Below, piece by piece: positions 1 to 42,157 of a stretch of 42,157 bases of DNA. A program made the position numbers and the translations under genes. Positions within the stretch are counted from its first letter, which is position 1; each line of letters opens with the position of its first letter. Origin of the DNA: Clostridia bacterium (lineage in GTDB: Bacteria; Bacillota; Clostridia; Oscillospirales; CAG-272); NCBI GenBank assembly GCA_017481495.1, contig JAFUPC010000061.1:1-42157 (forward strand). The letters run 5' to 3'. Below the pieces are notes generated by a model, which was given only the letters and a program-made list of their open reading frames with translations, was not told the DNA's origin and searched no databases.

Positions 1-121
1 TCTGAGCAACGCCCTTCTTACCATCGTACATAATGTTGTTGATCAGCTTGGTAACAAGCTTGGAATTGTACATAGGATCCGGCAGGACATCTCTCTTGGA
101 AATTTGACCTCTTCTCGGCAC
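1..121 (-). CDS. rpsG: 30S ribosomal protein S7 (5' part; gene runs off the left edge)
   Basis: Only the first 40 codons are inside the window. The translation starts [16 protein letters not shown] and continues through the [14 protein letters not shown] segment, which is the conserved N-terminus of bacterial S7. S7 binds the 3' major domain of 16S rRNA and nucleates assembly of the small-subunit head. The start codon is GTG (119-121), preceded by a strong GGAGG site about 8 bases upstream. It lies 221 bp downstream of rpsL on the same strand, the normal str-operon order. fusA and tuf would be expected beyond the window. The gene is cut by the window edge and shows no sign of being broken. 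Confidence 0.95.
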
Positions 122-342
122 TGTACTTCCCTCCTTCATTAAATTCATGAAATCATAGGTACTCGAAAGTATTTCTTTCGTAAATGCGCAATCAAATCCA
201 AGAAAAACTGTGCTGTATATATAAACAATATTTCAGAACAGGTTTCCTTTTTGATTATCTTGGCTTACGTCAGTCTAATACTGTGGAATGACCTTCTTGT
301 TGTCGGGTTCTCTCGGAACCCATTGGATAAACCTTTTTCGGT

Positions 343-765
343 TTACGCCTTCTTTGCCTTCGGCTTCTTTGCGCCGTACTTGGAACGGCTCTGGTTTCTG
401 TTCGCGACACCCTGGGTATCGAGCGTACCGCGGATGATGTGGTAACGGACACCGGGCAGGTCACGGACACGACCGCCGCGGATCAGGACAACAGAGTGCT
501 CCTGAAGGTTGTGACCGATACCGGGGATATAGGTCGTAGCTTCAAGACCGTTGGTCAGGCGGACACGGGCGATCTTACGAAGAGCGGAGTTCGGCTTCTT
601 CGGGGTCGTTGTGGTAACTTTTGTGCATACACCACGCTTCTGGGGAGAAGCAAGTTCCTTCGTTTCCTTGGTGAGAGTGTTGTAGTTCGCTCTCAGAACA
701 GGGGACTTGGGCTTGTACTCCTTTGCCTTGCGTTCGTTTCTCACGAGCTGGTTAAAGGTTGGCAT
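343..765 (-). CDS. rpsL: 30S ribosomal protein S12
   Basis: A 140-residue S12, the length usual for Gram-positive S12 with the short insertion after residue 20. S12 sits at the decoding centre of the 30S subunit and monitors codon-anticodon pairing. Conserved segments are visible: [10 protein letters not shown] (41-50), [12 protein letters not shown] (53-64) and [14 protein letters not shown] (85-98). The start ATG (763-765) follows an AGGAGGTGCGAT ribosome binding site. One notable residue: position 101, which aligns with Lys88 of E. coli numbering, is Arg (segment [12 protein letters not shown]), while the Lys43-equivalent is intact. A Lys-to-Arg change at that position is a known streptomycin-resistance substitution in E. 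coli and mycobacteria. A hairpin just after the stop (305-321, GGGTTC arms) has no U-tract, so rpsL and rpsG may be co-transcribed. Confidence 0.98.
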
Positions 766-916
766 ATCGCACCTCCTTTTCTGTTATTTGAAATTGTTTA
801 TATATACAACCGGATAGCGGGCATCGGAGGTGCGGTTTTCCCGCGTCCGGTACCGGAATTCGGATGTATTCAGTGTTTATGTGCTGTCTCTCCGGGCAAT
901 TATCGCTCAGGAGATC

Positions 917-1165
917 TCAGCAAAGCTCTGCGCAGACCGCACAGCCGACGTCAATGCCGCAGCGCTTTCCAAGCTCGTCCATTGTGGAGCCGGTGCTGAC
1001 TGCCGTATCGTTTTCGGCGCACAGGGAAAGAACCTGTCTGCGCACGTGCTCATCCGCATCGTCCGCCAGATAGACGGTAGACACACGGGCGGCACGAACC
1101 GCTTTTTTTGTCTGGTTCAGCCCCGCGATGTACTGACATCGGGGAACTGTCGTGTCGGAATTCAT
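917..1165 (-). CDS. rplGB: L7Ae/L30e-family ribosomal protein (YbxF/RplGB type)
   Basis: An 82-residue protein with the L7Ae/L30e/S12e/Gadd45 fold pattern: a N-terminal GLNQTKKAVRAARVSTVYLADDAD segment, a central VLSLCAENDTAV strand-helix, and a C-terminal MDELGKRCGIDVGCAVCA segment, where family members carry the elongation LG..CGI.VGAA. In Firmicutes this gene (ybxF) lies between rpoC and rpsL, and its product binds kink-turn RNA. Here it is the first gene of the str-type operon, 151 bp ahead of rpsL, but it is 12 kb away from rpoC. The ATG at 1165 has a GGAAAGG motif about 17 bases upstream, rather far. No better in-frame start exists before an upstream stop. It is transcribed from its own consensus promoter at 1266-1294. 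Confidence 0.88.
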   Translation of the reverse strand: MNSDTTVPRCQYIAGLNQTKKAVRAARVSTVYLADDADEHVRRQVLSLCAENDTAVSTGSTMDELGKRCGIDVGCAVCAELC

Positions 1166-1194
1166 GTTGTAAAAACCATACCTTTCCTATTTTC

Positions 1195-1235
1195 GGTGTC
1201 ATATGACACCCGTTTCCGGCAGTTTCTGTCTGCCG
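1195..1235 (-). promoter_or_regulatory. Two tandem hairpins in the rplGB leader
   Basis: The roughly 95-nt leader between the predicted start site (about 1259) and the rplGB ATG holds two perfect stem-loops. One has CGGCAG/CTGCCG arms with a 7-nt loop (1217-1235). The other is a 16-nt dyad, GGTGTC-ATAT-GACACC (1195-1210). Neither is followed by a U-tract. They may be an autoregulatory ribosomal-protein leader, or the dyad may be a DNA operator. I could not identify a convincing kink-turn (tandem sheared G-A pairs beside a 3-nt bulge), although the gene product belongs to a kink-turn-binding family. Confidence 0.5.
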
Positions 1236-1265
1236 TTGACTGAAATTATACACCCAGATACTAAT

Positions 1266-1294
1266 ATTATATCACGAAGGAATCCGTTTGTCAA
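1266..1294 (-). promoter_or_regulatory. Consensus sigma-A promoter of rplGB-rpsL-rpsG
   Basis: On the minus strand TTGACA (1289-1294) and TATAAT (1266-1271) are both perfect and separated by exactly 17 bp. The expected start site is near 1259. This makes the str-type operon independent of rpoBC. Confidence 0.9.
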
Positions 1295-1395
1295 TCTTTT
1301 ACGCAAAAAATCAGAGTTTCTCTCTTTTGCACAAAAATGCGCAGAAAACCCCCGCATTTTTCTCCGTATGTCCCGCGGAGGGTAAAGCCCCTCCG

Positions 1396-2016
1396 TTAGG
1401 ATTTGAGAAACGGCTGCTGGGATTCGTTTTCCGCACGCGCACGGGCTTCCAGATATTCGTCGCGCAAAATGGCGCAAATGGAAACCGTGCGGTAATTGCC
1501 TTTGATGACCATGGAATCGCGGTGCGTGCCCTCAAAGGACATCCCGCATTTCTCCATGACACGGCGGCTTGCATCGTTGCCCTCCATGTACCGCGCGGAA
1601 ATGCGGTGCAGATTGAGCCGCAGAAACCCGAATTTCAGGATCTCCGAGACCGCTTCCGGCATCAGTCCCTTTCCGCGGTAGTCGGGGTTGAGGACATAGC
1701 CGATCTCTGCCGCGTTGTTGTCGTCGTCAAACGAGGTGAAGCCACAGGTGCCGATCATTTTGCTGTTTTCCCGCAGAACGACCGCCCAGTCGTAGAATTC
1801 TCCGTCTTCATATTGTTTCTGAATGTATTGCAGATATTCCCGCGTCTGGTGAACATCCGCATGGCATTCCCACAGAAGATACTGCGTGACGTCCGCGCGC
1901 CGCGCATAATCAAACATATCCTCCGCGTCAGATACCCGCATCCGCCGCAGCGTCAGCCGCCCCGTTTCCAGAATCGGAATCCGGGAAAAGATGTTGTATA
2001 AGAAATGTCGGTTCAT
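1396..2016 (-). CDS. GNAT N-acetyltransferase, RimJ/RimL type
   Basis: A 206-residue GNAT acetyltransferase of the kind that transfers acetyl from acetyl-CoA to protein N-termini or other amines. Visible features are the opening PILETGRLTLRRMRVSDAEDMF (13-34), the acetyl-CoA loop in NPDYRGKGLMPEAV (about 110-123, R-G-K-G), and the C-terminal NDASRRVMEKCGMSFEG (about 147-163), all typical of RimJ/RimL-like proteins. The target cannot be read from sequence. Its position just upstream of ribosomal-protein genes fits RimJ-like modification of a ribosomal protein but does not prove it. It has its own promoter (2062-2090) and a GGAAAGGA site about 11 bases before the ATG. It is the first gene of the block that separates the str operon from rpoC. 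Confidence 0.88.
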   Translation of the reverse strand: MNRHFLYNIFSRIPILETGRLTLRRMRVSDAEDMFDYARRADVTQYLLWECHADVHQTREYLQYIQKQYEDGEFYDWAVVLRENSKMIGTCGFTSFDDDNNAAEIGYVLNPDYRGKGLMPEAVSEILKFGFLRLNLHRISARYMEGNDASRRVMEKCGMSFEGTHRDSMVIKGNYRTVSICAILRDEYLEARARAENESQQPFLKS

Positions 2017-2061
2017 CGCACAAAAATCCTTTCCAAAAAATCCCGCGGGTGATATTTTATA

Positions 2062-2090
2062 ATTATATCCAAAATCCCCGTTATTTGCAA
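2062..2090 (-). promoter_or_regulatory. Sigma-A-type promoter of the RimJ/L-like gene
   Basis: TTGCAA (2085-2090) and TATAAT (2062-2067) on the minus strand are separated by 17 bp. The predicted leader is about 40 nt. Confidence 0.75.
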
Positions 2091-2140
2091 TGCTTTCATG
2101 GAATTTTTCACAGATTATTTACATTCTTTTCGCGTTTTTT

Positions 2141-2187
2141 TAAAATACGAAAGAGATCTGCACCACAAAAAGCAGGATGCAGATCTC
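2141..2187 (-). terminator. Probable terminator of the GH78 gene
   Basis: A 10-bp perfect stem (GAGATCTGCA, 2153-2162, with TGCAGATCTC, 2178-2187) extends by two CC/GG pairs past a one-base bulge. On the minus strand it is followed by a T-rich run (TTTCGTATTTT). It lies about 90 bp after the rhamnosidase-like gene stop. The U-tract is imperfect. Confidence 0.6.
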
Positions 2188-2277
2188 CATGTAACTTTTA
2201 CACTTTACGGGATCCTAATAGGCTCCCCTGCAAAATCACGGAAGGCGCGTGTGCCGACCCAAAATGCGCAGAAAACG

Positions 2278-4410
2278 TCAGCGATTGTTCTCAATCATGT
2301 CGCGCAGAAGCCAGACGATGACGTGGGAAGCGAAGCCGTGGTCGAGGGAGGCGACGGTGGAGTCGTTTTCCCACAGGGTGCCGGTCATAAGCGCCATGTT
2401 GTAGAAGTAGCCTTCGATGTTGTCAAGAACTTCTTTCATGTTGTCGTTCTTTGCCATCATGTCGAGGCGCAGATAGTTGCCGATGAAAGCGTTGGCGAAG
2501 TGGACATCGGGGTGCTTGTTGTTTTCCTTGCGGTAGGGGCCGAATTCGTAGAGGAGGGTGTTCCACAGCTCCGGATACAGCTCCTTTGTCGCGGTGCCGC
2601 AGTAGAATGCGTAGTACTGGCAGACTTCCGTGACCTCGCCCTGCAGGTACAGCTTGCCGTTTTCGTCGCGCAGCATCTGGTCAACGAAGAATTTGCCGTT
2701 GAACGACAGGCGGCGGATGGTCTCACGCATGGAGTCCGCCTGTTCTTTGAGGGCGGGATCGTCGTACATTTCGCTCATCGCTTCCAGGCAGGCGGCGTAC
2801 AGCATATTGGACGGGAAGTTGACGCCGGCAACGAGGTAGTTTGCACGCGACCATTCGACGAAGATCCACTTGTCGAGATTTTCCAGCAGTCCGTCTTCGT
2901 TGATGTACTGATTGAAAAATTCTACGAGGTCGTACAGCTTTGGCTCAAACGCGTCGATCATTTCGCGGTCGCCGGAGCGATCCCAGTATTCGCGCAGTTC
3001 CATGACCAGCCACATCGCCCAGTTCGGGATGTAGTTTTCATTGTAGTGGTCAGACGGATAGCACATTGGGAACATTCCCTTGGGCAGACACTCAAAGGAG
3101 TCGGGGAGCAGGAAGTTTTCAAGGAAGTTCTTTTCGACCACGCACTTGCCGGTCAGGGCGTATTCCACGCGCGCCGTCCAGAACGAGTCACACAGCCAGC
3201 CGGCACGTTCGCGGCAGGGACAGTCGGTAAAGAGGTCAACCGCGTTCTGACGGTAGGTCTGGACAGCGGCTTCCCAGATCTTTAAGAACTTTTCGTTGTC
3301 GGAGCGGTATTCGACGAAATCCTTTTCGGGTGCAGCGTATTCGGTTAAGTGAATACCGGAAATTTCCGCTTCGCCGTCAACGACCATGTATTTGAGATAC
3401 TGCATCGTGAACGGTTCCATCGTCAGAAGATCGTATTCGCCGGCATCCAGGTCGTAACGGACAATGTTCACGCATCCCATACGCCAGGTGTTCACGTCGC
3501 CGTCGAACAGCTCATCAAACGTGATGATGAGCGTCGTGTGCTTCTTTGCCTTGACGTGCGCACCGATGAAGCCGGTCAGGTTTGAGTTCAGCTTGACGGT
3601 TGCAAAACGGTCTTTTTCAAGGGTGATGACATCCGGAACGGCAGTCGGTTCCATTTCTTCCGCGGTGCAGACATATGCGCCCATGTCGGCGGACAGATTG
3701 ACTTCCAGCTCGGCTTTCGGATAACCTTTCAGAATCGGGGAGATGTCGTCAAGGCTTCTGTTGCGCCACTTATCAGCGGATTCTTCGTTATAGGCGATGG
3801 AGCCTTTCCCGACCATCTGAACAGCGGGAAGATATGTAAGAGACGGGAACGGCACGCGGCGCGGCAGATATTCCTTTTCTTCCACTTCCGCAAGCGGCGT
3901 TCTGCCGGGGGTCATCTGACCGAGAGATGCGGCGTATGCGGCACCCATGCGCCAGACCTCGACGAACGGACGCTGGAAGGAATACTTCTGAACCTTCTGC
4001 ACACGTTCCGTGACAACATCGCACGGCATTCCGCCCTCGGCAGCTGTCCACGCAACGACATTGTTGTCGCAGAGGATCTCCGCCTGGAAGAACGACGGCT
4101 GATCCATCGTATAATAGTTGTTGACGTTGTAGCCGGCAACCTCGAAGACGATGATGTTCTCACCGTCCGTGAGGATGGGGGTCAGGTTCAGCTCGTCCAC
4201 GCGGTGGAAGAACTTCGGGCCACGCGCGGGGCCGTAGGCGGCGATCTTACCGTTGACGAACACGCGGTATACCGTGGAACCGGTCATGCGAAGCAGAGTG
4301 TTTGCCGCATTGCCGTTCACCGCAGCGGTGAAACGCGCTGTGACGTTCATTTCCCGGTCTCTGCCCGCAGGCCACACCGGAACAGCTTTCTGGAAGGGAT
4401 TGTAATTCAT
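2278..4410 (-). CDS. Alpha-L-rhamnosidase-like glycoside hydrolase (GH78 catalytic domain)
   Basis: A 710-residue protein without a signal peptide, so probably cytoplasmic. The first 120 residues look like the beta-sandwich carbohydrate domain of GH78 enzymes (LLRMTGSTVYRVFVNGKIAAYGPARGP). The six-hairpin (alpha/alpha)6 region carries DCPCRERAGWLCDS at about residue 395, the counterpart of the GH78 motif DCPxRDExxGWxGD with its acidic catalytic region. The family removes alpha-L-rhamnose from plant polysaccharides and glycosides. Exact substrate is not determinable, and the motif is diverged (Cys after DCP). The ATG at 4410 follows AAGAAAGGAATCCATCCC, nearly the same layout as the start of the GH116 gene. 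A repeated TGATAAACAG motif just upstream (4430-4459) suggests sugar-responsive control. Confidence 0.82.
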   Translation of the reverse strand: MNYNPFQKAVPVWPAGRDREMNVTARFTAAVNGNAANTLLRMTGSTVYRVFVNGKIAAYGPARGPKFFHRVDELNLTPILTDGENIIVFEVAGYNVNNYYTMDQPSFFQAEILCDNNVVAWTAAEGGMPCDVVTERVQKVQKYSFQRPFVEVWRMGAAYAASLGQMTPGRTPLAEVEEKEYLPRRVPFPSLTYLPAVQMVGKGSIAYNEESADKWRNRSLDDISPILKGYPKAELEVNLSADMGAYVCTAEEMEPTAVPDVITLEKDRFATVKLNSNLTGFIGAHVKAKKHTTLIITFDELFDGDVNTWRMGCVNIVRYDLDAGEYDLLTMEPFTMQYLKYMVVDGEAEISGIHLTEYAAPEKDFVEYRSDNEKFLKIWEAAVQTYRQNAVDLFTDCPCRERAGWLCDSFWTARVEYALTGKCVVEKNFLENFLLPDSFECLPKGMFPMCYPSDHYNENYIPNWAMWLVMELREYWDRSGDREMIDAFEPKLYDLVEFFNQYINEDGLLENLDKWIFVEWSRANYLVAGVNFPSNMLYAACLEAMSEMYDDPALKEQADSMRETIRRLSFNGKFFVDQMLRDENGKLYLQGEVTEVCQYYAFYCGTATKELYPELWNTLLYEFGPYRKENNKHPDVHFANAFIGNYLRLDMMAKNDNMKEVLDNIEGYFYNMALMTGTLWENDSTVASLDHGFASHVIVWLLRDMIENNR

Positions 4411-4429
4411 GGGATGGATTCCTTTCTTA

Positions 4430-4462
4430 TGATAAACAGTTTATCCTGTTGATAAACAGGAT
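4430..4462. promoter_or_regulatory. Candidate operator: direct repeats and dyads upstream of the GH78 gene
   Basis: TGATAAACAG occurs twice as exact direct repeats (4430-4439, 4450-4459) with a 20-bp period, two helical turns, a spacing common for AraC-family regulators. Overlapping dyads are also present: GATAAAC-A-GTTTATC (4431-4445) and ATCCTGTT-GATA-AACAGGAT (4443-4462). The second could also act as a weak transcript end for the phosphatase gene, but it has no U-tract. Confidence 0.5.
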
Positions 4463-4476
4463 GAAGCCCTGTCGAT

Positions 4477-5124
4477 TTACACGTTTTGGGGAAGCGCGGT
4501 CGTCATGCCGGCAAGATGATCCGTCATGCCGATGTGAACATCGTGCCAGGACAGATCCGGCTCATAAAGGACGGTCGTTATAGATGCATTGGGTACCCAC
4601 GGCACATCTTTCATGCCGGAGAGAGAAATGTTCTGCCAGATGCACTGCATCACGCGGATGGGCGTTGCATGGGTGCCGATGACAATGGTGCGGCCGGGAT
4701 TTTCCCTGACTACGCGCTCGACTGCCGCCCGGACACGCTTCTGCAAGTCCGCAACGGATTCCCCACCCGTGCAGACCGCCCGACCGATGTCGGTGCGCCA
4801 CACCCCGAAGTCCTCAGGGAACAGCGCGGGAAGCTCGTCGAACTTTTTCCCCTCCCACGCGCCGGCGAAAATTTCGCGGAAGCCCGCATCCGGCCGCACG
4901 GGAAGATTGTTCGCGTGAGCAATGTGCAGAGCGGTATCGTATGCCCGCCGCAAGTCAGAAGCATAGACCGCATCGATCGGTTCACCGTCCAGCCACTTTG
5001 CCGCCGCTTCCGCCTGCCGATGACCGCGTTCGGTCAGGGCGTAGGCATTGCTCTGTCCGGTGAAACGGTGATCGGCGTTTGCTTCGCTTTCCCCGTGCCG
5101 GACGAAGATCAGTTTTGTTGCCAT
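4477..5124 (-). CDS. Histidine phosphatase family protein (phosphoglycerate mutase-like)
   Basis: A 215-residue member of the histidine phosphatase superfamily. The phosphoacceptor motif FVRHGESEAN lies at residues 7-16, with LTERGHRQA downstream, YASDLRRAYDTA in the middle and the second catalytic His in IGTHATPIRV at about residue 150. GWEGKKF-like acidic residues appear in FAGAWEGKKFDELP. Such proteins dephosphorylate small phosphorylated metabolites through a phosphohistidine; the substrate is unknown. The start is set at the ATG at 5122-5124, which has GGAG 12 bases upstream. A TTG 18 bases further up is in frame but overlaps that ribosome site. It follows the metallophosphoesterase gene by about 20 bp on the same strand, so the two are probably co-transcribed. 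Confidence 0.88.
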   Translation of the reverse strand: MATKLIFVRHGESEANADHRFTGQSNAYALTERGHRQAEAAAKWLDGEPIDAVYASDLRRAYDTALHIAHANNLPVRPDAGFREIFAGAWEGKKFDELPALFPEDFGVWRTDIGRAVCTGGESVADLQKRVRAAVERVVRENPGRTIVIGTHATPIRVMQCIWQNISLSGMKDVPWVPNASITTVLYEPDLSWHDVHIGMTDHLAGMTTALPQNV

Positions 5125-5145
5125 ATTGATATAATTCTCCAAATG

Positions 5146-5838
5146 TTATGATATATGAATCATGCACAGCTCCGGACGGTTGCCGATGCGCGGAACGATC
5201 GTGTGATTTCCAATGCCGCGGCTGACGACCAGACGGCCGTCGTGCATTCCCTGCGCTAATTTCGGAAACAGTCCCTGCCCTGGCGAGAAAACCGGGTGTC
5301 CGAGGAGCCGGATCTGACCGCCGTGCGCGTGTCCCGACAGGATGAGCGGAATGTCGTACTGCTGTAAATAAGGATAGTACCACTCCGGTCGGTGGGACAG
5401 CAGAACGCGGAAGCCGTTTTCATGAGAAAACCGGTCAAGAAACGCGGTCGTTTCCGCGTCTTCGGGATGCTCGGTCTCCGTGGCACCGATGACAAGGTCA
5501 CCGAAGTGCGCGAATTCGCGGATCAGGAGATGCGCACCCGTTTGGCGGATCCCGGAAAATTCTTTTTCCCCGAAAAACCGCTCGTGGTTGCCAAGACCGT
5601 AAAACGTGGGAAATTCCCCCGCCGCGGTGCGCAGAAAGTCCATTGCGTGAACGCTTCCCCGCCCCATTTCCGTCATCTGGTCGCCCGAGATGACGACGGC
5701 ATCCGGTTTTTCCGCACGGATGGCATCCAGCACCGCGCCGCCCTTGCAGTTGTGCATATCCGAGACATGCGCAAGCGTGTACGGCCGGGACACAAGTCCG
5801 TGCGCGTCAACGGCGTAGTGCGTGACATCAAGCTTCAT
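5146..5838 (-). CDS. Calcineurin-like metallophosphoesterase (YaeI-type)
   Basis: A 230-residue protein with the complete dimetal phosphoesterase motif series: HVSDMHN (about 24-30), VISGDQ (about 49-54), GLGNHERF (about 80-87), LSHRPEWY (about 146-153) and SGHAHGGQIRL (about 166-176). These residues bind two divalent metals and hydrolyse phosphoester bonds. This subgroup includes membrane-associated lipid or nucleotide phosphoesterases, but no transmembrane segment is visible here. Substrate unknown. Its ATG overlaps the stop codon of ktrA by 4 bases (ATGA, 5835-5838), which implies translational coupling, and it belongs to the ktrB-GH116-ktrA strand cluster. Confidence 0.88.
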   Translation of the reverse strand: MKLDVTHYAVDAHGLVSRPYTLAHVSDMHNCKGGAVLDAIRAEKPDAVVISGDQMTEMGRGSVHAMDFLRTAAGEFPTFYGLGNHERFFGEKEFSGIRQTGAHLLIREFAHFGDLVIGATETEHPEDAETTAFLDRFSHENGFRVLLSHRPEWYYPYLQQYDIPLILSGHAHGGQIRLLGHPVFSPGQGLFPKLAQGMHDGRLVVSRGIGNHTIVPRIGNRPELCMIHIS

Positions 5839-6494
5839 TGCTGGTGCTCCAGAAGCCGTGTGATGTCGCGGTCGTTCCCGATGATGGTCACAAGGTCGCC
5901 CGCGGCGAATTTCGTGCGCGGGTCAACGGGGTCGCCCTTTTTGGCGCCGTTTTTCTTTCTGTGCAGAATGACATTGATGTTCAGGCGTTTGCGGACGTCC
6001 AGCTCAATCAGCGTTTTTCCGATCCAGCGCGCGGGAACCTCAATTTCCGCAATCGACGTGTCCTCGGAAAATTCCATGTACTGCTGTACGCCGTCATAGG
6101 AGAGCTGCCGTCCGACCCTGCGGCCGATGTCTGTTTCCGGCAGGATGATGCGGTCAACGCCGACCTTTTCCAGAACCTTTGCGTGCCGCTCGTCCGCCGC
6201 GCGGGCAACGATGTGGGCGGCGCCCATTTCACGCAGTAAGATCGCCGTCAATACGCTGTCGTTGACGTTTTCGGAAATGCACACGATACAGCAGTCGTAG
6301 TCCGCCGCGCCCGATGCGCGCAGAACGGCTTCGTCCGTGCAGTCGCCGATGACGGCGGTATCCACCGTGTCCGCGATGGATTCGATGTTCTTTTCGTCAT
6401 TGTCTATGACAAGCACCTCGCGCCGCGCTTCCGAAAGCGTTTCCGCCAGTGCCCGCCCGAACCGGCCAAGGCCGATGATACAAAAACTTTTCAT
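5835..6494 (-). CDS. ktrA: Potassium uptake regulatory subunit KtrA/TrkA (RCK domains)
   Basis: A 219-residue cytoplasmic gating subunit. The N-terminal RCK-N/Rossmann domain has IIGLGRFGRALAE (5-17) with the GxGxxG nucleotide motif and an acidic VIDNDE at the end of beta-2. The C-terminal RCK-C domain spans roughly residues 135-215. A single Rossmann plus RCK-C unit and a length near 220 fit KtrA rather than the duplicated TrkA. It assembles as a ring that controls potassium flow through KtrB according to bound nucleotide, and in many Firmicutes the RCK-C domain senses c-di-AMP. The start is the ATG at 6492-6494 with AGAAGGA 6 bases upstream. It begins 13 bp after the GH116 stop, so the two form an operon. 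Its partner ktrB lies 2.6 kb upstream. Confidence 0.9.
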   Translation of the reverse strand: MKSFCIIGLGRFGRALAETLSEARREVLVIDNDEKNIESIADTVDTAVIGDCTDEAVLRASGAADYDCCIVCISENVNDSVLTAILLREMGAAHIVARAADERHAKVLEKVGVDRIILPETDIGRRVGRQLSYDGVQQYMEFSEDTSIAEIEVPARWIGKTLIELDVRKRLNINVILHRKKNGAKKGDPVDPRTKFAAGDLVTIIGNDRDITRLLEHQQ

Positions 6495-6507
6495 AGTGTT
6501 TCCTTCT

Positions 6508-9081
6508 TTAATTTGCAATAATCTGCAATTCCGCCGCCACCGTCACGGGGGTGTCAAAGACGATATTCTCCCCATGCTGTGCAAACGCGACCGAAGCCCC
6601 GTCCGCCGTGACCGCACTGACCGTCCGATTTTCCGTTATCGCAAGGGAAAGCGTGGAGAGCGAAAGGGATTTTTCACCCAGAATGCGGATCGCCGCTGTG
6701 GCGGTATCTCCGCCGATGGTCTGCGTGTACTGTCCCCAGGTATTGCCGACGCCGATGAGGCAGGCGAAGGCTTCTTTGGTTTCCACCGGTGCAAAACGCA
6801 GATACCCGCGTGTCATGTCCGCCTGCATTCCCGAGAAGATGGGGAGCAGTGCAAAGCTTGCCATCGAACGGGCGTAATTGGAACCGCATTCGATCTCGTT
6901 CCACGGATTGCGGTTCGCACCGTTGTAGCGGTCGCGCACGCCGCGCACCACACGCAGACCCTCATCCACAAATCCCCGGCTGACAAGCAGTCCCGCAAAC
7001 GCATATTCAAAGCCGTGCATCGACTCCTGTGCATACGGAATCGGGATCGCCGGCACATCCACGCCGTCGGGATAGGTGCAGATGATGGCGCCGCTTTCGC
7101 CGTCGGCGGCAAAAATGCGGAACGTATTGTAGTGGGTGCGCATATTTTCCCGGAAATTGTATTTGTACATAGAGGCAAGCGCGGTCTTTACCTGATCGGG
7201 GTCAAAGAGGTCGCCGAGCCCCAGCAGATCCGCGTGCCACTGACCGAGCAACTGGTCTTCCGCGCATCCGCCTGCGATCTGGTATTTGATCTGCCCGGCT
7301 TCTTCGTTCCAATAATTGAGCGCATCGAACGATTCGACAATGCTCCGGTCATGAAGATCTACGCGCTGGATAAAGTATTCCCCGGAGAAGAGGTTTTCTT
7401 TCGTCCATTCATAGCCCTTTTCAAAGAGCGCACGGTATTCGTCCGCCGCACTGTCACCGACGGCGCGCGCCATTTCTTCCGCTGAGCGGAGGGCGCAGAG
7501 ATAGAATCCCTCCAGCCACGACGACGGCCCGAACAGCTCCATATCAAGCGTATGATGCTGACGGCCTTCCAGCACACCGTCCCGGTCGGCATCCCAGCGG
7601 TCGGGGTTGTCTTTGGACCAAGCAAATTCCAGCGACCGCTTCACATCCGGCCAGAGCGACTTCATCCAGTCCGTGTCGCCCGACAGCTTCCATTCGCGGT
7701 AGACCTTGAAAACGGAACCCATTTCGCCGTCCACGCACGCGCGGAAATCGCCGACGCCGCGCCCGAACGGAATCCGGGTACGGAAGCAAAGGTCTCCCGC
7801 AGGTCTTTGATTATACCGATAATCGTTTTCGCGGATGTTCCGTTCCAGCTCGGGGAACAGGTAGCACATCGCGTAGGCGTAGTTCCAGACGTGCGTACAC
7901 GTTCCGGGACAGGAACCGCTGTGCTCGCCGAGTCCCTCCCAGCCAAAGAAATCGCCATGCTCCCCGATACGGATGCAGGTCTCGGTCTTGAGTACCGACA
8001 TCGTTGCGGAAACGGCATCCAGCACCTCGTTGGGCAATGTGGAGGAAAACAGCGCATCATGGAAACGCACTGTTCCGTCATACAGCCGCGCCCATTCCGT
8101 GAGCGCATACCGCGCGGAAGCAAGGGAATTTTCAAACCGATATGCGTAGTAATTCTTCATCGGGCATTCCGTTTCCTCGCCCGCTTCGTTTTTCTCTTTG
8201 TAAATATCCCAGTAATTGCGGCGGTTCGGCGCGTTCCATGCAATGACGAAACGGAACGTGACCTCCTCACCGGGTGCGGCGGTCTTTTTCACATACAACG
8301 TCGCCATGTCCAGGTTTCCGGACGTTTCGTAGGTGCGGGCGGGAACGTGTTCGCCGCAGGATTCCGTGAAGTTGCGCCAGTAGGTCTCCAGACTGTCGAA
8401 CCACGCGCCGCGATACCAGTATTCCTGCCGGGAAACGCCGTCGGTCTCGTCCGTTGCCAGCGTCATGTCACACTTTTCAAACGCATCAGCGGCAACAGTG
8501 TCGGAATCAAGCAAAAGCGCGGAGATGCCGTTTTCGCACACAAAACGGTTGACGGAACCGGCACTCGGATTGCGAAGCGATGCGGCAACGGTGTAATCGA
8601 CACTGTCCGCCGTCGTGTTGCGGATGCGGTATTCAAAAAACGCGGCGGGAATGCCGGAGTCGTCCGCGTTGCAGGGAATCATCGGGTTGAACGCGCAAAG
8701 CGACGCCGCGCCGGGAAACGTTTCGTCCTCAAAGGACAGGTGCGCCAGCGGATATTCCCCGCAGAACGACACAGACTTAAAATGCGGAAATCCCGCCATC
8801 GACGTGTTGGGCATTCCGAATCCGAAGCTTTTTCCGTACTGGCCGGTAAGGTCATGCTCGTAATCACCCTGCAAAATGCGCGCATCGAGCAGCTTTCCGT
8901 TCTGCTCCGCTTTGACGGCAAAATGCGTATGCCCGTTATCGGAGCCTTTGTTCGGTGCGTTGAAAATTTCCCAGTCGATCAGTCTGCCGTTCCCGCCGAG
9001 ACCGACAGAACCCGTTCCGATCCCGCCGAGCGGGAAAGAGATGTACCGCTGATGTTCTTTGTCGTAGAGATGGTGGTTCAT
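6508..9081 (-). CDS. GH116 family glycosidase (GBA2/glucosylceramidase-like)
   Basis: An 857-residue protein of the family that includes bile-acid beta-glucosidase GBA2 and bacterial beta-glucosidases/xylosidases. The N-terminal domain starts with ISFPLGGIGTGSVGLGGNGRL, a GH116 hallmark, followed by DWEIFNAPN. The (alpha/alpha)6 domain carries FFGWEGLGEHSGSCPGTCTH, near the position of the nucleophile region, and GGCAEDQLLGQWH at about residue 606, which aligns with the MSDQ..GQWF region of human GBA2 that holds the acid/base Asp. No signal peptide is seen, so it probably acts on imported glycosides. The start is the ATG at 9079-9081 (ACGAAAGGAACC site). A longer upstream reading lacks family resemblance. 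It sits between ktrB and ktrA on the same strand, an odd location for a glycosidase. Confidence 0.9.
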   Translation of the reverse strand: MNHHLYDKEHQRYISFPLGGIGTGSVGLGGNGRLIDWEIFNAPNKGSDNGHTHFAVKAEQNGKLLDARILQGDYEHDLTGQYGKSFGFGMPNTSMAGFPHFKSVSFCGEYPLAHLSFEDETFPGAASLCAFNPMIPCNADDSGIPAAFFEYRIRNTTADSVDYTVAASLRNPSAGSVNRFVCENGISALLLDSDTVAADAFEKCDMTLATDETDGVSRQEYWYRGAWFDSLETYWRNFTESCGEHVPARTYETSGNLDMATLYVKKTAAPGEEVTFRFVIAWNAPNRRNYWDIYKEKNEAGEETECPMKNYYAYRFENSLASARYALTEWARLYDGTVRFHDALFSSTLPNEVLDAVSATMSVLKTETCIRIGEHGDFFGWEGLGEHSGSCPGTCTHVWNYAYAMCYLFPELERNIRENDYRYNQRPAGDLCFRTRIPFGRGVGDFRACVDGEMGSVFKVYREWKLSGDTDWMKSLWPDVKRSLEFAWSKDNPDRWDADRDGVLEGRQHHTLDMELFGPSSWLEGFYLCALRSAEEMARAVGDSAADEYRALFEKGYEWTKENLFSGEYFIQRVDLHDRSIVESFDALNYWNEEAGQIKYQIAGGCAEDQLLGQWHADLLGLGDLFDPDQVKTALASMYKYNFRENMRTHYNTFRIFAADGESGAIICTYPDGVDVPAIPIPYAQESMHGFEYAFAGLLVSRGFVDEGLRVVRGVRDRYNGANRNPWNEIECGSNYARSMASFALLPIFSGMQADMTRGYLRFAPVETKEAFACLIGVGNTWGQYTQTIGGDTATAAIRILGEKSLSLSTLSLAITENRTVSAVTADGASVAFAQHGENIVFDTPVTVAAELQIIAN

Positions 9082-9294
9082 GGGAGGTGGTTCCTTTCGT
9101 GAGATGGGGATGGAATTTTTATGGATTAAGGAATGGTGTACGGTTTTCTCTGTAGTACGTTGTTTCGGCAAAATGTTTACATTGGCAAGGATATGGACTG
9201 AACGGTTCGCGCAGAAAACCTTTCGACCTGTGTTCTTACCAATGCAAAGTTTCCGCAGAGACAACGTGTCACAAATATAGCAAATGTTTTGTTA
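9082..9294 (-). promoter_or_regulatory. ktrB-GH116 gap with a short dyad
   Basis: This 213-bp gap shows no gene. It contains a small inverted repeat AATGT-TT-ACATT (9172-9183) that could be an operator, and the GAAAGGA ribosome site of the GH116 gene. I found no convincing -35/-10 pair, so GH116 may be transcribed from the ktrB promoter. Confidence 0.3.
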
Positions 9295-10677
9295 TCACCC
9301 AATCAGCAGCTTCGCCTCCGGATACCGGATCGCATCCTCATCGCGGTCGCGGCGGAGGAGGACATAGGAGAGGGTCAGAATCCCGACCCGTCCGAGGTAC
9401 ATCGCAAAAATCAGGAGGAACCGGCTCGCCATGCCCAGGGTCGGTGTCAGTGACAGCGACAGCCCGACCGTGCAGTACGCGGAGAAGCATTCATACAATG
9501 CGGCTTCCATGGAAACGCCGTCCCAGACCGCAATGCAGAACGCGGAAACGAAGATTGCCAGCAGGAGAAAGAACAGAATGCACATCGCCCGCCGCACCGT
9601 GTCCGCAGTCAGAGTACGCCGCATGACACGGATGTCGCGCCGACCGCACAGGGTCGCCCATACGGCACACAGCACCACACCGACCGTTCCGATCTTCGCG
9701 CCGCCCGCGGTCGAACCGGAGGCTCCACCCACAAACATGAGGAGCATCGTCAGCGTTTTGGTCACATCGAGCATATTGTTCTGCCCGATGGCATCATATC
9801 CAGCGGTGCGCGGGGTCACGGCCTGGAAAAATGCGTGCAGAAGCTTTTCGGGTACGGTCATGCTGCCGATGGTCGCGGGATTTTTCCATTCAAGCACCGC
9901 GCAGAGGGCGGTTCCACCCAGCACAAGCACTGCCGTCAGGAGGAGAACGAACCGCGAATACACGCTCATCCGTTTCCGGCGACGAAGCCATTCCCAGATG
10001 TCGTTCCAGACAAGAAATCCCGCCGCGCCCAGCATGATGAGTGCCGCCAGAACAAGGAGCAGAAGCGGATCCGCGCCAAGTTCCGTGAGAGAGGAAAATT
10101 CACTTGTCACGACCCCGCCAAGCGGATCAAATCCCGCATTGCAGAACGCGGATACCGACATAAAAACCGCGGCGAAAATCCCGCGCCCGACCCCAAGCAT
10201 GGGTATCGTGCGGATCATCAGAAGCAGAGCGCCGATGCCCTCCATCACCGCCGTCCCAATAAAGATGCGGCGGACGAATTTCTGTGTCCCGTCCACGCTT
10301 TCCATACCAAACGACTGCGCCGCAAGACTGCGGACACGCGGTGTGACCCGTTTGCCGATCGCACCGAGCAAAAGCAAGGCAAACGACATAAACCCAAGTC
10401 CGCCGAGCTGTATCATGCAGAGAATGACCCCTTGCCCGAACAAGCTCCAGTGCGTTCCCGTATCGACAACGATCAGTCCCGTCACACATGTCGCCGACAC
10501 GGAAGTGAACAGCGTGTCCGGAAACGGTGTGACCGTTCCCGCATTAGAGGAAACCGGGAGCATCAGCAGAAGACTTCCGCACAGAATGATGGCGAGAAAG
10601 CCCAGAGAAAAAATATGTGCCGGGGACAGATGGTGCGCTTTCTTCCGCGCGTTTCCGGGGTTTGGAATGTCGGTCAT
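9295..10677 (-). CDS. ktrB: Potassium transporter KtrB/TrkH family
   Basis: A 460-residue integral membrane protein of the Trk/Ktr/HKT superfamily, built from four M1-P-M2 repeats. Each pore loop with its filter glycine is visible: SATCVTGLIV, SAFCNAGFDP, TPRTAGYDAI and SAYCTVGLSL. Between them lie long hydrophobic helices such as FSLGFLAIILCGSLLLMLP near the N-terminus. It forms the ion-conducting dimer gated by the KtrA ring. The start is the ATG at 10675-10677, with AAAGGAG about 9 bases upstream; the open frame continues upstream but that part is not protein-like. Its promoter is at 10715-10743. ktrA is on the same strand but separated by the GH116 gene. Confidence 0.92.
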   Translation of the reverse strand: MTDIPNPGNARKKAHHLSPAHIFSLGFLAIILCGSLLLMLPVSSNAGTVTPFPDTLFTSVSATCVTGLIVVDTGTHWSLFGQGVILCMIQLGGLGFMSFALLLLGAIGKRVTPRVRSLAAQSFGMESVDGTQKFVRRIFIGTAVMEGIGALLLMIRTIPMLGVGRGIFAAVFMSVSAFCNAGFDPLGGVVTSEFSSLTELGADPLLLLVLAALIMLGAAGFLVWNDIWEWLRRRKRMSVYSRFVLLLTAVLVLGGTALCAVLEWKNPATIGSMTVPEKLLHAFFQAVTPRTAGYDAIGQNNMLDVTKTLTMLLMFVGGASGSTAGGAKIGTVGVVLCAVWATLCGRRDIRVMRRTLTADTVRRAMCILFFLLLAIFVSAFCIAVWDGVSMEAALYECFSAYCTVGLSLSLTPTLGMASRFLLIFAMYLGRVGILTLSYVLLRRDRDEDAIRYPEAKLLIG

Positions 10678-10714
10678 GGGAGGTTCTCCTTTCACAAAAT
10701 TATCATATAGTAAT

Positions 10715-10743
10715 ATCTTACCATAAATATTCCGTTTCGTCAA
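10715..10743 (-). promoter_or_regulatory. Sigma-A promoter of ktrB
   Basis: TTGACG (10738-10743) and TAAGAT (10715-10720) on the minus strand are separated by 17 bp. The expected start site is near 10708, leaving only about 30 nt of leader, too short for a c-di-AMP (ydaO-type) riboswitch. Confidence 0.8.
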
Positions 10744-10806
10744 GAGCGGAATTATGAACAGATGCGGTTTCTGTGATTTTTTTATGATTAAATTTCGCGG
10801 AAAGCG

Positions 10807-10835
10807 TTTACAAAACCCGTTTCTTGTGTTATAAT
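10807..10835 (+). promoter_or_regulatory. Sigma-A promoter of the structured RNA
   Basis: TTTACA (10807-10812) and TATAAT (10830-10835) are separated by 17 bp on the plus strand. The predicted start (about 10841) coincides with the 5' end of the long closing stem of the RNA. It is divergent from the ktrB promoter. Confidence 0.85.
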
Positions 10836-10840
10836 GATAG

Positions 10841-11009
10841 TGCCACATAATGAAATATTGATTTGTCCTAAGAAGCGTACATTATTTTACTTTGGTAAAA
10901 ATGTAGGCTCTTTCTCCTATGCGCTCATAGGCAGATCAATTCATTGTGTGGCAGCAATCGGAGCTAAACATTTTTATAAATGCGCAGCTTCGGCTGCGCA
11001 CTTTTTTTC
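10841..11009 (+). ncRNA. Structured RNA of unknown class (sRNA, 6S-like or riboswitch/attenuator leader)
   Basis: About 168 nt between a near-consensus promoter and an intrinsic terminator. Pairings by eye: P1, 14 bp with one G-U, 10841-10854 with 10940-10953; a three-base bulge (10855-10857); P2, 8 bp, 10858-10865 with 10932-10939; P3, about 11 bp, 10878-10890 with 10895-10905, loop TTTG; P4, 6 bp, CCTATG 10916-10921 with CATAGG 10926-10931, loop CGCT. The P4 loop can pair with AGCG (10874-10877), a possible pseudoknot. The 3' side of P1 (10948-10955) can instead pair with the terminator 3' arm (10993-11001), and CGGAGCT (10959-10965) with AGCTTCG (10986-10992), so a switching attenuator is possible. 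The long closing stem, open centre and small hairpin in the 3' strand also recall 6S RNA, but the apical arm is far shorter. I recognise no named class. Confidence 0.72.
10981..11008 (+). terminator. Intrinsic terminator with UUCG tetraloop
   Basis: An 8-bp perfect stem, TGCGCAGC-TTCG-GCTGCGCA (10981-11000), is followed by C and seven T residues (11002-11008). It ends the structured RNA. Confidence 0.92.
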
Positions 11010-11114
11010 GCTGATCCGCGCCGACCGCGACGGGATACCTGCAAACGGGCATCCGTTGTTCCCGCTCTGCGGCAGACGGTCATCGAATACATCTGTACCA
11101 AGGAGATTGCTGCC

Positions 11115-11612
11115 ATGAATCCCACCGAAACCCATTCCACCCCACAAAAAGAACCGTCCCACGGCGCGCGCCTGTGGCATTACGTCGCCCATACGGCGCG
11201 GGAAAATCACGATACCGCCGCCGCGGAAGACGCTTACCGCCGCATTCTGGAAGCGGATGCCGATGACTGGGAAGCGAATTTTTTCGTTTCCTGCTACCGT
11301 TTTCTGCACAGCCTGCCGCCGGACACGGATGCGCTTGCGAACCTCTACCGCGTGACGGAGCAGACACTCCCGCGCATTGCATCGCAGTGCCCCGCCCCCG
11401 ATGACCGTCACGCCGCCGTTTCCGCCGTGTCTTCCGGTCTGTTTCTCATTTCCCGAACCCTGTTCCGCACTTCCGCCGAAAATCCCGCACATGCCCAAGC
11501 CGCCGTTGATCTCATCTGCCGCTTCCGCAACGCGGTGGAAAAACAGCTGGGGGAGGAATACTGTATGGATATTGCGGATGCGTTTGAGATACGGGAAGCG
11601 GAATTTTCCTGA
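11115..11612 (+). CDS. Hypothetical protein, TPR-like helical
   Basis: A 165-residue protein that I do not recognise. It is predicted to be soluble and mostly helical. Residues about 35-58 (TAAAEDAYRRILEADADDWEANFF) resemble one tetratricopeptide repeat, and the remainder contains Ala-rich helices with two Cys. There is no signal peptide or membrane segment. The start ATG (11115-11117) has AGGAGAT about 8 bases upstream; an in-frame extension upstream runs through the terminator hairpin and is not credible. No separate promoter is visible between the terminator at 11008 and the gene, so it may be expressed by read-through from the structured RNA. That would make the RNA its regulatory leader. 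The function is unknown. Confidence 0.7.
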   Translation: MNPTETHSTPQKEPSHGARLWHYVAHTARENHDTAAAEDAYRRILEADADDWEANFFVSCYRFLHSLPPDTDALANLYRVTEQTLPRIASQCPAPDDRHAAVSAVSSGLFLISRTLFRTSAENPAHAQAAVDLICRFRNAVEKQLGEEYCMDIADAFEIREAEFS

Positions 11613-11636
11613 AACTTTATCAAAACTTCCGGAAAA

Positions 11637-11669
11637 GGTATTTACAGATACCGGAATCTGTGCTATAAT
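11637..11669 (+). promoter_or_regulatory. Sigma-A promoter of the AAA ATPase gene, with a dyad over the -35
   Basis: TTTACA (11641-11646) and TATAAT (11664-11669) are separated by 17 bp. A dyad GGTAT-TTACAG-ATACC (11637-11652) covers the -35 box and could be a repressor site. Confidence 0.8.
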
Positions 11670-11685
11670 AATGACAGGCGATTTA

Positions 11686-11716
11686 CTGAATCAGGATTAT
11701 ACTAATCGTAATTCAG
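11686..11716 (+). promoter_or_regulatory. Symmetric dyad in the AAA ATPase leader
   Basis: Outer arms CTGAAT/ATTCAG (11686-11691, 11711-11716) and inner arms GATTA/TAATC (11695-11699, 11703-11707) are separated by symmetric three-base internal loops. It lies between the promoter and the ribosome site and could be an operator or RNA hairpin. Confidence 0.45.
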
Positions 11717-11743
11717 CAAATTCAATGAAAGGAGGCTTCCCTT

Positions 11744-13147
11744 TTGTTTATCGGACGTCAGAACGAATTGCAGATGCTGGAAGACCTGTACCGGTCGCCG
11801 GATTTTCAGTTTCTGGTTCTGTACGGGCGGCGGCGCGTCGGAAAAACATCCCTTTTACAGGAGTTCAGCCGACGGCACCGCACCATCTTCTATTCCGCAC
11901 AGGAAAAAAACGACACGCTGAATTTAACGGATTTCTCCGCGGCGGTACAGAACTATTTTGACAAAACCACATTCGGCACGTTTTCCGGCTGGGAAACGGC
12001 GCTGGATTATGTCGGTAACAGAACCACGGCGGAGCGGACGGTACTGATCATCGACGAATTTCCGTTCATTGCCGGTGAAAATCGTTCGATCAAGAGTATT
12101 TTACAACACACCATCGATCATTCCTGGAAAGAAAAAAATCTGTTCCTGATCCTTTGCGGTTCCAGTGTCAGTTTCATGGAAAACGAAGTGATGGGATACA
12201 AGAGCCCGCTCTACGGACGCGCAACCGCACAGTACGAGGTGCTTCCGTTTGATTATTACGACAGCGCGCTGTTTCTGCCCGGCTATTCCGTCACGGAAAA
12301 GCTCATGACATACGGCATTCTCGGCGGAATCCCCTGCTATCTGCAGAATTTCAGTGACCGGAAAACCCTTGCGGAAAACATCAGCACACAAATCTTCCGC
12401 ACCGGTGCCTTTCTGAAAGAAGAACCGCAGGTGCTTCTGAAAATGGAACTGCGCGAACCGGCTGTCTACAACAGCATTCTGGAAGCCATTGCAGGCGGTG
12501 CCAGCCGTCTGAACGAGATCTCCGGAAAGATCCATGAAGACAGCGGCAAATGCTCCAGATATATCGACACGCTCCGTTCCATGAAGCTGGTCGACAAGAT
12601 CATGCCGTGCGGTGAAGAGGATTCCCGGAAAAGCATTTACCGGATCACGGATCAGTATTTTCTATTCTGGTATCATTTCATTTTCACGGAAAAAAGCTAT
12701 TTTGAGATCATCGGCCCCACTTCCGCCGCTGAGGAGATCCTGACGCCGGAATCGTTTTCCAATTATATGGGATCTGTTTTCGAGCAGATTTGCGCACAGT
12801 ATATGACCCGTCTTGCAAGGCTGAAAGCACTGCCGTTTATTCCGCACAAAATCGGAAAATGGTGGGGAAACAATCCCGCCCGACGCGGTCAGGACGACGT
12901 TGACGTTCTGCTGTTGGGTAGAAAAAGCGCGGAAGCCATCTTCTGCGAATGCAAATACAAAAACGAAGCATTTGACAAAAAAGAGTTTGATGATCTCGTC
13001 ACCGCTTCCCTTGCGTTTCCCACCGTTGAACGCAAATATTTCTATCTGTTCAGCAAAGGCGGCTTCACACAGTGGATCAAAGAGGAAGCCGCAGGACGTG
13101 ACGACATCACGCTTGTAACGCCAGACGACCTTTTTTCCGTCTCATAA
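11744..13147 (+). CDS. AAA ATPase with C-terminal PD-(D/E)xK-like (DUF234) domain
   Basis: A 467-residue protein of the archaeal-type ATPase_2/DUF234 family. Opening residues FIGRQNELQMLEDLY are followed by Walker A in YGRRRVGKTSLL (about 28-39) and Walker B in VLIIDEFPFI (about 102-111). A winged-helix-like region follows (about 250-300, SRLNEISGKIHEDSGKCSRY). The C-terminal part has RGQDDVDVLLLG and IFCECKYKN (about 385-410), the D...ExK layout of PD-(D/E)xK nuclease-like domains. Cellular role is not established; these proteins are scattered and mobile, and some are suspected in defence or DNA transactions. The start is TTG at 11744, chosen because GAAAGGAGG lies 8 bases upstream and the protein begins exactly at the family motif. 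Its own promoter is at 11641-11669. Confidence 0.88.
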   Translation: MFIGRQNELQMLEDLYRSPDFQFLVLYGRRRVGKTSLLQEFSRRHRTIFYSAQEKNDTLNLTDFSAAVQNYFDKTTFGTFSGWETALDYVGNRTTAERTVLIIDEFPFIAGENRSIKSILQHTIDHSWKEKNLFLILCGSSVSFMENEVMGYKSPLYGRATAQYEVLPFDYYDSALFLPGYSVTEKLMTYGILGGIPCYLQNFSDRKTLAENISTQIFRTGAFLKEEPQVLLKMELREPAVYNSILEAIAGGASRLNEISGKIHEDSGKCSRYIDTLRSMKLVDKIMPCGEEDSRKSIYRITDQYFLFWYHFIFTEKSYFEIIGPTSAAEEILTPESFSNYMGSVFEQICAQYMTRLARLKALPFIPHKIGKWWGNNPARRGQDDVDVLLLGRKSAEAIFCECKYKNEAFDKKEFDDLVTASLAFPTVERKYFYLFSKGGFTQWIKEEAAGRDDITLVTPDDLFSVS

Positions 13148-13154
13148 ATCCGAA

Positions 13155-13190
13155 AAAACAGCCCCCATCCACCCAGATGAGAGCTGTTTT
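13155..13190. terminator. Bidirectional terminator between the AAA ATPase gene and rpoC
   Basis: AAAACAGC (13155-13162) pairs with GCTGTTTT (13183-13190), with an inner CATC/GATG stem. It is followed by T-rich bases on the plus strand and by TTTTTTC on the minus strand. It ends both converging genes, so rpoC transcripts do not run into the str operon. Confidence 0.8.
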
Positions 13191-13215
13191 CTTATATCCG
13201 ATTATTTCATCAGAA

Positions 13216-16773
<3,558 letters not shown>

Positions 16774-16796
16774 AGGTCAGATCATACGCCCCTTTC

Positions 16797-19700
16797 TTAA
16801 ATAATATCATCATCGCCGTAGCCGTCGCCGAGCATTCCCGCAAGGAGATCGCCGGGATATTCGGCATCCTCGTCGGTGAACTCGTCATCTTCCACATAGC
16901 CGTCCGGAATGTCTTCGTCTTCGTTGACATCGGGGCCGACCATGTCGGCGATGTCGTAGGTGGTATCCTGTCCGTCATCCTCAGCCAGGCACGACAGCTC
17001 GATTTCGTTGCCGTCGTTGTCAAGCACACGGACGTCGAGTGCCAGCGCCTGAAGCTCCTTGACCAGGACACGGAACGCTTCCGGCACACCGGGGGTCGGG
17101 ATGTTCTGACCCTTGACGATGGCTTCGTAGGTCTTGACACGGCCGGTCACGTCGTCGGACTTGACCGTCAGAATCTCCTGCAGGGTATAAGCGGCACCGT
17201 ATGCTTCCAGTGCCCAGACTTCCATTTCACCGAAACGCTGACCGCCGAACTGGGCTTTACCGCCGAGCGGCTGCTGCGTGATGAGGGAGTAGGGGCCGGT
17301 GGAACGTGCGTGGATCTTATCGTCGACCAGGTGATGGAGCTTGAGGTAGTACATGATACCAACGGTGACGGGGTTGTCGAAAGGCTCGCCGGTACGGCCA
17401 TCGTAAAGGATGGACTTGCCGGACGGATCGATGCCCGCCATTTTCAGACACTCTTCAATGTCTTCATGCGTTGCGCCGTCGAAGATCGGGGTCATGACTT
17501 TCCAGCCGAGCTTCTTTGCGGCGTAGCCGAGGTGGACTTCCAGCACCTGACCGATGTTCATTCGGGAAGGCACGCCCAGGGGGTTCAGCACGATGTCAAG
17601 CGGCGTACCGTCGGCCAGGAACGGCATATCCTCGGGCGGCAGGATTCTGGACACGACACCCTTGTTGCCGTGACGGCCTGCCATCTTGTCACCGACGGAG
17701 ATCTTACGCTTCTGTGCGATATAAACACGCACGACCTTGTTGACACCGGGCGGCAGCTCGTCGCCCGCTTCGCGCGTGAAGACCTTGACGTCGACAACGA
17801 TACCGGTGATACCGTGCGGCAGGCGCATGGAGGTATCGCGGACTTCTCTCGCCTTTTCGCCGAAAATGGCACGGAGGAGGCGTTCCTCTGCGGTCAGCTC
17901 GGTCTCGCCCTTGGGGGTAACTTTACCGACCAGAATATCGCCTGCGTGTACCTCGGTACCGCGGCGGATGATACCCTCGTTGTTCAGGTCTTTCAGAGCA
18001 TCCTCACCGACGTTCGGAACGTCGCGGGTGATTTCTTCCGGACCGAGCTTGGTATCTCTTGCTTCGTGGGAATATTCTTCAATGTGGATGGAGGTGTAAA
18101 CGTCATCGCGGACAAGGCGTTCGTTCAAAAGAACGGCGTCCTCGTAGTTGTAGCCCTCCCAGGTCATGAAGCCGATGAGCATATTCTTGCCCAGTGCGAT
18201 TTCGCCGCCTTCGGTCGCGGGGCCGTCGGCAATGACATCGCCTTTCTTGACAAGGTCGCCCTGGCTGACAATCGGTCTCTGGTTGACACAGGTACCCTGG
18301 TTGGAGCGCTTAAACTTGATGAGCGTGTAAACTTCCTTTTTGCCGGAATCGCCGCGGACAACGATCTCATCGGCGGAAACCCGCTCGACAATACCGTCTT
18401 CCTTTGCGAGAATACAGACACCGGAGTCGACCGCCGCTTTGTATTCCATACCCGTACCGACAATCGGGGATTCCGTGACCATCAGCGGCACTGCCTGCTT
18501 CTGCATGTTGGAACCCATGAGCGCACGGGTGTTGTCGTCGTTTTCAAGGAACGGGATCATGGACGATGCAACGGAGAAGACCATACGCGGGGAGACATCA
18601 ACAAAGTCAATCTTGTCTGTCTCGACTTCGATGACATCCGCGCGGTCGCGGACGATCGCCTTCTTCTTGATAAATGCACCGTTTTCGTCAAGCTGTACCT
18701 TTGCAGGTGCGACGATATACCGATCCTCCACGTCAGCCGTCATGTAAACGATGTCGTTTGTGACAACGTGCGGGGTGACGGACTTGTCAACGCGGCGGTA
18801 GGGGGTTTCGATAAAGCCGTACTCGTTGATGCGCGCAAAGGTCGCAAGAGACGAAATCAGACCGATGTTCGGACCTTCTGGAGATTCGACGGGACAGATA
18901 CGGCCGTAATGCGTATAGTGGACGTCTCGGACTTCAAAGGATGCACGGTCACGGGACAGACCGCCCGGGCCGAGTGCGGAAAGACGTCTCTTGTGGGTCA
19001 GCTCGGCAAGGGGGTTCGCCTGATCCATGAACTGGGACAGCGGAGAGGAGCCGAAGAATTCACGGATGGCAGTGACGACGGGACGAATGTTGATGAGCGA
19101 CTGGGGTGTCAGAACGTCCGTGTCGTTGGTCATCATGCGTTCCTTGACGATCTTGTCCATACGGGAGAAGCCGATGCGCAGCTGGTTCTGAAGAAGCTCT
19201 CCGACACAGCGCAGACGGCGGTTGCCCAGATGGTCGATGTCGTCGGTCACGCCGATACCGTACTGCAGACCGATCATATAGTTGATGGAGGAGAAAATGT
19301 CGTCCTTGGTGACGTGTCTCGGAGAAAGTTCCGCTTCGCGGCGGGCACATTCTTCCTTGACCGCATCCACATCGCCCTCGCAGGCTTCGACGATCTCCAG
19401 GAGGACAGAGGTCTTGACCTTGCCCTTGATGCCGATGTCCTCAAGGCCGTAGCCGAGCACGACTTCGGGGAGAATGGTGCCGTTGGAGAACACCTTCATT
19501 TCGTTTTCGCCCTCGATGCGGACATAAACCTCGTTGACACCCGCATTTTCGATGGCAAGTCCGATCTCTTCATCGACCTCGGTATCGGCTTCATACAGAA
19601 TTTCACCGGTGATAGGGCTGATGACGGAACGGGACAGGGTCTGACCGATGAGACGCTTGCCCATCGCCAGCTTCTTGTTGTACTTGTAGCGGCCGACCGC

Positions 19701-20528
19701 TGCAAGGTCGTACCGCTTGGGGTCAAAGAACAGGTTGTTGATGAGCAGCTGAGCACTCTCAACCAGCGGCGGTTCACCCGGACGCAGTTTCTTGTAGATT
19801 TCTTTCAGTGCTTCTTCACCGGCGGTGGTGCCGTTGGTGTCGGCAAGTGTCTGCATACCGTCCTTTTCCATCGTTGCGTTGAGCAGCGGGACATCGCCGA
19901 AGTAGGTCTTGATTTCCGCCGCGGTCTCAATGACGAGTGCGCGGATGAGAACGGTTGCGGGGATTTTTCTGTTCTTGTCGATACGGACATAAAGGATGTC
20001 GTTGACATCGGTCTCATATTCCAGCCATGCGCCGCGGTACGGAATGATCTGTGCCGTGTAAATGCGCTTGCCGGTCTTGTCCGGGATGGAATCGAAGTAA
20101 ACGCCGGGGGAACGGACAATCTGCGAAACGATGACACGTTCCGCGCCGTTGATGATAAAGGTACCGGTTTCGGTCATCAGGGGGAAATCGCCCATGAAGA
20201 TTTCCTGTTCCTTGACTTCGCCGGTCAGACGGTTGGTCAGGCGGACCTTGACACGCAGGGGCGCGGCATAGTTGACGTCGCGTTCCTTGCATTCCTCAAC
20301 GGGGTATTTCGGGGTGGGATCGATCGAAAAATCAATAAATTCGATGATTAAGTTGCCGGAATAGTCCGTAATCGGAGACACGTCGTGAAGAACCTCCATC
20401 AGACCTGTCTCGATGAAGTTCTGGTAGGACTTCTTCTGAACCTCGATGAGGTTTGGCATTTCGAGCGCTTCATAGATCTTCTGGAAGCTCATACGGACAT
20501 TTCTGCCAAGCTGTCGGGGTTTGACCAT
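16797..20528 (-). CDS. rpoB: DNA-directed RNA polymerase subunit beta
   Basis: A 1243-residue beta subunit. Recognisable regions include [18 protein letters not shown] (fork/protrusion), [20 protein letters not shown] followed by [13 protein letters not shown] (rifampicin pocket, about residues 485-530), [14 protein letters not shown], and the C-terminal [18 protein letters not shown]. The rifampicin-contact Asp516, His526 and Ser531 equivalents are all wild type, so no resistance is predicted. An acidic tail ([20 protein letters not shown]) ends the protein. I place the start at the ATG at 20526-20528, 11 bases after GGAG; in-frame GTG codons lie 6 and 12 bases upstream and cannot be excluded. 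rplJ/rplL, its usual upstream neighbours, are absent. A GNAT gene precedes it instead. Confidence 0.98.
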
Positions 20529-20636
20529 AGACACAATCACTCCATTCTGAATAGTTGTTCCGCCGCCGGTTTTTGCATGATTTTCACAAATCAGATAAGC
20601 CGGAAACGGAATCGGATGTACAAATAAGAGAAGTTA

Positions 20637-20666
20637 CGGAAAACGCAATTTTTTGCTTTTTTTCCG
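20637..20666 (-). promoter_or_regulatory. A/T-rich hairpin in the rpoB leader
   Basis: CGGAAAA/TTTTCCG arms (20637-20643, 20660-20666) enclose an inner GCAA/TTGC stem in the roughly 165-nt rpoB leader. No U-tract follows in the transcribed direction. Confidence 0.4.
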
Positions 20667-20700
20667 AAAAACATAATACGCCAGTATAATGCAGTATAAT

Positions 20701-20729
20701 ATTATAGCACAAATGAGAGAATTTGTCAA
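20701..20729 (-). promoter_or_regulatory. Consensus sigma-A promoter of rpoBC
   Basis: TTGACA (20724-20729) and TATAAT (20701-20706) on the minus strand are both perfect, with a 17-bp spacer. The predicted start is near 20694. Further TATTATAC-like sequences follow immediately and could provide alternative -10 boxes. Confidence 0.9.
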
Positions 20730-20761
20730 GGGCTTTTCCGAAAAATAAATACAATATGAAG

Positions 20762-20794
20762 AAAAAAAGAGCGGTGCACGTTCCTGCGCCACTC
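20762..20794 (-). terminator. Intrinsic terminator of the upstream GNAT gene
   Basis: A 10-bp stem with one G-U and one mismatch (20769-20778 with 20785-20794) is followed by seven T residues on the minus strand (20762-20768). It insulates rpoBC from the GNAT gene. Confidence 0.88.
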
Positions 20795-20803
20795 CATCAA
20801 AAT

Positions 20804-21292
20804 TTACCGGGACAGATGAATCCAGTACCGCTCAATCCACCGCCGGCTGTCCGGCTCAAAGACCTTTGACTCAAACACGCCGCCGTTTCCGAGGATCGTC
20901 CGCCGGCTCGCTTCATTGTCTTCCAGACAGCAGACCAGCACATCAAAAATCCCAAGCCGTCTGCATTCCAAAAGCACCAGAGACAGCATCTGCGCCGCAT
21001 AACCCTTTCGCCGCTCCCCCGGGCACACACAATAGCCGATGTGTCCGGCGTATTTTTCCAGAAAGTCGTTGAACCGGTGCCGGATTTGAATCAACCCTAC
21101 GACCTTGTCGTCCTCTTCTCTGACATAAATATACTGCGTTGTGAGCGGTTCCAGCTGATCAAGCCAGTCTTGTGTCCGCTCAAATTTCCGCAAGGACGAG
21201 CTTCCGTCCATGGAATCGCCGGATGCAAGATATTCCCGGCGGAATGCCTGGATCTGGCGATCATATTCCATTGTGGGTTCGATCAGTTTCAT
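20804..21292 (-). CDS. GNAT family N-acetyltransferase
   Basis: A 162-residue acetyltransferase of the predicted-acetyltransferase group related to COG3981. Visible are YIYVREEDDKVVGLIQIRHR (about 54-73) for the central sheet, HIGYCVCPGERRKGYAAQML (about 84-103) with the acetyl-CoA loop R-R-K-G-Y-A, and CLEDNEASRRTILGNGGVFES (about 121-141) with the conserved N..S...I...GG pattern. The substrate is unknown. The ATG (21290-21292) follows AGAGGTTTGT at about 10 bases. It has its own promoter (21338-21366) and terminator (20762-20794), so it is a stand-alone unit where rplJL would often lie. Confidence 0.85.
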   Translation of the reverse strand: MKLIEPTMEYDRQIQAFRREYLASGDSMDGSSSLRKFERTQDWLDQLEPLTTQYIYVREEDDKVVGLIQIRHRFNDFLEKYAGHIGYCVCPGERRKGYAAQMLSLVLLECRRLGIFDVLVCCLEDNEASRRTILGNGGVFESKVFEPDSRRWIERYWIHLSR

Positions 21293-21337
21293 TTTTACAA
21301 ACCTCTTTTCATTCCATTTTCATTTTATTATATTGCA

Positions 21338-21366
21338 ATTATAACACGAATGCCGTCAATTTTCAA
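21338..21366 (-). promoter_or_regulatory. Sigma-A promoter of the GNAT gene
   Basis: TTGAAA (21361-21366) and TATAAT (21338-21343) on the minus strand are separated by 17 bp. Confidence 0.75.
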
Positions 21367-21482
21367 GCACTGTGCATACTTTTTAACACTCTGTCCACAT
21401 TCCCCCCATCATTTCCCACACATAATCCCCCGCCGCCGCATCACATACTGTATGTAAAACCAAACGAAAGGACACCGCCTAA

Positions 21483-22892
21483 ATGAAACTGAAAGGCCCA
21501 TACTCCGAGACCCTGCGCACGCTTGACACCCGATTTTCCCTGCCGGACAACTTCGGCATCGTGAGGCGGGAATTTTCCGTCGGGGAGATGCGAGCGGTGC
21601 TGTATTTTGCGGAGGGGCTGAACGCATCCGCCGATGCGGAGCGGGTGCTTGCCCATTGCCAGAGCATAACACGGCATGACGGAACGTATCACTGTGCCGA
21701 GGACTTCTGCGCCGCCTGCATTCCGTATGCGGAGACGGAGATGTCGGACGACATTGCCCTGCTTTTTTCGGGTGTGATGACCGGATGTCTTCTGATGGTG
21801 CTGGAGCCGTTTCCGACACGCGGGATTCTTGTCAAGAACCGCAATCTTCCCCAGCGTTCGCTTGGCGAGCCGGAGCACGACAAGGTTCTGCGCGGCGCAC
21901 ATATCGGGTTTGGTGAATTGCTCCCCCAGAACTGCGCCATGATCCGACGTCTGCTTCCCGATCCGTCGCTCATCATGAAACGGTATCAGGTCGGCACACA
22001 CACCCGCACCGCCGTCGTTGTCTGTTATCTGCGCGGAAGTGCGGATGAGTCCTATCTTGCGTATCTTGACAAAAAGCTTTCCGCCATCCGCACGGATGCC
22101 TTATGTCTCGGCACCCAGAGTCTGGCAGAATGTCTGGTCACACGCCGCCCGTGGAATCCCTTTCCGCGCTTCCGCTATACGGAACGGCCGGATGCGGCGG
22201 CGGCATCGCTCTGCGAGGGAAGCGTTCTCGTCCTCTGCGACAACGCACCGCAGGCGATGATCTTACCCGTTTCCGTGTTTTCCTTTTTGCAGGAGACCAA
22301 CGACTTTTATCTTGCGCCGTTCACGGGAACGTACCTGCGGATTTTGCGGCTTTTTTCTTTTCTCGCCGCCGTGTACCTCTCCCCCGTCTGGTATGCCGCA
22401 ATTACGCATCCCCATCACCTGCCGCCGTGGCTGTCGTTTCTGTCACTGTCCGAACCCGCCGCCGTTCCCATCCTTGCACAGCTTCTGCTCATCGAGCTTG
22501 CCGTGGATGCCCTGAAGCTGGCTTCGATGAACACCCCCAACGCCCTCTCCAACTCCCTCTCCGTCATCGGCGGACTGATTCTCGGCGACTTCGCCGTGCA
22601 GACGGGACTGTTTATGCCCGAGACCATTCTCTGCATGGCGATCGTTTCCATTTCCCACTTTACCCAGCACAATTATGAACTTGGTTATGCGTTCAAGTAT
22701 ACCCGCGTCGCCATGCTTCTGCTCACGGCTCTGTTCGGCTGGTGGGGAATCCTGCTCGGAACAGTGCTGTGGCTGTTTTTGCTCGTCACCGTCCCGGCGC
22801 CCGAAGAAAAATCCCGGTATTTCTATCCGCTGTTCCCGTTTGACGGGCCGGCGCTGTTCAGTCTGTTTTTCAGGAGGAGAAAGGAGAGGTGA
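21483..22892 (+). CDS. spoVAF: Spore germination protein, GerA family / stage V sporulation protein AF-like
   Basis: A 469-residue membrane protein of the GerA/SpoVAF family, which acts in germinant sensing and ion or dipicolinate release at the spore inner membrane. The N-terminal half is soluble. The family signature, normally an EPE-E-vvRGpr-GF sequence followed by N-liRRR, appears as LPQRSLGEPEHDKVLRGAH then GFGELLPQNCAMIRRL (about residues 118-155). At least four hydrophobic segments follow from about residue 285 onward, including RLFSFLAAVYLSPVWYAAI and AMLLLTALFGWWGILLGTV. The LPQ and EPEHD details favour SpoVAF over GerxA; that choice is not certain. The ATG follows AAAGGAC. It is alone on the plus strand and divergent from the GNAT gene. 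Forespore sigma-G control would be expected, but I found no clear sigma-G boxes. Confidence 0.8.
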   Translation: MKLKGPYSETLRTLDTRFSLPDNFGIVRREFSVGEMRAVLYFAEGLNASADAERVLAHCQSITRHDGTYHCAEDFCAACIPYAETEMSDDIALLFSGVMTGCLLMVLEPFPTRGILVKNRNLPQRSLGEPEHDKVLRGAHIGFGELLPQNCAMIRRLLPDPSLIMKRYQVGTHTRTAVVVCYLRGSADESYLAYLDKKLSAIRTDALCLGTQSLAECLVTRRPWNPFPRFRYTERPDAAAASLCEGSVLVLCDNAPQAMILPVSVFSFLQETNDFYLAPFTGTYLRILRLFSFLAAVYLSPVWYAAITHPHHLPPWLSFLSLSEPAAVPILAQLLLIELAVDALKLASMNTPNALSNSLSVIGGLILGDFAVQTGLFMPETILCMAIVSISHFTQHNYELGYAFKYTRVAMLLLTALFGWWGILLGTVLWLFLLVTVPAPEEKSRYFYPLFPFDGPALFSLFFRRRKER

Positions 22893-22899
22893 GGGGGGT

Positions 22900-22922
22900 G
22901 CTGTCAACATAACATTGACAGC
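22900..22922. repeat. Perfect hairpin after the germination gene
   Basis: GCTGTCAA/TTGACAGC arms (22900-22907, 22915-22922) with a 7-nt loop lie 8 bp after the stop. It has no run of T on either side, so it is a weak terminator candidate or part of the adjacent repeat element. Confidence 0.5.
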
Positions 22923-22924
22923 AT

Positions 22925-22978
22925 GAAATATTTCCGCCTTTAGCGGATGATATACGCCTGCGGCGTGTGATATATTTC
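22925..22978. repeat. Cloverleaf-like palindromic element
   Basis: Outer arms GAAATAT/ATATTTC (22925-22931, 22972-22978) enclose two perfect hairpins, TCCGC/GCGGA (22933-22937, 22943-22947) and ACGCC/GGCGT (22954-22958, 22962-22966). The single-strand linkers are GATGATAT-like and GTGATAT. The layout suggests a small repetitive extragenic palindrome. It lies between convergent genes. No tRNA consensus residues are present. Confidence 0.55.
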
Positions 22979-23059
22979 GTTCTTTGGATGAAATGTTAAG
23001 GGAGAAAATGGTTATGCCATTTTCAATCTATCAAAAATTTCTTAATTTTACAACATTAC

Positions 23060-24286
23060 TCAACTTGCCCCCTCCCCGCAGATCCGCTTCATCGCCCGGT
23101 AAAATATCTCCGCATCCCGCATCGTGTTCCCCCAGCCGACAGATACGCGCACGGTGCCGTCGTTTTCCGTGCCGAATGCGCGGTGCGCAAACGGTGCGCA
23201 GTGAAATCCCGCGCGGGTGCAGATGCCGTCCCGCCCAAGTGCTTCCGACACCCGCATACACGACATCCCGCGCACACCGAACGACAGCGCCGTCCCCCGC
23301 GGAAGTGCGGACTGATAAAGTGTCACCCCGTCAAGCGACAGCAGCATTTCCCGCATCCGTTCGTACAGCCGGTGTGTTTCGCCGCGCACAGTATCAAGGC
23401 CGACCGCGGACAGATACCGGATGCCCGCATCTAGACCCGCGATAATGGGGGCGGCAAGCGTTCCCGCTTCCAATGCTTCCGGCAGGAAATCCGGCATCGC
23501 CGGGGACAGGGATGCCACGCCGTTTCCGCCCTGTACAAGCGACCGCGGCACCGGCGCATTTCCACCGAGCAGGAGCAGACCGCTTCCCTGCGGACCGAGC
23601 AGTGCTTTATGTCCGGCGGTACACAGATAGTCGATATTGTCCCGCTCCACATGAATGTCGTACATCCCCGCGCTCTGCGACGCATCGACGAGAAACGGAA
23701 TGCCGCGGGCGCGGCACAGCCCGCCGATTTTTCCGATGGGAAGTGCTGCCCCGCAGACGTTGGAGACATGACACGCACAGACAAGCGCCGTGTCCCGCGT
23801 GATGCGCCGCCGGATCTCCGACAAAATCTCCTCCTCGGAGAGCATCCCCTGCGCCCCACGGAAGACGGGATAAACGTCCCACATCACCTCGCCGCGCATT
23901 TCCATATCGTAAAGCGGCCGCACGACCGCATTGTGTTCCATGCCGGATACCAGGATTCGCGGGATTCTGCCGTCACTGCGTTTCACCCCGAAGCTGTGCA
24001 GAACTGTATTGATCGCCCATGTCGCGTTCGGATAAAACAGCACATTCTCCGGCTCCGGCACACCGAAAAATTCCGCTGTGTGTTCCCGCGCCGAAAACAC
24101 TGTTTCCGCCGCCCGCATCGACAGGGGATGCGCCGACCGTCCCGGATTTCCACCCGCATCCGTCATTGTGGTGAGTATCGCCCGCCCCACGCAGGCAGGC
24201 TTCGGCCAGCTCGTCGCCGCGTGATCAAGATAAATCAAGGCATTTCCCCAGCCCTTTCCCCTCCCGTCCGGATTCCGTCCCATCAT
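23060..24286 (-). CDS. Cysteine desulfurase family aminotransferase (class V, PLP-dependent)
   Basis: A 408-residue class V PLP enzyme of the cysteine desulfurase family (TIGR01977-like). It begins LIYLDHAATSWPKP, the family opening. The PLP lysine is in CTAGHKALLGPQGSGLLLL (about residue 215-235), and the C-terminal CTRAGFHCAPFAHRAFGT (about 365-382) holds the catalytic Cys that accepts the persulfide or selenide. Such enzymes take sulfur (or selenium) from cysteine and pass it to a carrier. The start ATG at 24284-24286 has GGAG 6 bases upstream; a longer frame overlaps the preceding gene and lacks a site. The gene begins 31 bp after a DUF3343 Se/S-carrier-like gene on the same strand, so a sulfur or selenium transfer pair is likely. 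Confidence 0.9.
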   Translation of the reverse strand: MMGRNPDGRGKGWGNALIYLDHAATSWPKPACVGRAILTTMTDAGGNPGRSAHPLSMRAAETVFSAREHTAEFFGVPEPENVLFYPNATWAINTVLHSFGVKRSDGRIPRILVSGMEHNAVVRPLYDMEMRGEVMWDVYPVFRGAQGMLSEEEILSEIRRRITRDTALVCACHVSNVCGAALPIGKIGGLCRARGIPFLVDASQSAGMYDIHVERDNIDYLCTAGHKALLGPQGSGLLLLGGNAPVPRSLVQGGNGVASLSPAMPDFLPEALEAGTLAAPIIAGLDAGIRYLSAVGLDTVRGETHRLYERMREMLLSLDGVTLYQSALPRGTALSFGVRGMSCMRVSEALGRDGICTRAGFHCAPFAHRAFGTENDGTVRVSVGWGNTMRDAEIFYRAMKRICGEGAS

Positions 24287-24317
24287 GCCACGCTCCTCTC
24301 TGTTGTATGGTTTTTTA

Positions 24318-24557
24318 TCATAACATCGGCAGCTCATCCGTCAGGATTTCATTGAAACGGACATGGGAAGCGGTGAGAATGCTCCGCAGCTCGGCGACAG
24401 AGACGTTCCCCGCAATTTCCAGCGCAAATGCGCACCCGTTTTTGGTTTCTCCTATATCCAGCCGCACCACCCGCGATACAATCCCGTGCGCGGCAAGCGC
24501 GCCCTTTCCCTTTTCCGCATAGGTGACGGAGCCGATGGCGATCCGTGTTCGTTTCAT
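24318..24557 (-). CDS. DUF3343 putative Se/S carrier-like protein
   Basis: A 79-residue protein resembling DUF3343 (PF11823, putative Se/S carrier protein-like). The pattern is a ferredoxin-like small domain: RIAIGSVTYAEKGKGALAAHGI, RVVRLDIGETKNGCAFALEI with a single Cys in the NGCAF motif typical of the family, then ELRSILTASHVRFNEI. The Cys is the expected carrier site. It is encoded directly ahead of the cysteine desulfurase and probably in the same transcript. In this family the context often links to selenium metabolism, but no selD or selA is in this window, so the selenium role is an inference. The ribosome site (GAGAG) is weak. Confidence 0.82.
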   Translation of the reverse strand: MKRTRIAIGSVTYAEKGKGALAAHGIVSRVVRLDIGETKNGCAFALEIAGNVSVAELRSILTASHVRFNEILTDELPML

Positions 24558-24603
24558 AATTTTATTCTCTCATTTATCGAAATGTTCGGATTTACGGCAA
24601 ATG

Positions 24604-24627
24604 AAAAGCACCGCCGGGCGGCAGTGC
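24604..24627 (-). terminator. Terminator-like hairpin upstream of DUF3343
   Basis: An 8-bp stem with one G-U pair (24608-24615 with 24620-24627), followed on the minus strand by TTTTC. It is the second of two tandem terminator-like hairpins after the serine hydrolase gene. Confidence 0.6.
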
Positions 24628-24651
24628 AGACCAATACTGCCCCCGGACAGT

Positions 24652-24691
24652 AAAAAGTGCCGCCGTAATGACAGTATATGTCAGGTACGGC
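24652..24691 (-). terminator. Terminator of the serine hydrolase gene
   Basis: GCCGTA/TACGGC outer arms (24662-24667, 24686-24691) and TGACA/TGTCA inner arms (24669-24673, 24679-24683). On the minus strand the stem is followed by GGCAC and then TTTTT (24652-24656). It lies 27 bp after the gene stop. Confidence 0.7.
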
Positions 24692-24718
24692 AGCGGGGTG
24701 CGCGGGGTTATGCGGTTG

Positions 24719-26143
24719 TCAATTCTCCTCCCCGAACCCATAGAAGTCCCGGTGGATGTCCTCGATCTCCGCAACGAGAGACCGGATGTATTCGTTGATG
24801 TCATCGTCATTGACGGCAAAATCAAAATCCGTCATCACGCACACGGCAAACGGCGCATCGCCGTAGACGACCGCCATATCGTGATAGGATGATTCATCCC
24901 AGCCGTACTTGTGCGCGACATTGTACGGGTTGTCCACAGCCTGTGTGATAAGCACCTGGTGGTTGGCGTTTTTCATCAGACTGATGAGAATGCCGCCCTC
25001 CGCCGGATATTCTTTTGCAAAATCATAGATTGCCGCGAGATAGATGCAGGCTTCCTCGGCGGTCATGTTGTTGAACGATGTGAACACAGATTCCACACCG
25101 AGCGACCGCGACACCGTCCAGAAGTAGTCGTAGCCGAATTCGTTGCGCAGAACGCGGAACGCCGTGTTGTCGGAGACCTTGATGGCGTACTCGATGAGCT
25201 CCAGCACGGTGAATTCCTTACCCGCGCCGGACAAATCCATATCCTTGATTTTTCCAGACCCCTCCGCTTTCATGCTTTCCGTCAGCGTGATCTTGCGTTC
25301 GAGATCGTACTTGTCCCAGATCTCCTGCGTGAGCGTTTTGCCGACAGCGGGGTCGTTTGTCGGATTCGCCGCTTTGATCTCATTGTACTGCGCGATCTGG
25401 TAAAGCAGGGTGTAGATGTACGGCGCTTTGATCAGACTTGCCGAAAAATAGACCGTATCGCCGTTGTAGGAATAGCTCGTCCCCCTCTCCAGGTCGCGGT
25501 AAGCGATCGCCACGGTCGGACAGGTATACCCCATCGCTTCATAGTCGATCTCCGTGTTGACGGGTTTTCCGTCCTCATCAAGCGGGGAGTTTTCCGCCGC
25601 GCGGTAAAGAATCTCGGCATCCTCGTCAAATTCGATGTCCTCGATTTTGATCAGCTCCCCGTCCGGATCAACGAGGAACGGGCCGTTTTTCATGCGGTCT
25701 TCGAGAGCCCGGATGCGCGCAAGCTGTTCGGTTAAGTTGAACGTATAGGAAAGCGAATCGGGGTCGGCGGGCGTGATGTCGCCGGGGTCAAATGTGCCGG
25801 AAATGGCGGTGTCACCCTCCGGGATGTATTCGGTTTCCGCGCCGGAAACTTCTTTTTGCAGCTGTTCCAGTTCTTCTGCAAGCGACTGTGCTTCTGCGCG
25901 CAGATCTTCGTTTTCCTGTTCCAGTCGGGACAGCGCCGTGTCGTCTGCGGATGCGCTGTCGTCAGCATCCGTACCGGCATCTGTGTCACTCACATCGGCA
26001 CCGGTCTGCACGACAGGCTGTGAATATGTATTGCGGGAGGTAAAATACATCGCCGCAAATCCCGCCGCCACAATGACAGACAGCACCGTCACCGCCGACA
26101 GCGTGATAAAAATCAGTTTCAGTTCTTTGCTGTTTCTTCTCAT
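24719..26143 (-). CDS. Membrane-anchored serine hydrolase, class A beta-lactamase/PBP-like fold
   Basis: A 474-residue protein with one N-terminal membrane segment (LIFITLSAVTVLSVIVAAGF, about 10-29). An acidic Asp/Ala-rich linker and a coiled coil (about 70-105, LEQENEDLRAEAQSLAEELEQL) follow, then a beta-lactamase2-like catalytic domain. Its motifs are the Ser-x-x-Lys SLIK in YFSASLIKAPYIY (about 234), SDN in KVSDNTAF (about 322) and KYG in HKYGWDES (about 412), in place of KTG. The Glu166-containing omega-loop motif of true beta-lactamases is not evident, so a cell-wall or inactive role is more likely than drug hydrolysis. Its ATG overlaps the S1-domain gene stop (ATGA), giving translational coupling to the divIC cluster, which supports a role at the cell envelope. 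Confidence 0.85.
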   Translation of the reverse strand: MRRNSKELKLIFITLSAVTVLSVIVAAGFAAMYFTSRNTYSQPVVQTGADVSDTDAGTDADDSASADDTALSRLEQENEDLRAEAQSLAEELEQLQKEVSGAETEYIPEGDTAISGTFDPGDITPADPDSLSYTFNLTEQLARIRALEDRMKNGPFLVDPDGELIKIEDIEFDEDAEILYRAAENSPLDEDGKPVNTEIDYEAMGYTCPTVAIAYRDLERGTSYSYNGDTVYFSASLIKAPYIYTLLYQIAQYNEIKAANPTNDPAVGKTLTQEIWDKYDLERKITLTESMKAEGSGKIKDMDLSGAGKEFTVLELIEYAIKVSDNTAFRVLRNEFGYDYFWTVSRSLGVESVFTSFNNMTAEEACIYLAAIYDFAKEYPAEGGILISLMKNANHQVLITQAVDNPYNVAHKYGWDESSYHDMAVVYGDAPFAVCVMTDFDFAVNDDDINEYIRSLVAEIEDIHRDFYGFGEEN

Positions 26144-26676
26144 CTTCTTCGTTTGGACGACTTCCGTCCCTCGGTGTATTTTTTCAAATCAGACATCTTG
26201 TCGTCGCTGATGTTCTTAAAGCGGCTCATCATGTCCTCAAAGCTGTCGGCTGAACCGTTCCCGCCGGCGGACGTTTCCCGTTCTCTTCGCACATACGGAA
26301 CAAATTCTGCCGGTGCATCCATCGTCACACCGGTAGGGGTGGATGCGATGCGCTGTCGGCGGGCGGCGTCGCGCGCTTCTTTTTCGGCGATCCGCTGTGC
26401 CTCAGCCGCTGCTTTTTCCGCGGCGATCTCCTCTTCCGTCATCGCCTGCCGCACGGAGAGGGAGATCCGTCCCCGCTCGTCGATCGAGATGACCTTGACA
26501 CGCAGAGTGTCCCCCGGTTTTACGACCGCATTGATGTCCTTTATGAACTGCGTGGAAAGCTCCGAGATATGTACCATCCCGGAACCGCCCACATCTCCTC
26601 CGAGCGCAACAAACACGCCGTAAGCCATCACGCGCGTGACCTTGCCCTCCAGAACCGTTCCGATTTCCAGCTGCAT
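26140..26676 (-). CDS. yabR: S1 RNA-binding domain protein (YabR/GSP13-like)
   Basis: A 178-residue protein. One S1 domain fills residues 1-75 (LEIGTVLEGKVTRVMAYGVFVAL, MVHISELS, VKVISIDERGRISLS). It is followed by a charged helix (EEIAAEKAAAEAQRIAEKEARD) and a low-complexity tail ending KSSKRRR. YabR-type proteins bind RNA and associate with ribosomes; the B. subtilis gene lies directly after divIC, exactly as here. The extra C-terminal tail is longer than in B. subtilis. AAGGAGAATCT precedes the ATG, 33 bp after divIC. The stop overlaps the next gene by four bases. Confidence 0.88.
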   Translation of the reverse strand: MQLEIGTVLEGKVTRVMAYGVFVALGGDVGGSGMVHISELSTQFIKDINAVVKPGDTLRVKVISIDERGRISLSVRQAMTEEEIAAEKAAAEAQRIAEKEARDAARRQRIASTPTGVTMDAPAEFVPYVRRERETSAGGNGSADSFEDMMSRFKNISDDKMSDLKKYTEGRKSSKRRR

Positions 26677-26709
26677 AGATTCTCCTTAAAATATTTCCTG
26701 TATAAAAAC

Positions 26710-27009
26710 TCAATTCGACAAATCGTTATAAAAAACAATATCGTCCGGCATACTGTAATTCAGCTTGCTTTTCGCAATTTTGCGGATGTAGGTATAGTCG
26801 ATGGGCGTGTCAAGCTCCTCGTTGAGTGCTTCGATCTGCGCCTCGTAATACGCAATCTGCGCCTCCGTTGCCGCAATTTCTTCCTTGTAGTCACTGATCT
26901 GTGACATCATCCGGAAGATGGTGATGCCGCAGAATCCGAGGAAGACGAAAAACGCGATGCGGGTGAAAAAGCTCACCTTTTTCTGCGGTGCTTTTTTTTC
27001 TTTTGCCAT
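26710..27009 (-). CDS. divIC: Septum formation initiator DivIC/FtsB-like
   Basis: A 99-residue bitopic division protein: a short basic cytoplasmic tail (AKEKKAPQKK), one membrane segment (FTRIAFFVFLGFCGITIF, about 15-32) and an extracytoplasmic coiled coil (EEIAATEAQIAYYEAQIEALNEEL, about 43-66), then a conserved YIRKIAKSKLNYSMPDDIVF end. DivIC works with FtsL and DivIB in the divisome. The ATG follows AAAAAGGCTAT. Its first 119 bases overlap the end of the yabQ reading frame in another frame, an unusually long overlap. The cluster order yabP-yabQ-divIC-S1 matches Bacillus and clostridia. Confidence 0.92.
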   Translation of the reverse strand: MAKEKKAPQKKVSFFTRIAFFVFLGFCGITIFRMMSQISDYKEEIAATEAQIAYYEAQIEALNEELDTPIDYTYIRKIAKSKLNYSMPDDIVFYNDLSN

Positions 27010-27772
27010 ATAGCCTTTTTCTCTTTCCCTGTTCTTTTTCTTTGTTCTTTTTTCCTGTTTTTTTCTGTTGTTTCAACATCCTGCGGGACTCCCGGCGCAA
27101 TCGCCGCCGCTCTTTTCTGTGCTCCGACACCACAGCACATCTGCCGCGGATACCGCACAGCATCCGGTACAAAAGCCGCAGAACCGGAAATAGGATCCGG
27201 TTGTAAAAAACGATGATGACCGCGCGTAAAAATGCCAGCAGAAATGCACATCCCCGCATGACCGCGCGCCCGACCGTGTGATAATAGGCGAAAAATCCGA
27301 CGGCGCACGCAAGCACCGTATACCAGCGCAGAACCCCTGTATCTCTGTGATATAGAAACACCGCGAACACGCACGCCGCAAGCACGGCATACAGAATATC
27401 AAGGATAAACTGCACAAGCCGTCCCGGAAGATGTCCGCGTTTGGCTTTTGGATGCCTGTCCGGACACGGCACTTCCCCGCTGGTACAATCAATCCGCCGC
27501 CGCGTGATGCGCCGCAGAGCCGTTGTCTTATCAGAGACGTGTTCCTCTGTCCTGATTCCCAGTGCCGTGCGCAGAATGCGGAAGCCGTCATATAAAATCC
27601 CCAGAAAAATGCCGCACAGCACCGCCCGCGGAATAACGGAAGCATCTCCGGCGGCAGTTGCTTCCACAAGCAGACCCGGCTCGCCTGCCTCCGTTGTGAC
27701 AGTCCTGGCTGTCATTGCCGTCACGGCAAACGCATAAAAATCCCGTCCGCCGCTCATCCCGTCCCGGCTCAT
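26891..27772 (-). CDS. yabQ: Spore cortex biosynthesis protein YabQ
   Basis: A 293-residue membrane protein needed for cortex formation in sporulating Firmicutes. The family core is AVLCGIFLGILYDGFRILRTALG (about 48-70), followed by two or three more hydrophobic stretches (VQFILDILYAVLAACVFAVFLY; WYTVLACAVGFFAYYHTVGRAVM). After about residue 220 the protein becomes very Lys/Arg-rich (KKTGKKNKEKEQGKRKRLYGKRKK). It then continues through 119 bases that also encode the start of divIC, so the C-terminus is longer than usual. The poly-A coding tract contains the heptamer A AAA AAG in phase. The start is the ATG at 27770-27772, which overlaps the yabP stop (ATGA). A start five codons later is possible. 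Confidence 0.82.
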   Translation of the reverse strand: MSRDGMSGGRDFYAFAVTAMTARTVTTEAGEPGLLVEATAAGDASVIPRAVLCGIFLGILYDGFRILRTALGIRTEEHVSDKTTALRRITRRRIDCTSGEVPCPDRHPKAKRGHLPGRLVQFILDILYAVLAACVFAVFLYHRDTGVLRWYTVLACAVGFFAYYHTVGRAVMRGCAFLLAFLRAVIIVFYNRILFPVLRLLYRMLCGIRGRCAVVSEHRKERRRLRRESRRMLKQQKKTGKKNKEKEQGKRKRLYGKRKKSTAEKGELFHPHRVFRLPRILRHHHLPDDVTDQ

Positions 27773-28053
27773 CTGAACAGACGGGCAAAGAACCCGCCGT
27801 TTCCGCTCCCGGCTTTGGTATCCTCTGTGTACCAGAGCGCGGAAACGGTACCGCACAGCGACAGCTCCCCCGTTTCCAGCGTCAGGTGCTTTACATGAAG
27901 ACCGTCGCCCTCGATGCTCAGTATCCCCCGTGATGTCCGGACGGTCACGGTGTGCTCATCGTAATTATCCACATCGAGCACCCCGGTCAGAAACAGGTCG
28001 CTCCGGTCGTCAAGTGACAGCGTGTGCTTTATGTTGTCCGCGTAGTCTGCCAT
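27769..28053 (-). CDS. yabP: Sporulation protein YabP
   Basis: A 94-residue protein with the YabP/YqfC fold: HTLSLDDRSDLFLTGVLDVDNYDEHTVTVRTSRGILSIEGDGLHVKHLTLETGELSLCGTVSALWY is the whole domain in consecutive segments (the quoted parts each match LtG-V..V..Yde..v.v.T..G.L.I.G..Lhv..L.leeGel.v.G.i..l.Y). YabP works with YabQ in cortex assembly. The ATG at 28051-28053 is chosen over an upstream GTG because GGGAGAGAGGG lies just before it. The stop is shared with the yabQ start, indicating coupling. sigma-E control is expected from the family, but I did not find clear boxes. Confidence 0.88.
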   Translation of the reverse strand: MADYADNIKHTLSLDDRSDLFLTGVLDVDNYDEHTVTVRTSRGILSIEGDGLHVKHLTLETGELSLCGTVSALWYTEDTKAGSGNGGFFARLFR

Positions 28054-28134
28054 CTGCCAATCCCTCTCTCCCACATAGGTTCGTTTCCTGAAACCATTTT
28101 ATGCGGGATGCAGACGATTCAGAACGGGGCAGAA

Positions 28135-28380
28135 TCAGCCCTCGATCACCTGATACAGTGACGAAGCGTCCGCCTTGCCGACATTGTCCTTGACATCCAG
28201 GACTTCAATTTTCAGCGTTTTTTCGCCGAATGTGATTTCGAGAATGTCGCCCGCCTTGACATCGTAGGATGCTTTGGCGCGGCGGCCGTTCACCGTCACA
28301 TGATCCGCATCACAGGCATCGTTTGCGACCGTGCGCCGCTTGATGATGCGGGATACTTTCAGATATTTGTCAAGTCTCAT
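28135..28380 (-). CDS. rqcP: S4-domain RNA-binding protein RqcP (YabO/HslR-like)
   Basis: An 81-residue protein made of a single S4 domain: MRLDKYLKVSRIIKRRTVAN at the start, then VTVNGRRAKASYDVKAGDIL. It matches YabO of B. subtilis, named RqcP, which works with RqcH to add alanine tails to stalled nascent chains on 50S subunits. The start ATG (28378-28380) has GGAG 5 bases upstream. The longer upstream frame runs back through the hup terminator and into hup and is rejected. It follows hup across a terminator and precedes yabP by about 80 bp, which is the standard order. Confidence 0.9.
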   Translation of the reverse strand: MRLDKYLKVSRIIKRRTVANDACDADHVTVNGRRAKASYDVKAGDILEITFGEKTLKIEVLDVKDNVGKADASSLYQVIEG

Positions 28381-28392
28381 AATTTCTCCGTG

Positions 28393-28436
28393 TTTTAAGA
28401 AAACCGCACCCGAAGCGTATGACCGGGGTGCGGTTT
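28393..28436 (-). terminator. Terminator or attenuator between hup and rqcP
   Basis: An 11-bp perfect stem, AAACCGCACCC (28401-28411) with GGGTGCGGTTT (28426-28436), is followed on the minus strand by TTCTTAAAAC. It ends most hup transcripts before rqcP. Confidence 0.8.
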
Positions 28437-28456
28437 CTCCTGTGTAAAAAATAACC

Positions 28457-28732
28457 TTATTTGTTGACCGATTCTTTGAGTGCCTTACCGGCGGTGAATG
28501 CCGGGTGTCTGGAAGCGGGAATCTCGATGGCTTCCTTGGTGGCGGGATTGCGGCCGACACGCGCGGCGCGTTCCTTGGTCTCAAAGGTACCGAAGCCGAC
28601 GAGCTGAACCTTTTCGCCCGCGACCATGGCTTCTTCAACCGTTGCGAGAAATGCGTTGACAGCCGTCTCGGCGTCCTTCTTCTTCATACCGGTCTTCTGT
28701 GCGACCGCGTCAATAACCTGTGACTTGTTCAT
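28457..28732 (-). CDS. hup: DNA-binding protein HU
   Basis: A 91-residue HU protein: MNKSQVIDAVAQKTGMKKKD helices, VQLVGFGTFETKERAAR with the GFG turn, and the DNA-gripping arm GRNPATKEAIEIPASRHPAF (RNP at its tip). HU bends DNA and compacts the nucleoid as a homodimer. Length is normal. Its promoter is at 28786-28814 and a terminator follows at 28393-28436, so it is mainly monocistronic. GAAAGG lies about 12 bases before the ATG. Confidence 0.98.
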   Translation of the reverse strand: MNKSQVIDAVAQKTGMKKKDAETAVNAFLATVEEAMVAGEKVQLVGFGTFETKERAARVGRNPATKEAIEIPASRHPAFTAGKALKESVNK

Positions 28733-28785
28733 AATGTATTTAACCTTTCTTTATCAAAAAATCAGATATTGTAAACTGCAATAAT

Positions 28786-28814
28786 AGTATACCATTTCCT
28801 GCCGATTTTATCAA
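28786..28814 (-). promoter_or_regulatory. Sigma-A promoter of hup
   Basis: TTGATA (28809-28814) and TATACT (28786-28791) on the minus strand are separated by 17 bp. The expected start is near 28779. Confidence 0.85.
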
Positions 28815-28856
28815 GGGTTTTTCGGAAATTTTTCTGTTTTTTTTCGTAGAAAATCG

Positions 28857-31800
28857 TCAGAACAGCGCGATCTGGTCGGTTTCACTCATTCCGGCAAGCA
28901 CGCCGCAGTTCTCAAGGATCTCCATGACGGATTTCGACAGCTGTGCGCGTTCCTGCAATTCGGATTTGGAATAAATTTCGCCCTCGTCGCGTACCCGCAC
29001 AATCTTCTCGGCGGCGGACAGTCTGAGTCCCGACATCGCCGTGAACGGCATCCGGATTTTCCCGTCCTCCGGCAGAAACGCCTTGGCGTCCGACTTGTAG
29101 AGATCGGGCGGCAGATACCGGATGTCCCGCGCCATGCTTTCCATGACGATCTTCAGTGCATCCTCGACGTCGGCTTCCTTCTGGGTCGCTTCGTTGCCCT
29201 TTTCGCGGATTTCGTTGATCTTCGCAATGACCCCCGACCGTCCGCGCAGGACGATTTCCCCGTCAAAGCCGTCGGGCGCCGCCGTGAAGTACGCCGCGTA
29301 AAATTCCAGAGGCTTGTGTACCTTGTACCACGCAAACTGGATTGCCTGCATGACATACGCCGCCGCGTGGGCTTTGGGGAACATATACTTGATCTTCTTG
29401 CAGGAGGCAATGTACCAGTCGGGAATGTTCTGCTCCTTCATCGCCGCTTCCATTTCCGGGGTCAGACCTTTGCCCTTGCGCACGGATTCCATCGTTTTGA
29501 ACGCCATCGACTTTTCCACGCCGTGATACGACAGATACAGCATGATGGAGTCGCGCGTTCCGATGACCTCGGAAATCGTGCAGGTGCCATTGCGGATGAG
29601 TTCCTGCGCGTTGCCCAGCCACACGTCCGTGCCGTGGGAAAGGCCGGAGATCTGCAAAAGGTCGGAGAAGTTCTGCGGCTTCGCTTCCTTTAACATTCCC
29701 TGCGCAAACGGTGTGCCGAATTCCGGCAGACCCCAGGTGCCGAGTTCACATCCCATGATGTCCTCCGGCTTGATGCCCAGCGGCTTGCACGTTAAGAACA
29801 GATCGTACACCGCGCGGTCGGAGGTATCGACCTCGGCGGCGGGAATTCCCGTGTACCGTTCCAGAATTTTCAGCTTCGTCGGCATATCGTGTCCGAGCTC
29901 GTCCAGTTTCAGGATCGTGTCGTGCAGGTAGGTGAACTGGAAGTGCGTTGTGATGATGTCGGAATCGGGTGCGTCCGCGGGATGCTGGATGGGCGTGAAA
30001 TCGTAGACATCGTATTCGCGCGGCACAACGATGATGCCGCCGGGATGCTGTCCCGTCGTGCGCTTGATGCCGACCATGTTGTTGATGAGACGGTCGATTT
30101 CCGCTTTGTTCAGCTTGACATTGTGCTCCTCGGTGTATTTGGCGATGTAGCCGAACGCCGTTTTCGATGCAAGAGAACCGGTCGTTCCCGCGCGGAACAC
30201 GTTTTCTTTGCCGAACAGCTCCGCCGTATACTTATGCACCTTGCCCTGCACGTCACCGGAGAAGTTCAGGTCAATATCGGGCGACTTGTCGCCGTAGAAT
30301 CCAAGGAACGTCTCAAACGGAATGTCGTGTCCATCGCGGATCATGTCAATACCGCACCTGGGACAGACCTTCGGCGGCAGGTCGTAGCCGGAACCGTAAG
30401 AACCGTCCAGAATAAATTCGGAGTGCCTGCACTTTTCGCACCGGTAATGCGGCGGGAGCGGATTGACCTCCGAGATGCCGGACATCGATGCGACGAACGA
30501 CGACCCGACCGAGCCGCGTGAGCCGACCATATATCCAAGAGAATTGGAATATGCGACCAGCTTCTGCGCGATCATGTAAAGAACGGCAAAGCCGTGCTTG
30601 ATGATGGAGGTCAGCTCACGCTCCAGCCGTTCTGACACGACCTCGGGCAGGTCGTCGGAGTACCATTCCCGCGCCTTTTCCCAGCACAGCCGCTGCAGCT
30701 CTTCCTCCGCACCGTCGAGGTTCGGAGTATATGTTCCCTCCGGGATGGGGCGGATCTTTTCGATCATGTCCGCAATTTTATTCGTGTTGGTAACAACCAC
30801 CTCATACGCTTTTTCTTTGCCGAGATAGTCAAATTCGCGGAGCATTTCTTCCGTTGTGCGGAAATACAGCCCGATGTCGCGGTCGGCATCGGAAAACTTC
30901 ATCCCCGCCATCAGAATTTTGCGCACGATCTCATCGTGCCGTTCCATGAAATGCGCATCACACGTTGCAACGACGGGAATCCCCAGTTCGTCGCCGAGCG
31001 CCACAATACGGCGGTTCAGGTTTTTCAATCCTTCTTCGTCCGCGACCGTTCCGTCGGCGATGAGGAATCCGTTGTTGCACAGGGGCTGAATTTCCAGATA
31101 ATCGTAGAATTTTGCGATCTCCTTGATCTCCGCCTCCGGCTTGTTTTCCAGAATCGCGCGGAACAGCTCTCCCGCCTCGCACGCAGAACCCAGAATCAGT
31201 CCCTCGCGGTGCTGGTTCAACAGGGACTTCGGGATACGCGGATGCTTTTTGTAGTATTGCAGGTAGGAGGACGAGATGAGCTTGTAGAGATTTTTCAGAC
31301 CCACCAGATTTTTGACCAATATGATCTGGTGATACGATTTTAGTTTCAGGGGGTCGGCTTTTTCGCTCATCGCCTGCCGCATCTGCTCATAGGTCTCCAC
31401 GCCCTCGCGGTGAATCTTGTCCACCATGCAGAAATAGATGCGTGCAAGCATCTCCGCGTCGTCCGATGCCCGGTGATGGTTGAAGTCGCCCAGCCCGTAA
31501 TATTCGGCAACGATGTTCAGCTTGTGCTTTTTCAGGTCGGGATTGACATACCGGCTCATCGACACCGTGTCAAGATACGGGTTTTCAAACGGCAGACCGC
31601 ATTCCTCCGCCGCGCGGCGGATAAATCCGACGTCGAACCCCGCGTTGTGCGCAATCAAAAGCTTTTCCCCGCCGCCGATGAACGCAAAGAACGCCTCCAG
31701 CGCTTCCTTTACTTTGGGCGCGCCGGCAACCATACTGTCGGTGATGCCGGTGAGGTTCGTAATCTCCGCCGGAATGGGACGTTCGGGGTCAACGAACGTG

Positions 31801-33305
31801 TTGAACCGGTCGAGAATTTCGCCGTTTTGAATGCGGACCGCACCGATTTCGGTGATGCGATCGTTTAAGTTCGACAGACCCGTCGTTTCGATGTCGAAGA
31901 CGATGGATTCATCCTCAAACCGCCCGTCCCCGGCACCGTACAGCGCGCGCGCCGTATCGTCCACGAAATACGCTTCCATGCCGTAGATGACTTTCAGATC
32001 GGTCTTTTCGGCGGCAAGCATCATTTCGGGGAACGCCTGCACGTTGCCGTGGTCGGTGACAGCGACCGCGGGCATTCCGAAGCGGAGCGCGGTCTTGACG
32101 AGAATATCCGGCGGAATCGTTGCATCCATGGACGACATATTGGTGTGGCAATGCAGCTCCACGCGCTTTTCGGGGGCATCGTCCATGCGCTCGCGGTACT
32201 TGATCTTCATGATGTCGTTCGGGGTCATGGCAAGCTCGCCGTCGAACTTGTCCGTGCGCAGATTGCCCCGGACGGCAAGCGCGATGTTGTAATAAAAGAC
32301 CTCCGCCGTGCCGCGCTTGACTTTCTTTTTCTTTTCGGTCAGGGCTTTCAGAAGCGGCGACGCTTCCTCAACGGGCAGAACCAGCTTCATCGACAAGGAC
32401 GAGTCCATGTCGGAGAGAAACAGCGTGATGATGGACTTGTCGCCGTTCCGTGTTTCCTTGCTTTCCACGCCGGTCAGCATACCGAGAATCTGCACGCTGC
32501 GCTTCTGCTGTACGCAATTGCGGATGGGAAGGATGTTCTCGATGAGAAACGGTTCCCCGAAAACGCATTCCGGCTCAGAAATGTCAAACGTCATATTGCC
32601 GACCCGCCAGATACTTTCCTCTGGGTGGTCAAAGATCAAATCGTGCGTGTCCAAAGTGTTTACATTCGGGAGGACCGGATGCAGTGCCGCTTCCGCTTCT
32701 TCCTCGGCAAGACGCTGTTTCTGCGCCTCCTGGGCACGCTGTTCGTTTTCGCGCGCAAGGGTGCGGATGTACTCGGCGTTCGCACGTTCAAATTCGGCAT
32801 AATCCGTCGGCGCATCGTCGGAGCGGTGGACTTCCACACGCAGAGAAACGCCGAATTCCCGCCGCACAATGTCTTCAAGGATGTGCGGTGTCTGCGCCCG
32901 GTCGACAAGCTCGATGCCCCCGTCGGAGAACGGAATCTCGATGACCATATGCTCCCTGTCCAATTCCTTTAAGGTATACCGGTCAAAAAATCCGCGCGAG
33001 ACCGCGCCCACGCGCATCAGCTCGATGATCAGTTCCGGCACATACTCCCGTGTCAGATACGATGCGTCGTAGATGGGATACAGCCGCACCCCGTTGATGC
33101 CGTGCGCCAGACGGATCTCTTCTTCCACGCGGTAGAGCTCCCGCTTTTTGATGGGTGCGGGAAAATGCGCGAGAACCTCGACCAGCTTGTTTTCGCGGTC
33201 AACACGGACTTTATAGTCATAAGCCGAGAGCAGCAGCGCGCGCGCATCGTCTCCCGGCCGATATTTGTTGAAAATCTGAAGAAGTGTCCGTTGCATCTCG
33301 GACAT
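28857..33305 (-). CDS. polC: DNA polymerase III alpha subunit, PolC type
   Basis: A 1482-residue replicase of the Gram-positive PolC class. Order: a N-terminal domain with a Glu/Ala-rich helix (about 185-215), an OB fold (about 240-330), a PHP domain opening RVELHCHTNMSSMDA (about 385), and an inserted DEDD proofreading exonuclease with FDIETTG (about 470) and HNAGFDVGF. The second PHP part follows, then a zinc-binding region with CEKC and CPRCG (about 955-990) and the palm with PDIDLNFSGD (about 1011). The ATG follows AGGTGA, which overlaps the end of ispG 4 bp upstream, so polC is the last gene of the frr-to-polC unit. PolC instead of only DnaE supports a Firmicutes host. No rimP-nusA-infB genes follow; hup does. 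Confidence 0.98.
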   Translation of the reverse strand: MSEMQRTLLQIFNKYRPGDDARALLLSAYDYKVRVDRENKLVEVLAHFPAPIKKRELYRVEEEIRLAHGINGVRLYPIYDASYLTREYVPELIIELMRVGAVSRGFFDRYTLKELDREHMVIEIPFSDGGIELVDRAQTPHILEDIVRREFGVSLRVEVHRSDDAPTDYAEFERANAEYIRTLARENEQRAQEAQKQRLAEEEAEAALHPVLPNVNTLDTHDLIFDHPEESIWRVGNMTFDISEPECVFGEPFLIENILPIRNCVQQKRSVQILGMLTGVESKETRNGDKSIITLFLSDMDSSLSMKLVLPVEEASPLLKALTEKKKKVKRGTAEVFYYNIALAVRGNLRTDKFDGELAMTPNDIMKIKYRERMDDAPEKRVELHCHTNMSSMDATIPPDILVKTALRFGMPAVAVTDHGNVQAFPEMMLAAEKTDLKVIYGMEAYFVDDTARALYGAGDGRFEDESIVFDIETTGLSNLNDRITEIGAVRIQNGEILDRFNTFVDPERPIPAEITNLTGITDSMVAGAPKVKEALEAFFAFIGGGEKLLIAHNAGFDVGFIRRAAEECGLPFENPYLDTVSMSRYVNPDLKKHKLNIVAEYYGLGDFNHHRASDDAEMLARIYFCMVDKIHREGVETYEQMRQAMSEKADPLKLKSYHQIILVKNLVGLKNLYKLISSSYLQYYKKHPRIPKSLLNQHREGLILGSACEAGELFRAILENKPEAEIKEIAKFYDYLEIQPLCNNGFLIADGTVADEEGLKNLNRRIVALGDELGIPVVATCDAHFMERHDEIVRKILMAGMKFSDADRDIGLYFRTTEEMLREFDYLGKEKAYEVVVTNTNKIADMIEKIRPIPEGTYTPNLDGAEEELQRLCWEKAREWYSDDLPEVVSERLERELTSIIKHGFAVLYMIAQKLVAYSNSLGYMVGSRGSVGSSFVASMSGISEVNPLPPHYRCEKCRHSEFILDGSYGSGYDLPPKVCPRCGIDMIRDGHDIPFETFLGFYGDKSPDIDLNFSGDVQGKVHKYTAELFGKENVFRAGTTGSLASKTAFGYIAKYTEEHNVKLNKAEIDRLINNMVGIKRTTGQHPGGIIVVPREYDVYDFTPIQHPADAPDSDIITTHFQFTYLHDTILKLDELGHDMPTKLKILERYTGIPAAEVDTSDRAVYDLFLTCKPLGIKPEDIMGCELGTWGLPEFGTPFAQGMLKEAKPQNFSDLLQISGLSHGTDVWLGNAQELIRNGTCTISEVIGTRDSIMLYLSYHGVEKSMAFKTMESVRKGKGLTPEMEAAMKEQNIPDWYIASCKKIKYMFPKAHAAAYVMQAIQFAWYKVHKPLEFYAAYFTAAPDGFDGEIVLRGRSGVIAKINEIREKGNEATQKEADVEDALKIVMESMARDIRYLPPDLYKSDAKAFLPEDGKIRMPFTAMSGLRLSAAEKIVRVRDEGEIYSKSELQERAQLSKSVMEILENCGVLAGMSETDQIALF

Positions 33306-33309
33306 GATT

Positions 33310-34392
33310 TCACCTCATTAATGCATTGATTTCATCGACCAGCGTATCCACCGCCGCTGCCGCGGGAATCTTTTTCACGATCTCCCCGTGCCGGAACAGA
33401 ACCGCTTCGTCCTTTCCGCCCGCGATGCCGATGTCGGCTTCTCTTGCTTCCCCGGGGCCGTTGACGATACAGCCCATCATCGCCACGCGCAGACACCGGT
33501 CTGTCTTCACGTCGCCCTTTGCCACGCGGGACTCAAATTCCTTTACCATGTCGATGAGCGGAATCTGTGTCCGTCCGCAGGTCGGGCAGGAGACCACGTT
33601 GATGCCGGTTTCCTCCAATTCCAGCGCGCGCAGAATATTGTGCGCTTCTTTTACTTCCTCGACCGGGTCTGCGGTCAGCGATACACGGATGGTGTCGCCG
33701 ATGCCGTCACAGAGCAGTGCCCCGATGCCGGCGGCACTTTTGACCGTTCCCATATGCGCCGTTCCCGCTTCGGTCACGCCGAGATGCAGAGGGTAGTCGC
33801 ATTTGTCGGCGAGAATGCGGTTCGCGCGGATCATTTCCCGCACGGTGGAGGCTTTGATGGAGATGACGATGTTGGTAAAATCGAATTTTTCCAGCAGTGC
33901 GGCGTGATACATGGCACTTTCCGCAAGTGCTTCCGCCGTCGGCGCACCGTATTTTGCCAGAATGTGCTTTTCCAAGGAACCCGAATTGACACCGATGCGG
34001 ATGGGCAGACCGTGTTCCCGGCAGGCATTCACGACAGCACGTACCCGGTCGTCGTCGCCGATGTTGCCCGGATTGATGCGGATTTTATCCGCCCCGCACG
34101 CCGCCGCTTCCAGCGCAATGCGGTAGTCAAAATGAATGTCGGCGACAAGAGGTATTGTGACCCCATGTTCTTTCAGAAAAGCAAACGTCTTCGCCGCTTC
34201 CCTGTCCGGTACGGCAAGACGGACGATGTCACATCCGGCATCCACCAGTGCCGTTGTCTGCGCAAGGCAGGCTTCCGCATCGTGTGTATCGGTACACAGC
34301 ATCGACTGCACCGCCACCGGCGCATCTCCACCGATGGATATGTTCCCGATGCGGATGTTTTTGGTTTTTCTGCGGTTGGTATTATATGTCAT
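33310..34392 (-). CDS. ispG: 4-hydroxy-3-methylbut-2-enyl diphosphate synthase (flavodoxin)
   Basis: A 360-residue IspG (GcpE), the iron-sulfur enzyme that converts MEcPP to HMBPP in the MEP isoprenoid pathway. The TIM-barrel part contains VQSMLCTDTHD, RLAVPDREAA, ADIHFDYRIAL and KIRINPGNIG. The [4Fe-4S] ligands are in SCPTCGRT (Cys269, Cys272) and GCIVNGPGEA (Cys308) with its conserved Glu. This is the compact bacterial form without an extra domain. The ATG follows GGAGATAATCT. The gene sits directly after the hairpin-rich gap at 34393-34835, so it may have its own promoter there, but I found no clear one. It is followed by polC after 4 bp. Its pathway partner dxr lies upstream. Confidence 0.97.
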   Translation of the reverse strand: MTYNTNRRKTKNIRIGNISIGGDAPVAVQSMLCTDTHDAEACLAQTTALVDAGCDIVRLAVPDREAAKTFAFLKEHGVTIPLVADIHFDYRIALEAAACGADKIRINPGNIGDDDRVRAVVNACREHGLPIRIGVNSGSLEKHILAKYGAPTAEALAESAMYHAALLEKFDFTNIVISIKASTVREMIRANRILADKCDYPLHLGVTEAGTAHMGTVKSAAGIGALLCDGIGDTIRVSLTADPVEEVKEAHNILRALELEETGINVVSCPTCGRTQIPLIDMVKEFESRVAKGDVKTDRCLRVAMMGCIVNGPGEAREADIGIAGGKDEAVLFRHGEIVKKIPAAAAVDTLVDEINALMR

Positions 34393-34413
34393 AGATTATC
34401 TCCGTTTTCACAC

Positions 34414-34489
34414 TTTGCATACCTCCGGTATGCAAAACTTCACTGGCGCCACAGCGCCAACTTCACTTGCCCGCAAGGGCAAACTTCAC
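34414..34489. repeat. Array of three hairpins with identical 7-nt linkers
   Basis: Three different perfect hairpins are each followed by ACTTCAC: stem TTTGCATACC/GGTATGCAAA (34414-34436), linker 34437-34443; stem TGGCGC/GCGCCA, loop CACA (34444-34459), linker 34460-34466; stem TTGCCC/GGGCAA, loop GCAA (34467-34482), linker 34483-34489. The linkers recur at exactly 23-nt intervals. On the transcribed minus strand the linker reads GTGAAGT. Stem sequences differ, so the unit is conserved as structure plus linker rather than as sequence. Confidence 0.75.
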
Positions 34490-34525
34490 ATCGTTCTCTG
34501 TTCCACCGTTGCACACTTCTTCACG

Positions 34526-34549
34526 TTTTCACCTTTTCACCTTTTCGCC
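34526..34549. repeat. Tandem octamer TTTTCACC x3
   Basis: TTTTCACC, TTTTCACC and TTTTCGCC stand head to tail (34526-34549). On the minus strand this reads GGTGAAAA repeated. The TTCAC core matches that of the linkers in the neighbouring hairpin array. Confidence 0.7.
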
Positions 34550-34595
34550 GCTTCTCATATTACAAACGCCCCAAAGAACGGTACACCTCGTATCG

Positions 34596-34780
34596 TGTAG
34601 GGGCGGCAACCTGCCGCCCGAAATCAATAAATCTTTCGCAGACGTGTCAGAACTCCCATAATAACATTACGGACGACGTAAAATCTTTCGCACCATTGAA
34701 AGATTTTTTATATGTCACCGTTACACGGTGACCGCGGGAGCAAGGTTTCGCAAAGCGAAACCATATAGGCATCCCCTACA
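34596..34780. mobile_element. MITE-like 185-bp element with internal hairpins
   Basis: The 8-bp ends TGTAGGGG (34596-34603) and CCCCTACA (34773-34780) are exact inverted repeats. Between them lie four hairpins: GGGCGGCA/TGCCGCCC (34601-34619), AAATCTTTC/GAAAGATTT (34681-34706), GTCACCGT/ACGGTGAC (34714-34732) and GGTTTCGC/GCGAAACC (34744-34762). It has no coding capacity, and no clear target duplication was found. It may be a non-autonomous element or a cluster of extragenic palindromes. Confidence 0.45.
34681..34709 (-). terminator. Terminator-like hairpin downstream of rseP
   Basis: The stem AAATCTTTC/GAAAGATTT (9 bp, 8-nt loop) ends in T runs on both strands (TTTTA on the minus, TTTTTTA on the plus). 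It lies 130 bp after the rseP stop and would separate dxr-rseP from ispG-polC. Confidence 0.55.
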
Positions 34781-34835
34781 AAATCCCGGAGGCGCACAGC
34801 GTAATACAATACCGCCGCCGCGGAATGATTAAAAA

Positions 34836-35870
34836 TTACGATACGATCCGCGTAATATCCTGGAACGTGACAACGACCATCAGAAGCATCAGCAGCAGAA
34901 TCCCCACAAAATGCACATACCCCTCAAACCGCGGGCTGATGGGCTTGCGGCGGATGAGCTCGATCACCTGGAAGAACAGCCGTCCGCCGTCCAGTGCCGG
35001 CAGGGGGAGCAGATTGAAAATGCCCAGGTTGACCGAAATGAACACGAACATATAAAAGAAATTGTAAACCCCGACAGAGGCGGCTTCGGAGATCGCCTGC
35101 GTCACGCCGACGGGGCCGGAGAGGTCCTCCACCGTGTATTCATCGCCGAAAACAAGGTCAATGAGCGAATCCCAGATCATCCTTACCGTGTTCACCGACT
35201 GCCAGAACGACTGCTTTGCCACGTTGTAAATGTTCTTTTCGACCGCATAAACATAAAAGTCCCGGTCGCCGTAAACGTGTCCCGCTTCCGTGTAATGCGG
35301 GAACTGCACGTCGGCAAGCACCACCGTTTTTCCGTCGCGGATGACGGTCACATCCACCGGGTCGCGGGCATCGTGCATAATGGTGTAAACGAGATCGGTC
35401 GCCGTGTGTACGCGGATGCTGTCGATTTTCACGATCTTATCCTCGACCTGCAATCCGTAGGAGGAGGAGGTCGCCCCGTCAAAGAAGTCCGCAATGACCG
35501 TTCCGCCCAGCGCATCGGAGGACACGACCAGACACGTCATGATGAGAAACCCGAGCACCAGATTCATAAACGCCCCTGCTGCCGTGATGATCATCCTCTG
35601 CCAGACAGGCTTTCGGTTCAGGGCGTTGGGGTCGTCGGACTCCTCATCCTCGCCGACCATCGCAACATATCCGCCGATGGGAAGCGCGCGCAGAGAATAG
35701 CGGATGTCGGTCTTCTCCGACACCCGGGAAAACAGCTTCGGTCCCATGCCGATGGCGAATTCTTTTACAGAAACCTTGAAGATCCGCGCCGCCGTGTAAT
35801 GCCCGAATTCGTGGATAAAGATGAGAAATCCGAACATCAGAACGGCAAGCAGGATATAGAGTACAGTCAT
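34836..35870 (-). CDS. rseP: RIP metalloprotease RseP (site-2 protease)
   Basis: A 344-residue intramembrane zinc protease. The first membrane helix carries HEFGH at residues 20-24, the zinc-binding motif. SLRALPIGGYVAMVGEDEE follows, then a PDZ domain (about 120-180, GLQVEDKIVKIDSIRVHTATD). The C-terminal helix has NLLPLPALDGGRLFF with the third zinc ligand Asp. In Firmicutes it (RasP) cleaves anti-sigma factors and signal-peptide remnants. The ATG at 35868-35870 follows AAAGGA; an in-frame TTG 24 bases further up overlaps that site. It follows dxr by 25 bp, the standard order. Confidence 0.95.
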   Translation of the reverse strand: MTVLYILLAVLMFGFLIFIHEFGHYTAARIFKVSVKEFAIGMGPKLFSRVSEKTDIRYSLRALPIGGYVAMVGEDEESDDPNALNRKPVWQRMIITAAGAFMNLVLGFLIMTCLVVSSDALGGTVIADFFDGATSSSYGLQVEDKIVKIDSIRVHTATDLVYTIMHDARDPVDVTVIRDGKTVVLADVQFPHYTEAGHVYGDRDFYVYAVEKNIYNVAKQSFWQSVNTVRMIWDSLIDLVFGDEYTVEDLSGPVGVTQAISEAASVGVYNFFYMFVFISVNLGIFNLLPLPALDGGRLFFQVIELIRRKPISPRFEGYVHFVGILLLMLLMVVVTFQDITRIVS

Positions 35871-35895
35871 GCAAACATTCCTTTCCAAAAACAAT

Positions 35896-37077
35896 TCAGC
35901 GGCTCAGCTTACAAACGGCGTCCCGCGCCATGCAGACAGCATCTTCAATATCGTCAATGGTCGGATTCTCTTTGGATACGGTTTCGTTTACAACCGTTTC
36001 CACAATGTCAAACAGATCGGTAAACCCGATCTTCCCGTCAAGGAACAGGGCAACGGCGGCATCGTTTGCACCGTTTAGAACGGCAGTCTTTGTGCCGCCC
36101 TCTTTCACCGCGCGCCGTGCCAGCGGCAGAAGTGTGAACGTCTCCTCATCGGGCTCGGAAAACGTCAGGCGGCCGACCTTTTTGAGGTCAAGCGGTTCCA
36201 GCAAGGACGGCATCCGGTCGGGATACGTCAATGCATACTGAATGCACAGCCGCATATCGGGAACGGACAGCTGTGCCATCACCGCGTTGTCGCAGAAGCC
36301 GACCATCGAGTGAACGATGCTCTCCGGATGCACAACGACCTCCACATCGTCCGGCGCAACGTCGAACAGACGTACCGCTTCGATCAGCTCAAAGCCCTTA
36401 TTCATCAGCGATGCGCAGTCGACGGTGATCTTGGCACCCATTTTCCATGTCGGATGCGCAAGTGCTTCGCGCGCGGTCACGTTTTCAAGTTCTTTCCGTT
36501 TTTTTCCACGGAATGCACCGCCGGAGCAGGTCAGATACAGCTTTGAGACGCGGTTCTTCGGCTCACCGTTCAGGCACTGGAAGATCGCGCAGTGTTCGCT
36601 GTCCACGGGCAGAACGGAAACACCATTCTCCCGCGCTTCGCGCATGACAATCTCCCCGGCGGTTACCAGGGTCTCCTTGTTGGCAAGCGCAACGTTTTTC
36701 CCCGCACGGATGGCGGCAAGGGTTGGCATCAGTCCCGCCGTGCCGACGATGGAGTTGAGCACCGTCTTCGATTCCCCGGCGGATGCCAGATACAGAACGC
36801 CCTCGCGCCCGGAGAGGATTTGGGTGTCCGTGTCGGAGACGGCGATCTTCAAGTCCTTTGCCGCGGCTTCGTTTTCAACGGCACAAAAGCGGGGGTGAAA
36901 CTGCCGGATCTGTTCTTCCAGCAGGGTAATGTTTTTGGAACCGGCGATTCCTTCCACGCGCAGACCGTGCATCGCCGCAACGTCCATTGTCTGCCGTCCG
37001 ACCGAGCCCGTGGAGCCGAGCACCGTTACGGGAAGCGCGCCGATTCTGTCGTTTGTTTCATTCATAGGTTTCACCAT
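35896..37077 (-). CDS. dxr: 1-deoxy-D-xylulose 5-phosphate reductoisomerase
   Basis: A 393-residue Dxr (IspC), which rearranges and reduces DXP to MEP with NADPH, the first committed step of the MEP pathway. Visible are the dinucleotide motif LGSTGSVGRQTMDV (about 20-33), LANKETLVTAGE (about 132-143) and DSEHCAIFQCL (about 158-168) for metal and substrate binding. NKGFELIEAVRLF and VVHPESIVHSMVGF then follow. The ATG at 37077 is 1 bp after the cdsA stop. The ATG four codons later (37063-37065), after GGTGAAACCT, is an equally good start. Length is normal. With ispG it shows that this organism uses the MEP rather than the mevalonate route. Confidence 0.96.
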   Translation of the reverse strand: MVKPMNETNDRIGALPVTVLGSTGSVGRQTMDVAAMHGLRVEGIAGSKNITLLEEQIRQFHPRFCAVENEAAAKDLKIAVSDTDTQILSGREGVLYLASAGESKTVLNSIVGTAGLMPTLAAIRAGKNVALANKETLVTAGEIVMREARENGVSVLPVDSEHCAIFQCLNGEPKNRVSKLYLTCSGGAFRGKKRKELENVTAREALAHPTWKMGAKITVDCASLMNKGFELIEAVRLFDVAPDDVEVVVHPESIVHSMVGFCDNAVMAQLSVPDMRLCIQYALTYPDRMPSLLEPLDLKKVGRLTFSEPDEETFTLLPLARRAVKEGGTKTAVLNGANDAAVALFLDGKIGFTDLFDIVETVVNETVSKENPTIDDIEDAVCMARDAVCKLSR

Positions 37078-37078
37078 A

Positions 37079-37906
37079 TCAGAACACCAGCCCGAAAAAT
37101 TCCGTATTCACGCACAGAAGATAAAGGGCTGCCGCCGTTGCCAGCACCGAATCGAACCGGTCGAGCACACCGCCGTGACCGGGGAACAGCGTTCCGTAGT
37201 CCTTGATTTCATACCGCCGCTTGATGAGACTCATCACAAGGTCGCCGATGATGGAGACCAGCGACACGGGCAGTCCGAGCAGGACAAGCGCAAAATAGTT
37301 CGGCGTAACGTCGGCAACGAGCGACACGATCCACCCGTACAGCGCAAACGATGCCATTGCGAACAGAATGCCGCCGACAGCCCCCTCCACGGTCTTTTTC
37401 GGGGAGACATCGGGAATCAGCTTGTGGCGGCCGAGAAGCCGTCCCGTGAAATACGCAAACGAGTCCGACACCCACGCGCCGAGAAACGGCATCAGGTACA
37501 GATACTGCCCGTTGTCGATCTTCCGCAGTCCCGCCATCATCGAAAAGCCCCAGATGACATAGACAAGACCGAGAAACGCCATCGCCGCCTGCTCCACGGG
37601 CAGCTTTCCGTGCGAGAACAGCGAAACGGCAAACAGCCAGAACATCAGGATCGCAGTCGCGCAGATGAGCAGGTCATCCGTCCGCCCCGACAGAAAATAG
37701 GTGCCAATGGGCAGTGCCGCCGATAAGACGATGCACGGCACGGATGCGGCGTAATTTTTGCACAGTCCCACACAGCGCAGCATTTCAAATGCGCCGACAG
37801 CGGACAGAAATGCCATCGCAATGGGATAAACAGCCGTCCCCGAAAAGATCGCAACGGGGATAAACACGACCGCCATGCAGACAGCGGTGAGGATTCTTGT
37901 TTTCAT
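37079..37906 (-). CDS. cdsA: Phosphatidate cytidylyltransferase
   Basis: A 275-residue integral membrane enzyme that makes CDP-diacylglycerol from phosphatidate and CTP for phospholipid synthesis. About eight hydrophobic segments are visible from residue 5 on. The C-terminal signature is VSPKKTVEGAVGG (about 168-180) followed by SIIGDLVMSLIKRRYEIKD and LFPGHGGVLDRFDS (about 242-255), which holds the metal-binding Asp. CGGAGGAATTTAACGC precedes the ATG, which is 3 bp after the uppS stop. Polyprenyl and phospholipid synthesis are thus translated together. Confidence 0.96.
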   Translation of the reverse strand: MKTRILTAVCMAVVFIPVAIFSGTAVYPIAMAFLSAVGAFEMLRCVGLCKNYAASVPCIVLSAALPIGTYFLSGRTDDLLICATAILMFWLFAVSLFSHGKLPVEQAAMAFLGLVYVIWGFSMMAGLRKIDNGQYLYLMPFLGAWVSDSFAYFTGRLLGRHKLIPDVSPKKTVEGAVGGILFAMASFALYGWIVSLVADVTPNYFALVLLGLPVSLVSIIGDLVMSLIKRRYEIKDYGTLFPGHGGVLDRFDSVLATAAALYLLCVNTEFFGLVF

Positions 37907-37909
37907 GCG

Positions 37910-38605
37910 TTAAATTCCTCCGTACCGGCGTTTTCTTGAATAAAAATCTTCCACCGCGGCGTTGATGTCGTCCTCTCCCATGTCCGGCCAGAGCGTATCG
38001 CAGAAATACAGCTCCGCGTATGCCGACTGCCAGAGCAGGAAGTTCGACAGACGTCGCTCCGCGCCCGTGCGGACGATGAGATCCGGCGGCGGACAGTGCG
38101 CGGTATAAAGATTGGCCGTGATGTCATCCTCGGTGATTTCCGTTTTGCCCTCTGCAATCAGGGTGTTGACCGCATGGACAATTTCGTCCCTGCCGCCGTA
38201 GTTGACGGCGATGTTGAGAAGCAGGGGGTTGTGCGCGGTTTCGTTTTCGAGTGCCGTCATCTTTTCCTGCACGTCGGCGGGGAAAATGCGTTTGTCACCG
38301 AGAAAGACGACGTGGACGCTGTTTTCATCGGCTTTTTTCCGCGCGACGTTCAGATATTCCCCGAAGATCTTCATGATCGCCCGGACTTCGGTTTCGGGAC
38401 GTTTCCAGTTTTCGGTGGAAAATGCGTAGACCGTCACCGCGCGGATGCCGATGTCCCCGCAGTAGCGGATGACCCGCTCAAACGTCTTTGCGCCGACCGA
38501 ATGTCCGTATTCCCGCGGCATACCGCGTTTTTTTGCCCAGCGGCCGTTGCCGTCCATAATGAACGCGATGTGCGTTAAGCGTTCATCTACTTTTGTTCCT
38601 GCCAT
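37910..38605 (-). CDS. uppS: Isoprenyl transferase / undecaprenyl diphosphate synthase
   Basis: A 231-residue cis-prenyltransferase. HIAFIMDGNGRWAKKRG (about 12-28) contains the catalytic Asp that holds the diphosphate magnesium. FSTENWKRP follows at about 71-79, and LIVRTGAERRLSNFLLWQSA (about 180-199) is the C-terminal signature that binds IPP. The product is the C55 lipid carrier for peptidoglycan and wall polymers. The start is the ATG at 38603-38605, since GGAGG lies 11 bases upstream; the ATG 45 bases further up has GGAG directly abutting it and adds residues not found in the family. Confidence 0.96.
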   Translation of the reverse strand: MAGTKVDERLTHIAFIMDGNGRWAKKRGMPREYGHSVGAKTFERVIRYCGDIGIRAVTVYAFSTENWKRPETEVRAIMKIFGEYLNVARKKADENSVHVVFLGDKRIFPADVQEKMTALENETAHNPLLLNIAVNYGGRDEIVHAVNTLIAEGKTEITEDDITANLYTAHCPPPDLIVRTGAERRLSNFLLWQSAYAELYFCDTLWPDMGEDDINAAVEDFYSRKRRYGGI

Positions 38606-38670
38606 AATGCGGGGTTCCTCCGTGATACTATCAGAAATGTTCGTTTTCATCTCCGTCAGAATTTCTCATG

Positions 38671-38704
38671 ACATAGAAACAAGGATGACGGGAATCATCC
38701 TTGT
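38671..38704 (-). terminator. Hairpin between frr and uppS
   Basis: A 10-bp perfect stem ACAAGGATGA/TCATCCTTGT (38679-38688, 38695-38704) with a 6-nt loop is followed on the minus strand by TTTCTAT. The U-tract is weak, so it is more likely a partial terminator that lowers uppS-polC expression relative to frr. Confidence 0.55.
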
Positions 38705-38734
38705 CTCATCGGAAAATCCGGATGCGGAAAACGA

Positions 38735-39289
38735 TCAGATTTCCATGATTTCCTTGTTCTTTGCTTCTGTGATCTTGTCAAGCTGCTTTGTATACTTGTC
38801 GGTCAGATCCTGAATTTCCTTTTCGGAGGACTTCTGTTCGTCCTCGGTCATCGTGCCGGCTTTCTTCAGCTCCTTGCACTTGTCGTTGGCATCGCGGCGG
38901 ATGTTGCGGAGTGCGACTTTGGCGCCTTCGCCCTTCTTGGAGATGTCCTTTGCCAGCTCTTTGCGGCGTTCCTCGGTCAGCGGCGGGAAGGACAGGCGGA
39001 GCATTGCACCGTCGTTCTGCGGGTTGATGCCGAGATCAGAGGTCTGGATGGCCTTTTCGATCGCTTTCAGCGTGGACTTATCCCACGGCGTGATGGTGAT
39101 GGTGCGTGCATCCGGAACGGAAACCTGCGCAACAGAGGTGATCTGTGTGGGAGAGCCGTAATAATCGACGGTGATCTTGTCGAGCACACCGGGGTTCGCA
39201 CGGCCTGCGCGGATGCTCTTCAGTTCGTTTTCATATGCATCGATGCTCTTCTGCATTTTCTTTTCATAGTCTTTGACGTCCAGTTTCAT
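38735..39289 (-). CDS. frr: Ribosome recycling factor
   Basis: A 184-residue RRF of standard length. The opening YEKKMQKSIDAYENELKSIRAGRANPGVLD is the three-helix bundle signature, followed by VDYYGSPTQITSVAQVSVPDARTITITPW (domain II) and LTEERRKELAKDISKKGEGAKVALRNIRRDAND. With EF-G it splits post-termination ribosomes. The start ATG (39287-39289) follows AGGAGGTATT; upstream in-frame codons have no site. The usual upstream genes rpsB-tsf-pyrH are absent, and frr starts its own transcription unit from the promoter at 39380-39408. Confidence 0.98.
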   Translation of the reverse strand: MKLDVKDYEKKMQKSIDAYENELKSIRAGRANPGVLDKITVDYYGSPTQITSVAQVSVPDARTITITPWDKSTLKAIEKAIQTSDLGINPQNDGAMLRLSFPPLTEERRKELAKDISKKGEGAKVALRNIRRDANDKCKELKKAGTMTEDEQKSSEKEIQDLTDKYTKQLDKITEAKNKEIMEI

Positions 39290-39320
39290 ATGGGGAAATA
39301 CCTCCTGAAAATAAAATAAT

Positions 39321-39345
39321 ATCGTCCGGACGATACGCCGTATCG
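39321..39345 (-). promoter_or_regulatory. Overlapping palindromes in the frr leader
   Basis: ATCGTCCGGACGAT (39321-39334) and CGATACG-C-CGTATCG (39331-39345) are both perfect palindromes sharing four bases. They lie between the frr promoter and its ribosome site. In RNA only one could form fully at a time. Confidence 0.5.
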
Positions 39346-39379
39346 GGTACACAGCCGCGTATCATTCCTCTTCCTTTAT

Positions 39380-39408
39380 ATTGTACTATGAAATCGCCGA
39401 TTTGTAAA
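39380..39408 (-). promoter_or_regulatory. Sigma-A promoter of frr-polC unit
   Basis: TTTACA (39403-39408) and TACAAT (39380-39385) on the minus strand are separated by 17 bp. The predicted leader is about 84 nt. Confidence 0.8.
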
Positions 39409-39468
39409 CAGCTTTCTGTAAATTTTTTCGGAATTTTCAGGGAAATTACGCAATTTCTTTTCAAAAAA

Positions 39469-42018
39469 TCATTCGTTCAAGTAAATCCACACCCGCGACT
39501 GAATAATCTTCGTCGTCTCCTCCAGCGTCCGCACACCGTTTTCCCAGTAGGAGAGTTCTTCTTCCACAATCGTCTGCACGGTGGTGTCGGTGCCGGATTT
39601 CATGTGGCAGTTGTCGAGGAAATCGAGAAATTCGTCGATTTCCGCATCGGTCAGAACGATTTCCCAATACGCCGTGCTTGTGTAGACGGTCGTTTCGCCC
39701 GTCGCCGGGTCGGTGTAGGTGAACGTGTCGGTATAGGCATCGGTATCAAGCGGCTCCGCCGATGCATAGTCCGGTGTCAGATTGATGTACCCGACCGGGT
39801 CACCCCGACCGAGATTCATGGACGGTGCCTGCAATACGGCATTCGGGTCGCCGATGGCGTCGTAATCGTCCGCGTTCATGTACCAGTACCGGCTGTCCGT
39901 CAGCTGTTTGCGGACGGCACGTTTCGTCACGGGCAGATACATAAGGGAATCCGCGCACTGCCATTCATCGGACAGAAGATATTCGAGAAACGCAAGGCAC
40001 CCCGCCTGCACATCCGTGTCGGACAGCACCAACATCCGGAGCATGGGATGGATATACGCCCCGCCGCCATCATTGGACGGATAACCGCACCAGTCAAAGC
40101 CGTCATCCCCGAACAGCAGTTTCAGGGACACGAGACGGTCAAGGCGCGTCATGTCCACGTTGACCAGCTTCACCCCGCCCCCGGCAATGCGTGCGGGAAG
40201 CGTCGTGTTCGTATACCCCCAGGTGCCGTCGGACTGTCCTGTCAGATACCCCGCGTTTTCGTCGATGAGGTCGCCCATCGCCGCGGTATACCGCACCATG
40301 CTGCGGAACGCCGTGCTGTCGTAGGAGGCAGTCTTCGCCTGCCGGTCAAAGAAATCCATGATACCGTTGTCGTAGATACGTTCTACAGCATCACTATCCG
40401 TGGTCAGAAGTTCGCCGTCCGCAAGCGAATCCACAATTTCATAAAATGCTTCCCACGTCAGAGCGCCGTCCACGGTGCCTTCCAAACTGACAAACGAAGA
40501 AAACCAGAAGCTCATCGGAAGCTCGTACAGCTTTCCTCCCCACGACGCGCATTCCGTGATACAGCCAAGCAAATCGTCCGCAAAGTAAGGGGCTACGTCA
40601 AGAAACACGTTTTTGTCAAAATAATCGTCAAAGGAAATTGCCGTTGTCGTAAAGATTATGTCCGGATGCGCGTTGTACAGCATCCGCTCCTGCAGCTTTT
40701 CATTCATGTCGGCAGTTGATTGATCCAAGGAGTTGATGAGCGTGACATTGATATTGTATTCCGTATTTTCCGCATTGAACCGGAATATCGCTTCGTTCAG
40801 CCACGCCCACTCACCGTAGGCGTCAATCTGTATCACCTGCCGTCCCTCGTATTCGGGAACGGTTTCCGTTGTGATGTAGTACAGCGAATTTTCAACGGTG
40901 CCGTCATCCCGTTCTTCGGACTGCGCAAGATACATCGTATGGTCGTCGATGACCCAGATGGCGTCGTGGACTTCGTCAACGTAAATTCCGGTCTTCATCC
41001 AATCCGCCACTTTCACGGGAGAAAGGTTGTCGCGGTACTGGTACATAGCATAGGCGTCCGCCATGTAGATTTCGCTGTCTTCGCCCATCATCAGTGTCAT
41101 ATGTTCGTTTTCGGACGAAATACGCAGATTTTTTTTCTGGAACAGCCCCGTGTTCAAATCAAAAATCATTGCATCGTACCTTGACGGGAAATCAAGATAT
41201 TGATTCTCTCCGATATATCTGCTGTTCTGTACATTGATGAACGTTGCGGCGGTACTCATGTATACGATACGTCCCGCCGTCAGTTCCCCCGATACACAGT
41301 CATAAGAATAGGTAAGCATTTTGGCAGTATCGGAATATGCGTATATCAGAATGTTGACAGTTCCGTCTTCTGTTTCATTGATCAGAATCTGCTCTGCTAT
41401 TGTTCTTTGGTTGTACTCGTCGTCATACTGCTCCGATACCAGTACCATCCCGTTTTCATCCGTGATGTAAAACGCATAAAACTGTTCTCTGTGACTCCTA
41501 TCCTTATAAAAATCTCCTTCCCAGGTACAGAAGACAACCATGTTCCCGTCATGCAGTCGGAATGCGTAAAACGGTACCATACCGTCAATCATGGGAACCG
41601 TATACACCGTCTCGTCCAATGTTCCATCCGGTAAAAAGCGGTATATCCGGGGATTGAGGGTTTCATCATTATTCCGCGTTGAATAAATGTACAGCGCGCC
41701 GTCTCTCATGTAAGCGTTCGCATAGGACAATGCACCGTTATACCGATAATAGCCGTCTTCATTGATGTATTTGGGTAACTGCTCCGACAAATCCACGACC
41801 GTATGCGCAAGCGTATACGGAACAGAAGCCGCTTCCTCCGTTTCCGTCGCCGTCCCCGTTTCCGCGGTCTCGGCAGAGGTCACGGAAAGTTCCGTTCCCG
41901 CGGCAGGAACGGCTGTCGTGCCGGGCACGACCGGTTCACCGCTGTCCGCTTTGCAGGAATTGAGGAGGAACAGGCAGAGCACGGCAAGGCATACGCACAC
42001 AAAACATCCGTTTCTCAT
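39469..42018 (-). CDS. Large lipoprotein with C-terminal extracellular solute-binding domain
   Basis: An 849-residue secreted lipoprotein. The signal peptide ends in the lipobox LLNSC with lipidated Cys22, and a Thr/Glu/Ala-rich linker follows (about 23-65). Residues about 70-400 are rich in short beta-type repeats (YIYSTRNNDETLNPRIYRF, FYAFRLHDGNMVVFC, SEIYMADAYAMYQYRDN) that suggest a beta-propeller. Residues about 410-760 resemble family 1 sugar-binding proteins (AIFRFNAENTEYNINVTLIN, LYNAHPDIIFTTT, AFLEYLLSDEWQ). No permease genes are adjacent within the window. The start is the ATG at 42016-42018 with GAGGAGG 8 bases upstream, which exactly precedes the signal peptide. The ligand is unknown. 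It may belong to an ABC importer whose other genes were separated by the insertion sequence at the right edge. Confidence 0.8.
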   Translation of the reverse strand: MRNGCFVCVCLAVLCLFLLNSCKADSGEPVVPGTTAVPAAGTELSVTSAETAETGTATETEEAASVPYTLAHTVVDLSEQLPKYINEDGYYRYNGALSYANAYMRDGALYIYSTRNNDETLNPRIYRFLPDGTLDETVYTVPMIDGMVPFYAFRLHDGNMVVFCTWEGDFYKDRSHREQFYAFYITDENGMVLVSEQYDDEYNQRTIAEQILINETEDGTVNILIYAYSDTAKMLTYSYDCVSGELTAGRIVYMSTAATFINVQNSRYIGENQYLDFPSRYDAMIFDLNTGLFQKKNLRISSENEHMTLMMGEDSEIYMADAYAMYQYRDNLSPVKVADWMKTGIYVDEVHDAIWVIDDHTMYLAQSEERDDGTVENSLYYITTETVPEYEGRQVIQIDAYGEWAWLNEAIFRFNAENTEYNINVTLINSLDQSTADMNEKLQERMLYNAHPDIIFTTTAISFDDYFDKNVFLDVAPYFADDLLGCITECASWGGKLYELPMSFWFSSFVSLEGTVDGALTWEAFYEIVDSLADGELLTTDSDAVERIYDNGIMDFFDRQAKTASYDSTAFRSMVRYTAAMGDLIDENAGYLTGQSDGTWGYTNTTLPARIAGGGVKLVNVDMTRLDRLVSLKLLFGDDGFDWCGYPSNDGGGAYIHPMLRMLVLSDTDVQAGCLAFLEYLLSDEWQCADSLMYLPVTKRAVRKQLTDSRYWYMNADDYDAIGDPNAVLQAPSMNLGRGDPVGYINLTPDYASAEPLDTDAYTDTFTYTDPATGETTVYTSTAYWEIVLTDAEIDEFLDFLDNCHMKSGTDTTVQTIVEEELSYWENGVRTLEETTKIIQSRVWIYLNE

Positions 42019-42048
42019 AAGCTGTTCCTCCTCAGGTCTTGATATAAT

Positions 42049-42101
42049 CCCCTTAGAGTAGACACTCAAAAACAAAAAGATTTTGAGACTACACTAAGGG
42101 G
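42049..42101. repeat. Long hairpin at the left end of a probable insertion sequence
   Basis: Nested arms are CCCCTTAG/CTAAGGGG (42049-42056, 42094-42101), GTAG/CTAC (42058-42061, 42089-42092) and CTCAAAA/TTTTGAG (42065-42071, 42081-42087). It sits just before a transposase-like start codon and overlaps the lipoprotein's upstream region. It may be the element's end or a structure that blocks read-through into the transposase. On the minus strand a weak outward promoter TTGAGT-N17-TATATC is possible here. Confidence 0.6.
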
Positions 42102-42110
42102 GTTATTATT

Positions 42111-42157
42111 GTGCCAAAAGAAAGACGACAGAACAAGAAATACAACATTGAGCAAAA
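42111..42157 (+). CDS. Probable transposase N-terminus (truncated by the window edge)
   Basis: A plus-strand frame starts with GTG (42111-42113) after an AAGGGGG site at about 8 bases and encodes MPKERRQNKKYNIEQ before the window ends. A short basic start followed by KKYNIEQ resembles the helix-turn-helix orfA proteins of IS3-like elements. Only 15 codons are visible, so the family is a guess. The long hairpin immediately upstream and the abrupt switch of strand support an inserted element. Confidence 0.45.
   Translation, partial: MPKERRQNKKYNIEQ

What the first reader, a model, noticed from the sequence alone, without database searches (positions are those of the whole stretch)
10807..11009. 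Unassigned structured RNA with own promoter, terminator and switching potential
Seen directly: TTTACA-N17-TATAAT, then a 14-bp closing stem that begins at the predicted start site, a second stem, two inner hairpins and a UUCG-capped terminator with seven T. The P4 loop CGCT can pair with AGCG in the junction (possible pseudoknot). The 3' side of P1 can alternatively pair with the terminator 3' arm, and CGGAGCT can invade the terminator 5' arm. No promoter is visible for the small hypothetical gene at 11115. This is the layout of a riboswitch-type attenuator. Alternatively it is a short 6S-like RNA, but its apical arm is far too short for a normal one.
Basis: partly seen in the sequence, partly recalled or inferred. 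Interest (0 to 1): 0.82.

Follow-up and report, generated by a model that had tools for sequence, protein, structure and literature searches.

The report
This stretch encodes one copy of an RNA family that matches nothing in the Rfam 15 catalogue, recurs up to 29 times per genome in Clostridia (many of them from animal guts), usually lies just ahead of a gene, often one for a cell-surface protein, and is predicted to switch those genes on or off by changing which of its strands pair.

Summary
Window 10807-11008 holds a sigma-A-type promoter, a structured RNA beginning at P1 and an intrinsic terminator. It matches no Rfam 15 family. Homologues are abundant: 94 of 146 genomes of its family, 86 of 247 of its order, 67 of 293 of its class, and none of 248 other genomes in a phylum-wide draw; one genome has 29 copies. 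The promoter lies at a fixed distance. In 126 of 155 copies an ORF starts within 60 nt of the terminator; lipobox proteins are enriched (33 of 126 against 45 of 629).

Each is better matched within an RNA than between RNAs; control pairings are not or hardly.

The layout is that of a transcription attenuator: a:b + c:d would read through, b:c + d:e would terminate. Transcription, switching, signal and direction are untested. In the window the next gene, an orphan, starts 106 nt after the T-run, farther than usual.

The parts
10807..10835 (+). promoter TTTACA-N17-TATAAT with TG before the -10
   Evidence: scan; -10 box starts exactly 10 nt before the RNA model start in 128 of 155 copies
10841..10854 (+). 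P1 5' strand at the predicted transcript start
   Evidence: fold; P1 covaries
10855..10865 (+). internal loop (AAUAU region) and P2 outer 5' strand
   Evidence: fold; P2 outer z -30.7 and -21.9
10873..10890 (+). strand a: P3 5' arm, its first part also pairs with f
   Evidence: a:b; a:f; place
10891..10896 (+). P3 loop UUUGGU
   Evidence: GG/GGU conserved
10897..10911 (+). strand b: P3 3' arm plus CUC loop (AAAAAUGUAGGCUCU)
   Evidence: a:f z -20.8 and -14.7
10932..10940 (+). P2 outer 3' strand
10940..10953 (+). P1 3' strand (shares one base with P2)
10953..10959 (+). conserved linker AGCAAUC
   Evidence: conservation
10960..10975 (+). strand c: pseudoknot partner of b and 5' arm of the antiterminator (GGAGCUAAACAUUUUU)
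   Evidence: b:c 14 pairs in the window
10981..10992 (+). strand d: terminator 5' arm and antiterminator 3' arm
10992..11000 (+). strand e: terminator 3' arm
11001..11008 (+). C plus T-run of the terminator
11115..11612 (+). next gene, 165 aa, no relative in 38 other genomes; possible target, unusually far downstream

Best explanation
The window carries one member of an RNA family that matches no Rfam 15 model and recurs across its bacterial class, and it is predicted to work as a transcription-attenuating leader that switches by strand exchange. Transcription likely starts at P1. Strand b (P3 3' arm plus CUC loop) can pair with a (P3) or, as a pseudoknot of typically 13-15 bp, with c just after P1. 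Strand c can instead pair with the terminator 5' arm d (antiterminator), and d with e (terminator). So a:b + c:d would let polymerase through (ON), and a:f + b:c + d:e would end transcription (OFF). I infer that a ligand recognised by the conserved core (AAUAU loop, GGU loop, AGCAA linker) tips the balance, most likely by stabilising the pseudoknot and so switching the gene off. Shown: the sequences, the alternative complementarities and their matching within each RNA, the place ahead of genes. Inferred: transcription, switching, direction, ligand. Unknown: the signal.
For: No Rfam family at cut-off in the window or in 40 homologue loci. Distribution: 94 of 146, 86 of 247, 67 of 293, 1 of 249, the own genome. 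Promoter at fixed distance in 128 of 155. ORF of 40 codons or more within 60 nt in 126 of 155, 97 with a good Shine-Dalgarno, against 45 and 5 on the other side. Strand-swap tests, A3 (n 91) and A5 (n 53-54): a:b z -12.3 and -10.1, b:c -14.7 and -7.9, c:d -9.4 and -3.5, a:f -20.8 and -14.7, d:e -12.2 in A5. Pair counts for P1, antiterminator and terminator exceed all 500 shuffles on every overall measure. Own loop pairs better than the average other loop in 31 of 33 rows with a deviant linker. In the window the two folds are nearly balanced, -62.7 against -61.5.
Against: No transcript or read-through data. The tree-based test gave ten pairs below E 0.1, all in P1, P3 or the terminator; no b:c or c:d pair reached it alone. 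Short loop-linker pairing not significant in A5 (z -0.9, 888 of 5000 swaps as good). With other segment limits c:d in A5 was z -2.9, 10 of 5000. For b:c two of five overall measures are reached by shuffles (45 and 72 of 500). Control a:d in A3 z -2.2, 62 of 5000, and reversed loop against linker z -2.0, 130 of 5000. Swap tests do not remove relatedness. 29 of 155 copies have no ORF of 40 codons within 60 nt; the window's gene starts 106 nt after the T-run. The target genes share no obvious pathway.
Confidence: 0.72

Rival explanations
1. The strand exchange is real, but the gate is an RNA-binding protein or a base-pairing RNA that acts in trans on P1 or on the CUCUUUUC loop, rather than a small molecule or ion.
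For: P1 is conserved in letters although it is paired; the targets are diverse; one common factor could serve up to 29 copies.
Against: P1 does change in a compensated way at several positions, and conserved letters also lie in loops and the linker, as expected of a binding pocket. No candidate factor was sought.
Confidence: 0.2
2. The product that matters is the terminated RNA itself, a small RNA acting in trans; read-through is incidental.
For: Own promoter and closed 5' stem; tandem units and an array of four without an evident gene between the units (by eye); 29 of 155 copies without a near ORF.
Against: Matched antiterminator and pseudoknot and start codons at a median of 21 nt with Shine-Dalgarno are not needed for a small RNA.
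Confidence: 0.1
3. A self-contained stochastic switch: co-transcriptional folding splits transcripts into terminated and read-through without any signal, giving mixed expression of surface genes.
For: Nearly balanced folds in the window; enrichment for surface-type proteins.
Against: Conserved unpaired letters are hard to explain without something that reads them.
Confidence: 0.08
4. A 6S-like RNA.
For: Single long closed hairpin with own promoter and terminator.
Against: No 6S match in Rfam scans; many copies per genome, mostly just ahead of genes.
Confidence: 0.01

Closest known systems
Riboswitches that act by transcription termination (for example SAM-I, preQ1, fluoride; recalled)
   Same: 5' leader, conserved core, antiterminator against intrinsic terminator, gene directly downstream
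   Different: No Rfam riboswitch model matches; core, pseudoknot b:c and target genes are its own; no ligand known
trp-type attenuators (recalled)
   Same: Overlapping strands used in turn, so that one helix decides the next
   Different: No conserved leader peptide: 64 of 155 copies have some Shine-Dalgarno-preceded ORF of 8 codons or more, with scattered lengths
T-box leaders (recalled)
   Same: Multi-copy leaders with terminator and antiterminator in Bacillota
   Different: No T-box match in the Rfam scans
Candidate structured RNAs of human microbiomes, PMC8040213 (passages read)

Membership tests
Any Rfam 15 family | covariance-model score at or above the curated cut-off | tested here: not met
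   window: 0 matches; 40 homologue loci: only tRNA genes elsewhere in the loci at cut-off. Sub-threshold matches overlapping the RNA: three in the window, Phe_leader 30.8 of 55 in L035 and MIR2646 27.8 of 245 in L062
Transcription attenuator | mutually exclusive antiterminator and terminator upstream of a gene | tested here: met
   c:d and d:e share strand d and are both supported; gene within 60 nt in 126 of 155
Transcription attenuator | observed condition-dependent read-through | not testable with these tools
Riboswitch | direct binding of a small molecule or ion by the RNA | not testable with these tools
   needs a binding assay; only a conserved core is seen
trp-type (peptide) attenuator | conserved leader peptide ORF | tested here: not met
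   64 of 155 with some candidate ORF, lengths scattered
T-box | match to the T-box covariance model | tested here: not met
6S RNA | match to a 6S covariance model | tested here: not met

The most novel reading that the evidence does not exclude
A major undescribed riboswitch class of gut Clostridia that sets the cell-surface repertoire from one common signal, with up to 29 copies per genome. Its OFF state is a pseudoknot b:c locked by a U.A-U triple helix made by three strongly conserved tracts (U5 of a, A5 of b, U5 of c), and tandem copies act as gates in series.
Probability: 0.3. Interest if true: 0.92.

Novelty: new variant of a known kind. Interest (0 to 1): 0.8.

Why it matters
An RNA this abundant (94 of 146 genomes of the family; 29 copies in one genome of another family) in a much-studied gut class, conserved in both core and expression platform, points to a signal that these bacteria use to choose surface lipoproteins, BspA-type repeat proteins and adenylation enzymes. 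It offers a covariance model, a list of likely targets and a testable strand-exchange mechanism for genes of mostly uncultured bacteria whose regulation is otherwise unknown.

Tried and rejected
A short loop-linker pseudoknot of about 5 pairs: extended to b:c, because the short form was significant in A3 but not in A5 while the long form was in both. The first version of that test was distorted by one row without loop letters and is not used. 6S, T-box and known riboswitches: no Rfam match. Leader-peptide attenuation: no conserved ORF. Phage origin: two consensus patterns had 0 hits in viral contigs; a looser one hit two contigs that the model did not confirm. One unverified fecal 'Bacteriophage sp.' scaffold carries a clear copy (140.9 bits) and a second record covers 38% of the query; no plasmid record matched. 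The third match in the own genome (contig C122) is read as a plain terminator. My guess that the window gene 11115 is related to the gene behind L055 was tested and failed. My idea that long copies lose the U-tract of strand a in favour of one further upstream was not borne out: 9 of 11 copies of 200 nt or more have an extra upstream U-tract, but several keep one in a as well. Alignment A2 held 25 antisense matches among 67 and was not used. Ten A3 rows of 200 nt or more were dropped before the A3 swap tests, because their loop is misaligned; one such row was dropped from A5.

Paper searches listed no title or abstract that describes this RNA. PMC8040213 was read in passages only; all other papers were seen as listings. 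bioRxiv and most subscription journals are not held, and supplementary files could not be opened.

Full report
What is there. The window carries, on the + strand, a promoter of extended sigma-A type (10807-10835), a structured RNA and an intrinsic terminator whose T-run ends at 11008. The RNA folds far better than shuffled sequence (z -7.2). No Rfam 15 family reaches its cut-off in the window; at E up to 10 the stretch gives three sub-threshold matches. On the other strand upstream lies a TrkH-type transporter gene; downstream are a small gene (11115), an ATPase_2/DUF234 gene and, on the minus strand, an RNA polymerase Rpb1-family (beta') gene.

It is a family. A blastn search of 59 genomes found E-values of 1.5e-5 or better in nine genomes besides the own one; most of the weaker hits look like chance. 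Reading the stretches showed the same plan repeatedly: promoter, P1, inner hairpin, linker, terminator, then often Shine-Dalgarno and start codon. A covariance model from ten copies matched 94 of 146 genomes of the family at E 0.1 or better. A second model from 101 copies matched 86 of 247 genomes of the order and 67 of 293 of the class at E 0.001 or better; these draws include the own genome and some that had supplied training sequences, but 64 of the 67 lie outside the order. A phylum-wide draw gave 1 of 249, the own genome, which also serves as a specificity control. Six genomes searched in depth gave 29, 29, 18, 14, 14 and 11 matches at E 0.001 or better; two of the second 29, one of one 14 and one of the 11 are antisense shadows, so 29 distinct places is the highest count. 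The own genome has two full copies. In 40 homologue loci Rfam finds only tRNA genes elsewhere at cut-off; two sub-threshold matches overlap the RNA.

A promoter-RNA cassette. In 155 copies the -10 box starts exactly 10 nt before the model start in 128; 142 have at most one mismatch to TATAAT against 44 after shuffling; TT of the -35 and TG before the -10 are present in 91-95%. Transcription therefore likely starts at the first letters of P1. Cassettes also occur in tandem, about 50 nt apart, each with a promoter-like sequence by eye, and once as an array of four.

Alternative helices. P1 and the terminator covary strongly. A home-made tree-based test in the manner of R-scape (13,366 column pairs, 30 simulated alignments) put ten pairs below E 0.1: six in P1, two in P3, two in the terminator; no b:c or c:d pair reached that level alone. 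For whole helices I compared the pairing energy of each RNA's own two strands with that of strands swapped between RNAs (5000 swaps each) in 91 rows of A3 shorter than 200 nt and in 53-54 further copies (A5, not used to build the models). No swap matched the own pairing for a:b, b:c, c:d, a:f and outer P2 in both sets and for d:e, tested in A5 only; with other segment limits c:d in A5 gave 10 of 5000. b:c has mostly 13-15 pairs (median 14; lowest 8 in A5). Controls a:d, b:d, a:e and b:e show nothing in A5 (z +0.7, -1.4, -0.5, -0.2); in A3 a:d gave z -2.2 and b:d z +2.5, reversed loop against linker z -2.0, and the two P2 strands against the linker +0.1 and +1.1. Pair counts for b:c on A3: 91.7% of cells paired against 87.5% in shuffles, 73 cells with changes on both sides against 27.6, covariation score 0.275 against 0.195, each 0 of 500; pairs with double changes (45 of 500) and further pair types (72 of 500) are reached by shuffles. 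Of 33 rows whose linker lacks GGAG, 31 pair better with their own loop than with the average other loop. The short loop-linker form alone was not significant in A5. P1, P3 and the terminator are in the models, so alignments lean towards them; b:c, c:d and a:f are not. The swap tests do not remove relatedness, so they are strong but not formal proof.

In the window b (10897-10911) and c (10960-10975) form 14 pairs. Duplex energies, with slightly longer flanks, are a:b -13.5, b:c -16.7, c:d -9.1, d:e -16.6 and a:f -9.5; the antiterminator fold (-62.7) and the fold with the terminator forced (-61.5) are nearly balanced before the pseudoknot is counted.

What it is likely for. In 126 of 155 copies an ORF of at least 40 codons starts within 60 nt, 97 of them with a good Shine-Dalgarno at a median of 21 nt, against 45 and 5 on the other side of the RNA. 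Of those 126 proteins, 33 have a lipobox and 63 a signal-like N-terminus, against 45 and 148 of 629 background ORFs (Fisher p about 1e-8 each). These are simple rules of my own; the background was called with slightly different length and start rules and still contains some genes that follow such RNAs. Pfam on 97 downstream proteins of at least 50 residues, each cut at 300: 17 BspA-type LRR_5, 5 AMP-binding, 3 WG repeat, 3 Flg_new, 3 SHOCT and a long tail. So the set leans to the cell surface but is mixed, with many small proteins of unknown function.

Mechanism. The overlapping helices form a relay: if a:b holds, c is free to make the antiterminator; if b pairs with c, d is free to make the terminator and a can pair with f. 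The inference is a leader that terminates or reads through according to which strands win. What tips the balance is unknown. I favour a ligand bound by the conserved core that stabilises b:c (OFF); protein gating is the main rival. The strongly conserved U5 (a, 82-99% per column), A5 (b, 89-96%) and U5 (c, 99-100%) tracts would fit a U.A-U triple helix; this is untested.

Limits.

Novelty. Rfam 15 and the paper searches made here show no description; the supplementary lists of PMC8040213 could contain parts of it and could not be opened.

Noticed in passing
G000:C111:35437-35648 (L249 1501-1712): Second full copy in the own genome, ahead of a small zinc-ribbon membrane protein, with a longer P2 region and an extra U-tract.
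   Followed up: partly
L008, L036, L114, L116, L118, L127, L129, L249: Subclass of about 200-215 nt with an insert, often ending ACCC followed by a U-tract, upstream of strand a; role unknown.
   Followed up: partly
L033, L035, L119, L120, L123, L130, L317: Subclass with GGGAAAA...TTTTCTCTC in place of the usual loop letters; in L035, L120 and L130 (and in L008 and L103) it or a sister copy precedes a small Cys-rich protein (ITGIELTPGEP...CCCDECD).
   Followed up: no
L312-L316, L317, L280-L282: Tandem promoter-RNA units about 50 nt apart, an array of four, and tandem copies with a shortened reading frame between them, as if the cassette duplicates and the first gene decays.
   Followed up: partly
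L309 2000-2155 (MT835845.1): Clear copy in an unverified fecal 'Bacteriophage sp.' scaffold without annotation; may be prophage or host DNA.
   Followed up: partly
L120 2558-2634, minus strand: Sub-threshold match to Gut-1 RNA (32.2 of 50 bits) about 200 nt upstream of the RNA.
   Followed up: no
L003, L044, L051, L071, L075; L272 by eye: AMP-binding (adenylation-type) enzymes, most beginning GYPSIDKPW or similar, are recurrent targets.
   Followed up: no
window 11744-13147: ATPase_2/DUF234 gene with a promoter-like sequence just ahead of it by eye; not related to the finding.
   Followed up: no
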